This document shows, in pieces, positions 1 through 35,675 of a stretch of DNA of 35,675 nucleotides (position 1 is its first letter; every line of letters begins with the position of its first letter). The notes under the pieces were generated by a model. The model did not search any database. It had not been told where the DNA came from and saw only the letters and a program-made list of their open reading frames with translations. Source of the stretch: a virus; the IMG/VR virus record IMGVR_UViG_3300022074_000163, positions 1 to 35,675 of that record; one strand, 5' to 3'. Both the position numbers and the translations under genes were made by a program.

Positions 1-1167
1 TGCATCGGCTGTTACTGCTCCATTAAACGTAGCTGCACCTGCTGCTGACATATCAAGGGTAAGAGCTGTTATTTCTGATCCACCATCATTACCTTTAAAT
101 ATTAAATCTTCATCTGATATAGCAGACTTAATAACAAAATTATTAGCATCTTGTGTAAATTGACCAATAACAGTTCCATTATCTTTAAATCTTATATCAC
201 CACCATTAGCATCTAAACTTATATCACCTTCCGCATCAACTATAAAATCATCTCCTGCTGTTATTGTTAAAATTCCACCATCAGAAATAGTAGAGCCATT
301 AATTGTTATATCATCTACTGTAAGTGTTGTAAGCGTTCCAACACTTGTAATATTTGTTTGTGCTGCTGTTCCAAGTGTTCCTGTTATAGCTCCTGAAACA
401 TTAAGAGTAGAAGCCATATCTACAGCACCATCTATATCTACTACGTCTAGATTTGTTGTACCATCTACATCTATATCACCTGAGATGTCTAAAGCTGTAC
501 CAATTAAAGTTTGTGTAAAAGTAACTTGTCCGTTAGAGGCAATAGTCATAGCGTCTACATCTGAGGCAGAGCCTATAGTTTTGCCATCCCCAATAATAAT
601 GTCGTCACTAAAAGTAGCTGTTTGTGCAAAGGTAACACCACCACCATCTGCTATAGTCATGGCATCATCGCCATCAGTAAATTCTATAAGACCTGTTTGT
701 ATTGAAGCTGATGTTTCTATAATTCCACTTGTTTGTAAATTTAAAGAAGCAAAAGCATCAACCATTGCTCCACCTGAACCTGCACCATCAGAATAAATTA
801 CTTTAGTTTTACCACTAGGTATTGTTACTGTAGCACCACTACCTTGTTTAATAATTATAGATTGTGAGCCACTTGTTCCATTTTCTATAATCCACAGTTT
901 AGATACAGTATTAGGTCCTATAGTAATAGTACAAGTAGAATCTAATGTACCTGTATATTTTAAGAACATAGACCTACCTGGGTCTGTTGCTCCATCTGCT
1001 ATTGTAGTTGTATGCGTATCAGCATTTGTAGTAATAGCTTCTGTGCCATAACTAAAAGCTTCTGCTATTAATTCAAGATTTGTATTTGTAGTATCACCCC
1101 ATGTACCACTAGCATCACCAGTAGCCATTTCGTTTAATCTTAAATCATTTACATATGAACTTGCCAT
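1..1167 (-). CDS. Tail-fibre/tail-spike-like structural protein (3' end cut by window)
   Basis: The minus-strand reading frame starts at ATG 1165-1167 and stays open to base 1, so 389 residues are visible and the C terminus is missing. The N terminus (MASSYVNDLRLNEMATGD) is followed by a short globular stretch. After that comes a long, low-complexity beta-type repeat region rich in G, T, D, I and S, with recurring turns such as DGDDAMTIADGG, DVDAMTIASNG and GDIDVDGTTNLDVVDIDG. This pattern is typical of trimeric fibre or spike shafts in marine phages. It is the last gene visible in the head-to-tail transcription order, which fits a host-recognition role. The receptor-binding tip, and any chaperone domain, lies outside the window. 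The function is inferred from repeat character and position, not from a recognised catalytic motif. Confidence 0.65.
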   Translation of the reverse strand, partial: MASSYVNDLRLNEMATGDASGTWGDTTNTNLELIAEAFSYGTEAITTNADTHTTTIADGATDPGRSMFLKYTGTLDSTCTITIGPNTVSKLWIIENGTSGSQSIIIKQGSGATVTIPSGKTKVIYSDGAGSGGAMVDAFASLNLQTSGIIETSASIQTGLIEFTDGDDAMTIADGGGVTFAQTATFSDDIIIGDGKTIGSASDVDAMTIASNGQVTFTQTLIGTALDISGDIDVDGTTNLDVVDIDGAVDMASTLNVSGAITGTLGTAAQTNITSVGTLTTLTVDDITINGSTISDGGILTITAGDDFIVDAEGDISLDANGGDIRFKDNGTVIGQFTQDANNFVIKSAISDEDLIFKGNDGGSEITALTLDMSAAGAATFNGAVTADA

Positions 1168-1191
1168 TGTGTATTCCTCTTTATAATTTTA

Positions 1192-1953
1192 TTATGCTAC
1201 TTCACTCCAATCTGGTGTTTGTGAAGTAGAAATTTCTGAATAATTTGCTGTTTGTGTTGTTGATACATCACTATAACTTGCTGTTTGCGAATCATCAATA
1301 TTTTGATAATTTATTGTTTGTGAATCATCTATATTTTGATAATTAGGTGTTTGACTATCAATTACTATAGTCCAAATGTTAACACCTTGTATTTTACCAG
1401 TACCAAATACTCCTGTTATATCAACAACTGATTTAGCTATTACTGTTTCATTTCCTAGTGCTGTTGTGCCTACTAAACCAGTAACTGATAATATATTAAC
1501 ACTTATTGTACTAACTGTTCCTAATGAACTTGTAGCACTTAAACCTGTTGGAGATACTGTAGCTCCTGCAGAAACTGATTCATCACCAAGTGTTCCTACT
1601 GATGCTGATCCAGAAACTCCTGTAACAGCAGCTCCTGCAGTAATAGCATTACCTAAAGCTGATGTTCCTACATTACCTGTAACTGAAGTATTTGCATCAG
1701 CAGCTATAACCTCATCGCCTAATGCTGATGTACCTACATTTCCTGTAACAGAAATATTAGCTGTTCCTATTACAGTTTCACTACCTAAAGCTGATGTAGC
1801 ACTTACTCCAGTAACTGATACTAAAGCTTTTGCTATTACTGTCTCATTACCAAGTGCAGTAGTTCCTGCAACTCCAGTAACGACAACTGGTATAGGCTCA
1901 CCCCAAGTAAGTTGTCCCCAGGTCCCTCGACCCCAACCAGTTACATTAGCCAT
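1192..1953 (-). CDS. Repeat-rich virion protein with tandem 11-residue C-terminal repeats
   Basis: The 253-residue protein is built from repeats. It begins with a Trp/Gly stretch (GWGRGTWGQLTWGE). About seven imperfect copies of a 24-30-residue unit follow, centred on SVTGxxGTSALGxETVI. The last 55 residues hold five 11-residue repeats of the form DSQTxNYQNI, ending in QTPDWSEVA. Proteins with this three-part layout are frequent next to fibre genes in uncultured marine phages, where I know them only as structural proteins of unknown role. Beta-rich repeats suggest an elongated fibre, appendage or decoration. The gene sits 24 bases downstream of the fibre gene's start and 6 bases from the preceding gene, so it belongs to the same late operon. 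No enzyme motif is visible. Confidence 0.6.
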   Translation of the reverse strand: MANVTGWGRGTWGQLTWGEPIPVVVTGVAGTTALGNETVIAKALVSVTGVSATSALGSETVIGTANISVTGNVGTSALGDEVIAADANTSVTGNVGTSALGNAITAGAAVTGVSGSASVGTLGDESVSAGATVSPTGLSATSSLGTVSTISVNILSVTGLVGTTALGNETVIAKSVVDITGVFGTGKIQGVNIWTIVIDSQTPNYQNIDDSQTINYQNIDDSQTASYSDVSTTQTANYSEISTSQTPDWSEVA

Positions 1954-1959
1954 AGGCTA

Positions 1960-2391
1960 CTAAGCTATTCTTATAATAGCATTTGATGCATCTGCTGCTG
2001 GAAATTGAATAGTAAAATCTCCTGCTGTAGAAGTCTTATCTCCACCAAAATCTAATACAGCAACTGCTGGGTCTCCTGATGCACTATCGTTAAATATTAG
2101 GGCACCTCTAGCAGTAATAGTAGCTGTACTAAATGTTAAATCTGCAAAATCTGTTAGTGCAGTAGTGCCTGAAGTGCTAGGATCAACTCTAGTCAAAGAA
2201 CCACCCTTAGCTGTATAACCTGTGCCACTAACTTCATTAGAAGTTGTATATGCTGTTGTAGCTGCATCTAGTGATGCAGAACTCGTATATAAAGCTAATT
2301 GAAAAGTGCTACCACCACTATTCTTAAAATTATGCACTCCTTCTAATAGTTCTTTTTTAAAAGATGTACACATTGCTTGTGAAATTGCCAT
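1960..2391 (-). CDS. Conserved virion protein (marine-phage tail/fibre-region family), function unknown
   Basis: This 143-residue protein opens with MAISQAMCTSFKKELLEGVHNF and then has beta-rich segments (FQLALYTSSASLDAATTAY, VSGTGYTAKGG, TARGALIFND, AVAVLDFGGDK), ending in FPAADASNAIIRIA. I recognise this signature as a protein family that recurs near the connectors and fibres of marine phages. It has no assigned enzymatic role and is presumed to be a structural component of the tail or neck. Its start codon overlaps the stop of the upstream 96-residue gene by one base, which indicates translational coupling. No transmembrane segment or catalytic motif is seen. The family resemblance comes from memory and was not checked by search. 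Confidence 0.55.
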   Translation of the reverse strand: MAISQAMCTSFKKELLEGVHNFKNSGGSTFQLALYTSSASLDAATTAYTTSNEVSGTGYTAKGGSLTRVDPSTSGTTALTDFADLTFSTATITARGALIFNDSASGDPAVAVLDFGGDKTSTAGDFTIQFPAADASNAIIRIA

Positions 2392-2681
2392 TATAGTCTC
2401 CTAATAATTTTAGCCATATCTTTATGACCTTGTTGTTCTAGTAATCCTGCTACAGTAGCTCTATCACTAGCTATAGCTTGTTTTAAATAAAACAATACAA
2501 CACTTGTCATATTGTCTTTAAAAGCTTGTGCCTGTGCTTTTACCATTGGATCAGCATTGTCACTAATAGAAATTAACTTTTCCATTATTCTTTCTGTCCA
2601 ATGTTCAGGACTTAATCCTTTATTTTGAGTTGTTTTAACATCAATATTGCCTAAACTTGTTGATACATCTACTGTAAACAT
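2391..2681 (-). CDS. Conserved small helical phage protein, function unknown
   Basis: The protein has 96 residues. It has a short beta-type N terminus (MFTVDVSTSLGNIDVKTTQNKGLSPEHW), then a helical body (ERIMEKLISISDNADPMVKAQAQAFKDNM, VVLFYLKQAIASDRATVAGLLEQQGHKDMAKIIRRL). The closing GH(K)DMAxIIRRL signature is one I associate with a recurring unannotated gene beside head-tail connectors in marine phages. It overlaps both neighbours by one base, so it is translated as part of the connector-fibre cassette. It may be a neck or tail-assembly factor, but that rests on position only. Confidence 0.55.
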   Translation of the reverse strand: MFTVDVSTSLGNIDVKTTQNKGLSPEHWTERIMEKLISISDNADPMVKAQAQAFKDNMTSVVLFYLKQAIASDRATVAGLLEQQGHKDMAKIIRRL

Positions 2682-3322
2682 TATGTTACCTGTTGTCTTA
2701 CAGGACCTGTCCTGTAGTTATCTTTAGTATTTTTACCTTCAGCAAAAACTTTAAATCTTGATATAGCCTCTTGAAATCTTTTTTCATAATTAACCATAAT
2801 ATCTGGCTCACCTTTCATAAAAGTATAAGCCTCTACTAAAGAACCATATAATAAACAATCTGGAGCATTAGTACCTATATAACTTGTTCCATCTCCACTA
2901 GCTGTAATAGATGTTGGTGTATATTCATAATGAAGTTCTGCAGTAAAATTTGCATTTGGTGTTGGTGCAACAATAAAACTATCTTCATCAAATCTAGCAT
3001 AATATTTTGGCACACCTGTTGTAGAACTATTAGGATAAGCTTCTCTTATAAAAGCTACATCTTTAAATAGTAAATACTCATAGCCACTATTATCTACAGC
3101 TAAAGAATGTGATGATAAAAAGTCAGTAGGAGTAGATAAATATTGATTACCTGATGTTAAAGTTCCTGTAACATTTTTTCTAAATACTGGAAGCGATACA
3201 AGTTTTTGTATCCTATCCTCTGTATTAACTATAAATTCATCTAAATTATTTACAAAAGTAGTTTCTGTATTATTAGTATAATCTTGTATAGCTGTTTTTA
3301 ATGTTGTAAATGTCCAAGCCAT
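2681..3322 (-). CDS. Head-tail adaptor-like (neck) protein
   Basis: The 213-residue protein begins MAWTFTTLKTAIQDYTNNTETTFVNNLDEFIVNTEDRIQ. This is an N-terminal helical region followed by a beta-rich middle (TSGNQYLSTPTDFLSSHSLAV, PKYYARFDEDSFIVAPTPN, AELHYEYTPTSIT) and C-terminal helices (DCLLYGSLVEAYTFMKGEPDIMVNYEKRFQEAISRFK). This organisation matches the phage adaptor family related to gp6-type connectors, which form a ring under the portal. It lies in the same cassette as a second connector-like protein (3633-4328), as expected for a two-ring neck. The assignment is by family resemblance. A tail tubular protein A-like role would also fit. Confidence 0.6.
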   Translation of the reverse strand: MAWTFTTLKTAIQDYTNNTETTFVNNLDEFIVNTEDRIQKLVSLPVFRKNVTGTLTSGNQYLSTPTDFLSSHSLAVDNSGYEYLLFKDVAFIREAYPNSSTTGVPKYYARFDEDSFIVAPTPNANFTAELHYEYTPTSITASGDGTSYIGTNAPDCLLYGSLVEAYTFMKGEPDIMVNYEKRFQEAISRFKVFAEGKNTKDNYRTGPVRQQVT

Positions 3323-3636
3323 TATCCTGTACTCACTTTAACTTTCCCAATTTCTGTTCTTAATATAAGTCCTGTTCCTGATACAGGATTAAATCCAAAA
3401 TATTTAGTAGATGATTTTTCACCTCTATCAGGTCTTGGATTAAATAATGATTGATTATCAGATGAGTCTACCTCACCAATTTTTAATTGTGGATGATCAA
3501 CATCAAGACAATTAGGACAAACTCTTAATCCATTACGAATACTATCTTGTATTTCGTATTGTAAATCGTTTAGCTTATAAGTAAAACCACATCTATCGCA
3601 ATCACCTAAAGCTTTTTTACCTACTGCATAACTCAT
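3322..3636 (-). CDS. Small zinc-ribbon virion-cassette protein
   Basis: The protein has 104 residues. Near the N terminus there is a CDRC pair (Cys13 and Cys16) and about 23 residues later a CPNC pair. This is the spacing of a single zinc ribbon. The C-terminal half is polar and contains FNPRPDRGEKSSTKYFGFNPVSGTG. Its frame overlaps the upstream connector by four bases and the downstream adaptor by one base, so it is tightly coupled to neck genes. Zinc-ribbon proteins of this size recur between two connector genes in marine phages; their role is unknown. A structural zinc site in a neck or tail protein is the simplest reading. Confidence 0.5.
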   Translation of the reverse strand: MSYAVGKKALGDCDRCGFTYKLNDLQYEIQDSIRNGLRVCPNCLDVDHPQLKIGEVDSSDNQSLFNPRPDRGEKSSTKYFGFNPVSGTGLILRTEIGKVKVSTG

Positions 3637-4328
3637 CTATATAAATTTATATCAGGAACAAATTTAACAGATGCTCTTTCTCTATCAGCATCGCTTACAT
3701 CGTTCCAAAGTTCATCATACCTTTGTTTAATCATTCCAACTCTATTTTGTGCTTCAGGTATTTTACAAGCTAAATTATAAGCTAAAGCATATGTTAGACA
3801 TGGTAAATATCTACTAGGCACATCTGCGTTATTACTTGCAACATTACCAGCATCTTCTATTCTCTTTATATAGTCATATACTAATGTATATGTTTCTGCA
3901 GAATCAGGAGTTGCCCACAAAACTATACTATTAGAACTTGTGCCTTTATCAATAAAAAACTGAGTTGGTTTTGATTCTAATAATTTAACAGCTTGATGAT
4001 TATATTCTGTTCTTGATATTCTGTTTAATCTTTGATCAAACTGTTTATCTGTATCACCTGCATCTGTTCTTATAAAAGCATCTACTACTTCTAGAGCACT
4101 AGATTCTAAAGTATATGAACTAGTACCAGCAGTAAGTGTCTGAGTAGCTTGCTCTATCTTCCAAAGATTTAATCCTTTGTTTTGCCACTCTAAAAAGATA
4201 AGATTAAGAGCACGTTTTGCTCCTTTATAATCGTAGCCTGAACGCAACTCACTACCACATAGATCATAAGCTTCTTCCATAATATCGCCTAAATCTAACG
4301 TAAATGCTGTTGTTCCACTTGTTGCCAT
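3633..4328 (-). CDS. Connector / DNA-stabilisation-like neck protein
   Basis: The 231-residue protein contains LGDIMEEAYDLCGSELRSGYDYKGAKRALNLIFLEWQNKGLNLWKIEQ near its N terminus. This helix-rich segment resembles phage head-completion or packaged-DNA-stabilisation proteins of the P22 gp4 / gp6 connector type. The centre is beta-rich (ATQTLTAGTSSYTLE, EVVDAFIRTD, FFIDKG). The C terminus is helical (PSRYLPCLTYALAYNLACKIPEAQNRVGMIKQRYDELWNDV). It lies upstream of the zinc-ribbon and adaptor genes in transcription order. The likely role is a ring protein that seals the portal after packaging; this is inferred from fold type and order. Confidence 0.55.
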   Translation of the reverse strand: MATSGTTAFTLDLGDIMEEAYDLCGSELRSGYDYKGAKRALNLIFLEWQNKGLNLWKIEQATQTLTAGTSSYTLESSALEVVDAFIRTDAGDTDKQFDQRLNRISRTEYNHQAVKLLESKPTQFFIDKGTSSNSIVLWATPDSAETYTLVYDYIKRIEDAGNVASNNADVPSRYLPCLTYALAYNLACKIPEAQNRVGMIKQRYDELWNDVSDADRERASVKFVPDINLYR

Positions 4329-4615
4329 TATTTACCTTCTTTTTTTCTTATTGCTTCTTTGCCTTTTTTGGCGATTCTTGCTTGTTCTTTTTTACCTGCG
4401 ACTTTTGCTCTTTGTTCCAACACAGTAAGGATTTGGATTTTTCTAGCAAAAGGTTTGTTAATTCTTTTAACTTTAGCCACAGTTCTACGAGCATCTGCTG
4501 GAGTTCTGAAAGCAATGCTAACAGTGTCTTTTGGATTTTCATCAGTATATAATCTCCTCCCACTTCCTTTGGGTTTTTTTCCTGTTCCTACTTTAGGGTC
4601 TCTACGTTTTCTCAA
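4328..4615 (-). CDS. Small lysine/arginine-rich protein, function unknown
   Basis: The 95-residue protein is highly basic. It starts MRKRRDPKVGTGKKPKGSGRRLYTDENPKDTVSIAFRTPADARRTV and continues with helical, lysine-rich sequence (KRINKPFARKIQILTVLEQRAKVAGKKEQARIAKKGKEAIRKKEGK). The N-terminal GTGKKPKGSGRRLYTDENPKDTV block is one I recall as conserved in marine phages. It overlaps the downstream connector by one base and directly abuts another basic gene. High positive charge suggests binding to DNA inside the capsid or to the acidic scaffold, but nothing in the sequence proves this. Confidence 0.5.
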   Translation of the reverse strand: MRKRRDPKVGTGKKPKGSGRRLYTDENPKDTVSIAFRTPADARRTVAKVKRINKPFARKIQILTVLEQRAKVAGKKEQARIAKKGKEAIRKKEGK

Positions 4616-4906
4616 TTAACACTTCCACCTTCTACGAGCCTGTCTAATTCTTGAATTAGGATCATTTCTAGTTTTAGCTGAACTACGTTTAAGTTGTCCT
4701 AAAGACCTTGCACAATAAGACTTTCTACGTTTTGCTGCCTTACTACCTTTTTTAACTTTACCTGTTACTGCTGTTTTTAACTTAGAACCAGGATTTAACT
4801 TTCTATAAGCTTTAACTCCTGCCTTAGTCATTCCAGCTCCAGACTTAGTAGATCGGAAATTTTTTTTATTCCTAGGCGGCATCTTCGCCTGTTTTCTTAT
4901 AGGCAT
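4616..4906 (-). CDS. Small basic protein, DUF6321-like
   Basis: The 96-residue protein carries the block KAGVKAYRKLNPGSKLKTAVTGKVKKGSKAAKRRKSYCARSLGQ, which resembles a phage domain of unknown function I know as DUF6321. It ends in a conserved-looking RQARRRWKC tail. It has two cysteines (one in SYCARS, one at the C terminus) and very few acidic residues. It lies in a row of four lysine-rich small genes between the capsid region and the connectors. The molecular role is unknown. A DNA-condensing or head-internal protein is possible from charge alone. Confidence 0.5.
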   Translation of the reverse strand: MPIRKQAKMPPRNKKNFRSTKSGAGMTKAGVKAYRKLNPGSKLKTAVTGKVKKGSKAAKRRKSYCARSLGQLKRSSAKTRNDPNSRIRQARRRWKC

Positions 4907-4911
4907 ATTTA

Positions 4912-5202
4912 CTACTTAGTTTTTTTACCGCCTTTCATACCACCTTTAGTAGACATTTTGCTTCTCATCATAACTTTTTTACCTGCAGCATAACCTCTAT
5001 TTTCCATAGGTTTATCATTGGTCATTCTAGTATTCATACCCATACTAAACATTTTTTTAACATACTGTTTATTAGATTCAGCTCCCATTTCAGTTGCTTT
5101 TACTTTTCTGCCACCAACCATACCACCTTTGGTGCCCATCTTACTTTTCATGGTGCCTTTACCACCCTTGTAACCCATTTTACTTTTCATTTTTCCTGCC
5201 AT
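4912..5202 (-). CDS. Lys/Gly/Met repeat protein
   Basis: The 96-residue protein is almost entirely K, G, M, T and S. It has repeats of the type KSKMGxKGGxxxMKSKMGTKGGM at the N terminus and RSKMSTKGGMKGGKKTK at the C terminus. A short central segment (ESNKQYVKKMFSMGMNTRMTNDKPMENRGYAAGKK) is the only non-repetitive part. Similar KGGM-rich proteins recur at this position in marine phages. The sequence predicts a disordered, strongly cationic protein that could coat nucleic acid or fill the capsid. No motif supports a more exact call. Confidence 0.45.
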   Translation of the reverse strand: MAGKMKSKMGYKGGKGTMKSKMGTKGGMVGGRKVKATEMGAESNKQYVKKMFSMGMNTRMTNDKPMENRGYAAGKKVMMRSKMSTKGGMKGGKKTK

Positions 5203-5214
5203 AATTTTATACCT

Positions 5215-5520
5215 TTACTTAGATGCAGCTTTTTTAGGTCTACCCTTTTTTTTAGCTGCTGTTTTCTTGACTGTTTTCTTTTTTGGTTTTTTACCACCAA
5301 CATAAGCTTCATTAATATCAGGTGTAGATAAATCGTCAGCTATATAATGACCTTTATCATCTCTAGCTCTTACGCCATTCATTTCATCACACTTACGTTG
5401 TGCATCTTCTAAATCAGGATCAGGACCAAATACTGGTCTCCAAATACCATCATCTGAAACTTCTAAAACTTTGTATTGTGGTGGAAATTCACCAGTTTCT
5501 GAAATTATATAATTTGCCAT
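5215..5520 (-). CDS. Small protein with a lysine-rich, AT-hook-like tail
   Basis: The 101-residue protein has a folded-looking N-terminal half (MANYIISETGEFPPQYKVLEV, IWRPVFGPDPDLEDAQRKCDEMNG) followed by an acidic middle. The C-terminal 25 residues are nearly all Lys, Ala and Thr and end in KKKGRPKKAASK. The GRP core within basic residues resembles an AT-hook minor-groove binding motif, which would suit this AT-rich genome. It is the first in transcription order of four consecutive basic small proteins downstream of the capsid gene. DNA binding is inferred from the tail only. Confidence 0.5.
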   Translation of the reverse strand: MANYIISETGEFPPQYKVLEVSDDGIWRPVFGPDPDLEDAQRKCDEMNGVRARDDKGHYIADDLSTPDINEAYVGGKKPKKKTVKKTAAKKKGRPKKAASK

Positions 5521-5532
5521 AATAAATACCTG

Positions 5533-5940
5533 TTAATCAGAATATACTTTAACCATTTCTAAAACAATAGAATAAGTATCCCCTGATGAGTGTCCTTTAG
5601 TAGTAAGAAGAATGTCTCCATTTTTACCACTGCCTGCGTTATTTGGAAGTCCTCCAAAATCTTTGAAATCCATATGTCCATTACTACTTTCAGCAAGCTC
5701 CATAAGTAAAACATTACTAGTTGCATTTAAAAATAATTGCACTGACATACCTACAATAGCATGACTAATACGCATTACTCTTACTTCTGAACAAGATGTT
5801 CCTGCAGAGTTAGCGGCTAAGGCAGATACATCTACCTTAGCTACTGCGGATTCGCCAGTACCATCGCTGACATTTGTAAACTTCATAACACAATTTCTTT
5901 CACCATCAATAATAGTTTGTGATGTTACTGCGTCTGCCAT
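5533..5940 (-). CDS. Conserved virion protein, beta-rich
   Basis: The 135-residue protein begins MADAVTSQTIIDGERNCVMKFTNVSDGTGES and continues as beta strands and turns (AVAKVDVSALAANSAGTSCSEVRVMRISHAIVGMSVQLFL, NGHMDFKDFGGLPNNAGSGKNGDILLTTKGHSSGDTYSIVLEMVKVYS). I recognise this as a frequent structural family downstream of the major capsid gene in marine phages. It could be a decoration, minor head or tail protein. It is separated by 10 bases from the upstream 182-residue protein, consistent with joint late expression. No enzyme motif is visible. Confidence 0.55.
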   Translation of the reverse strand: MADAVTSQTIIDGERNCVMKFTNVSDGTGESAVAKVDVSALAANSAGTSCSEVRVMRISHAIVGMSVQLFLNATSNVLLMELAESSNGHMDFKDFGGLPNNAGSGKNGDILLTTKGHSSGDTYSIVLEMVKVYSD

Positions 5941-5950
5941 AATTTACTCC

Positions 5951-6499
5951 TTACGCTATTTGAGTGTATTCAATAATAAATGTAAAAGAACCTGCAGTTG
6001 TAGCATCTACTGTATTAGTGATATTACAATAAATAGTTCTTTCAGTATCTGTATATTGAACAGAAGCTGGAGCTGTTGTGCCATCTTGTGTTTGTAAAAC
6101 TAAACTAGTTAATGTTACATTGTGAGCAACAACAGTTGTGCCACCATCGAGTATTTCATCAGTTTGAGCTGCAACAATTTGTGCACCAGAAGATGATGTA
6201 CCTACTTCATAACCAATATCACCTGTTCCAATAACAGGAGAAACATCACAAAATATTTTTATATCTGTGATGATTGTATTTGCTGGTTGAGTAAATTCAC
6301 CTATAGTTGGAGAATCTCCTGCTGTAGTATTTACTGTTACGCCAGTTGCAAAACCTACATGTTTTACATATTTATTAGTAACAATACCTGTAGATGCAAT
6401 AGTTGCTACATCTGAGACTGCACCTGTGCTTGAATTTTTTGAAATGACCTTGAATCCGTTTTCGGTTCTTACTGGTCCATTAAAAGTTGTGTTAGCCAT
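5951..6499 (-). CDS. Conserved virion protein, beta-rich, first gene after the capsid terminator
   Basis: The 182-residue protein starts MANTTFNGPVRTENGFKVISKNSSTGAVSDVATI and is Thr/Val/Gly-rich throughout, with beta-strand pattern (YVKHVGFATGVTVNTTAGDSPTIGEF, DIKIFCDVSPVIGTGDIGYEVG, SFTFIIEYTQIA). It has no helices or motifs of note. The family recurs beside capsid genes in uncultured marine phages and is presumed structural. The gene lies beyond the terminator that follows the capsid gene, so its expression depends on read-through or on a promoter in the 139-base gap, which I could not identify. Confidence 0.5.
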   Translation of the reverse strand: MANTTFNGPVRTENGFKVISKNSSTGAVSDVATIASTGIVTNKYVKHVGFATGVTVNTTAGDSPTIGEFTQPANTIITDIKIFCDVSPVIGTGDIGYEVGTSSSGAQIVAAQTDEILDGGTTVVAHNVTLTSLVLQTQDGTTAPASVQYTDTERTIYCNITNTVDATTAGSFTFIIEYTQIA

Positions 6500-6603
6500 A
6501 ATTTTCTCCTAAAAGAAATGATCTATCATCTTGGCAAATGTCTGCTAGGTCAGTTGATAGATTAGTTATTAAAATCCCTAGAGTTATATAGATAATATAA
6601 CAT

Positions 6604-6630
6604 AAAAAAAAGGGGAGCGTGTGCTCCCCT
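6604..6630 (-). terminator. Rho-independent terminator after the major capsid gene
   Basis: Read on the minus strand, an 8-bp perfect stem (AGGGGAGC pairing with GCTCCCCT, four-base loop) is followed directly by seven T residues. It starts 9 bases past the capsid stop codon. It would end or attenuate transcription after the capsid gene, raising capsid message relative to the downstream virion genes. The gap 6500-6638 holds nothing else that I recognise. Confidence 0.85.
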
Positions 6631-6638
6631 AAAAGTTC

Positions 6639-7553
6639 TTACGAACTACCTGGTGAACCAAAGATACCTAGTGGATCAGATACACCGAAAGAATATCTTT
6701 CTCTCGCCTTATATCTAACATTACCAGTATCGAAGTCTCCATCCATAGTAGTAGTCATAGGTGCTCTAACAAAATGCTTCATTCCATCTGGAACATCTGT
6801 TGTAATAAAGAAAGCATTTGTATCAGTTAAATAATGATTAACTGAATAACCTTCTGGAATCACACCATTAGTTTTCACTGCATTTATGTCATTGTCAGCA
6901 GTTCCTACTCTATAATCACTTTGTAACAATCTAGTTGCTACAAACTGTAGGTCACTAGGAATAATAAGTTTCCTAGCTTTTGCTGCAATTTTAAGACCTC
7001 TTTCATCAACATATTTGCCGATTTGAATGATTGCATCTTCTAAAGATGTTTCATTTAAGTCTGCACCTGTTGATGGTCTATTACTATTTGTGCCACCGTT
7101 TACAAGTGGGTGAGCTGTGCTAAATAAAGCAACACCATCACCAGAAGAAAAAGTAGTTGAGAATCCATTATTTAATGGAAACGCTGCTTTTACTTGCTTT
7201 GTATAAGACATAGCTCTAGCTAATGCTTTAGTATATCTAGCTGATACTGAAACGTATAGATTATCTTCCATAGCTTCTTCAGTAATGCTGAATCCTAAAC
7301 CAATAGTTTCATGCGTATATCTAGCGACAAAAGATTCTTGTGCAGTATCATAAGTGATAGCTGAACCTTCATCTTTTACAGGAGCTGCTCCAAAACCAGA
7401 TAACTTCAATTCTTCTTCAAAACTTCTTTCAGAATTTTCAGTTACATAGATTTCTTCGTGCTCATTCTCATAACGATTGTATTCTTCACCGAATAATGCG
7501 TTAAGACCAGGTAAGAGTTGTTTTAACTCGTTAGCTCTTGAAATAGCTGCCAT
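6639..7553 (-). CDS. Major capsid protein
   Basis: The 304-residue protein has the features of a HK97-fold capsid subunit related to the Mu gpT-like group. There is an N-terminal arm (AISRANELKQLLPGLNALFGEEYNRYENEHEEIY), a SGFGAAPVKDEGSAITYD segment, the helical spine region (FSITEEAMEDNLYVSVSARYTKALARAMSYTKQVKAAFPLNNGF), and the typical ALFSTAHPLVNGGTNSNRPSTGADLNETSLEDAI block. An APMTTTMDGDFDTGNVRYKARERYSFGVSDPLGIFGSPG C terminus closes it. Its length is normal for the group. It sits after scaffold and decoration genes and is followed by a strong terminator, consistent with very high expression. A GGGAG ribosome site precedes the ATG. Confidence 0.85.
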   Translation of the reverse strand: MAAISRANELKQLLPGLNALFGEEYNRYENEHEEIYVTENSERSFEEELKLSGFGAAPVKDEGSAITYDTAQESFVARYTHETIGLGFSITEEAMEDNLYVSVSARYTKALARAMSYTKQVKAAFPLNNGFSTTFSSGDGVALFSTAHPLVNGGTNSNRPSTGADLNETSLEDAIIQIGKYVDERGLKIAAKARKLIIPSDLQFVATRLLQSDYRVGTADNDINAVKTNGVIPEGYSVNHYLTDTNAFFITTDVPDGMKHFVRAPMTTTMDGDFDTGNVRYKARERYSFGVSDPLGIFGSPGSS

Positions 7554-7565
7554 AATTTATCTCCC

Positions 7566-8153
7566 TTAACCTATACCTGTTGTATTTAACAACTGGTGTC
7601 CGACATTAAACATTACTAGTACATCAGTAAATGAATCACCAACAGCACTATCTGGTCCATCAACAAAGTCTACGACTTTTAATGGTAGTGTGTTAGTAGT
7701 AGCTGCTGTACTACCGTCAACTGCGTTTTTACTTGTACCTATTGCTGTACTTCCTGCAGTTTGCACAACAGCACAATTCTTGCCAAGATCGTCTTGTCCA
7801 AGAGTTTCGTCTGATTGCATTTGCATTAGTATAAATGGGTCAGAAGCAACATACGCAACAATATCATCTGCAGCAGTTGAAGCTGGATAATATTGATTTG
7901 GTGTGAATTGACCTGTTGTTGGGTCTGTATAAGCACAACCAAGGAATACACCAATAGGTGTTAAAGATGTTGTACCAGTATCCTTTTGGACAGTGGTATT
8001 AGGGTTATCGTCACCCCACTTTACAAAATCTCCAAAGAATATGGATGTACCATATGCATTTTTAATTTTGTAATGTGTAACTTTTCCTTGATATGGACTT
8101 CCAACTACAGTACCAACTGGTCTTGCTCCGTGTGGAGCTGCACTTGATGCCAT
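7566..8153 (-). CDS. Putative head decoration / capsid-associated protein
   Basis: The 195-residue protein lies directly upstream of the capsid gene, 12 bases away. It is rich in G, T, V and D, with beta pattern (HYKIKNAYGTSIFFGDFVKWGDDNP, PIGVFLGCAYTDPTTGQFTPNQYYPAS, DDIVAYVASDPFILMQMQ, DSFTDVLVMFNVGHQLL). This sequence type recurs immediately before the capsid gene in marine phages, where a decoration or capsid-stabilising role is the usual guess. There is no signal peptide or catalytic motif. A minor capsid or fibre base protein would be the main alternative. Confidence 0.5.
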   Translation of the reverse strand: MASSAAPHGARPVGTVVGSPYQGKVTHYKIKNAYGTSIFFGDFVKWGDDNPNTTVQKDTGTTSLTPIGVFLGCAYTDPTTGQFTPNQYYPASTAADDIVAYVASDPFILMQMQSDETLGQDDLGKNCAVVQTAGSTAIGTSKNAVDGSTAATTNTLPLKVVDFVDGPDSAVGDSFTDVLVMFNVGHQLLNTTGIG

Positions 8154-8194
8154 AATTTTCTCCTAAAAAAAAATTAAATTAATATAACAAGATA

Positions 8195-8704
8195 CTATGA
8201 ATCTTTACCAAATGTTGTTCTTGATTTTCTTTCAAATACTTGTTTGGTAGCCATTCTTGAATCTTGATCCTTAAAATAAGTGTTATCTACAGATTCCATT
8301 TGAGACTCTGCTAAATTAGAAAAATATTCGTCTCTAGCTTTTGCCTTTTCTAATGGCATCTTACATAACAGTTGTCCACCAATCTCAACATTACCTTTCT
8401 TTGACCACTCAGAATTATGGTCCATCATATGAATCTGTAGTTCTGGATGATCCTCTAATCTACAAGGTTGCCATCCTTCTCTAAGTTTTCTTGATACATT
8501 AGGATTATCAGCATTACCTAAAAGGCTTGTTCTGATATACCTAAATACCCATCCTTCTTGTGGTTCAGGGTTTGGTAAGTTTGATGGATTTTCCCAACTT
8601 TGAATACGCTGGGAAGCCTCTCGGCTCTCTATCTCCCTAGGGGTACGCTCTGCTGATTCTTGTTCAGCATTAATATTATCTTGATTATCAGGTAAATCTG
8701 ACAT
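8195..8704 (-). CDS. Conserved head-cassette protein, function unknown
   Basis: The 169-residue protein is highly charged. Its N terminus is acidic and probably disordered (MSDLPDNQDNINAEQESAERTPREIESREASQRIQSWENPSNLPNPEP). A more ordered centre contains GWVFRYIRTSLLGNADNPNVSRKLREGWQPCRLEDHPELQIHMMDHNSEWSKKGNVEIGGQLLCKMPLEKAKARDEYFSNLAESQMESV. The GWVFRYIRTS and GGQLLCKMPLEKAKARDEYF blocks look like a conserved domain. It sits between scaffold and decoration genes, one base from the scaffold stop. A minor capsid or assembly role is inferred from position only. Confidence 0.5.
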   Translation of the reverse strand: MSDLPDNQDNINAEQESAERTPREIESREASQRIQSWENPSNLPNPEPQEGWVFRYIRTSLLGNADNPNVSRKLREGWQPCRLEDHPELQIHMMDHNSEWSKKGNVEIGGQLLCKMPLEKAKARDEYFSNLAESQMESVDNTYFKDQDSRMATKQVFERKSRTTFGKDS

Positions 8705-8705
8705 C

Positions 8706-9731
8706 TTAGTTCTCCTTTAAAAGTTGATTTGCATACTGCTCAGGCGTTATATTGAGTCGCTTTGCGAGGGCAACTTGGCTCTGTGTCAGATGAATTTTGC
8801 GAGGGGTTTTACTGCTATTCCTCGTAGCAGGTGCGACAGGATTAACTACCTGCCTTCTTGGAGTTTCTACAACTTGTTCTGCTTCCACAGGTTGTTGTTG
8901 AGATACACCAAAGAAATTTGGAAACTGTTCTCTCATTTTTGCGTCAACCTCAGAATAATACTGCTGAGAGTTCTTTTCAGGGTCTACGCCATTTGCTTGT
9001 AATGATTGATCTATATACATAGCAAATGATGTCATTTCTTTATGTATTGGATCACTACCCATAAACCATGGGTTTTTCTTAGACCATGCATCCATATCTG
9101 GATCAATTTGTTTTTGTGGTTGTTCTATTTGTGGCTCCACATATTGAGATGCAACTTGATCTTGTAAACTTTGTGCATAACTACCTGCTTGTTGTTCAGC
9201 TAAAGTAGCTTGTGCTAACTCAGACTGTGCTGCAGCCATTTCTTCTGCATTACCTTCCTCGTAAGCTTTTTTAAACTTTTCTTGTGCGTTATATCTTGCC
9301 CACTGTGCATTATTAAGTGCCTGTTGGTTTAATACATCGCCACCTTGATTAACTATACTTTGTAGTTTTTGATTTTCAGACATCAAAGTTTTTAAAACTT
9401 TTGTAGCTTCTTTTGATTCTCTTAAAGCTTGTTCTTTTGCTCTACGTTCTTCGTGATATTCATATTTTATTTTATTAATCCTATCACCAGCAGATTTACT
9501 ATAGTCTGCTATTTCTTTATCTAAAGCATCATCATCTACAGGTTGTTCTGTAGTTTCAACTTTAGGTGCTCTCCTATCTTCTTCAGGTCTTTCATCTATT
9601 ACCTCTACCTCAATATCTTTTGGGGTTTCAGTATTAATCTCATTTGCAACACCAAAAAATTTATCTTCTGATGTTTGTTCTGATACAGGCTCTGCGTTTG
9701 TATCTATGACTTGTTCTATGCTCTCACTCAT
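8706..9731 (-). CDS. Scaffolding protein
   Basis: The 341-residue protein is acidic and dominated by helix and coiled coil (NKIKYEYHEERRAKEQALRESKEATKVLKTLMSENQKLQSIV, then EKFKKAYEEGNAEEMAAAQSELAQATLAEQQAGSYAQSL). The first 75 residues are acidic and disordered. The C terminus is basic, with ATRNSSKTPRKIHLTQSQVALAKRLNITPEQYANQLL, a short helical domain of the kind that scaffolds use to touch the capsid protein. Its place between portal and capsid is the standard scaffold position. No protease motif is visible, so scaffold release may need no phage protease encoded here. Confidence 0.7.
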   Translation of the reverse strand: MSESIEQVIDTNAEPVSEQTSEDKFFGVANEINTETPKDIEVEVIDERPEEDRRAPKVETTEQPVDDDALDKEIADYSKSAGDRINKIKYEYHEERRAKEQALRESKEATKVLKTLMSENQKLQSIVNQGGDVLNQQALNNAQWARYNAQEKFKKAYEEGNAEEMAAAQSELAQATLAEQQAGSYAQSLQDQVASQYVEPQIEQPQKQIDPDMDAWSKKNPWFMGSDPIHKEMTSFAMYIDQSLQANGVDPEKNSQQYYSEVDAKMREQFPNFFGVSQQQPVEAEQVVETPRRQVVNPVAPATRNSSKTPRKIHLTQSQVALAKRLNITPEQYANQLLKEN

Positions 9732-10141
9732 GCTCTAACTACTCCTGTTGGATCATCTACTACTGCTTCTACAGTATCATCGTTAATTAAACGAAACTCT
9801 TTACCATACATTTTCATACGAGTACCTGAATAAGCTCTAAATATTACCCAGTCACCTTCTTTGCACCAAGGTCCAGTTGGAAATCTTTTTTTATCAGCAT
9901 AAGCTTCTGTGCCTAGTTTTAAAACATAGCCACAAATATTAGATGTTTCTTCATCAACTCTAGTTTGACTAGCTTTAATGATTCCACCATCTGTAGTTTC
10001 TTTTGCTTCAGGCATAGCTATAAGTATTTTCCAACCTTTAGGTATAGGTAGTTGGCTTTTCACCTCATCACTAGGTTCTGGCTTTTCTACGCTATCTGGT
10101 TTTGGGATATTTATTTCTTTTTTCTTATCCATATTTTGCAC
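9728..10141 (-). CDS. GroES-like co-chaperonin (Cpn10 family)
   Basis: The 137-residue protein has a polar N-terminal extension of about 30 residues. A Cpn10-type domain follows: LPIPKGWKILIAMPEAKETTDGGIIKASQTRVDEETSNICGYVLKLG, then PWCKEGDWVIFRAYSGTRMKMYGKEFRLINDDTVEAVV. The GWKILI start, the TDGGI mobile-loop-like segment, the GYVLKLG turn and the GDWVIF strand match the co-chaperonin fold. It would work with the host GroEL to fold phage capsid proteins. It overlaps the scaffold start by four bases. The longest frame starts with GTG at 10141; an ATG at 10132 is the more usual codon, and neither has a well-spaced ribosome site. Confidence 0.7.
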   Translation of the reverse strand: MQNMDKKKEINIPKPDSVEKPEPSDEVKSQLPIPKGWKILIAMPEAKETTDGGIIKASQTRVDEETSNICGYVLKLGTEAYADKKRFPTGPWCKEGDWVIFRAYSGTRMKMYGKEFRLINDDTVEAVVDDPTGVVRA

Positions 10142-10160
10142 GACATAAGGTGTCGAGTTC

Positions 10161-10364
10161 CTATTCTTTTAAGTGTCGTTCCTTCCAATCCAGAACTTCA
10201 CGCTCTGCAAGAGCTAAACCTTCTATAACTCCTGTCATTCTTTTATACTCAGGGAAGTCTTTACAACTCCCTGTTGAGATATGATCAGAACATTCATTCA
10301 TTATCTCTCTCAACTTTTTAGTTAAGTAAGTTGATAGTGATTGCTCATTTATATCATTACTCAT
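10161..10364 (-). CDS. Small conserved protein between portal and co-chaperonin
   Basis: The 67-residue protein (MSNDINEQSLSTYLTKKLREIMNECSDHISTGSCKDFPEYKRMTGVIEGLALAEREVLDWKERHLKE) appears to be two helices joined by a cysteine-containing turn (ECSDHISTGSCKDF). Its start overlaps the end of the portal gene by eight bases. The GVIEGLALAEREVLDW helix resembles small proteins I recall directly after portal genes in marine phages. No function is known, and a portal or co-chaperonin assembly factor is only a positional guess. Confidence 0.5.
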   Translation of the reverse strand: MSNDINEQSLSTYLTKKLREIMNECSDHISTGSCKDFPEYKRMTGVIEGLALAEREVLDWKERHLKE

Positions 10365-12822
10365 TCAATTTGCTATCATTAACTAAATCTTTAGCAATGT
10401 CAATACCTTTTTTATAATCATCCAATACTTTATTTTCTGATCTTTCTTCTCTATCTAGCAAATCGCTAGCAATATGCATACCTGTCTTTAAACCACTAGC
10501 TTCTTGTTGAGCTTGAATTCTTTTTTCTTCTAGCTCTTTATTGGCTACAGCTTTAGCAGCATCTACAGCTAATTTACTTTCATCAATCCTTAATTTACCT
10601 TCAACTTGTTTTTCTTTAATTTCAAGTTCTTTTTGTTTAGCAAGTATTAATGGGTCTTGTGCTTGTTCTTGTATTCTAGCTTGTTCTGCTTGTGCAGCAT
10701 TTGTAGTAGCTACTCTTTGTGCTGCTTCAGCTACAAGAGTAGATATTCTTTTCTCAACATCAGCAGGTAAAGGCTCACCGACTGGTGGTAACTCTATACC
10801 CATCTCTCTTTCAACTTGATCTCTAAACTGCAATGAAAGATGTTGCATTATATAATCTGATCCAGAACTTTGTATAACTTGTGCATTTGGACTTTGTTGT
10901 ACTTTTGCTTGTACATTTGGGTCTTGTTGTGCAGCCACTAATGTATTGATATGAGCTTCATGGTCTTGGAACTCATAAGCTTGTACAGGTTTACCATTAA
11001 GAATATTTTGTACTGCAGTAACTGGATCAACTGGTTGTACATCTTCTTGTGGTGGTACTATCTTATCTGCATCTTTAATACCTAATACTTCAAGCATTTG
11101 TCTGTGCAACTGACCTAAATCATATAACTGTGGTGCTTGTTGTGCTAACTGCATAGCAGCTTGATATTGCATAATTCTTTGAGCCATAGTTGCTGCATTT
11201 GGGTCTGATACTGGTAATACATCTACTCTAGCATCAAAATCTTGTATTGCTATTTGTTGCCCTTCTTCTACTTGATATGGATAAGATGGGTTAGTAAAGT
11301 CTTTAATAACGCCTACAAGTATCTCAAACTCTCTTTTCATAGACGCATGAAGTCTAGCTTGTACAGCAGACATAACTTTCATGTTTCTTTCTAATAATGC
11401 TAGTGTTGTACCAACAGGTGCTTGACTATTCATATCAGATACTTTCATATCAGATATACTGGCAAATCTTTTACCTTCTTCTACTATATTTCCTAATAGT
11501 TGAAACAGCGTTCCTGAAGGTTCTTTATATGGCAAGAATGTAATATTGTCTCTAATAGCACCACCTGGTACATCTACATCTCTAAACTCACCAGGCATAA
11601 TCGGACTATCATCACCTTTAATACGCAGTCCTCTAGCTTTTAAACCACCTGGTAAATTACTTAAAGTACCTGCATCTACAAGTTGTCTAAGTATTGATGT
11701 AGCTGATTTAGCTAATCCACCTATCATGTGAATTAATCCAAAACCATAGAAACCTAATCCTGGTAAATATTGATAATGAACAAAGTGCATCCTTCTTAAT
11801 TTAGCAGGATCATCCTCATAATAGTTTCTTCTAATGCTTAAAATAATGCCAGAAGGATGATCTATTGTTACTACATAGGGCAAAGCAATACCTGTATCTT
11901 GACCATTAGCATCTTTATCTTCAAATCCTTTAAGGTCTAAATCTACCTGCATTTCTAAGATAGTATGACGTGTATCATAGTCATAACTCTCTGATTCACC
12001 TGTCATCTCGTTATATTTCTTAGTAATATCAGATGATGATGGTGTAGCATCAGGCAATTCTATATCTCTATAAAAACCATTGACTTGCATCTTTCTTATA
12101 TCATTAGATGATTTTTTCATCACATGAGTAGCTCTTTCGCAAGTTTCTAAATCACTTGCACCATAATTAACCACAACATCTTCAGCAGGTACGAATATAC
12201 CACTTGGTCTATTTAGTGTTGGATCAAAGTAAACTTTTCTAAATGCTGAACCTGCAAGTGGTAAAGAAAATAACATCTTTTCTGTTTCACTTCTATATTC
12301 AGTCATTTCATGGGTTAAAAGATAATTTAAGTAATCTTGAACTCTTTGACTTTGTTTTTCTTTAGCAGAATCTATTGTACCTACTATCTTAGTTCTTACA
12401 GGACCTGCAGCAGGAAATATCTCTGATATAGCTTGAGATTGAAACTTTATTACAGCTTCACTTAACATAGGATGAAATACACCACAAGCTCCTGCCCAAG
12501 GCGTAGTTCTTTCTTCTATCTTTAATCCCAGTTGATCTAAACCTTTAACATAGGTTTCTTCCCAATCTGATCTTGAATCTTTATCTGACTGATAAGCACC
12601 TATTAGTTCATTACCCATAGATGTAAGTTCATCTTCATCAATAAAATCTACTAAGTTAGAATCAAAGCTAGCATCTGTCATTTCAGATGCACTTGGATCA
12701 AAATCAACAATCATGCCACCATCTTCGGTTTCTGTTGTTTCAACCTCTACTTCTAATTCTGGTTCCATTTCTACTAATCCATCTACTGGTGTAGCAGGAA
12801 CAAATTGTTTTTCTATAGCCAT
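10357..12822 (-). CDS. Portal protein
   Basis: The 821-residue protein has an acidic N terminus of about 60 residues. Then come typical large-portal blocks: SRSDWEETYVKGLDQLGLKIEERTTPWAGACGVFHPMLSEAVIKFQSQAISEIFPAAGPVRTKIVG, EKMLFSLPLAGSAFRKVYFDPTLNRPSGIFVPAEDVVVNYGASDLETC, and the central helix region GLGFYGFGLIHMIGGLAKSATSILRQLVDAGTLSNLPGG. The last 130 residues form a charged coiled coil rich in Q, E, K and A. The length is long for a portal but normal for this marine-phage group. It forms the dodecameric ring through which TerL packages DNA, and it follows terL by seven bases. A GGGAG ribosome site sits three bases before the ATG. Confidence 0.85.
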   Translation of the reverse strand: MAIEKQFVPATPVDGLVEMEPELEVEVETTETEDGGMIVDFDPSASEMTDASFDSNLVDFIDEDELTSMGNELIGAYQSDKDSRSDWEETYVKGLDQLGLKIEERTTPWAGACGVFHPMLSEAVIKFQSQAISEIFPAAGPVRTKIVGTIDSAKEKQSQRVQDYLNYLLTHEMTEYRSETEKMLFSLPLAGSAFRKVYFDPTLNRPSGIFVPAEDVVVNYGASDLETCERATHVMKKSSNDIRKMQVNGFYRDIELPDATPSSSDITKKYNEMTGESESYDYDTRHTILEMQVDLDLKGFEDKDANGQDTGIALPYVVTIDHPSGIILSIRRNYYEDDPAKLRRMHFVHYQYLPGLGFYGFGLIHMIGGLAKSATSILRQLVDAGTLSNLPGGLKARGLRIKGDDSPIMPGEFRDVDVPGGAIRDNITFLPYKEPSGTLFQLLGNIVEEGKRFASISDMKVSDMNSQAPVGTTLALLERNMKVMSAVQARLHASMKREFEILVGVIKDFTNPSYPYQVEEGQQIAIQDFDARVDVLPVSDPNAATMAQRIMQYQAAMQLAQQAPQLYDLGQLHRQMLEVLGIKDADKIVPPQEDVQPVDPVTAVQNILNGKPVQAYEFQDHEAHINTLVAAQQDPNVQAKVQQSPNAQVIQSSGSDYIMQHLSLQFRDQVEREMGIELPPVGEPLPADVEKRISTLVAEAAQRVATTNAAQAEQARIQEQAQDPLILAKQKELEIKEKQVEGKLRIDESKLAVDAAKAVANKELEEKRIQAQQEASGLKTGMHIASDLLDREERSENKVLDDYKKGIDIAKDLVNDSKLNE

Positions 12823-12829
12823 AGTCTCC

Positions 12830-14326
12830 CTAGTAATAGTCTGCTGTTCTGTTATGTTCTAGTGGCTCATCTTCTTCATCTGAATCAAGAGGAACAAAAC
12901 CACCTTGTCTAAATCTTAATAATGCTTGCGTACTGCTATCAACTAAATCATCATGTTCCATATTAGGAAATCCAGCAAACTGTTCTATAGTTTCTTCTGC
13001 CCATCTAGTTTCAGGTGCCCATATAACACCAGAAGCAAATAAGTCTGATACAGCATTTACTCTTGATATTTTATCATTACCACGACTTGGTGTGTATTCT
13101 TGTACAGGAATACCTGTTGCTCTTAACTCAAAGATAAGAGGCATACCTGCAGCCTTAGCTTCTACAATGAACGCATCTGGTTTATAAGCGTTATACTTCT
13201 CCAAAGCCATTTTCTTTAAATCTGGGAACTCTAAACGCTCCTGATAAGCATCTAGTAGTATTAGTTGTGGAGCTACAAGACCTTCATCATTTTCTGTATA
13301 AAAAACACCCCATGTAGTACATGCTGAAAAATCAGCTCTTTGTGTCTTTAGGAACGCTGTATCCCATGATTGAATTATAAACTCACAATCTGGTGGATTT
13401 CTACCTTCCCATGTTCGCCACCACTCTCTTTTAACAAGAGCACCTTCTTCAGATGTAGGGTCCTGTTGATATTGAGCCATCCACTTAGAACTAGGCAATT
13501 CAGCTTTTAAAGCTTCTAATTCCTCTAACTTCCAAAAAGCACTCCACAAAGGCTTTCCAGATGGCAATATTGCAGGTAATTCAATTACCTCCCATTGATC
13601 AGCTCCGCCACGTTTAATACTAGCGTCTATAACTTGTCCAGTTAGGTCTTTATTATGCCATCTTGTCATCACTACAACGATTGCACCATTAGGCTGTAAA
13701 CGCTGTCGAGGACCAGATGTGTACCATTCATAGGTACGATTAAAGACATTAATATCTGCAGAGGCTCCTTCTTGTTCAGAGTGCGGGTCATCAATGATAA
13801 GTAGATCAGCACCTTTACCAGTAACTGCTCCACCCACACCAATCGCAAAATATTCACCGCCTTTGTTCGTATTCCAACGACCCGCAGCTTTAGAATCCGA
13901 CTGCAAACTAACATTGGGGAATATACGCTTATAATCTTTACTACCTACAAGGTTCCTAACCTTCCTACCAAAGCCTACAGCTAATTCTGCAGTGTGGGCA
14001 GTCTGAATAATCTTCTTTTCTGGCTTACTTCCTAGAAACCATGCAGGTAAAAGATAAGATGCAAACTCGGATTTAGTATGTCTAGGTGGCATATTGATAA
14101 TTAAACGCTTTAAATCGCCATTAGCAACACGCTCAAATGCATCAGACATAATTTTATGATGGGGACCCTCTATAAATGCAGTCCACATCTCGTTTACAAA
14201 CGCCATATAGTTGTCTGCACATCTTTCCCTGGCTTTAGCTTCCTCTAATTCGTCTAATAAGCCTAATAACTCCCTCTTTTCATCTAAAGATAGGTTCTGA
14301 ACTTGGCTTAATATGTGGTTACTCAT
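12830..14326 (-). CDS. terL: Terminase large subunit
   Basis: The chosen ATG (14324-14326) gives 498 residues and has a GGAG four bases upstream; an in-frame start 30 bases earlier lacks this. The N-terminal ATPase has an adenine-binding and Walker A-like region MPPRHTKSE (residues 79-87), Walker B LLIIDD (175-180) and the TRWH coupling motif (221-224). The C-terminal nuclease shows the acidic triad typical of RNase H-fold terminases: D322 in SWDTAF, E389 in FIVEAKA and D460/D463 in HDDLVDS. The protein pumps and cuts DNA at the portal. The Walker A-like loop has Thr where many relatives have Gly (PRHGKS), so it is a variant loop. The order TerS, gap, TerL, portal is standard. Confidence 0.9.
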   Translation of the reverse strand: MSNHILSQVQNLSLDEKRELLGLLDELEEAKARERCADNYMAFVNEMWTAFIEGPHHKIMSDAFERVANGDLKRLIINMPPRHTKSEFASYLLPAWFLGSKPEKKIIQTAHTAELAVGFGRKVRNLVGSKDYKRIFPNVSLQSDSKAAGRWNTNKGGEYFAIGVGGAVTGKGADLLIIDDPHSEQEGASADINVFNRTYEWYTSGPRQRLQPNGAIVVVMTRWHNKDLTGQVIDASIKRGGADQWEVIELPAILPSGKPLWSAFWKLEELEALKAELPSSKWMAQYQQDPTSEEGALVKREWWRTWEGRNPPDCEFIIQSWDTAFLKTQRADFSACTTWGVFYTENDEGLVAPQLILLDAYQERLEFPDLKKMALEKYNAYKPDAFIVEAKAAGMPLIFELRATGIPVQEYTPSRGNDKISRVNAVSDLFASGVIWAPETRWAEETIEQFAGFPNMEHDDLVDSSTQALLRFRQGGFVPLDSDEEDEPLEHNRTADYY

Positions 14327-14342
14327 ACATCTCCATACTATA

Positions 14343-14436
14343 TAGTAAGTAGACACTTCCTAAAATTAAAAACCTAGTAAGTTGCTACCACTAAGAGGCA
14401 CTTACTAAGTAAATACTTAACAAGTAGGTACCTACT
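14343..14436. promoter_or_regulatory. TAGTAAGT operator-like repeats upstream of terL
   Basis: The leader of terL holds three copies of the 8-mer TAGTAAGT: 14343-14350 and 14375-14382 on the plus strand, and 14400-14407 on the minus strand. Next to them is a perfect 14-bp palindrome AGTAGGTACCTACT at 14423-14436. The same 8-mer is repeated three times in front of the primase-helicase gene (23672-23730). Shared, clustered and partly inverted copies indicate a binding site for a regulator. Which protein binds is not shown; the RHH protein at 21178-21441 is one candidate. Confidence 0.5.
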
Positions 14437-14848
14437 GGATGTAAATCACGCTAGATTTTAACATAATTGCACATCTTCACATGAAAAACAACATTTTTTT
14501 GTAAAATATTATGGGGGGTCTAGGGTCCCTTAGCCATTTCCTACAAAAAATCTATATTATCTTACAAAACATGCTATCAAAATGCAATACATAGGGGGGG
14601 TCTATGAAAATACTTAATATAATGTGCATATTACTATGTATATAAGATAGTCAGGTACCTGCGACTGCACAAGGGGGGTGGGGTGGCTCTTTTTTTGCAT
14701 TATGCGAAACACAAGATGTGGGGGTTTGGGATTTAGGATCGAAAAATTAGAACACTAGATGTTGTGTCTGCTTATATATGCGTATAAGTGTGCGTATCGC
14801 TAACACAGATGCGTTCTAATGACCTGTTAATAGTTAGTTGATGATTGT
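14437..14848. other. G-tract-rich gap between terS and terL (possible packaging site)
   Basis: This 412-base non-coding stretch holds four plus-strand G runs that stand out in an AT-rich genome: G6 at 14513-14518, G7 at 14594-14600, GGGGGGTGGGGTGG at 14673-14686 and G5 at 14720-14724. Two are followed by TCTA. The second lies inside a small inverted repeat, CATAG at 14590-14594 and CTATG at 14602-14606. A 10-bp palindrome CAGGTACCTG lies at 14652-14661 and shares AGGTACCT with the palindrome at 14423-14436. Phage cos or pac sites are often near the terminase genes, so packaging recognition is one possible role; control of late transcription is another. I see no open frame here that looks real. 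Confidence 0.4.
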
Positions 14849-15328
14849 CTATTGTTTATCGAGTAGTGCCTGTATGCGTTCCTCAATGTCTGCTTCGACT
14901 TCATCGCTTGATCTTGCTTCTTTGGTCTCAACAACATCGCTAAATAGACTGACTGACTTACCCAGTAATTCCAATGCACGAATCCTAGCCGAATCTGAAT
15001 CTGATTCTTTGGATTCTTTATACAATTGGTCTATGACATAGTTCCTTGTCCTGAGACTGCTAGCAACTACTGACTGCTCTTTCTTTGCTATAGCTCTTTG
15101 TATGCTTATTGCTATCTTAGGGTTTGCAACTAACTTACTTGCTTCAACCTCAACCCATTTAGGTATCTTACCTTGCTTCGTTAGAGTGACATCATAGACC
15201 TTTGCATATGCTTCTTTGTAGCTACCCAACTTGCCCTTTATGATTTCATCTACGAACTGTCTTTGCTTAATAGTAAGCTCGACTTCTTTCTTTATGATCT
15301 TTAGGTTTGGTTTCTTGTCTTTACTCAT
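14849..15328 (-). CDS. terS: Terminase small subunit
   Basis: The 159-residue protein has an N-terminal helix-turn-helix region (LTIKQRQFVDEIIKGKLGSYKEAYAKVYD) of the kind that small terminases use to bind packaging sites. Next is ASKLVANPKIAISIQRAI, typical of the family. The C-terminal part, RALELLGKSVSLFSDVVETKEARSSDEVEADIEERIQALLDKQ, matches the LELLGK-LF signature and oligomerisation helix. It is upstream of terL in transcription order, separated by the G-tract-rich gap. The start has no clear ribosome site. The assignment combines motif and position. Confidence 0.75.
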   Translation of the reverse strand: MSKDKKPNLKIIKKEVELTIKQRQFVDEIIKGKLGSYKEAYAKVYDVTLTKQGKIPKWVEVEASKLVANPKIAISIQRAIAKKEQSVVASSLRTRNYVIDQLYKESKESDSDSARIRALELLGKSVSLFSDVVETKEARSSDEVEADIEERIQALLDKQ

Positions 15329-15683
15329 GCAAATAATATTAACTGATCATAGGTCTTTTGGTAATGCTCACAGACTGCTATCTAATAAAATGTTTAATAT
15401 GGTGTTTCTTTTGTGTATACTGTCTCTACACAGTCCAAAACGATTATGACTTTAAACTGTAGCCAACCACCCTCAAGGGTTCTGAAAAGAGTAAGGTTGA
15501 AAGTGGTTCTAGCAGTAGGATTAGATAAGGTTCTTTGAGAAGGTCTAATTTGAATTCGCCCAAGAAAGTAGCTAGTGTGAGAGAGTGTAAAGCATAAGTG
15601 ACAATGTGAAGAAGCAAGACTCATAAAACCAAAAGGAAGTTATCTTTTTGCCAACTACAATTGCAGTATTAATGATGCGAATA
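15329..15683. other. Non-coding gap between divergent late and MoxR/VWA operons
   Basis: The gap separates terS (minus) from the plus-strand operon. Small inverted repeats are visible, for example TGTGTA and TACACA around 15411-15431. Three GGTTCT copies lie at 15478, 15505 and 15529. A GACTCATAAAA box near 15616 resembles the AACTCAT box found after the ribozymes downstream. Reading frames here (30 codons at 15446 on the plus strand, 76 codons on the minus strand) have no supporting features. A promoter for terS on the minus strand is expected but not clearly seen. Confidence 0.4.
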
Positions 15684-15712
15684 TTGTCTTTGGAATCACA
15701 AGAAGATATATA
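15684..15712 (+). promoter_or_regulatory. Sigma70-type promoter for the ribozyme operon
   Basis: A -35-like TTGTCT (15684-15689) and a -10-like TATATA (15707-15712) are separated by 17 bases. Transcription would start near 15719, at the base of the hairpin GGACTGA/TCAGTCC (15720-15739). It is placed to drive the operon that begins with the gene at 15804. The -35 match is weak, so this is a moderate prediction. Confidence 0.4.
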
Positions 15713-15726
15713 ACTTTTGGGACTGA

Positions 15727-15793
15727 CTCCAATCAGTCCGTGAATTAACACGCTGATGAGTATCCTAATTATGGGATGCAAGAAACTTTGGAG
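15727..15793 (+). ncRNA. Imperfect hammerhead-ribozyme candidate in the operon leader
   Basis: A core CTGATGA (15753-15759) is followed by a 6-bp stem II (GTATCC with GGATGC, 760-765 and 774-779) and GAAA (782-785). Stem I is CGTG/CACG (739-742 and 749-752), directly after a GTC cleavage triplet (736-738). Stem III could form from CTCCAA (727-732) with TTGGAG (788-793), plus AG/CT next to the core. Two faults reduce confidence: an extra AA between stem II and GAAA, and a two-base bulge in stem III. A competing hairpin (GGACTGA/TCAGTCC) uses the same 5' strand. The 3' strand of stem III is the Shine-Dalgarno of the next gene. Confidence 0.35.
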
Positions 15794-15803
15794 TAAATGT
15801 TTT

Positions 15804-16028
15804 ATGAGTAATACATATAGCAAACAAACACTTGAATTTAAAGAAACTTTGGAAAGGTTTATGCAAAGACTTGATTTAATACAACGTGAATACGATGAAA
15901 AAATAGACAAGCTTATTAAATTAAGAGAAAAAGAACTTACTATATATTGGGAACTCTTAGATCGAGAAAGACCTGAACTTGCGAACAAAAAAGTTGAAGT
16001 GGTTAACGATGAGCCAACTGATGATTAG
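15804..16028 (+). CDS. Small coiled-coil protein, first gene of the ribozyme operon
   Basis: The 74-residue protein is charged and helical (TLEFKETLERFMQRLDLIQREYDEKIDKLIKLREKELTIYWELLDRERPELANKK), with an acidic tail. Heptad-like spacing of L and I suggests a coiled coil. The chosen ATG at 15804 has TTTGGAG ten bases upstream; an in-frame ATG at 15756 has no ribosome site and would run through the leader structures. Its stop codon (16026-16028) lies inside stem II of the type I hammerhead ribozyme. I do not recognise the family. Its place before the MoxR-type ATPase suggests it belongs to that system. Confidence 0.5.
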   Translation: MSNTYSKQTLEFKETLERFMQRLDLIQREYDEKIDKLIKLREKELTIYWELLDRERPELANKKVEVVNDEPTDD

Positions 16029-16073
16029 CTGAAATGCTATGAAAACATCCTAATTATTTAGGGTGTTATTGGT
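16013..16073 (+). ncRNA. Type I hammerhead ribozyme
   Basis: All conserved parts are present in order. Stem I 5' strand GCCAA (16013-16017) is followed by core CTGATGA (16018-16024). Stem II is TAGC/GCTA with a U-U pair next to the core (16025-16040, loop TGAAAT), then GAAA (16041-16044). Stem III has 9 bp, ACATCCTAA with TTAGGGTGT (16045-16053 and 16058-16066, loop TTAT). The cleavage triplet is TTA (16066-16068), and stem I 3' strand is TTGGT (16069-16073). Cleavage is predicted after 16068. Stem I is open, which defines type I. The ribozyme overlaps the last codons and stop of the gene at 15804-16028, so translation to the end of that gene would disturb its fold. Confidence 0.8.
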
Positions 16074-16124
16074 GTAAGTGTAATGCTTACGAAAACTTAT
16101 ATATTTCTTTGGAGGGAAATTATT

Positions 16125-17189
16125 ATGTTTAAACCTAGTGAAGCAAAAAAATCCTGTTTACATATTTTGATGGGAAGCAATATCCCATTCTTAATTGGTG
16201 GAACAGGTGTTGGTAAATCTGCGATTGTTAAAGAGATCGCTGAGGAACTAGCGAATGATAGAACTCTTACAGACTCAACAAGTCCTAAAGATGATGAATT
16301 TGGATTTATCTCTTTTAGATTGGGGTTAGTGGAATCTATCGACTTAGGTGGTTTGCCATACATTGAAGATGGTGAGCAAAAGAAAGCATTTTTAGGCAAC
16401 TTGCCTAAGGATGGTGAAGGTCTATTTTTCCTTGATGAATTTGCTCAAGCACATTCAAGCGTTCAAGCAACGATAGGACAATTACTTGATCCAAAAGGTA
16501 AAGATGAAGATCGCAAGATTGGTGATTATATCTTTCCAAAAGGATGGAAAATTGTGTTGGCAGGTAATAGACATACTGATAGAAGTGGTGCGAATAAGGT
16601 GCTAAGGCATTGTCAAGATCGAACTACTGCAATTCAGTTTACCCACGATGTTGACGATTGGTTAGCGTGGGCAGATAAGAGCGACATTGATCTCAATGTG
16701 CAAGGTCTTATCAGATTCATGCCACAACTATTGTGGGAGTTTGACCCTAAGTGCAATGACCCTCAGCCAAGTCCAAGATCATGGGCAAGGTTAAGTGATA
16801 CGCTGAAAACTGACCCACCACGAGAACTTAGACAAAAGTTATTCGAAGGTGATGTTGGACAAGAATGTGCCATTGAATTGATGAACTTTATCTCACTTCA
16901 AAATGACGTGCCTAACATATCTAAAATATGTAAAGGTGAAGATGTTGAAATGATTGATGAAGCTGGTCTTTGCTATGCAACTACTATCGCTCTTACTAAT
17001 GCTATCAATAGTGCTAGTGAGAATGATGTCTATAACTATTTTGCTAATGCTTTGGATTATCTGAAGAAATTGGCAACTGTAGAATTTTCTATATTCTTTG
17101 TTAGAAAGATTGTTGGATTAAGAAGCGAACTTAAAGACTGCGATACTTATTCTAAATTTAAGATTGATAACCAAGACTTAGAAATTTAG
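16125..17189 (+). CDS. MoxR-type AAA+ ATPase
   Basis: The 354-residue protein has Walker A GGTGVGKS (residues 25-32), Walker B LFFLDE (100-105) and a sensor 1-like AGNRHTD (146-152), in the compact arrangement of MoxR/CbbQ-type AAA+ proteins. These hexameric ATPases act as chaperone-like remodelers, usually paired with a von Willebrand A protein. Such a partner is encoded two genes downstream (18438-19712). The start at 16125 has GGAGGG eight bases upstream; an earlier in-frame ATG at 16083 has none. A type I hammerhead ribozyme precedes the gene and a long hairpin plus a type III ribozyme follow it. The substrate in the phage cycle is unknown. Confidence 0.8.
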   Translation: MFKPSEAKKSCLHILMGSNIPFLIGGTGVGKSAIVKEIAEELANDRTLTDSTSPKDDEFGFISFRLGLVESIDLGGLPYIEDGEQKKAFLGNLPKDGEGLFFLDEFAQAHSSVQATIGQLLDPKGKDEDRKIGDYIFPKGWKIVLAGNRHTDRSGANKVLRHCQDRTTAIQFTHDVDDWLAWADKSDIDLNVQGLIRFMPQLLWEFDPKCNDPQPSPRSWARLSDTLKTDPPRELRQKLFEGDVGQECAIELMNFISLQNDVPNISKICKGEDVEMIDEAGLCYATTIALTNAINSASENDVYNYFANALDYLKKLATVEFSIFFVRKIVGLRSELKDCDTYSKFKIDNQDLEI

Positions 17190-17204
17190 ATTACCACCTA
17201 GGGG

Positions 17205-17250
17205 GGAATTAGGAATATTTATTATTGACTAGTAAATATTCCTTTTCTGC
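17205..17250 (+). repeat. Long hairpin at the 3' end of the MoxR gene
   Basis: A perfect 11-bp inverted repeat, AGGAATATTTA (17211-17221) with TAAATATTCCT (17233-17243), encloses an 11-base loop. Outer G and C runs (from about 17201 and up to 17250) can extend it. The 3' arm carries a minus-strand copy of the AAATATTTACYRGT element. It lies four bases before the hammerhead at 17254, so after cleavage it would become the 3' end structure of the upstream message. Confidence 0.6.
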
Positions 17251-17253
17251 CCA

Positions 17254-17308
17254 TTCTGATATTGAGATGTGTATCTCAACTGATGATTAGAAAACTATGA
17301 AATCAGAA
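17254..17308 (+). ncRNA. Type III hammerhead ribozyme
   Basis: Stem III is 6 bp, TTCTGA (17254-17259) with TCAGAA (17303-17308), and is the open stem. The cleavage triplet is ATA (17259-17261). Stem I is 7 bp, TTGAGAT with ATCTCAA (17262-17268 and 17273-17279, loop GTGT). The core CTGATGA is at 17280-17286. Stem II is TAG/CTA with a U-U pair next to the core (17287-17298, loop AAAA), and GAAA is at 17299-17302. Cleavage is predicted between 17261 and 17262. It lies in the gap between the MoxR gene and the 321-residue gene, 26 bases before the latter's start, and is followed by AACTCAT and the Shine-Dalgarno. Confidence 0.88.
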
Positions 17309-17334
17309 CTCATTTTATTTTTTTGGAGAAAAAT

Positions 17335-18300
17335 ATGAATAATGAAAATGTAAACACTTTATCTGAAAATGCGACTTTGGTGCGTTTGAATACAAAACAC
17401 CCATCTGGAGTTAAATCAGATAAGGATTTAAAAGAAGGTCTAGCAATAGATCAATCTGCAATGAGTGAATCTTTGCACGTTGCTAAATACATCTTTGGAA
17501 AAGAAACTAATAAATACTTTAGAAGAATTATTAATCAATTCAGAAATAATGTTTATTATCCTTTGACTGTTCCATGGGATGACAACACTAGCGACTACGA
17601 AGGCAAGGTCTTGAGTGGGTGGCGTTTATGCCCTAATCAGGAACTTGATACTCTTATGGATAAGGTAAACGAAGCTAAGAGTGATTTTGAGAAAGAGGTA
17701 AAAGGTTTTCTTGATAATTACGACAACTTGATTGATGCAAACAGGCATAAATTAGGTCATGCTTTTAAGATATCTGATTATCCAACTAAAGAGGAAATTG
17801 AAACTAAATTCAGATTTGATTTTGAGTTAGGACAAGTGCCAACTATTAGTAAAAGTGATGTGCGATTAAATGTATCAGAATCACTTAGAAAGAAGATTGA
17901 GCAAGATGCAATTAAGAGAGCCAACAAGAATGTAGAAGCTATTACTAGAACTACAGTGGAAACTCTTTTGGAATCCGTTGATCACCTAGCAGAAAAGTTA
18001 AAGTCTTATGACCCTAACAATAAGCAAGGTGGAGGATTCTTTAAGAACTCTAGTTTTAACAAGCTTAGACAATTTCTTGATACGCTTCCATCTATCAATA
18101 ATGACATTTTAAATAATGACAAATTGATTGCTGATGCTCATCAAAAATTAGTTAGCGTGTTTGCTTCTATTAATGACGTAGATTCTTTAAGAGAAGATGA
18201 TGATTATTCTGCTAAGAAACGAAAACAAATAGCAGATGATTTAGAAGATTCTGTTGATGAATTAAAAGGTGGATTCTTAGACAATATGTATAAGAAGTAA
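17335..18300 (+). CDS. MoxR/VWA-associated protein (DUF3150-like), function unknown
   Basis: The 321-residue protein starts at ATG 17335, six bases after GGAG. It is mainly helical and acidic. An N-terminal segment (AIDQSAMSESLHVAKYIFGKETNKYFRRIINQFRNNVYYPLTVPWDDN) is followed by a WRLCPNQELDTLMDKVNEAKSDFEKEVKGFLDNYDNLIDAN block and several long helices (SLRKKIEQDAIKRANKNVEAITRTTVETLLESVDHLAEKL). It resembles proteins annotated DUF3150 that lie between MoxR-type ATPases and VWA proteins in other phages; this is from memory and moderately uncertain. It is flanked on both sides by hairpin plus hammerhead modules. It may be the adaptor or target-binding component of the ATPase system. Confidence 0.55.
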   Translation: MNNENVNTLSENATLVRLNTKHPSGVKSDKDLKEGLAIDQSAMSESLHVAKYIFGKETNKYFRRIINQFRNNVYYPLTVPWDDNTSDYEGKVLSGWRLCPNQELDTLMDKVNEAKSDFEKEVKGFLDNYDNLIDANRHKLGHAFKISDYPTKEEIETKFRFDFELGQVPTISKSDVRLNVSESLRKKIEQDAIKRANKNVEAITRTTVETLLESVDHLAEKLKSYDPNNKQGGGFFKNSSFNKLRQFLDTLPSINNDILNNDKLIADAHQKLVSVFASINDVDSLREDDDYSAKKRKQIADDLEDSVDELKGGFLDNMYKK

Positions 18301-18309
18301 GCCAGTAAA

Positions 18310-18354
18310 GGGTGGAGAAAATATATTATTTACCAGTAAATATTCTTTCCATCC
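18310..18354 (+). repeat. Long hairpin at the 3' end of the DUF3150-like gene
   Basis: The 5' arm GGGTGGAGAAAATAT (18310-18324) pairs with the 3' arm ATATTCTTTCCATCC (18340-18354) over 15 positions with two G-U pairs and one A-C mismatch. Within the loop lies a second inverted repeat TATTTAC-CA-GTAAATA (18327-18342), which contains the AAATATTTACYRGT element. The next base begins stem III of the hammerhead at 18355, so the two structures stack end to end. Confidence 0.55.
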
Positions 18355-18407
18355 TTCTGTCTTTGGATGTGTGTCCAAACTGACGAGATCAAAAGATCGA
18401 AACAGAA
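18355..18407 (+). ncRNA. Type III hammerhead ribozyme (most canonical copy)
   Basis: Stem III is TTCTG (18355-18359) with CAGAA (18403-18407). The cleavage triplet is the canonical GTC (18359-18361). Stem I is TTTGGA/TCCAAA (18362-18367 and 18374-18379, loop TGTGTG). The core is CTGACGA (18380-18386). Stem II is GATC/GATC with an AAAA loop (18387-18398), including the canonical G-C pair next to the core, and GAAA is at 18399-18402. Every conserved core position is met. Cleavage is predicted between 18361 and 18362. It sits 30 bases before the VWA gene and is followed by AAACTCAT and TTTGGAGGGG. Confidence 0.93.
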
Positions 18408-18437
18408 ACTCATAAAAAATCTTTGGAGGGGTTAATT

Positions 18438-19712
18438 ATGAAAAGTGAAGAACGAATAATTAAAGCTAGATCGAAACTAATGAAAGGTAATATTGGTATG
18501 GCAACTATGCTACTAAAACTCACCTTAGTTAGAGAAGATGAAAAGTGTCAAACAATGGCTACTGATGGCGTTAGTATTTATTGGAATGATGAATTTGTTA
18601 AATCAATAACAGATGAGGAAATTCAAGCAGTATTAATACACGAAGCTAGTCATGTTATTTGGGAACATCCTTTGCGTAAGGGTAAGCGTGACCACCAACT
18701 TTGGAACATAGCCACAGACTATGTAATCAATGGGTGGTTAAAGTATGACTTGCGTATGGAACTTCCTGAGGATGGTCTGCTTGATCGCAAGTATCATGGT
18801 ATGTCTGCTGAAGCAGTTTATAGAACTCTTAGCAACGATGATGATGCTTTAGAAGAAGCGATAGATCAGATCAATAACAATTCTGAAGATGGTGAGACAA
18901 GCAATAGCAACGAGGGTCAAACTCTTGCTGAGAAACTTGCTGACTTACCTCAATTAAGTGGTGAGGTTTGGGTGCCAACTAATGAAGATGGCAAGGAATT
19001 ATCACCTAATGAAATGGCTGAACTACAAGAAGAATTGCAACGAACAATAATGATGGCTGATAAGCTAGAAGGTATTGGAGACAATGCAGAAAGTAGTTTG
19101 GGTAAAGCAGTTAAGCAGATGAACAGATCATGCGTTGATTGGGTTGATGTCATGCGAGACTTCTTACAGTCTGCTATGTCAAAAAATCCTACATGGTCAA
19201 GACTTAACAAACGTCATTCATGGCGTGGTGTTAATTTGCCTAGCAACGATAAAGAGCCACATGGTGGCGAGATTGTTGTTGCGATTGATACAAGTGGAAG
19301 TGTGACCCAAGAAGAACTTAATATTTTTGCTACTGAAACACAGAACTTAGCTGAAGAATGTGGAGTAGATAAAGTTAGAGTTTGTTATTGTGATACTAGA
19401 GTTCATAAGAATTCACATGGTGAGTGGTGGGATGAATACGACTTAGAATGTGAAGAACTTGAATTTCATCTTCGTGGTGGTGGTGGTACTGACTTCAATC
19501 CACCTTTCAACTTATTCAACGACTATACAGATAATACAGATGAAGTACTTGCTTTCATTTATTTTACTGATGGAGGTGGATATGTTGATAAGGAGGTTGA
19601 GCCAAATGTCCCTGTTATATGGGCATTAACTACTACTTACTATCAAGATTACTATAACGATATGAATTTTCCTTTTGGAGAAGAAGTAGTTATAGATATG
19701 TCTAGTATTTAA
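18438..19712 (+). CDS. Metallopeptidase-like / VWA-domain protein (DUF2201 type)
   Basis: The 424-residue protein starts at ATG 18438, six bases after GGAGGGG. The N-terminal domain contains HEASH (residues 68-72), a HExxH zinc-peptidase motif, followed by NIATDYVIN, as in the DUF2201 metallopeptidase-like domain. An acidic linker of about 70 residues follows. The C-terminal VWA domain has a complete MIDAS set: DTSGS (284-288), T351 in GGGGTDF and D378 in FTDGGG. This is the usual partner of a MoxR-type ATPase, and the two are in one operon here. The complex probably remodels or cleaves a protein target, either host or virion. The target is unknown, and whether the peptidase is active cannot be decided from sequence. 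Confidence 0.8.
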   Translation: MKSEERIIKARSKLMKGNIGMATMLLKLTLVREDEKCQTMATDGVSIYWNDEFVKSITDEEIQAVLIHEASHVIWEHPLRKGKRDHQLWNIATDYVINGWLKYDLRMELPEDGLLDRKYHGMSAEAVYRTLSNDDDALEEAIDQINNNSEDGETSNSNEGQTLAEKLADLPQLSGEVWVPTNEDGKELSPNEMAELQEELQRTIMMADKLEGIGDNAESSLGKAVKQMNRSCVDWVDVMRDFLQSAMSKNPTWSRLNKRHSWRGVNLPSNDKEPHGGEIVVAIDTSGSVTQEELNIFATETQNLAEECGVDKVRVCYCDTRVHKNSHGEWWDEYDLECEELEFHLRGGGGTDFNPPFNLFNDYTDNTDEVLAFIYFTDGGGYVDKEVEPNVPVIWALTTTYYQDYYNDMNFPFGEEVVIDMSSI

Positions 19713-19778
19713 TTATCTAATGCGTTCTAAGGGTAGGCAATTTTGGGGTATCTTATGCCCTTGCCTACTCTTAGATAA
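19713..19778 (+). repeat. Long composite hairpin after the VWA gene
   Basis: Three nested inverted repeats share one axis: TTATCTAA (19713-19720) with TTAGATAA (19771-19778), TAAGGGTAGGCAA (19728-19740) with TTGCCTACTCTTA (19761-19773), and an inner GGGTAT/ATGCCC (19746-19751 and 19755-19760). There is no following T run, so it is not a simple terminator. It precedes the hammerhead at 19815 and would cap the 3' end of the VWA message after cleavage. Confidence 0.6.
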
Positions 19779-19814
19779 TGCAACACACGAAGTCTCACGA
19801 AGTCATTTTTGCCA

Positions 19815-19872
19815 AAACTGTATAGGAAATGCGTATTTCCTACTGATGATCGCTAAAAGCGTGAAACAGTTT
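19815..19872 (+). ncRNA. Type III hammerhead ribozyme
   Basis: Stem III is AAACTG (19815-19820) with CAGTTT (19867-19872). The cleavage triplet is GTA (19820-19822). Stem I is a perfect 8 bp, TAGGAAAT with ATTTCCTA (19823-19830 and 19835-19842, loop GCGT). The core CTGATGA is at 19843-19849. Stem II is CGC/GCG with a U-U pair next to the core (19850-19862, loop TAAAA), and GAAA is at 19863-19866. Cleavage is predicted between 19822 and 19823. AACTCAT (19877-19883) and TTGGAG follow before the next gene at 19904. Confidence 0.88.
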
Positions 19873-19903
19873 ATTTAACTCATAAATGTTATTGGAGAAA
19901 CAA

Positions 19904-20170
19904 ATGACGAATAGAGAACTGTTAGAATTTACTTTGAAAGTAAACATAGGAACTTGCAACGAAATCTATACAAAGATTGATAGGCGACTAGAAGAAAGAT
20001 CAGATATTGATTTGGCTCTAGTTAAATATTTCAATACTTTGGTCACGATTAATCACAAAGTACAAGATGTTTTATATAAGCAAAGGGCAGATATGGATTT
20101 GCCCTTTCCTAAACATCTTGCATTTAATGAGAATAACGAGATTGTAGAGGTTGAAGTGCAAGAATTATAA
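19904..20170 (+). CDS. Small protein downstream of the VWA gene, function unknown
   Basis: The 88-residue protein starts at ATG 19904, six bases after GGAG; an earlier in-frame start lies inside the ribozyme. It is helical (TNRELLEFTLKVNIGTCNEIYTKIDRRLEERSDIDLALVKYFNTLVTINHKVQDVLYKQRADM) with an acidic tail (NENNEIVEVEVQEL). No family is recognised. It has its own hammerhead-processed leader like the MoxR, DUF3150-like and VWA genes, so it is the fourth plus-strand gene carrying that leader type. Confidence 0.55.
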   Translation: MTNRELLEFTLKVNIGTCNEIYTKIDRRLEERSDIDLALVKYFNTLVTINHKVQDVLYKQRADMDLPFPKHLAFNENNEIVEVEVQEL

Positions 20171-20206
20171 ATGATTTTTGTTTGTGTTAGAGGAAGCGAA
20201 AATGAT

Positions 20207-20452
20207 ATGACTAATACAAATAAAAAGTCCTCTATGTATATCATAGAGCGGGGTGTCCCTACACCTTGTCACCCAAATAAGGGAAAATGGGCAACTATTG
20301 TGTCCGAAATGAATGATGGTGACTCCATTGTTGTTGCTAGCTATAGCGAAACAAATTCAATGAGACAAGCAATTATTCGTAGTGGGAGAAAATCTGTTGC
20401 TCGAGAACTGCCTGATGGCAGTTTTAGAGTGTGGAAATTACCCAAACAATAG
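20207..20452 (+). CDS. Small DUF7303-like protein, last gene of the operon
   Basis: The likely start (20207) gives 81 residues and has AGAGGA about 12 bases upstream; a start at 20171 directly after the previous stop is possible but lacks a ribosome site. The pattern YIIERGVPTP, WATIVSEMNDGDSIVVASYSE, then RELPDGSFRVWKLPK matches a small phage family with an IPxP start, a central GDS and a closing RVWR/K strand. The protein at 24534-24776 is of the same type. I recall the name DUF7303; function is unknown. A strong terminator follows eight bases after the stop. Confidence 0.5.
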   Translation: MTNTNKKSSMYIIERGVPTPCHPNKGKWATIVSEMNDGDSIVVASYSETNSMRQAIIRSGRKSVARELPDGSFRVWKLPKQ

Positions 20453-20459
20453 AATAATT

Positions 20460-20504
20460 AAGGCGTGATGCTACTGTAAAAGGTGGTGTCACGCCTTTTT
20501 TTTT
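20460..20504 (+). terminator. Rho-independent terminator of the ribozyme operon
   Basis: AAGGCGTGA pairs with TCACGCCTT around an inner CTACT/GGTGG stem, followed by nine T residues. It closes the plus-strand operon right after the gene ending at 20452. Confidence 0.88.
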
Positions 20505-20551
20505 GGTCTAAAAAAAGCCAACAAGCTCAGCAAAAAACCCTGCTAAAGAAT

Positions 20552-20622
20552 AAATATTTACTAGTATATTGTTTTTCATGAGAGAAAATCCACCAGTCCA
20601 AAATGAAAAAATATTTACTGGT
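20552..20622 (+). promoter_or_regulatory. Two copies of the AAATATTTACYRGT element
   Basis: Plus-strand copies lie at 20552-20576 (AAATATTTACTAGT followed by ATATTGTTTTT) and 20609-20622 (AAATATTTACTGGT). Related copies precede the RusA gene (28655-28680) and the gene at 29148 (29109-29130), and inverted copies lie in the hairpins near 17228 and 18332. Their recurrence in gaps suggests a phage promoter or a protein-binding site. Both copies here lie upstream of the predicted small RNA. Confidence 0.45.
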
Positions 20623-20665
20623 TTTTTCGGTGTGGATAAGTCTGTAGATAAAGTGTGAATAAGTC

Positions 20666-20694
20666 TTGCAATCTGCAATCAGTTATATTATATT
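20666..20694 (+). promoter_or_regulatory. Sigma70-type promoter for the small RNA
   Basis: TTGCAA (20666-20671) and TATATT (20689-20694) are 17 bases apart. This predicts a start near 20701, which would give a transcript of about 98 bases ending at the terminator at 20798. The -10 matches five of six consensus bases; the -35 matches four. Confidence 0.45.
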
Positions 20695-20700
20695 GATAAT

Positions 20701-20798
20701 CAAGATTTGATTTCTGTCTTATTGACGAAATTCATTTTGATTACCTCCAAAAAACTATGTGAGTTTTAGGGACAATCGCAAGGTTGTCCCTTTTTTTT
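20701..20798 (+). ncRNA. Candidate antisense small RNA targeting the ribozyme-operon leaders
   Basis: The RNA would have a 5' region, a seed segment at 20744-20767 (CCTCCAAAAAAC, then GTGAGTTTT) and a terminator hairpin directly after it. The seed is complementary in two blocks to leaders of the plus-strand operon. For the gene at 17335, 20745-20754 pairs with 17319-17328 (the Shine-Dalgarno, 10 bp), and 20759-20767 pairs with 17305-17313 (the AACTCAT box, 9 pairs with two G-U). The same two blocks can pair with the leaders at 16092-16115, 18405-18429 and, more weakly, 19877-19897. Pairing would hide the ribosome site. The alternative is a minus-strand leader (GGAGG before an 11-codon frame), but the terminator faces the plus direction. 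Confidence 0.5.
20768..20798 (+). terminator. Rho-independent terminator of the small RNA
   Basis: AGGGACAA (20768-20775) pairs perfectly with TTGTCCCT (20784-20791) and is followed by a T run to 20798. No protein gene ends nearby on the plus strand after the terminator at 20504, so it must serve a separate short transcript. Confidence 0.88.
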
Positions 20799-20819
20799 GA
20801 TAGTTTATAGATAGTCTAC

Positions 20820-20835
20820 TGTTCCACATGGAACA
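20820..20835. promoter_or_regulatory. parS-like 16-mer
   Basis: The sequence TGTTCCACATGGAACA differs by one base from the chromosomal parS form TGTTCCACGTGGAACA bound by ParB proteins of many bacteria. Its 6-bp arms are perfectly inverted. It lies in a gap 44 bases before the gene at 20880. It may bind host ParB or act as an operator for another regulator. Confidence 0.45.
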
Positions 20836-20879
20836 ATGTGTATTTCACTTTGATAGCATTATGCAGTACAATATCATCC

Positions 20880-21197
20880 ATGTATGCTGTAATTAGACAC
20901 ACATATAAACTAGATATACCTGAGCCAAGAAATGTTCACTCTACAAAGTCTAGTGCTAAGTGGGTGCATCTAGTTTGGTTATTTGAAACTGAACTAGACG
21001 CTATTGCTTTTGCTGTATCTTTGTTAGATGACCCTTTGATTATGTCAAATAAATGGCTGATTGAGGGTGCCATAAAACAATTAGAGGTAGATAGGTTTTA
21101 TCAAGTTGGTAGAGAAAGTGTGGCTATTGCAGAAGTTCAAGATAGTGTAGATATATTCTATACAGGAGAAAAGAAAGATGAAAAGTCTATTCATTAG
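20880..21197 (+). CDS. Hypothetical protein upstream of the RHH gene
   Basis: The 105-residue protein (starting MYAVIRHTYKLDIPEPRNVHSTKSSAKWVHLVWLFETELDAIAFAVSLLD) looks like a small alpha/beta domain: a strand, a loop, then an aromatic-rich helix and a closing strand (VDIFYTGEKK). I do not recognise the family. ATG 20880 is the first sensible start after the regulatory gap, but no ribosome site is visible. An in-frame start at 20838 is also possible. Its end overlaps the RHH gene's start by 20 bases, so the two are probably co-translated. Confidence 0.5.
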   Translation: MYAVIRHTYKLDIPEPRNVHSTKSSAKWVHLVWLFETELDAIAFAVSLLDDPLIMSNKWLIEGAIKQLEVDRFYQVGRESVAIAEVQDSVDIFYTGEKKDEKSIH

Positions 21198-21441
21198 ATG
21201 TTCAGAAGAAACCTATGAATTGGCACACTCTTTGGCTAAGAAGGAAAATCGCTCATTAAATAAGCAGATTATCCACATGATACATACCGAAGCTGATAAC
21301 AAAAACATATCTATAGAAGAAGATCAAGCTGAACAAGATGGTAAAGCTGTCTATAGTGGTGCTGTCACTAGCGAAAACTATGAATCTAAACTTGGTTTGC
21401 GAGGGATTGCTGAAACAAAGAAACAGGATTCTTATGATTAA
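21178..21441 (+). CDS. Ribbon-helix-helix (Arc/MetJ-type) DNA-binding protein
   Basis: The 87-residue protein opens with MKSLFIRCSEETYELAHSLAKKENRSLNKQIIHMIHTEA. This is a short strand with alternating residues (LFIRC), then two helices separated by a turn (ENRSLN), which is the RHH pattern of dimeric repressors. The remaining C-terminal part is polar and of unknown role. It is preceded by GGAG nine bases upstream and overlaps the gene before it. It could bind one of the inverted-repeat operators in this window, such as the TAGTAAGT sites or the palindrome at 24063-24079. Its 3' end overlaps the convergent gene at 21386-21925. Confidence 0.6.
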   Translation: MKSLFIRCSEETYELAHSLAKKENRSLNKQIIHMIHTEADNKNISIEEDQAEQDGKAVYSGAVTSENYESKLGLRGIAETKKQDSYD

Positions 21442-21925
21442 GATACCAAAAGGTTAGTAGTGCATTAGAACATTCTTGCATTACTAACTCTTTTGTTTCA
21501 TCTATCTTCCTTGGATTGTCCACCATAATACGCCAAAACTCTTTCTCTTTTGCATGACCACACTCCCTTACAATTTTCTTTTGTACCTTTGATAACATGA
21601 CTGCTTTTGGCACAGGCTTGATAGAACTATGACTGGTAAATATTCTTTCGGCAGGAGATGAACTCTTACCCATTGCACCACTTCTGACTATAATTTCAAG
21701 ATACTTATTACAAACATTATGCTGTTGTGCGTTTAGCTTATTGTCTATAAATGATTTGTCTATGATGTGCTGATCAAACACAATGGCTCTACCCACCTTG
21801 CTTTTACCTATTCTTGTAATAGCAACTGAGTTTCTATGATGTAGATAAGGACTTCCTATGTCATTGACTTGCAATGTCTTAGAACTCCCAATCAAAGTTG
21901 TCTTCAACTTCTTCAATTTCTGCAT
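21386..21925 (-). CDS. Hypothetical protein, co-translated with the primase-helicase
   Basis: The 179-residue frame starts within the 3' end of the primase-helicase gene (47-base overlap) and ends inside the convergent RHH gene. The N terminus is basic (MQKLKKLKTTLIGSSKTLQVND). The body contains HHRNSVAITRIGKSKVGRAIVFDQHIIDKSF, KYLEIIVRSGAMGKSSSPAERIF and HAKEKEFWRIMVDNPRKIDETKELVMQECSNALLTFWYLN. No family is recognised, and no standard nuclease or polymerase motif is visible. Position suggests a replication accessory role. A shorter form starting later is possible. Confidence 0.5.
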   Translation of the reverse strand: MQKLKKLKTTLIGSSKTLQVNDIGSPYLHHRNSVAITRIGKSKVGRAIVFDQHIIDKSFIDNKLNAQQHNVCNKYLEIIVRSGAMGKSSSPAERIFTSHSSIKPVPKAVMLSKVQKKIVRECGHAKEKEFWRIMVDNPRKIDETKELVMQECSNALLTFWYLNHKNPVSLFQQSLANQV

Positions 21926-23648
21926 ACCTTCCGTTAACAGGATTGAAGGTCATATTAACACTTCCTAACTTACCTTGCCAACCCCAACGAGCCTTCCAAT
22001 TGTGTATCTCTACACCATCATCACCTCTATAGACTGTCAAACCTGTGTCTGCTTTACTAAACCACGCATAAGATTTAGCTACATCAACACCTGTACATAC
22101 ATTTTTCTTGCCATCTCTAATAAAAGGTTTAGTTGGATGTGCCACAAAGAATACCAATATATCGTGCTGTTTAGCGAACAGTTGAACCTTTGTTAGCATT
22201 TCGCTAACCATATCGGTCTCTAACCCTGTGTGATCTGTGTGTATAAAGTTGAAGGGGTCTATCACTAGAACCCTAACTCCATATCGCATGACTGCACTTG
22301 CACCCTTTTCTAAGATAGCTTCTATCGTAGGCAACCCACCATCTTGATAATCTTGAAACAGTATATGTTCTTTTATCCATGTCTCAGCAAAGTCTTTTTC
22401 TTCTTGTGTCATTCTAATATTCTGACCCTCAAAGAATGGCTTACCTGTAAGGATTTGAGATAGCTGAACTGCATGAAGTTGAACTGGTTTCTCAAACGAA
22501 CAGAAACAAGTTTTCCAACCATGATTTCTTGCTACATTGACTACAAGTTGATCTATAAATGCTGACTTGCCATCTCCTGCATGACCTGTAGTGACAACAA
22601 GATTGCCTGTAGATAAAGTAAATATCTCATCAACACTTGCAAACCCTGTTGATACACCACTTGGCATACCTTTTTCATACAAGCTTTGGAACTCATCTGC
22701 ATAGTGATCTAAGTTATTCAAACCATGTAAAGGTATAGGCTGTGCGTTGATTATGGAATCTCTTAGCTTTTCTGCACCATACTTAATCAGCACATCATTT
22801 GCATCCTTGCAGTCAAAGTTATCAACCCTATAACATCTAGCTTTGTTAAGTCTCCTTGACAATTCATCAGCTAATATATTGCCATTCTCATCTGAATCTG
22901 TGCATAGAATTATCCTTTCTACGCCTTCAAACTTATCCCTTTCATTCCATACATACTTAAACCTTCCATCTTCGCTTGGGTCTATCTTGTTATCTGTGAT
23001 CTTGTTTGGTGCACCATTGGGAACTGAATAACAGTCTACGTTCATTACGCCTTCAAAGGCAGTCTTGATCGCAAGTGTATCCATTTCTCCTTCTGTTATA
23101 ACTATTGTGCTGTCTAATGTTGGCAATTTGCTATCATATACCTGTTGACCCCATAACTTTTGTGCGTTCCCATCCCACCAAAAACTCTTAGTTCCATTTG
23201 CACTCCTATACTTGACTGCTTCTACCTCATCGCCCTGCATGAAAGAAAAACCAATGACTGGTTTATTATTTTTTTGCGTCTGGATGCAACCTGCTGTTTT
23301 TGAGGCTGTGATGCTTATACCTCTATCCTCTAACCATTTACTAGCTTCACCACCCTCTATTTTCGTTGGCATTTCTACTGGTTTCTTTTCTTCTTTTTTT
23401 ATTGGTTTCATTTTTATTTCCTCTCTTATTGGCACAAGTCCGTTAATTCCACAATGATGACAATGATATACAACCTTCTCATCATCAATGTTTACTGATA
23501 AAGGAGTGTCATGTTTGTTCTTTGTTCTCTCATTCTGACATGAAGGACATGATATTTTGTGTTGCCCAAGCTTCATACCACTTGTTCTTGATTGTCTGTT
23601 TACATGACTTAAAAAGTCTCTTTTATCCATTTCACTATTGACATACAT
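21879..23648 (-). CDS. Bifunctional DNA primase-helicase (T7 gp4 / Twinkle type)
   Basis: The 589-residue protein has an N-terminal zinc-binding domain (CPSC at residues 34-37 and CHHC at 63-66). A TOPRIM primase core follows (EGEMD 186-190, TDSDENG around D251/D253). The C-terminal RecA-type helicase has Walker A GHAGDGKS (355-362) and Walker B VLVIDPF (D464), with FVAHPTKP following. It would unwind the replication fork and prime lagging-strand synthesis. AGGAGG lies four bases before the ATG, the strongest ribosome site on this strand. TAGTAAGT-type operators lie immediately upstream (23672-23730). No DNA polymerase gene is seen in the window. Confidence 0.88.
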   Translation of the reverse strand: MYVNSEMDKRDFLSHVNRQSRTSGMKLGQHKISCPSCQNERTKNKHDTPLSVNIDDEKVVYHCHHCGINGLVPIREEIKMKPIKKEEKKPVEMPTKIEGGEASKWLEDRGISITASKTAGCIQTQKNNKPVIGFSFMQGDEVEAVKYRSANGTKSFWWDGNAQKLWGQQVYDSKLPTLDSTIVITEGEMDTLAIKTAFEGVMNVDCYSVPNGAPNKITDNKIDPSEDGRFKYVWNERDKFEGVERIILCTDSDENGNILADELSRRLNKARCYRVDNFDCKDANDVLIKYGAEKLRDSIINAQPIPLHGLNNLDHYADEFQSLYEKGMPSGVSTGFASVDEIFTLSTGNLVVTTGHAGDGKSAFIDQLVVNVARNHGWKTCFCSFEKPVQLHAVQLSQILTGKPFFEGQNIRMTQEEKDFAETWIKEHILFQDYQDGGLPTIEAILEKGASAVMRYGVRVLVIDPFNFIHTDHTGLETDMVSEMLTKVQLFAKQHDILVFFVAHPTKPFIRDGKKNVCTGVDVAKSYAWFSKADTGLTVYRGDDGVEIHNWKARWGWQGKLGSVNMTFNPVNGRYAEIEEVEDNFDWEF

Positions 23649-23671
23649 AAAACCTCCTATAGTATGTATAT

Positions 23672-23730
23672 ACTTACTATGTAGTTAATACTACCTAATA
23701 TTAAAATATAGTAAGTATCTACTTACTATA
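23672..23730. promoter_or_regulatory. TAGTAAGT operator cluster upstream of the primase-helicase
   Basis: Three copies of the 8-mer lie at 23672-23679 (minus), 23709-23716 (plus) and 23721-23728 (minus). The last two form a near-perfect palindrome with 11-bp arms, TATAGTAAGTA and TACTTACTATA, around a two-base centre at 23707-23730. The palindrome covers the stop codon of the upstream gene. The same 8-mer clusters before terL, which suggests common control of packaging and replication genes. Confidence 0.55.
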
Positions 23731-24003
23731 CAAACCAAAATACCCATCTACCATCTTGCAGACATCTTCTGCTAGTCTTTTCTTTGATAACATGGGATAG
23801 GTATTTAATTCCTTAATTGCTTCTACAATGCCATCAGATTCAATGTCATTACGATCACACAAATTAGAAAAATCATCAGATAAGAAGTATAATAAAGCTT
23901 CTTCAGATAGTTTTGGATGCTTACTTACAACATCTCTTACTGCTTGTTTGACCACTAGACCATCTAAAGTTTTCTGATCTGAATTTAGGTCAATCTGATT
24001 CAT
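23719..24003 (-). CDS. Small hypothetical protein upstream of the primase-helicase
   Basis: The likely product has 94 residues (starting MNQIDLNSDQKTLDGLVVKQAVRDVVSKHPKLSEEALLYFLSDDF). It is helical, and its last codons (tyrosine, serine, lysine, stop) form part of the TAGTAAGT palindrome. The frame stays open to about 24069 with start codons at 24033 and 24066, but no start has a ribosome site. The extra residues of the longer forms are hydrophobic, so I prefer the shorter form with low certainty. No family is recognised. Confidence 0.45.
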   Translation of the reverse strand: MNQIDLNSDQKTLDGLVVKQAVRDVVSKHPKLSEEALLYFLSDDFSNLCDRNDIESDGIVEAIKELNTYPMLSKKRLAEDVCKMVDGYFGLYSK

Positions 24004-24375
24004 GTAAAATATATTACAATAAACTATTGACATTATCAACACATCATTTAAACTTAACAATGACATCAAAGTTTGATGTTGCTAAGAAGGTTAGCGGAAA
24101 ATGTGGATAGCTATTAAAGTATAAATCCAGTTTGTTTGAGATTGAGGGCATTAAGTTGTCGATAGATTAGAAAGCATATGAACAACGCCTTCTAGCAGTC
24201 TCCCTAACTATTGCTACTGATAGTTAGACGACTTTAAAAGTGCAAGTAGATAGACTGATTTTTCCTCATGTGCGAGGGTGTTTCAATGTCGATAAATAAC
24301 AAAACACAGCATTGCTAGTGTCGATTTTGCTAGTTTTAGAGACCTAAACCAGAAAACTAGCATTTAGGAAAGCTT
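24004..24375. other. Structured leader of the recombination cassette
   Basis: The gap between divergent genes contains a 17-base palindrome ACATCAAA-G-TTTGATGT (24063-24079), a hairpin GCTAA/TTAGC (24081-24095), an 8-bp hairpin CTAACTAT/ATAGTTAG (near 24204-24227) and a 10-bp hairpin TGCTAGTTTT/AAAACTAGCA near 24328-24362, just before the first gene. The 7-mer TGTCGAT occurs at 24157, 24287 and 24319, and again inside the first gene at 24471. This looks like a regulated promoter and structured 5' leader. I cannot place a -35/-10 pair with confidence. Confidence 0.45.
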
Positions 24376-24537
24376 ATGACATTACTAGATGAAAAAGAAA
24401 AACTACTAATTCAAATCTTGCTAGACAACATTACTCCTCAACAATTAGCACACATAAGCAAGATGTTAAATGTCGATCAAAATTATATAAAGTCTTTATC
24501 AGTTAAACTAAACTTTTTACCCAAGGAGATTAAATGA
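24376..24537 (+). CDS. Small helical protein, first gene of the recombination cassette
   Basis: The 53-residue protein (MTLLDEKEKLLIQILLDNIT, then PQQLAHISKMLNVDQNYIKS, ending LSVKLNFLPKEIK) has a helix-turn-helix-like pattern in its centre (QQLAHISKMLNVDQNYIKSLS). AGGA lies seven bases before the ATG, and the stop overlaps the next start in ATGA. A DNA-binding regulator is possible but not proven. The strict overlap and ribosome site make it a real gene in spite of its size. Confidence 0.55.
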   Translation: MTLLDEKEKLLIQILLDNITPQQLAHISKMLNVDQNYIKSLSVKLNFLPKEIK

Positions 24538-24776
24538 AGTTTGAGATTGAGGATGGCATACCTGTACCAAGAAGGGAAGGTAGACCAAGAAAATATGATC
24601 TTCCACTAGAGAAGATGAGTAGAGGGCAAACTATTAATATAGAATTACCCAAGTCACAAATACCCAAAGAAGCAAAGATTATTAGGAACTACTGCTTCAG
24701 ATTCACGCAAAAGAATCCTAACTATAAATTTACTGTTAGATCACTAGATGATGGTGTTGGCATTTGGAGACTATGA
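24534..24776 (+). CDS. DUF7303-like small protein with GRPRK motif
   Basis: The 80-residue protein reads FEIEDGIPVPRREGRPRKYDLPLEKMSRGQTINIELP near the N terminus and closes with FRFTQKNPNYKFTVRSLDDGVGIWRL. This matches the same small phage family as the product of 20207-20452: an IPxP start, a K(Y)xLPLxxM segment, a GQ/GD turn, and a closing strand with WR. The GRPRK is AT-hook-like. It is coupled by ATGA overlaps on both sides. The function is unknown. Confidence 0.6.
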   Translation: MKFEIEDGIPVPRREGRPRKYDLPLEKMSRGQTINIELPKSQIPKEAKIIRNYCFRFTQKNPNYKFTVRSLDDGVGIWRL

Positions 24777-25660
24777 AATACACCAATAGACACAACATAC
24801 CACAAGAGATAATAAACGCAGTTCATAACGATAGTTATAGTAAGGGTAAAGCTACTATATCTGCTACAGGTTTATTACAACCACCAAGAATTAGATTACT
24901 GGCACAAGAGAACTATGAAAAACTTACCATAGATGTATCAGATGAAATATGGAAGTTGTTAGGTCAATCTGTGCATACTATATTAGAGAGGGCAAACGAG
25001 AATAACGAGGATGTGATCACAGAACAGCGTATGTTTACAGTTGTCAACGACTGGACTGTTAGTGGTCAGACAGACAGCATAGATGTTAAGAGCAATACAC
25101 TAAAAGATTATAAGGTCACTAGTGTATGGTCAATTGTTTCTGCTTTGAAAGAGGGGAAAGTAGAGTGGGAACAACAGCTTAATATCTATGCTTACCTCTA
25201 CAAGCAGACGACAGGGAAAACAATAGACCAGTTAAATATTATTGCGATAGCTCGGGACTGGAACAAAAACCAGTATCTTCGTAGTGGTGGCGACTATCCA
25301 CCATCACCAGTCACAGTATTAGACATAGATTTATGGAGTGATGAAGAACAAGAGGACTTCATCAAACAAAGAGTTTCAATTCACCAAGAAGCAGAAGTTG
25401 ATTATCTGATTAATGATAAGCTTCCATTCTGCACAGATGAAGAAAGGTGGAGAAGAAAAGATACTTATAGAGTGGAAAAGAAAGGTAGAAAGACTGCTGT
25501 TAGAGTGCTTGATACCCAAGAAGAAGCTGATGAGTATGTGGAGGGTCACAAAGACAGTAAGTTGCTCAAAGTCGTAGAAGCCAAAGGCGAGTGCGTTAGA
25601 TGTGCAAACTATTGCGATGTGGCAGAATTTTGTAATCAATATAACGAGGAAAGCAAATGA
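24773..25660 (+). CDS. RecB/Cas4-like PD-(D/E)XK exonuclease with Fe-S-type cysteines
   Basis: The chosen ATG (24773) overlaps the previous stop and gives 295 residues. The nuclease core shows ATISATGLLQPPRIRLLAQEN, LLGQSVHTILERA (GxxxH type motif), GQTDSIDVKSNTLKDYKVTS (the catalytic D with DYK) and EWEQQLNIYAYLY (Q motif). Near the C terminus, CVRCANYCDVAEFC, with an earlier Cys in PFCTDEERW, gives the cysteine set expected for an iron-sulfur cluster as in Cas4 and AddB. It probably makes single strands for the annealing protein encoded at 25812. The Shine-Dalgarno GGAG is only three bases from the ATG. Confidence 0.75.
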   Translation: MKYTNRHNIPQEIINAVHNDSYSKGKATISATGLLQPPRIRLLAQENYEKLTIDVSDEIWKLLGQSVHTILERANENNEDVITEQRMFTVVNDWTVSGQTDSIDVKSNTLKDYKVTSVWSIVSALKEGKVEWEQQLNIYAYLYKQTTGKTIDQLNIIAIARDWNKNQYLRSGGDYPPSPVTVLDIDLWSDEEQEDFIKQRVSIHQEAEVDYLINDKLPFCTDEERWRRKDTYRVEKKGRKTAVRVLDTQEEADEYVEGHKDSKLLKVVEAKGECVRCANYCDVAEFCNQYNEESK

Positions 25661-25815
25661 TTGAACTACAAACAAAACCAATAAAAAAGAGGACTCAACA
25701 TTTAAGAGCAATGATGTCTTATTTAGATGATGCGATAGGAGATTGTTCTGAAGATGTGAAAGAGTGTATTGATATGGTATGGGATGCAATAGATGAATTG
25801 GAGGAAAGCAAATGA
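25657..25815 (+). CDS. Small acidic protein between nuclease and annealing protein
   Basis: The 52-residue protein (MIELQTKPIKKRTQHLRAMM, then SYLDDAIGDCSEDVKECIDM, ending VWDAIDELEESK) has a basic start and an acidic helical end with two cysteines. It is too short for most gene finders. The sequence GAGGAAAGCAAATG, identical to that before the genes at 25812 and 29148, gives it a strong ribosome site, and it overlaps both neighbours by four bases. No family is recognised. Confidence 0.6.
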   Translation: MIELQTKPIKKRTQHLRAMMSYLDDAIGDCSEDVKECIDMVWDAIDELEESK

Positions 25816-26534
25816 GTGATAAAGAACTTACTTATAAAGAAGTATGGGACAAGCTATCTAAGATAGATTGTTCAGACAAAATAGAAAAGAAGATGAACTT
25901 ATCTTACTTATCTTGGGCGTGGGCGTGGGGTGTTCTACAAGAACATTATCCACAGGCACAATATATCTTTTATCAAGGTGATAGTGATGTGCCTTATGTA
26001 CAGTTTCCTGATGGGACTGCTGAGGTTAGATGTAGAGTTTCTATTGATGATCTATCAAGAGAAATGTGGCTTCCAGTCATGGATTTTAAAAACAATGCTG
26101 TACAGAATCCTAATAGTATGGAAGTCAATAAAGCAAAGATGAGATGTCTTACTAAGTGTTTGGGTATGTTTGGCTTAGGTCATTATATATATGCAGGTGA
26201 GGATGTTCCTAGTGCAGATGAAGATACTGGTAAGAAAGCTAAACCAAAGAGGGTAGAACCTAGATCAGTTGGTGGAAGTGCCATGACTAATGTGCAAGAA
26301 GAAACCAAACCAGTTGAGCAAGAGAATAAAGGTTATGGAAGTGAAGCTTGGGCAGAACTGTTCAGCAAAAGCTTTATAGAAATGTCATTAGCACACAAGA
26401 CTAGAGATGCTATGACTGAATACTATAAAGCAAATACCAAAGACTTAGCAACATTGAGGGATAGCTATCCCAAGATGAAAGAGAATTTAGACACAAAACT
26501 TAAAGAAGTCGTATCAAACCTTAAGGAGGAATAA
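25812..26534 (+). CDS. Single-strand annealing protein (DUF1071 / Sak3-like)
   Basis: The 240-residue protein contains MNLSYLSWAWAWGVLQEHYPQAQYIFYQ near the N terminus, then YVQFPDGTAEVRCRVSID, WLPVMDFKNNAVQNP and NSMEVNKAKMRCLTKCLGMFGLGHYIYAGED. These are the landmarks of the DUF1071 recombinase group of single-strand annealing proteins. The C-terminal 90 residues are a charged linker and helices. It would anneal single strands made by the upstream nuclease. It lies one gene before a protein with an SSB-type tail, as in other phage recombination cassettes. Confidence 0.78.
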   Translation: MSDKELTYKEVWDKLSKIDCSDKIEKKMNLSYLSWAWAWGVLQEHYPQAQYIFYQGDSDVPYVQFPDGTAEVRCRVSIDDLSREMWLPVMDFKNNAVQNPNSMEVNKAKMRCLTKCLGMFGLGHYIYAGEDVPSADEDTGKKAKPKRVEPRSVGGSAMTNVQEETKPVEQENKGYGSEAWAELFSKSFIEMSLAHKTRDAMTEYYKANTKDLATLRDSYPKMKENLDTKLKEVVSNLKEE

Positions 26535-26536
26535 TT

Positions 26537-26836
26537 ATGTATGACAATAAAAATCAAAGTGATGGAGCAATCTACACTAATAACTATAAACAAAATGATA
26601 AGCAACCTGACTGGACAGGTAAAGTTGAGTTAAGTAGGGATATGCTTAAAGAGTTAGTCACTATTGTTAAAAATGGTGGGACAGGAGAGCTAAGAGTAGC
26701 TTTGTGGAACAGAACTTCTAAGAATGGCAACGAATACAAGTATGCTAGATTAGATATACCACAAAAGAAAGAGGAGCCAGTTGTTGATTCTAATCAAGAA
26801 GAAGATACTTTTGGCGAAGAAGATATACCATTTTAG
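26537..26836 (+). CDS. Single-stranded-DNA-binding-like protein with SSB-type C-terminal tail
   Basis: The 99-residue protein resembles small DUF736-like proteins in the segment SDGAIYTNNYKQNDKQPDWTGKVELSRDMLKELV, then ELRVALWNRTSKNGNEYKYARLDIPQ, a beta-barrel-like pattern. It ends in an acidic disordered tail closing with EEDIPF, the same as the DDDIPF-type tip that bacterial SSB uses to recruit partners. It therefore could bind single strands and dock replication or recombination proteins. It follows the annealing protein by two bases. The SSB function is inferred mainly from the tail and the cassette. Confidence 0.6.
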   Translation: MYDNKNQSDGAIYTNNYKQNDKQPDWTGKVELSRDMLKELVTIVKNGGTGELRVALWNRTSKNGNEYKYARLDIPQKKEEPVVDSNQEEDTFGEEDIPF

Positions 26837-26845
26837 GGAGGAGAT

Positions 26846-27097
26846 ATGGAGAATACACAATATAACAAATGTGATAAGTACACTTATGGCAAGGACTTGA
26901 TCACAACGATTGAGGAGAACATAGACGAGTATATATTTTTTGAGTTTATGTCTAACTACAGAACTCTGATCCATCAGATGCGAAAAGTTGATGATGGAAT
27001 GAAGTCTACTGCACATCAATTACTTTTAGAATATCTAGCTTACAAGTTTGATGAAGCTAGAGATGAACACCTAAAAGAAAAGCTTGGTGTTGAATGA
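26846..27097 (+). CDS. Small hypothetical protein in the recombination cassette
   Basis: The 83-residue protein (starting MENTQYNKCDKYTYGKDLITTIEENIDEYIFFEFMSNYRTLIHQMRKVDD) is helical and acidic, with an aromatic cluster YIFFEFMSNY. GGAGGAG lies just before the ATG. The stop overlaps the next start in ATGA. No family is recognised. Confidence 0.5.
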   Translation: MENTQYNKCDKYTYGKDLITTIEENIDEYIFFEFMSNYRTLIHQMRKVDDGMKSTAHQLLLEYLAYKFDEARDEHLKEKLGVE

Positions 27098-27222
27098 ATA
27101 TAGAAAAGATTAGAAGATTAGCAGATTTATTCCTTGTATGTTTAACGCTTACACTAGGACTATCTTTGTTAATCTTCATGGCGAAAGCTTATATGTCACC
27201 ATTTTATATAGGGGGTATTTAA
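27094..27222 (+). CDS. Very small single-span membrane protein
   Basis: The 42-residue protein has a short basic N terminus (MNIEKIRRLADL) followed by a clear hydrophobic helix (FLVCLTLTLGLSLLIFMAKAY) and a short tail (MSPFYIGGI). It would cross the membrane once. Its start overlaps the previous stop, and its stop overlaps the next start (TAATG). It is not preceded by a strong ribosome site, so it probably depends on coupling. A holin or membrane-lysis role is possible but not shown; no endolysin gene lies beside it. Confidence 0.5.
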   Translation: MNIEKIRRLADLFLVCLTLTLGLSLLIFMAKAYMSPFYIGGI

Positions 27223-27347
27223 TGACTAAAGAAAAGTATTATATTGATAGAACTCAAATACCAAAACATTTAAGACATCTATCAGATAGAAGATTAAAAG
27301 CATTACAGGAACTTTTTAAAGGGAGGTTTACATGGATGAACAGATAG
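27222..27347 (+). CDS. Very small basic protein
   Basis: The 41-residue protein (MTKEKYYIDRTQIPKHLRHL, then SDRRLKALQELFKGRFTWMNR) is basic. The start overlaps the previous stop by one base, and GGGGG lies six bases upstream. Its 3' end overlaps the start of the next gene by 16 bases. No function is known. Confidence 0.45.
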   Translation: MTKEKYYIDRTQIPKHLRHLSDRRLKALQELFKGRFTWMNR

Positions 27348-27670
27348 AAAGTTGGCAAAGTAGAATTAGAGATGTAGCACCAGTAATGCAAACTGCTGAA
27401 TACGAACTGTTGAAAGCAGAAGCAGATGTTAAAAGAGTAGTAGCCTTATGTAAGGCTGTTGCTCTTTCTGAAGGCATTAAGACTGCAAGTGGACAAGACA
27501 ACTATGCTGAAAATCAAGAAGAAGTATATAAGTCTAGGTTGGCTGTTGCAGTTGCCAAAGGTCAGTTGAGTGCTGTTAAAGTTGAATTAAGATCATTAGA
27601 GGTTGGCTTTGAAGAATGGCGAACTAAGATGGTCAATGCAAGAGAAGAAAGAAAGAGGTATGGAGCGTGA
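27332..27670 (+). CDS. Helical coiled-coil protein, function unknown
   Basis: The 112-residue protein is alpha-helical and rich in A, E and V (YELLKAEADVKRVVALCKAVALSEGIKTASGQDNYAENQEEVYKSRLAVAVAKGQLSAVKVELRSLEVGFEEWRTKMVNAREERKRYGA). A helical hairpin is likely, with a loop at GIKTASGQDNY. GGGAGG lies seven bases before the ATG. Similar proteins recur in phage recombination regions, but I cannot name a function. The next gene begins at GTGA over its stop. Confidence 0.5.
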   Translation: MDEQIESWQSRIRDVAPVMQTAEYELLKAEADVKRVVALCKAVALSEGIKTASGQDNYAENQEEVYKSRLAVAVAKGQLSAVKVELRSLEVGFEEWRTKMVNAREERKRYGA

Positions 27671-27864
27671 GTATAAATAAGAATAAAGAGTTTCATAAGT
27701 GGTTAAGTACTTGTCCTTTTAGGATATGTAAAATGGATTTTATAACACATGGCTTGACTAGTGTAAGCTTCGTTTGGCACGAAGAAGATGAAGAAGAACA
27801 ATTAGACGATAAATATCAATCTATAGATAGACATAATGAGGATTACTTTGTTAGAGAGAGTTAA
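27667..27864 (+). CDS. Small hypothetical protein (GTG start)
   Basis: The 65-residue protein starts with GTG in a GTGA overlap with the preceding stop, six bases after GGAG-like sequence (ATGGAGC). It has an aromatic core (FHKWLSTCPFRICKMDFITHGLTSVSFVWHEED) and an acidic tail (EEEQLDDKYQSID). No family is recognised. Confidence 0.45.
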   Translation: MSINKNKEFHKWLSTCPFRICKMDFITHGLTSVSFVWHEEDEEEQLDDKYQSIDRHNEDYFVRES

Positions 27865-27970
27865 GAAATACAAAAAGATAATAAAAAAAAGACTAGAAAA
27901 AAAAGTTGATAGGTGTATTGAGAAATCATTACAAAAACAAGAAGATAGAATGACTAGGGGGAAGAAATGA
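27836..27970 (+). CDS. Very small basic protein
   Basis: The 44-residue protein (MRITLLERVKKYKKIIKKRL, then EKKVDRCIEKSLQKQEDRMT, ending RGKK) is almost wholly lysine-rich helix. Its start lies 29 bases inside the preceding gene, and its stop overlaps the next ATG in ATGA. A nucleic-acid-binding role is possible from charge. Confidence is limited because of its size and composition. Confidence 0.4.
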   Translation: MRITLLERVKKYKKIIKKRLEKKVDRCIEKSLQKQEDRMTRGKK

Positions 27971-28149
27971 AGTTAGATTTTAATAAAAAAAAGAGAAACA
28001 CAAAAGGAGTACAGTTTAGGGTTGACCCTAATACTAGCCAAAATCTTAATTATTTAAGAACATATTACTCCAAACAAGTAGGAAGGAGAGTGACCACAGG
28101 AGAGATCATAAAGAAGTTGATTAACAATCATCATGCAGAAATCATTTAG
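27967..28149 (+). CDS. Small RHH-like protein
   Basis: The 60-residue protein has a basic start (MKLDFNKKKRNTKG), a short strand VQFRVD, then two helices (NTSQNLNYLRTYYSKQVG and TTGEIIKKLINNHHAEII) with a turn at RRVT. This is compatible with a ribbon-helix-helix DNA-binding fold. AGGGGGAAGAA precedes the ATG. Its 3' end overlaps the next small gene by 17 bases. A transcriptional or replication regulator is likely but the target is unknown. Confidence 0.5.
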   Translation: MKLDFNKKKRNTKGVQFRVDPNTSQNLNYLRTYYSKQVGRRVTTGEIIKKLINNHHAEII

Positions 28150-28306
28150 TGGGAAAGGGTCTACGCAAAGACCTTATGACAAAGATAAGTTTAATGAAAG
28201 CTTTGATAGGATATTCAAGAATAAGAAGAAACCTATAAGAACTTATTGTCAGAAGTGTGGCAAAGATGTAGATACAGAAGATATTAGTAATCACAAATGT
28301 CAATAA
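28133..28306 (+). CDS. Very small zinc-finger-like protein
   Basis: The 57-residue protein (MQKSFSGKGSTQRPYDKDKF and following) ends in TYCQKCGKDVDTEDISNHKCQ. The CxxC pair plus His and Cys in NHKC form a likely zinc-binding site. It overlaps the genes before and after it. Small zinc-finger proteins beside HNH nucleases and RusA are common in phages. Its role is unknown. Confidence 0.55.
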   Translation: MQKSFSGKGSTQRPYDKDKFNESFDRIFKNKKKPIRTYCQKCGKDVDTEDISNHKCQ

Positions 28307-28608
28307 AGGGTAGAAACCCAACAAAAGAAGAAGCTGAACACATGGATAAGGTAAGCGAGTTAGGTTGCATTGTCTGTAGGAATATGGGTTTAGGTATAGT
28401 TCCTGCTGAAATACACCACATAGAAGGCAAGACAAAGGATAACGCACACTTTAAAGTATTACCCTTATGTTTTGGGCATCATAGAGAAGGTGGCAGATTT
28501 GAGCCAATGATTAGCAGACATCCATACAAAAGAAGATTTGAGAGTGCTTATGGCACAGAAGAAAAGTTATTAGAACAAGTTAATAATATGTTAAAGAATG
28601 ATGATTGA
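28297..28608 (+). CDS. Ref-like RecA-dependent HNH nuclease
   Basis: The 103-residue protein contains EEAEHMDKVSELGCIVCRNMGLGIVPAEIHHIEGK, then KVLPLCFGHHREG and FESAYGTEEKLLEQVNNML. The CIVC pair, EIHHIEG and LCFGHH match the zinc-binding HNH fold of the Ref (recombination enhancement) family of phage P1, which cuts DNA at RecA-made joints. Its C-terminal FExxYGTExxLL signature is also typical. Together with RusA, it would process recombination intermediates. Confidence 0.7.
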   Translation: MSIKGRNPTKEEAEHMDKVSELGCIVCRNMGLGIVPAEIHHIEGKTKDNAHFKVLPLCFGHHREGGRFEPMISRHPYKRRFESAYGTEEKLLEQVNNMLKNDD

Positions 28609-28654
28609 CACCAGTGGTAATGTTGGAATAGGAACGAAGTGCCGTATAAAAATA

Positions 28655-28680
28655 AAATATTTACCAGTCTATTGTTTTTA
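28655..28680 (+). promoter_or_regulatory. AAATATTTACYRGT element upstream of RusA
   Basis: AAATATTTACCAGT followed by CTATTGTTTTTA lies nine bases before the RusA start. It matches the copy at 20552-20576 and the copy at 29109-29130. This position fits a promoter or an operator directly controlling the gene. No clear ribosome site intervenes. Confidence 0.45.
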
Positions 28681-28688
28681 CAGGCTAT

Positions 28689-29072
28689 ATGAAGATTGAT
28701 TTACCTTTAGAGGTTTACTATACAAAGAATAAGAAGTTTATCTTGAACTTGAATAACTATCGCAACGCACACTATAGGGTGTTGGCTAGTGCCAAAAAGA
28801 TTTATGCAGAAAATTTAGTTGATAGGATTAGCTATCCTATGTATGAGGAGCCTGTGATATTGACCTATACATACTACGCCAAAACCAAGAGAAGGTTAGA
28901 TGTTAGTAATCCTTGTTCTATTATTGATAAGTTTACTTGTGATGCATTAGTTAAAGCGAATGTGTTAGAGGATGATAGTTTTAAACAGATCAAAGAAGTG
29001 ATCTATAAATTTGGTGGGATTGATAAAGATAATCCTAGATGTGAATTGGTGATAAAAAAAATAGACCAGTAA
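28689..29072 (+). CDS. RusA-type Holliday-junction resolvase
   Basis: The 127-residue protein has the RusA landmarks in order: LNLNNYRNAHYRVLASAKKIY near the N terminus, then KTKRRLDVSNPCSIIDKFTCDALVKANVLEDDSFKQIKEV. The Asp in LDVSN, the Asp in IIDKF and the pair in LEDDS supply the acidic metal-binding residues of the active site. RusA dimers resolve branched DNA before packaging or after recombination. The length is normal for the family. Confidence 0.85.
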   Translation: MKIDLPLEVYYTKNKKFILNLNNYRNAHYRVLASAKKIYAENLVDRISYPMYEEPVILTYTYYAKTKRRLDVSNPCSIIDKFTCDALVKANVLEDDSFKQIKEVIYKFGGIDKDNPRCELVIKKIDQ

Positions 29073-29130
29073 ATAATATATTTTGACGCTGCCTGGGAGC
29101 TGCAAAAAAAATATTTACCAGTCAATGGTT
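29055..29130. promoter_or_regulatory. Inverted pair of AAATATTTACYRGT elements
   Basis: A minus-strand copy (ACCAGTAAATA, 29065-29075) overlaps the RusA gene's end, and a plus-strand copy (AAATATTTACCAGTCAATGG, 29109-29128) lies 20 bases before the ATG at 29148. Between and after them, CCTGGGAG occurs twice (29091-29098 and 29132-29139). The arrangement suggests an operator or divergent promoter. Confidence 0.4.
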
Positions 29131-29147
29131 TCCTGGGAGGAAAGCAA

Positions 29148-29483
29148 ATGCTAAAAGATATACTACAAGAAAAGTTAGATAAAAGAAAAAGGAAGTGGTG
29201 GGAATGGCACAAAAAAAATCCACAGGTTTGGGATAAGTTTGAGGAATACACATTAGAGGCTATCCATAGTGGTAGAAAAAAATACTCACAATGGGCGATC
29301 ATAAATCGTATTCGTTGGCACAATGAGATAGAAACAAAAGGTGGTGAGTTTAAGATTAGTAATGATTACATAGGTTTCTATGCAAGACTATTCCACGCAA
29401 GGCATCCACAACACAAAGACTTCTTTACACTAAAACCATTGAAAGAAGAAAAAGATATAGCTATGTTAGAGGTTAAGACTTAG
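29148..29483 (+). CDS. Conserved phage protein, function unknown
   Basis: The 111-residue protein contains KRKWWEWHKKNPQVWDKFEEYTLEAIHSGRKKYSQWAIINRIRWHNEIETKGGEFKISNDYIGFYARLFHARHPQHKDFFTLKPL. This tryptophan-rich block with closing ARLFxxxHPQxxxFF is one I recall in many phages, usually unannotated and near RusA or replication genes. GGGAGGAAAGCAAATG is its ribosome site. The end overlaps the convergent giant gene by 18 bases, which leaves no room for a terminator between them. Confidence 0.6.
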   Translation: MLKDILQEKLDKRKRKWWEWHKKNPQVWDKFEEYTLEAIHSGRKKYSQWAIINRIRWHNEIETKGGEFKISNDYIGFYARLFHARHPQHKDFFTLKPLKEEKDIAMLEVKT

Positions 29484-32400
29484 AACAGGTATATTAGCTC
29501 TCTTTTTTAGTTCTGGCACCATAGCTAGTCTCATATCTCTTTCTAGCTCTAGTTCACGAAGCATATCTGACTTAACTGATACAGATATGTTCTCATCTCT
29601 CATCAGTCTATCTCTACGCTTTCTCCAGTTGTCTAAGTATCTCTCAATCGCTCTTACTTGACCTTTGACATTCAACACGCCTTGCATATTGCTTCTGTAA
29701 GCTGATAGCTCATCAAATCGTTGTTGTTTCTGTAGCGAGTTGATAGTTGCTACTGCCCTGTCAACCTCACCTCTTAACTCATAGAATTGTTGCTGATAGC
29801 CACCAGACTTATCTAAATCAAGTAATAGTCTATTAATGACTGGTAGTTTATTTAATTCAAAGTTAGAAGGTAGTAGAGGACTTCCTGTAGCTCCTCTAGT
29901 GATAGTATCTACTAAAGCTAATACATATCCACCAAGAGTTCCTGTATAACCTCTCATAATGTGTTCTATCTTTGATGGTGAAACATTAAGAAACTCACCC
30001 ATAATTCTTGCAAATTCATTGGTAGTTGCCCTTGCTTGTAGTGCAGGTTCCTTTTGTTGTTGATAGTAAGGCACAATTTCTGTATCAGTAAAACTATTTC
30101 TGTTAGCTCTAACTTCAGCTATTGGTTTAATTAATTGCAAACCAGCACCTGGCTGGAAGAATGGAATATTTGCTGAAGTGCCTAATTGTCTAGTTATAGA
30201 GGTTAATGCTTCATCAGCAGATTTTCTTGTAAAAGCATCATCTCCTAAGGTCATATCAAACACTCTTTCAGGTATAGCTTTAAACAACATACCTACCTCA
30301 AATGGAATAGGTATCTTAACTGCATTTCCACTACCTATAGGTATTACCCAGTTATCATCTCTTACTTCTCGTTTAAGATTTTTGTATTCATCTGTATCAT
30401 GCACCATCAAGTAATACAATAGTGTTAAACCAGACAACAAACCACCATTCAATAATGCTCTCCTCATTATCCTTGATTGAACATCTTTAAGTGTTTCACC
30501 CTCACCAAGTTTTTCTACAGAAGAATATTGACCAGTAAATCCTCTATACAGAACATCTAAACCTTGTATTCTTGCATTTAAAAATGGTATGGCTGCAGTA
30601 ACTATTCTGAAATTAGTGTCTAAACCACGCCTTCCAAAATTTATTATTTCTAATCCCTGGAACGCTGCTTCGGACTGAGCTTGTGCTTCTGTATAACCTT
30701 CATTCTTTAGTTTCTTATATACAGCATCATATACTGCCATACGAGTTGCACCATCAGATTTAGTGGTAAGTGCTCCAAGACCATCCCATAATTTAAAGAA
30801 AGCTCCAGAGGCTGACATACCATTATTTGGTGTCAATCCTTTTTGTCTCATTGTTCTAGTGATAAATTGTTTTACACTACCTTCATCATTGGCAAAATCA
30901 TAACCACCAAGTACACCAAACTTTTCTAAGTTTTCCATCTCACCAAACATATTTTTTACTGAATCAACAAATGGTGTATATGGAGCACCACTTGTTACAG
31001 CAGAAGATAAGGTATCTCTTAATATGTTTACAACAACAAATCCAGGGTCTCTTGTAACAGTATCTCTTAATAATCCTGCAGGCATTGCTAGTACTTGTGC
31101 TATTGGTCCTACACTTGTGCCACCGATAGCTTGTATGCCATGAAATAAATTAACATCATCTAACTGATAATATTGTTTTATACCATCTTCAAAAACAAAT
31201 ATAGTATTTAATCTACCTGCTTGTTTAGCACTTACTTTTCTTGCTTCACCTATTGATTGTAAGTCTCTTAATAATTTGGCAGTACCATCATTTTTTAGTG
31301 CTGCAGTAAGAATAGATAGTGAGTTTCTTGATATAGCTTCTATTGGGTCTGCATCAATAGGTTTCTCTGATCCAGTAATCTTTATACTTAATGGGTTATT
31401 AGGTAATGATCCACCTGCTATTCTTGGTCCCTGCATATCTGCATCATCTATCATTTGTTTATAGAAAGGATAATATGATGAGTGTGTTTTCCACATCTGA
31501 GCTTGTTCAGGGTCTAATAAACCTTTATTTTCTGCAAACTCTATTAGTCTATTGTTCCATCGTTGATAATTGTTATAGACCTCTACCACTTCTGGATGTT
31601 GCTGTTCTATTTGTTCTATAAGAGCAAAATCTTCAGGTCTTACTGGTGTATCTATTTCTTTACCAGTTTCATCAAATGTCTTTGCTCTTTTTAAAGTAGC
31701 ATATAACTTAAATACTTGTTCTAAATTAACATCAGGATTTCCATACAATGGTGCTAATATTTGTACTAAACCACCTGTTTCTCCATTTTCTAACTCTAGG
31801 TCTTTTATATTTGCTAAAGCTGCTTGACCATCTATAACATCAGTTACATAACCTCTAGTAAGAAGTCCTGCAAATAAACCTCTAGCTCTATCTGCTAATC
31901 TTAAAGCAGCCATAGTAGCTGTATCAGCAGTATTATTTGCAAGTCTTACATCTTCATTATCTTCTTTTGCTTGTATTATTTTCTTTTCTACTGCATCTAA
32001 TTTATCTACAAAATTTGTTCTAAAGTTTTTAAATACATTACTAATAGATGTGACTGGGTCTTTTACTGCTTCAATAGTTCTAGCACCCCAAGACACATCT
32101 GGTCTATGTTCACCACCTAATCTTTCTGCTGCTTCTGCAATATTAGGGTCTACATTATCAAGAGTAGGTCTTGAGAACTTAGGTATGTCATCTGGTGCTG
32201 TAGCAGATAGGTCTCTATTAAAGTCTATGGCAGCCTTTAAAGCTGTATCTGAGGCATTTAAATTGTAATAAGGTATTGAACCCCTAGGTGTTTGTTTAAC
32301 TGTTTCTTCGGCTTCTGCTAGAGCTTCTCTTAATTGTATATTTTCTTGTGAGTTTGTGCCTGTATCATCTCTCCTTTTTCTACTAAATAAAGGTAACTGT

Positions 32401-35400
32401 CCTGTGCCAGTCTGTAATTCTTCTAATCTTTTTTCTGTTTTAGTAACAACAGCTTGTGCATTAAAAAGCCTTCTATCAAGAGTAGTTCTTTCATCACCTC
32501 TTAATGTATCTTGAAATAACTCTCTTTCTGTTTTGTCTACTAAATTACTATGATAGCTAAGACTATCTTCTAATATTTGTTGAGAGGCAGTATCTATTTG
32601 TTCTTGTGTTGTTGGAAATCTACTTGGTGCTCTACTAAAAGTAGGTATATCTCCACCTATATCTACTACTTCAGATGGAAAATATCCCCATCTTTCTAAT
32701 GAATTACCATCCCAACGAACATCACCTGCTTTTAATTTATAAGTAAATAGTTTAGATGGAGTATCTTCAGGTATTGTTAGCATTGAATCAAAAGCATCAA
32801 ATAGTCCTTCATCTCTCCTAGCAGTAAGCTCATCTACACCTCTATCTAATCTATCTTGTATTCTTCTAGCTTTATCTGATTCTTTTATTTCTTTCTTAGT
32901 TATTTTAGATTGATCAACATAATATTGAGCTTCTGATTTAGATGGTGTTATTAGGTCTCCTTCACGCAATTCTTCAGTAGGTGCTGCTCTATACATAGTT
33001 ATAGTTGCATTAGGATCACCTTTAATCTTTCTTAACTTATTCATAAAAGCCATAGTTTCTTTATAAATAGCTTTTTGTTCTGGATTATTCATGCCATATG
33101 ATGCGACATAAAATTGTGGATTTGTATAAATATCTGACGGAGAAAAACCATCTCCATCAACTTGTTCTAATAAATTACTAGCTCTTGGACCTCTTATTGG
33201 TGGAACAAAATCAGCAGCCATACCAGATGATTCATCTCTTGGTGGTCTACTAAATAGAGGCACATCTCTAACATCTCTTGTATCAAGATTGATGCCAGTT
33301 GTTTGTAAGTCTAATGCTGTAGAAGCATTTTTAAGAAATGCAGATAATTCTGTATTAAGTTTTGCAGGCACAGCTAATAATTCTCTAATTACTTCTACAA
33401 ATTTATTCCATAAATTACCAGTAGCATCTTTACCTAATGGTATAGATTCAAGCATTTCTTGAAAATTTCTATTAGTTAAACCAAATGTTAATAGTTCTGA
33501 AACATCACCTCTATTTTGAGGTTGTGTACCATATAACTGATATTTAATGTAATAGTTTTCAAAATTTCTTTTTCTGTCTCGTTCTAATGATTTTTCTGTT
33601 TTAGTAATAATTCCATCGTCATATTGTCTTAAATATATATTTGCTATTGTTTTTTCTATTTCAGGAGCTTTAGAATAAACATCTTTAAATATTTCTAAAT
33701 TTGTTTGATCACCAGTGCTGACATCTTGAAGTATTTTATCTGATAAATCTTCATAGAATCTCATCTTACTTCTATAATGATTTCTAATTCTATTAGCTTG
33801 ACTTCTTAATTCTTTTTGTGCTTTTAGTGCTTTAGAACCACCATCAGGAGATAATTTAGCTAATATACTTGGACTACCTGATGCAGCATAAATTTGAGCT
33901 AAAGTAGCCTGATGTATGCCTTCATGTAATATAGTTTCAAAATTTACACCATTTTTTGTTTTCCAATCTTGATAATTTTGATCACTAGCCAATGGAGCAG
34001 AATTAAATCCTTTGCCATCATCATTTAAAGACATAGTATAAGTAAAAGGTTGACCAAATTTATCTTCTTTACCACTAGGATTAATTTGACCTCTAATACG
34101 CCCTGTTAAACCATTTATATTTCCTACTTTAAAATTTAAAGGAAATGATCTTCCTTGTTTCTTTAATGCTAATAAAGATTTGTGAACTTTCCCTGCAATA
34201 ATTTTATAATCTTGACTTGGTGAATTATCTATTAACCACTTCATCATTTTTACAGAATCATTATTACCTTTAATAGTTTTAGTTACATTACCATCTTTAT
34301 CAAAAACGTCTTTATCTAATATTTTTGCATCTTGTAAACCTTTAATTATTTTTTCTCTCTCAGAATTATATTGTGCATTAGATAATGTACGAGAATTATA
34401 AATAGTTGTAGGTGTAGTAGGTGGTGTAACAGGACCTGTTGGTGCTGGTGGCACTGGTGGTGCTGGTGTTGGTTTTGGTATAGCTGTAGGTCTTATGCCT
34501 CTAGGTCTTAGAGTCTGTCTTATCTCATCACCAGGAATTGGCTCTGGTGCTCTTATAACTTCATCTCGTTCTTCTGTTGTAAGAAAACTAGCAGGAATAC
34601 GACCTGCATCTACAAGTCTTGTAGTTCGCACAACTCCTCTCTCTCTTGCACCAACTCTGCCAGATTCTATATTATTAAATATTTCTGTAGCACTCTTGTA
34701 GCCTGAGCTACGCATTGCTTGTCCTGCAGTTTTAAAGAACTGAATTATCTTATTAAATATGCCATCTACTTTAGGTGGAGTATTAACCAGTAAATCTTTC
34801 TTTCTAAATAGTTCTGCTATAGCTTCCTCATAAAGAAATTCTGTAGCTTCTGCTGATGTTCTTGTTTTTGCAGCAATATCTGAATAAGTACCTTGTGCTT
34901 GTGCAAGAAAAGTAGTATTAGTATTAGGAACTTTTTGTTGTTCTACTTGTTTTTTAAGATATTGATATTCTGCTTCAGTAATTAAATCTTTTGCTCTAAG
35001 AGCATGAATCATCTCATGGTCTAATACTTTTCTAAGTCTTTCTTCTATTTCTACTTCTGTAGCACCACCATCAGGATTAACTGCATTTAAAGATATAAAT
35101 ATAGTATCTGTATTTTTATCATATTCTCCTTCAGCTTTATCACCAGTTCTAGGATCAATTAATCTTCTTGGATCATACTTTATTTCTCCATCTACTCTCC
35201 TTAATGTAGTAGTAGAAATTATGTCATCACTTACAACAATACCAGTATCTTTTAAGCCAACGCCATCTAATCTTTTTCTAAGTTCTTTTGCAAACTTGCT
35301 AACCTTACCTTCTTGCAAAGTCTCAGCATAGTTAATAAATTTAGGTTCTATCTCTACAGGTGGTAATAAATTTTCCTGATTCGTTCTTTCTTTTTCTACT

Positions 35401-35675
35401 AAATCTGCAATAGATTCTGCAGGTAATACACCTTCTGCAGTAAGTCTTGCACCAAATTCTTCTGGTGTTTCATTAAACCCTTCTGCTTTTCTAGCTATAT
35501 CAAACTCAAAGTTATCTCTAATCTTATAGTTATTAGTGCCTTCTACTTGTTCAGCTCTGCCACTATAAATTAAATCATCTATAAATTGTTTTGTAGCAAC
35601 CTCATTTTTTCTAATAGAATCTGGTCCAACTTTTAATAAAGTATTTTTATCAAAAATAATATTGTTGCTTTTTGC
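29466..35675 (-). CDS. Giant polyvalent virion-type protein (5' end cut by window)
   Basis: The frame is open to the window's right edge; 2069 residues are visible. A TTG at 35318 is only an internal codon, not the start. Two HExxH peptidase motifs are visible: HEMIH (35004-35018) and HEGIH (33912-33926). They are followed by a proline-rich linker and then helical regions. A segment with ITMYRAAP, LITPSKSEAQYY and LERWGYFP resembles an ADP-ribosyltransferase-like domain. The C-terminal 900 residues resemble LPD38-type domains of large polyvalent proteins. Four PxFSR motifs lie between domains (32169-32183, 32379-32393, 32631-32645, 33246-33260). Proteins of this type are thought to enter the host with the DNA. 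The exact role is unknown. Confidence 0.7.
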   Translation of the reverse strand, partial: AKSNNIIFDKNTLLKVGPDSIRKNEVATKQFIDDLIYSGRAEQVEGTNNYKIRDNFEFDIARKAEGFNETPEEFGARLTAEGVLPAESIADLVEKERTNQENLLPPVEIEPKFINYAETLQEGKVSKFAKELRKRLDGVGLKDTGIVVSDDIISTTTLRRVDGEIKYDPRRLIDPRTGDKAEGEYDKNTDTIFISLNAVNPDGGATEVEIEERLRKVLDHEMIHALRAKDLITEAEYQYLKKQVEQQKVPNTNTTFLAQAQGTYSDIAAKTRTSAEATEFLYEEAIAELFRKKDLLVNTPPKVDGIFNKIIQFFKTAGQAMRSSGYKSATEIFNNIESGRVGARERGVVRTTRLVDAGRIPASFLTTEERDEVIRAPEPIPGDEIRQTLRPRGIRPTAIPKPTPAPPVPPAPTGPVTPPTTPTTIYNSRTLSNAQYNSEREKIIKGLQDAKILDKDVFDKDGNVTKTIKGNNDSVKMMKWLIDNSPSQDYKIIAGKVHKSLLALKKQGRSFPLNFKVGNINGLTGRIRGQINPSGKEDKFGQPFTYTMSLNDDGKGFNSAPLASDQNYQDWKTKNGVNFETILHEGIHQATLAQIYAASGSPSILAKLSPDGGSKALKAQKELRSQANRIRNHYRSKMRFYEDLSDKILQDVSTGDQTNLEIFKDVYSKAPEIEKTIANIYLRQYDDGIITKTEKSLERDRKRNFENYYIKYQLYGTQPQNRGDVSELLTFGLTNRNFQEMLESIPLGKDATGNLWNKFVEVIRELLAVPAKLNTELSAFLKNASTALDLQTTGINLDTRDVRDVPLFSRPPRDESSGMAADFVPPIRGPRASNLLEQVDGDGFSPSDIYTNPQFYVASYGMNNPEQKAIYKETMAFMNKLRKIKGDPNATITMYRAAPTEELREGDLITPSKSEAQYYVDQSKITKKEIKESDKARRIQDRLDRGVDELTARRDEGLFDAFDSMLTIPEDTPSKLFTYKLKAGDVRWDGNSLERWGYFPSEVVDIGGDIPTFSRAPSRFPTTQEQIDTASQQILEDSLSYHSNLVDKTERELFQDTLRGDERTTLDRRLFNAQAVVTKTEKRLEELQTGTGQLPLFSRKRRDDTGTNSQENIQLREALAEAEETVKQTPRGSIPYYNLNASDTALKAAIDFNRDLSATAPDDIPKFSRPTLDNVDPNIAEAAERLGGEHRPDVSWGARTIEAVKDPVTSISNVFKNFRTNFVDKLDAVEKKIIQAKEDNEDVRLANNTADTATMAALRLADRARGLFAGLLTRGYVTDVIDGQAALANIKDLELENGETGGLVQILAPLYGNPDVNLEQVFKLYATLKRAKTFDETGKEIDTPVRPEDFALIEQIEQQHPEVVEVYNNYQRWNNRLIEFAENKGLLDPEQAQMWKTHSSYYPFYKQMIDDADMQGPRIAGGSLPNNPLSIKITGSEKPIDADPIEAISRNSLSILTAALKNDGTAKLLRDLQSIGEARKVSAKQAGRLNTIFVFEDGIKQYYQLDDVNLFHGIQAIGGTSVGPIAQVLAMPAGLLRDTVTRDPGFVVVNILRDTLSSAVTSGAPYTPFVDSVKNMFGEMENLEKFGVLGGYDFANDEGSVKQFITRTMRQKGLTPNNGMSASGAFFKLWDGLGALTTKSDGATRMAVYDAVYKKLKNEGYTEAQAQSEAAFQGLEIINFGRRGLDTNFRIVTAAIPFLNARIQGLDVLYRGFTGQYSSVEKLGEGETLKDVQSRIMRRALLNGGLLSGLTLLYYLMVHDTDEYKNLKREVRDDNWVIPIGSGNAVKIPIPFEVGMLFKAIPERVFDMTLGDDAFTRKSADEALTSITRQLGTSANIPFFQPGAGLQLIKPIAEVRANRNSFTDTEIVPYYQQQKEPALQARATTNEFARIMGEFLNVSPSKIEHIMRGYTGTLGGYVLALVDTITRGATGSPLLPSNFELNKLPVINRLLLDLDKSGGYQQQFYELRGEVDRAVATINSLQKQQRFDELSAYRSNMQGVLNVKGQVRAIERYLDNWRKRRDRLMRDENISVSVKSDMLRELELERDMRLAMVPELKKRANIPVLSLNL

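Follow-up and report, generated by a model that had tools for sequence, protein, structure and literature searches.

What does a predicted self-cutting RNA do when it lies across the stop codon of a small phage gene? The window analysed here, a virus record of 35,675 bases, carries portal and capsid genes and a terminase gene whose product shares 51-60% identity with the terminases of phages HTVC027P, HTVC023P, 023Pt_psg01 and DSL-LC04. An operon begins on the + strand near 15.7 kb, in the order leader, accessory gene(s), moxR, DUF3150 gene and VWA gene. An earlier note on this sequence placed a type I hammerhead ribozyme at 16013-16073, over the end of the gene ahead of moxR, and proposed that translation of that gene controls the cutting of the message.

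Ribozymes of the operon

The accessory gene of the window is an open reading frame (ORF) of 74 aa (15804-16028, + strand) with no PHROG match and with its Shine-Dalgarno sequence at 15787-15793. Its protein ends in ...EPTDD, and its last codons are ribozyme sequence. On the same strand follow a MoxR-type AAA ATPase (16125-17189; PHROG 1297 ATPase, Pfam AAA_5), a DUF3150 protein (17335-18300; Pfam PF11348) and a VWA-like or putative metallopeptidase-domain protein (DUF2201; 18438-19712; Pfam PF13203 and PF09967). Behind each of these three genes the descriptor found a type III hammerhead on the + strand, at 17254-17308, 18355-18407 and 19815-19872, with predicted cuts after 17261, 18361 and 19822, respectively. 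A strict descriptor search of the whole window returned four hammerheads, all on the + strand, against a chance expectation of 0.02 per window (200 first-order Markov windows, both strands, all types). One is of type I and three are of type III (cores at 17280, 18380 and 19843), so that the first copy does differ in type from the three downstream, as had been pointed out. At the other side of the record, a single open frame of 2069 codons (29466-35675) runs on the - strand, opposite in direction to the ribozyme operon, and exits the record end.

In the type I element (16013-16073, + strand), GCCAA (16013-16017) and UUGGU (16069-16073) form stem I, and CUGAUGA (16018-16024) and GAA (16041-16043) form the core. 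UAGC (16026-16029) pairs with GCUA (16036-16039) in stem II, which is closed by the loop UGAAAU (16030-16035), and stem III (16044-16053 with 16058-16067) has 10 pairs, one of them U-G. With A16068 as H17 (not G) and A16044-U16067 as the A15.1-U16.1 pair, the core is that of a type I hammerhead. The stem order, with stem I open and stems II and III closed, is also that of type I by descriptor and fold, and by covariation in relatives. The minimum free energy (MFE) fold of 16008-16092 is this hammerhead plus a separate hairpin at 16074-16090 (+ strand), which directly follows the ribozyme, close to where the moxR message is predicted to begin, and whose pairs change on both sides in relatives. 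Complete core, three stems, descriptor match and MFE fold agree on the element as it was originally placed. The UAG of the upstream ORF (16026-16028, + strand) indeed lies within the stem II strand, and the assignment of H17 to A16068 gives the same predicted cut, after 16068, that had been claimed.

Rfam models reported no hammerhead in the window even at E = 10; snoRNA, miRNA and sRNA matches there were under their cut-offs and were taken as chance. Relatives of the window element scored at best 30.3 of the 48.5 bits of the RF00008 gathering cut-off, which is a detection threshold and not a defining feature of the type I hammerhead. Against RF03152 (RAGATH-1-hammerhead) the relatives reached 27.5-30 of 56.3 bits, below the cut-off for a model that includes a 5' hairpin stretch, and the window copy was not among the matches. 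Like the phage element, the RAGATH-1-hammerhead is of type I, with stems II and III closed and stem I short and open, and the relatives match it weakly. However, the conserved stretch and hairpin that its model has 5' of stem I are replaced in the phage copies by variable coding sequence.

Comparisons of 72 distinct type I copies showed that pairs 2-4 of stems II and III are kept in all 72, versus 31.9-43.2 after shuffling, and that pairs 2-4 of stem I undergo double changes. Since a match to the descriptor needed five pairs in stem I and three or more in each of stems II and III, the pairing percentages are tilted towards the model, which is not true of the range of pair types. All 72 copies have the core, A15.1-U16.1 and a non-G H17, though the descriptor demands them. 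The base of stem II is usually G-C in hammerheads; it is U-U in 30 of the 72 copies, including the window copy, in which U16025 stands opposite U16040. In a descriptor-free alignment (A1; MAFFT, moxR-anchored, 20 stretches with simple stem III), the core columns CUGA.GA are invariant or nearly so, the free position 7 excepted, and stem I varies on one side only. RNAalifold recovered three elements from A1, namely stem I, a portion of stem III and the hairpin after the cut; of the 18 pairs, 8 have both partners replaced in some sequence. In A1 the subtypes are out of register by one base at stem II and at the GAA, so that only these three parts were taken from it, and stem II counts come from the 72 copies. 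As judged from sequence, the type I element is real as a conserved RNA, and its cutting is predicted. The loop UGARAU and the A before stem I are both conserved and may be partners in a tertiary contact between stem I and loop II.

The operon leader (15719-15786, + strand), also conserved, was absent from the earlier note. Relatives and fold show a hairpin with a CUCCAA loop and then a hammerhead-like element (core 15753-15759), in which GUC precedes a GAAUUAAC-loop stem I and is followed by CUGANGA, stem II and GAAAC. Two extra A stand ahead of GAAAC in the window (15780-15781) and in every leader copy shown (L006, L010, L013, L021, L022 and others), and cleavage of this element is doubtful. 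A canonical type III leader with the same loop occurs in the divergent phages L084, L096, L126 and L149. The CUCCAA loop of the first leader hairpin is complementary to the downstream Shine-Dalgarno sequence UUGGAG.

Stop codons, accessory genes and ribozyme types among relatives

A search with the MoxR protein found 52 loci, whereas a search with the 74-aa ORF found two, which are near-identical contigs in IMG/VR, and none in the phage collection. Thus, relatives retain the ribozyme and not the gene that precedes it. A type I pattern scan of IMG/VR gave 75 stretches. The operon adjoins most of the pattern-found type I copies, with MoxR identities from 27.5% upward, and 17 of 69 newly fetched loci had no match to the five operon proteins searched. 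Across IMG/VR phages, 134 distinct type I descriptor matches were obtained; among bacteria and archaea, sampled with one genome each for 84,980 species, nine pattern stretches were found and none passes the full descriptor. No hammerhead was seen in the first 50,000 bases of HTVC027P, HTVC023P, 023Pt_psg01 and DSL-LC04 or in the scanned moxR regions of S-TIM54, pVa5 and Pag-Yong1, so that no cultured carrier was found in the stretches scanned of these seven phages. Counts that include loci found by the ribozyme pattern (the 88-copy and 134-copy sets and part of the 72-locus set) are biased towards having the ribozyme. The ribozyme-blind counts are those of two protein-based samples, the 52 MoxR loci (L005-L056) and a second sample of 59 distinct loci. 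No p-values are claimed, because loci of one lineage are not independent.

The offset of the stop codon was measured from the core C to the first base of the stop. An upstream ORF stops within -12 to +14 nt of the core in 119 of the 134 distinct type I copies, and 15 have no ORF stop in this range; a copy with its stop at -47 (L116, core 1828) is kept in this set and counted against the rule, but it lies in coding sequence and was dropped as a chance match before the 88-copy counts. Among the 88 copies, the commonest arrangement has a UAA that abuts stem I on its 5' side (offset -8, 50 copies), followed by +8 (13) and +1 (11). The rarer offsets are -7 (3), +12 (3), -12 (2), +14 (1) and further upstream (5), and one of the 88 offsets is unreliable because the copy is cut by the contig end (L025, core 21). 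A stop in stem II, as in the window, is therefore a minority arrangement and not the conserved feature. In contrast, the stop offsets of 96 distinct type III copies range from -278 to -51, with none within -40 to +14.

The 79 distinct proteins upstream of type I copies fall into 38 families (blastp E < 1e-3). All 13 proteins that stop at +8 end in PTDD although they are drawn from 7 of the 38 families; the ending is common to them because the ribozyme encodes it, indicating that the RNA, not the protein, is kept by selection there. As the 74-aa ORF itself has no relatives beyond the near-identical contigs, joint conservation of coding end and core was examined across different upstream genes, where the ribozyme-encoded ending recurs. 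In 43 copies the triplet at -8 is out of the ORF frame. An A nevertheless stands directly before stem I in 43/43, and the triplet is UAA in 13/43 versus 14/430 at comparable upstream places, so that the stop codon seems, on sequence grounds, to be partly a piece of the ribozyme. The UUAG subtype reads stops at +1, +8 and +12, one per frame.

The presence of the type I ribozyme follows the presence of an accessory gene. The leader is seen in 44 of 72 distinct moxR loci, 34 with a filled and 10 with an empty gap between leader and moxR, and type I occurs in 34/34 filled and 0/10 empty gaps; the other 28 loci show no leader within the sequence covered, and type I is present in 25 of them. When only the protein-found loci (L005-L056) are considered, the counts are 18/18 for filled gaps, 0/10 for empty gaps and 13/13 without leader. 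In the second protein-based sample, type I was found in 56 of the 59 distinct loci, 54 by script and two, with branched stem III, by eye. One further locus has an empty leader-moxR site with leader (L196), and two have moxR with neither type I nor an empty site and a different element instead (L205 and L214). These two share a structured-looking stretch just upstream of moxR with no recognisable hammerhead. The longest ORF stops at -12 to +14 in 44 of the 54 script-found loci, and most of the other ten have an out-of-frame UAA at -8 or a hairpin between stop and ribozyme. Units of gene and ribozyme also occur in series, with two in L024, three in L031 and four in L101. Loci L035 and L040 carry the same gene, with 170/170 identical upstream bases, on unrelated ribozyme interiors. 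Both the lack of conservation of the upstream gene and the association of accessory gene with type I had been missed in the earlier note.

Pfam searches with seven accessory proteins gave a sole match above cut-off, Kyano_Gp96, in one protein. In PHROG searches with eight, this protein and two others clearly matched PHROGs of unknown function and the other matches were weak, so that neither set of matches (Pfam, seven proteins; PHROG, eight) gave a function for the accessory slot. Upstream of moxR in L008 and L010, an ORF reads through a ribozyme-like remnant (EPTDDQSLDE); downstream of it come a 79-aa ORF and an intact type I ribozyme, in that order. In their close relatives L006 and L049 the ORF ends at EPTDD. 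Stem III is branched in 19 distinct type I copies (L013, L015, L016, L024, L026, L031, L035, L048, L096, L114, L118, L125, L147, L149, L173, L176, L197, L228 and L232), with a UUAAA junction, a hairpin that often has a bulge and a GNRA-like loop, and a second hairpin. The branched stem III is a candidate domain for ligand binding or tertiary contacts.

Type I and type III alternate at the same junctions. A type I copy follows moxR in L025, L082 and L118 and follows the DUF3150 gene in L034, L036, L037, L043 and L046, and the window has type III at both places. A history of simple duplication is therefore unlikely, in line with the original view that the operon did not gain all its ribozymes in that way. 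The spacers between stop and type III ribozyme contain a hairpin in 96/96 cases, with an MFE below -8 in all, a median z of -5.5 and 95/96 below -2. The fold places the corresponding hairpin of the window at 17211-17243 (+ strand), after the stop of moxR and ahead of the first type III ribozyme.

Probable function of the type I copy

The reading that we favour, with a probability of about 0.6, is that the type I ribozyme is the 3'-end module of the accessory gene in a ribozyme-punctuated phage operon. The ribosome would stop at the stop codon abutting or within the ribozyme, and the RNA would fold and cut 3' of the stop, ~40 nt after the UAG in the window copy. In this way the accessory gene would gain a message of its own that ends with the stem III hairpin; this may stabilise the message and permit separate expression. 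The next message would begin with a 5' hydroxyl and, before moxR, would have a hairpin near its 5' end. Type I is suited to a 3'-end role, since the cut comes after its core, which would stay with the upstream message. In type III the core is 3' of the cut and would go with the downstream message, and a separate hairpin would close the upstream one. Thus, with either type, the upstream message would end in a hairpin, supplied by stem III in type I and by the spacer in type III.

The coupling proposed at the outset would instead make the element a switch, in which the core is hidden by a ribosome that completes the upstream gene and only poorly translated messages are cut. Given the usual ribosome footprint, termination would place a ribosome over stem I or the core in nearly all copies with a nearby stop. 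The geometry therefore allows masking, and this part of the proposal is tenable for the 119 copies counted above. However, the stop offset varies over 26 nt, the frame varies, the commonest stop is just outside the ribozyme, and the type III copies of the same operon are far from stops. In all cases counted, the predicted cut comes after the stop, so that the upstream gene would lose nothing by early cutting and protection of the message would bring no gain. Compactness accounts for the arrangement of stop and ribozyme equally well, and we regard the switch as unlikely.

The conserved sequence could also matter as DNA, as a recombination handle for the swapping of accessory genes to which RNA cutting is secondary. 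Identical flanks around different ribozyme interiors, the runs of 2-4 units and the many unrelated genes seated on similar ribozymes are consistent with such exchange. Strong covariation of stems II and III would be needless for a mere DNA handle, though, and type III copies persist at fixed junctions, which leaves this explanation quite unlikely. An RNA that is a hammerhead by descent and no longer cuts, acting as a terminator-like or protective 3' structure, would agree with the U-U at the base of stem II in the window copy, with the weak Rfam scores and with a fold that by itself yields a stable 3' hairpin. The near-invariant core of the descriptor-free alignment and the uniform core, A15.1-U16.1 and H17 of the 72 copies, which the descriptor demands, argue against loss of cutting, and we consider it very improbable. 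Starting from the favoured 3'-end module, a broader scheme is possible and is offered tentatively: marine phages may keep an exchangeable accessory-gene slot filled by self-cutting 3'-end cassettes, in which the 5' bases of the ribozyme would supply the stop and close any frame, the message would be cut free, the shared ribozyme DNA would serve as exchange point, and the branched stem III could sense a ligand.

Relation to known hammerheads

Perreault et al. 2011 (PMC3088659) described clustered hammerheads that flank single genes in prophages and proposed processing into single-gene messages; some arrays cut in vitro and one in E. coli. The present operon resembles those arrays in that several mixed-type hammerheads lie close together around single genes of phage origin; four flank single genes on one strand in the window operon, and the arrangement is similar in relatives. 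However, the genes of those arrays are described there as not constant, whereas the operon is conserved here, and no link to stop codons is made in that article ('stop codon', 0 occurrences), whereas here type I is fused to accessory-gene stops and type III lies elsewhere. A 2017 review (PMC6155905) describes a discontinuous hammerhead of mammals, located in the 3' UTR of Clec2 genes. It resembles the phage element in that it belongs to a protein gene and lies in the untranslated region 3' of it, but it is mammalian, is an atypical type III in which helix I is very large, and does not lie between phage genes. The same review notes the phage link of prokaryotic hammerheads and calls their role open. 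No description of stop-codon-fused, one-per-accessory-gene ribozymes was found in the open-access PMC literature. Clusters of hammerheads in phages had been reported by 2011, and the conserved MoxR operon adds to them a ribozyme that is fused to the stop codon and occurs once for each accessory gene.

These marine phages provide a large, conserved and countable natural set with a strict rule for the position relative to the stop codon, a rule that ties presence or absence of the ribozyme to accessory genes, and natural swaps of type I and type III at the same junction. Message processing and translation coupling are therefore directly testable with one short construct. The operon would be a natural counterpart to the punctuation by ribozymes with which engineers insulate genes.

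Follow-up and report, generated by a model that had tools for sequence, protein, structure and literature searches.

The antisense RNA c4 uses two short complementary blocks, one of which lies over a ribosome-binding site. In the passages that treat it (PMC8198154, PMC12197685; Citron and Schuster 1990 cited there), c4 appears as a small antisense RNA, encoded by phages P1 and P7, that controls phage genes, lies in the operon of its target and regulates a single message. PreS, sar, OOP and VpdS are further phage regulatory small RNAs (sRNAs), of which sar blocks phage-gene translation by pairing; these RNAs are credited with one or a few targets each, and none is said to address a set of standard leaders that follow self-cleaving ribozymes (PMC12197685). 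In alphaproteobacteria, the alpha-r14 sRNA NfeR1 and the related AbcR sRNAs use unpaired anti-Shine-Dalgarno seeds, among stems of variable sequence, to block initiation on several targets; these RNAs are host chromosomal, with three hairpins and CCUCCUCCC seeds (PMC10746234). Hammerhead ribozymes, in turn, have been found clustered around prophage genes, with several between the genes of phage transcripts, and were proposed to yield single-gene mRNAs; the parts of that source concerned with these arrays name no sRNA that targets the leaders so produced (PMC3088659).

Here we describe a locus that resembles these systems in part, in a virus contig record from IMG/VR analyzed over 35,675 nucleotides (the window). 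From its sequence, we think it probable that positions 20701–20798 encode a phage trans-acting antisense sRNA that would block ribosome binding on ribozyme-cut messages together. It is phage-encoded, as PreS, sar, OOP, VpdS and c4 are, and like c4 would be a small antisense RNA controlling phage genes, but its gene is separate from its targets and it fits at least four leaders. With NfeR1 and AbcR it shares an unpaired anti-Shine-Dalgarno seed and several predicted targets; unlike them, it has no set of three hairpins each with CCUCCUCCC, carrying instead one (A/U)CCUCC seed per RNA plus a second seed, both matched to phage leaders, and it has no Rfam match. Indeed, no Rfam model reached its gathering threshold anywhere in the window, and no C4 match was found at E up to 10 in 15500–20900; we rejected AniS (RF02274; 24.5 bits and E 0.54 against a gathering score of 50 bits) and PsrR1, whose match lay far below threshold. 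A small open-access literature search returned no paper joining phage ribozyme arrays with an antisense or anti-Shine-Dalgarno sRNA, and while the sRNA class is known, its arrangement with ribozyme leaders appears to be new.

A predicted sRNA gene 3' of a ribozyme-linked operon

The plus-strand operon at 15804–20449 codes for a MoxR-like AAA ATPase, a DUF3150 protein, a DUF2201 metallopeptidase/VWA-like protein and small proteins, with several of its genes preceded by hammerhead-like elements. The gene at 18438–19709 falls in PHROG family 1314, labeled HNH endonuclease, whereas Pfam finds DUF2201 metallopeptidase and VWA-like domains, and the PHROG label is probably wrong in phage annotation. 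Some gaps of the region (17211–17243, 18320–18350, 20550–20565 and 20608–20620) hold partly palindromic interspersed repeats, AATATTTACTGGTAAATATT, which flank small variable inserts in relatives and have a mobile or site-specific appearance.

The predicted sRNA gene (about 98 nt, 20701–20798, plus strand; called from sequence, folds and homologues in relatives) sits in the gap 3' of this operon. A strong terminator conserved in relatives (20460–20497, plus strand) and the separate promoter of the sRNA lie in between, so that the predicted RNA and its targets are not in one transcript as c4 and its target are. That promoter (20666–20694, plus strand) has a -35 of TTGCAA, a spacer of 17 and a -10 of TATATT, and the same element recurs in most relatives, its -35 falling inside a conserved TTGCAnnnTGCnATC motif. 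Because a generic promoter scan of the window yielded 30 hits against 33 expected in shuffles, i.e., not above chance, support for the promoter comes from conservation and not from the pattern.

All further parts of the gene also lie on the plus strand. A 5' hairpin, H1 (20701–20739), varies in sequence in almost every clade, and in most members a hairpin is kept just 5' of the seed. The unpaired segment between H1 and the second hairpin, ATTACCTCCA, contains seed 1 (ACCTCCA, 20743–20749), an anti-Shine-Dalgarno block whose CCTCC is present in all members found. The fold then shows hairpin H2 (AAAACT-atgtg-AGTTTT, 20751–20767), whose 3' side (20758–20766) forms block 2, or seed 2, and is complementary to the AACT box of the operon leaders, as judged from sequence and duplex tests. 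An intrinsic terminator with a 10-bp stem (20768–20791) and a T8 tract closes the gene (20768–20798); six of its seven consensus pairs have changes on both sides in relatives, and the U8 tail of the predicted RNA would be compatible with Hfq binding.

Directly upstream of the promoter, in the window and in many relatives, lie three DnaA-box-like repeats (TGTGGATAA, TGTAGATAA and TGTGAATAA; 20631–20662), which likely mark a replication origin region close to the primase/helicase gene. These repeats speak for a DNA or replication-origin element with no RNA role, yet the conserved promoter, the terminator and the complementarity to the leaders would have no role in such an element, and we give this reading next to no chance; an origin element is probably present nearby as well, yet leaves the complementarity unexplained. 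On the other side of the gene, 20820–20880 contains a conserved palindrome, TGTTCCACATGGAACA, followed by a promoter whose -10 ends about 7–8 nt before the ATG of the gene at 20880. This gene looks leaderless and therefore should escape an anti-Shine-Dalgarno sRNA. Its promoter and that of the sRNA carry a common motif in opposite orientation (GATnGCAnnnTGCA at 20850–20866 and TTGCAnnnTGCnATC at 20666–20680, respectively), and both may answer to a single regulator, for which the Arc-like protein at 21178–21438 is a candidate.

Leaders behind the ribozymes and their pairing in the window

Our calls of gene starts and hammerheads come from simple scripts, and a strict hammerhead check demanded a CUGANGA...GAAA core, three stems and a UH cleavage site. 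In the window, the element at 18380 passed this check; overall, 22 distinct copies did so, compared with 0 in a shuffled copy. This element, a type III hammerhead ribozyme (18354–18406, plus strand) with a complete core and stems I/II/III of 7/4/6 bp, precedes the leader of the gene at 18438. The remaining hammerhead-like elements of the window did not pass: those before the 17335 and 19904 leaders (17250–17306 and 19814–19873, plus strand) each have a mismatch at the base of stem II, one with a type I layout was recognized from sequence before the 16125 leader (16005–16075, plus strand), and another precedes gene 15804 (15722–15800). Because the Rfam hammerhead models RF00008 and RF00163 gave no match to these ribozymes, including in 15500–20900, the ribozyme assignment rests on the core and stem checks; some of the elements that the models miss in 15500–20900 have a complete core and three stems.

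An AACT box comes immediately after the stem III strand of the ribozyme, and a Shine-Dalgarno (SD) sequence follows in each of four plus-strand leaders. These are the leaders of the MoxR-like AAA ATPase gene at 16125 (16092–16116; AAAACTTATA box and CTTTGGAGGG), the DUF3150 gene at 17335 (17307–17328; AACTCAT box and TTTTGGAG), the DUF2201 metallopeptidase/VWA-like gene at 18438 (18407–18429; AACTCAT box and CTTTGGAGG) and the gene for an 88-aa protein at 19904 (19877–19897; AACTCAT box and TTGGAG). The pattern AACTCAN{6,18}TTGGAG occurs 4 times in the window against 0.17 expected, three times in operon leaders on the plus strand and once antisense to the sRNA segment (minus strand, 20745–20765).

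Predicted duplex energies with the sRNA were -25.2 kcal/mol for the 16125 leader (rank 1), -23.1 for 18438, -21.5 for 17335 and -16.7 for 19904, values matched by none of 300 dinucleotide shuffles of the sRNA segment. When ACCTCCA was kept and block 2 alone was shuffled, the energies of 16125, 18438 and 17335 were still reached in 0/300 cases and that of 19904 in 21/300, so the second block adds real binding. These leaders take ranks 1–4 among the 22 called GGAG gene starts, and in a scan of both strands of the window by the pairing region of the sRNA (duplex energy in 45-base windows), those of 16125, 18438 and 17335 ranked 1, 3 and 4. The two-block complementarity to the 17335 leader in the original prediction, and the similar matches it had listed for the other three leaders, are thus borne out. 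Its further suggestion, that all ribozyme-processed messages could be silenced together, holds as a prediction for four of the five ribozyme-linked genes in the window; the fifth, 15804, is not a predicted target (-10.0 kcal/mol, with 121/300 shuffles as good). The SD of 15804 is located inside the stem of its own ribozyme, in the 3' strand of stem III, and cleavage itself could therefore expose it.

Conservation and co-variation in related phages

The same sRNA gene stands at the same place in dozens of related viral contigs, which belong to a family of uncultured, mostly marine phages. Ranging from near-identical to 52% identity in the neighboring primase, the homologous gaps keep the promoter, the CCTCC seed and the terminator while the remainder varies; across these dozens of loci CCTCC is invariant and its flanks variable. 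Most predicted folds retain the order of hairpin, seed, second hairpin (in most cases) and terminator, and the seed has a mean unpaired probability of 0.79, compared with 0.66 when the 5' part is shuffled. RNAalifold on a MAFFT alignment recovered the terminator alone, because H1 and H2 are too divergent from clade to clade, and conservation of these two hairpins is thus judged from single-sequence folds. The layout of a bacterial trans-acting sRNA, which the original prediction had seen in a seed set directly before a terminator hairpin, is present in the window and conserved in relatives: a promoter (supported by conservation), a U-tailed terminator and a mostly unpaired seed with beyond-chance complementarity to ribosome-binding sites encoded elsewhere.

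Several genomes carry the sRNA with zero or one detected ribozyme leader. In L058, near 6200–6350, a seed is present with no U-tailed terminator behind it, and L100 has a complete sRNA near 4656 that the automatic filter overlooked. Neither the sRNA nor hammerhead leaders were found in cultured phages with related terminases, namely the Pelagibacter phages HTVC027P (searched from beyond its first few hundred bases) and HTVC023P as well as 023Pt_psg01 and DSL-LC04 (most of each of these three); a GTDB scan gave distant primase relatives and nothing closer.

The relatives also bear on whether the minus strand could be the functional one, as the leader of a small gene (AACTCA, TTGGAGG, ATG), in which case the antisense match would only reproduce a leader of the operon type. 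In the window this strand has TTGGAGGTAATCAAAATG and an 11-codon ORF, and a start codon stands close to GGAGG in many relatives; against this, the ORFs range from 2 to 73 codons with unrelated sequences, 7 of 30 genomes have none (no start codon), and it is the plus strand on which relatives keep the promoter, the 5' hairpin and a terminator with a U tail. With no conserved ORF, we reject a minus-strand gene as very unlikely.

Comparison between genomes further shows that the sRNA and the ribozyme leaders co-vary. Across 29 genomes with 97 hammerhead leaders and 265 other GGAG starts, the block 1 run averaged 8.44 in hammerhead leaders with their own seed versus 7.18 ± 0.20 with swapped seeds (0/5000), although such shuffle p-values overstate significance because the genomes are related; other GGAG starts gave 6.28 versus 5.99. 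Within the same genomes, the fit of the own seed was 8.5 for ribozyme leaders and 6.1 for other GGAG starts (within-genome Wilcoxon 2e-6). For block 2 (24 genomes), the longest exact match to the own ribozyme leaders was 6.60, compared with 5.40 ± 0.16 for swapped pairs (0/5000, to be read with the same reservation), 5.20 with letters shuffled and 5.24 for the sense strand, and other starts gave 5.10 versus 4.90. The longest block 2 matches reach 12–13 bases in L113 and 10 bases in L039; since block 2 matches own leaders across clades, it is not just a hairpin peculiar to the clade of the window.

Common descent is best controlled for by taking, for each genome, the closest relative whose sRNA differs. 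Against the sRNA of that relative, the whole duplex with the own sRNA was stronger in 21 of 29 genomes (21:8), by a mean of 1.86 kcal/mol (p = 0.003), while non-ribozyme starts gained 0.22 kcal/mol (p = 0.22). Single blocks compared with the sister's sRNA were not significant (17:8 for seed 1 and 13:8 for block 2, with the same counts for other starts); the co-variation expected of a trans-acting sRNA and its targets is thus weak in these single-block tests and supported by the whole duplex.

The changes can be followed clade by clade. The seed CCTCCAAA of the window goes with the leader TTTGGAGG, L025–L033 have CCTCCAAG with leaders CTTGGAGG, L039–L049 have CCTCCAT with ATGGAGG, and L113–L121 have CACCTCC with GGAGGTG. 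ATCCTCC meets GGAGGA leaders in L059, L083, L087, L088, L091 and L092, and L114 pairs a CCTCCTAC seed with a TAGGAGG leader where its sister L107 pairs CCTCCAGTC with GACTGGAGG. Seeds and leaders mismatch in L036–L038, L053, L064 and L035/L066, and among the closest relatives of the window some AACTCAT boxes have drifted (AACACAT, AACTCTT) with the sRNA unchanged. Independent divergence of seed and leaders, which would have counted against the original prediction, was not seen overall: the two change together between clades, with some boxes drifted.

The 3' end of 16S rRNA reads CCUCCU, and the best SD is therefore AGGAGG. The ribozyme leaders read TGGAGG, which pairs with the CCUCCA of the sRNA and not with the CCUCCU of 16S. 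Where the sRNA has CCUCCA, T precedes GGAGG in 77/83 hammerhead leaders, whereas both A (95) and T (77) are common at other starts; GGAGGA is found in 11/12 hammerhead leaders matched with UCCUCC seeds versus 19/81 with ACCUCC. These departures from a plain SD point to pairing with the sRNA. They also bear on the idea of a general anti-SD RNA acting on host or any mRNAs, which the ribozyme leaders would fit merely through their strong SDs. CCUCC does resemble the 16S anti-SD, and a smaller own-versus-swapped signal exists for non-ribozyme starts too. However, with GGAGG held constant, the fit beyond it is twice as long in hammerhead leaders (3.25 extra pairs versus 1.56 in other starts, p = 4e-16); moreover, block 2 lies outside the SD, and the seed A departs from 16S where the ribozyme leaders have T. 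Because of block 2 and this -1 base, a general anti-SD role fits worse, and we hold it to be improbable.

Proposed mode of action and its meaning

The co-variation and complementarity support the earlier interpretation as a trans-acting sRNA on ribozyme-operon leaders, as far as sequence can tell. In the mechanism we propose, ribozyme cleavage would divide the operon transcript into messages of one gene each whose 5' leaders are nearly the same, and one sRNA could therefore block ribosome binding on several of them. The sRNA, about 98 nt long, would be made from its own promoter and end at the intrinsic terminator; seed 1 (ACCUCCA), left unpaired between two hairpins, would pair with the TGGAGG SD in a short hairpin loop, and seed 2, within H2, with the AACT box immediately 3' of the ribozyme.

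Such a loop is a frequent feature of these leaders. The SD of hammerhead leaders tends to occupy the loop of a short hairpin with a variable stem (e.g., GTCC-TTGGAG-GGAC or TTAC-TTGGAG-GTAA), with a stem of at least 4 bp in 82% of hammerhead leaders versus 53% in flank shuffles (maximum 66%), compared with 44% versus 37% for other starts. The unpaired seed would thus meet the SD loop while the H2 region meets the AACT box. Given this hairpin and the position of the AACT box directly behind stem III, pairing could remodel the leader, and the same sRNA might act mainly on ribozyme folding or cleavage, on mRNA stability, or by opening the leader (activation). Seed 1 nevertheless covers the SD itself, which normally blocks initiation, and the sRNAs of alphaproteobacteria that carry anti-SD seeds act as silencers of their targets (PMC10746234); a main effect other than repression seems to us unlikely, if less far-fetched than a general anti-SD role. 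We infer repression as the sign because the ribosome-binding site is covered.

On balance, we lean toward a phage regulon built from RNA only, in which ribozymes would make units with a standard leader (an AACT box together with an SD within the loop of a hairpin) and one two-seed, co-evolving sRNA would address the set, across what would be a large family of uncultured phages. It is an open question why hammerhead ribozymes stand in arrays between phage genes, and the locus suggests an answer: the ribozymes may furnish every gene with a separate 5' end that bears a standard address, such that one RNA could control the genes together. The natural seed/target pairs in tens of lineages offer material for studies of sRNA-target co-evolution, and for the phages themselves, a single RNA could serve as a joint switch for several messages.
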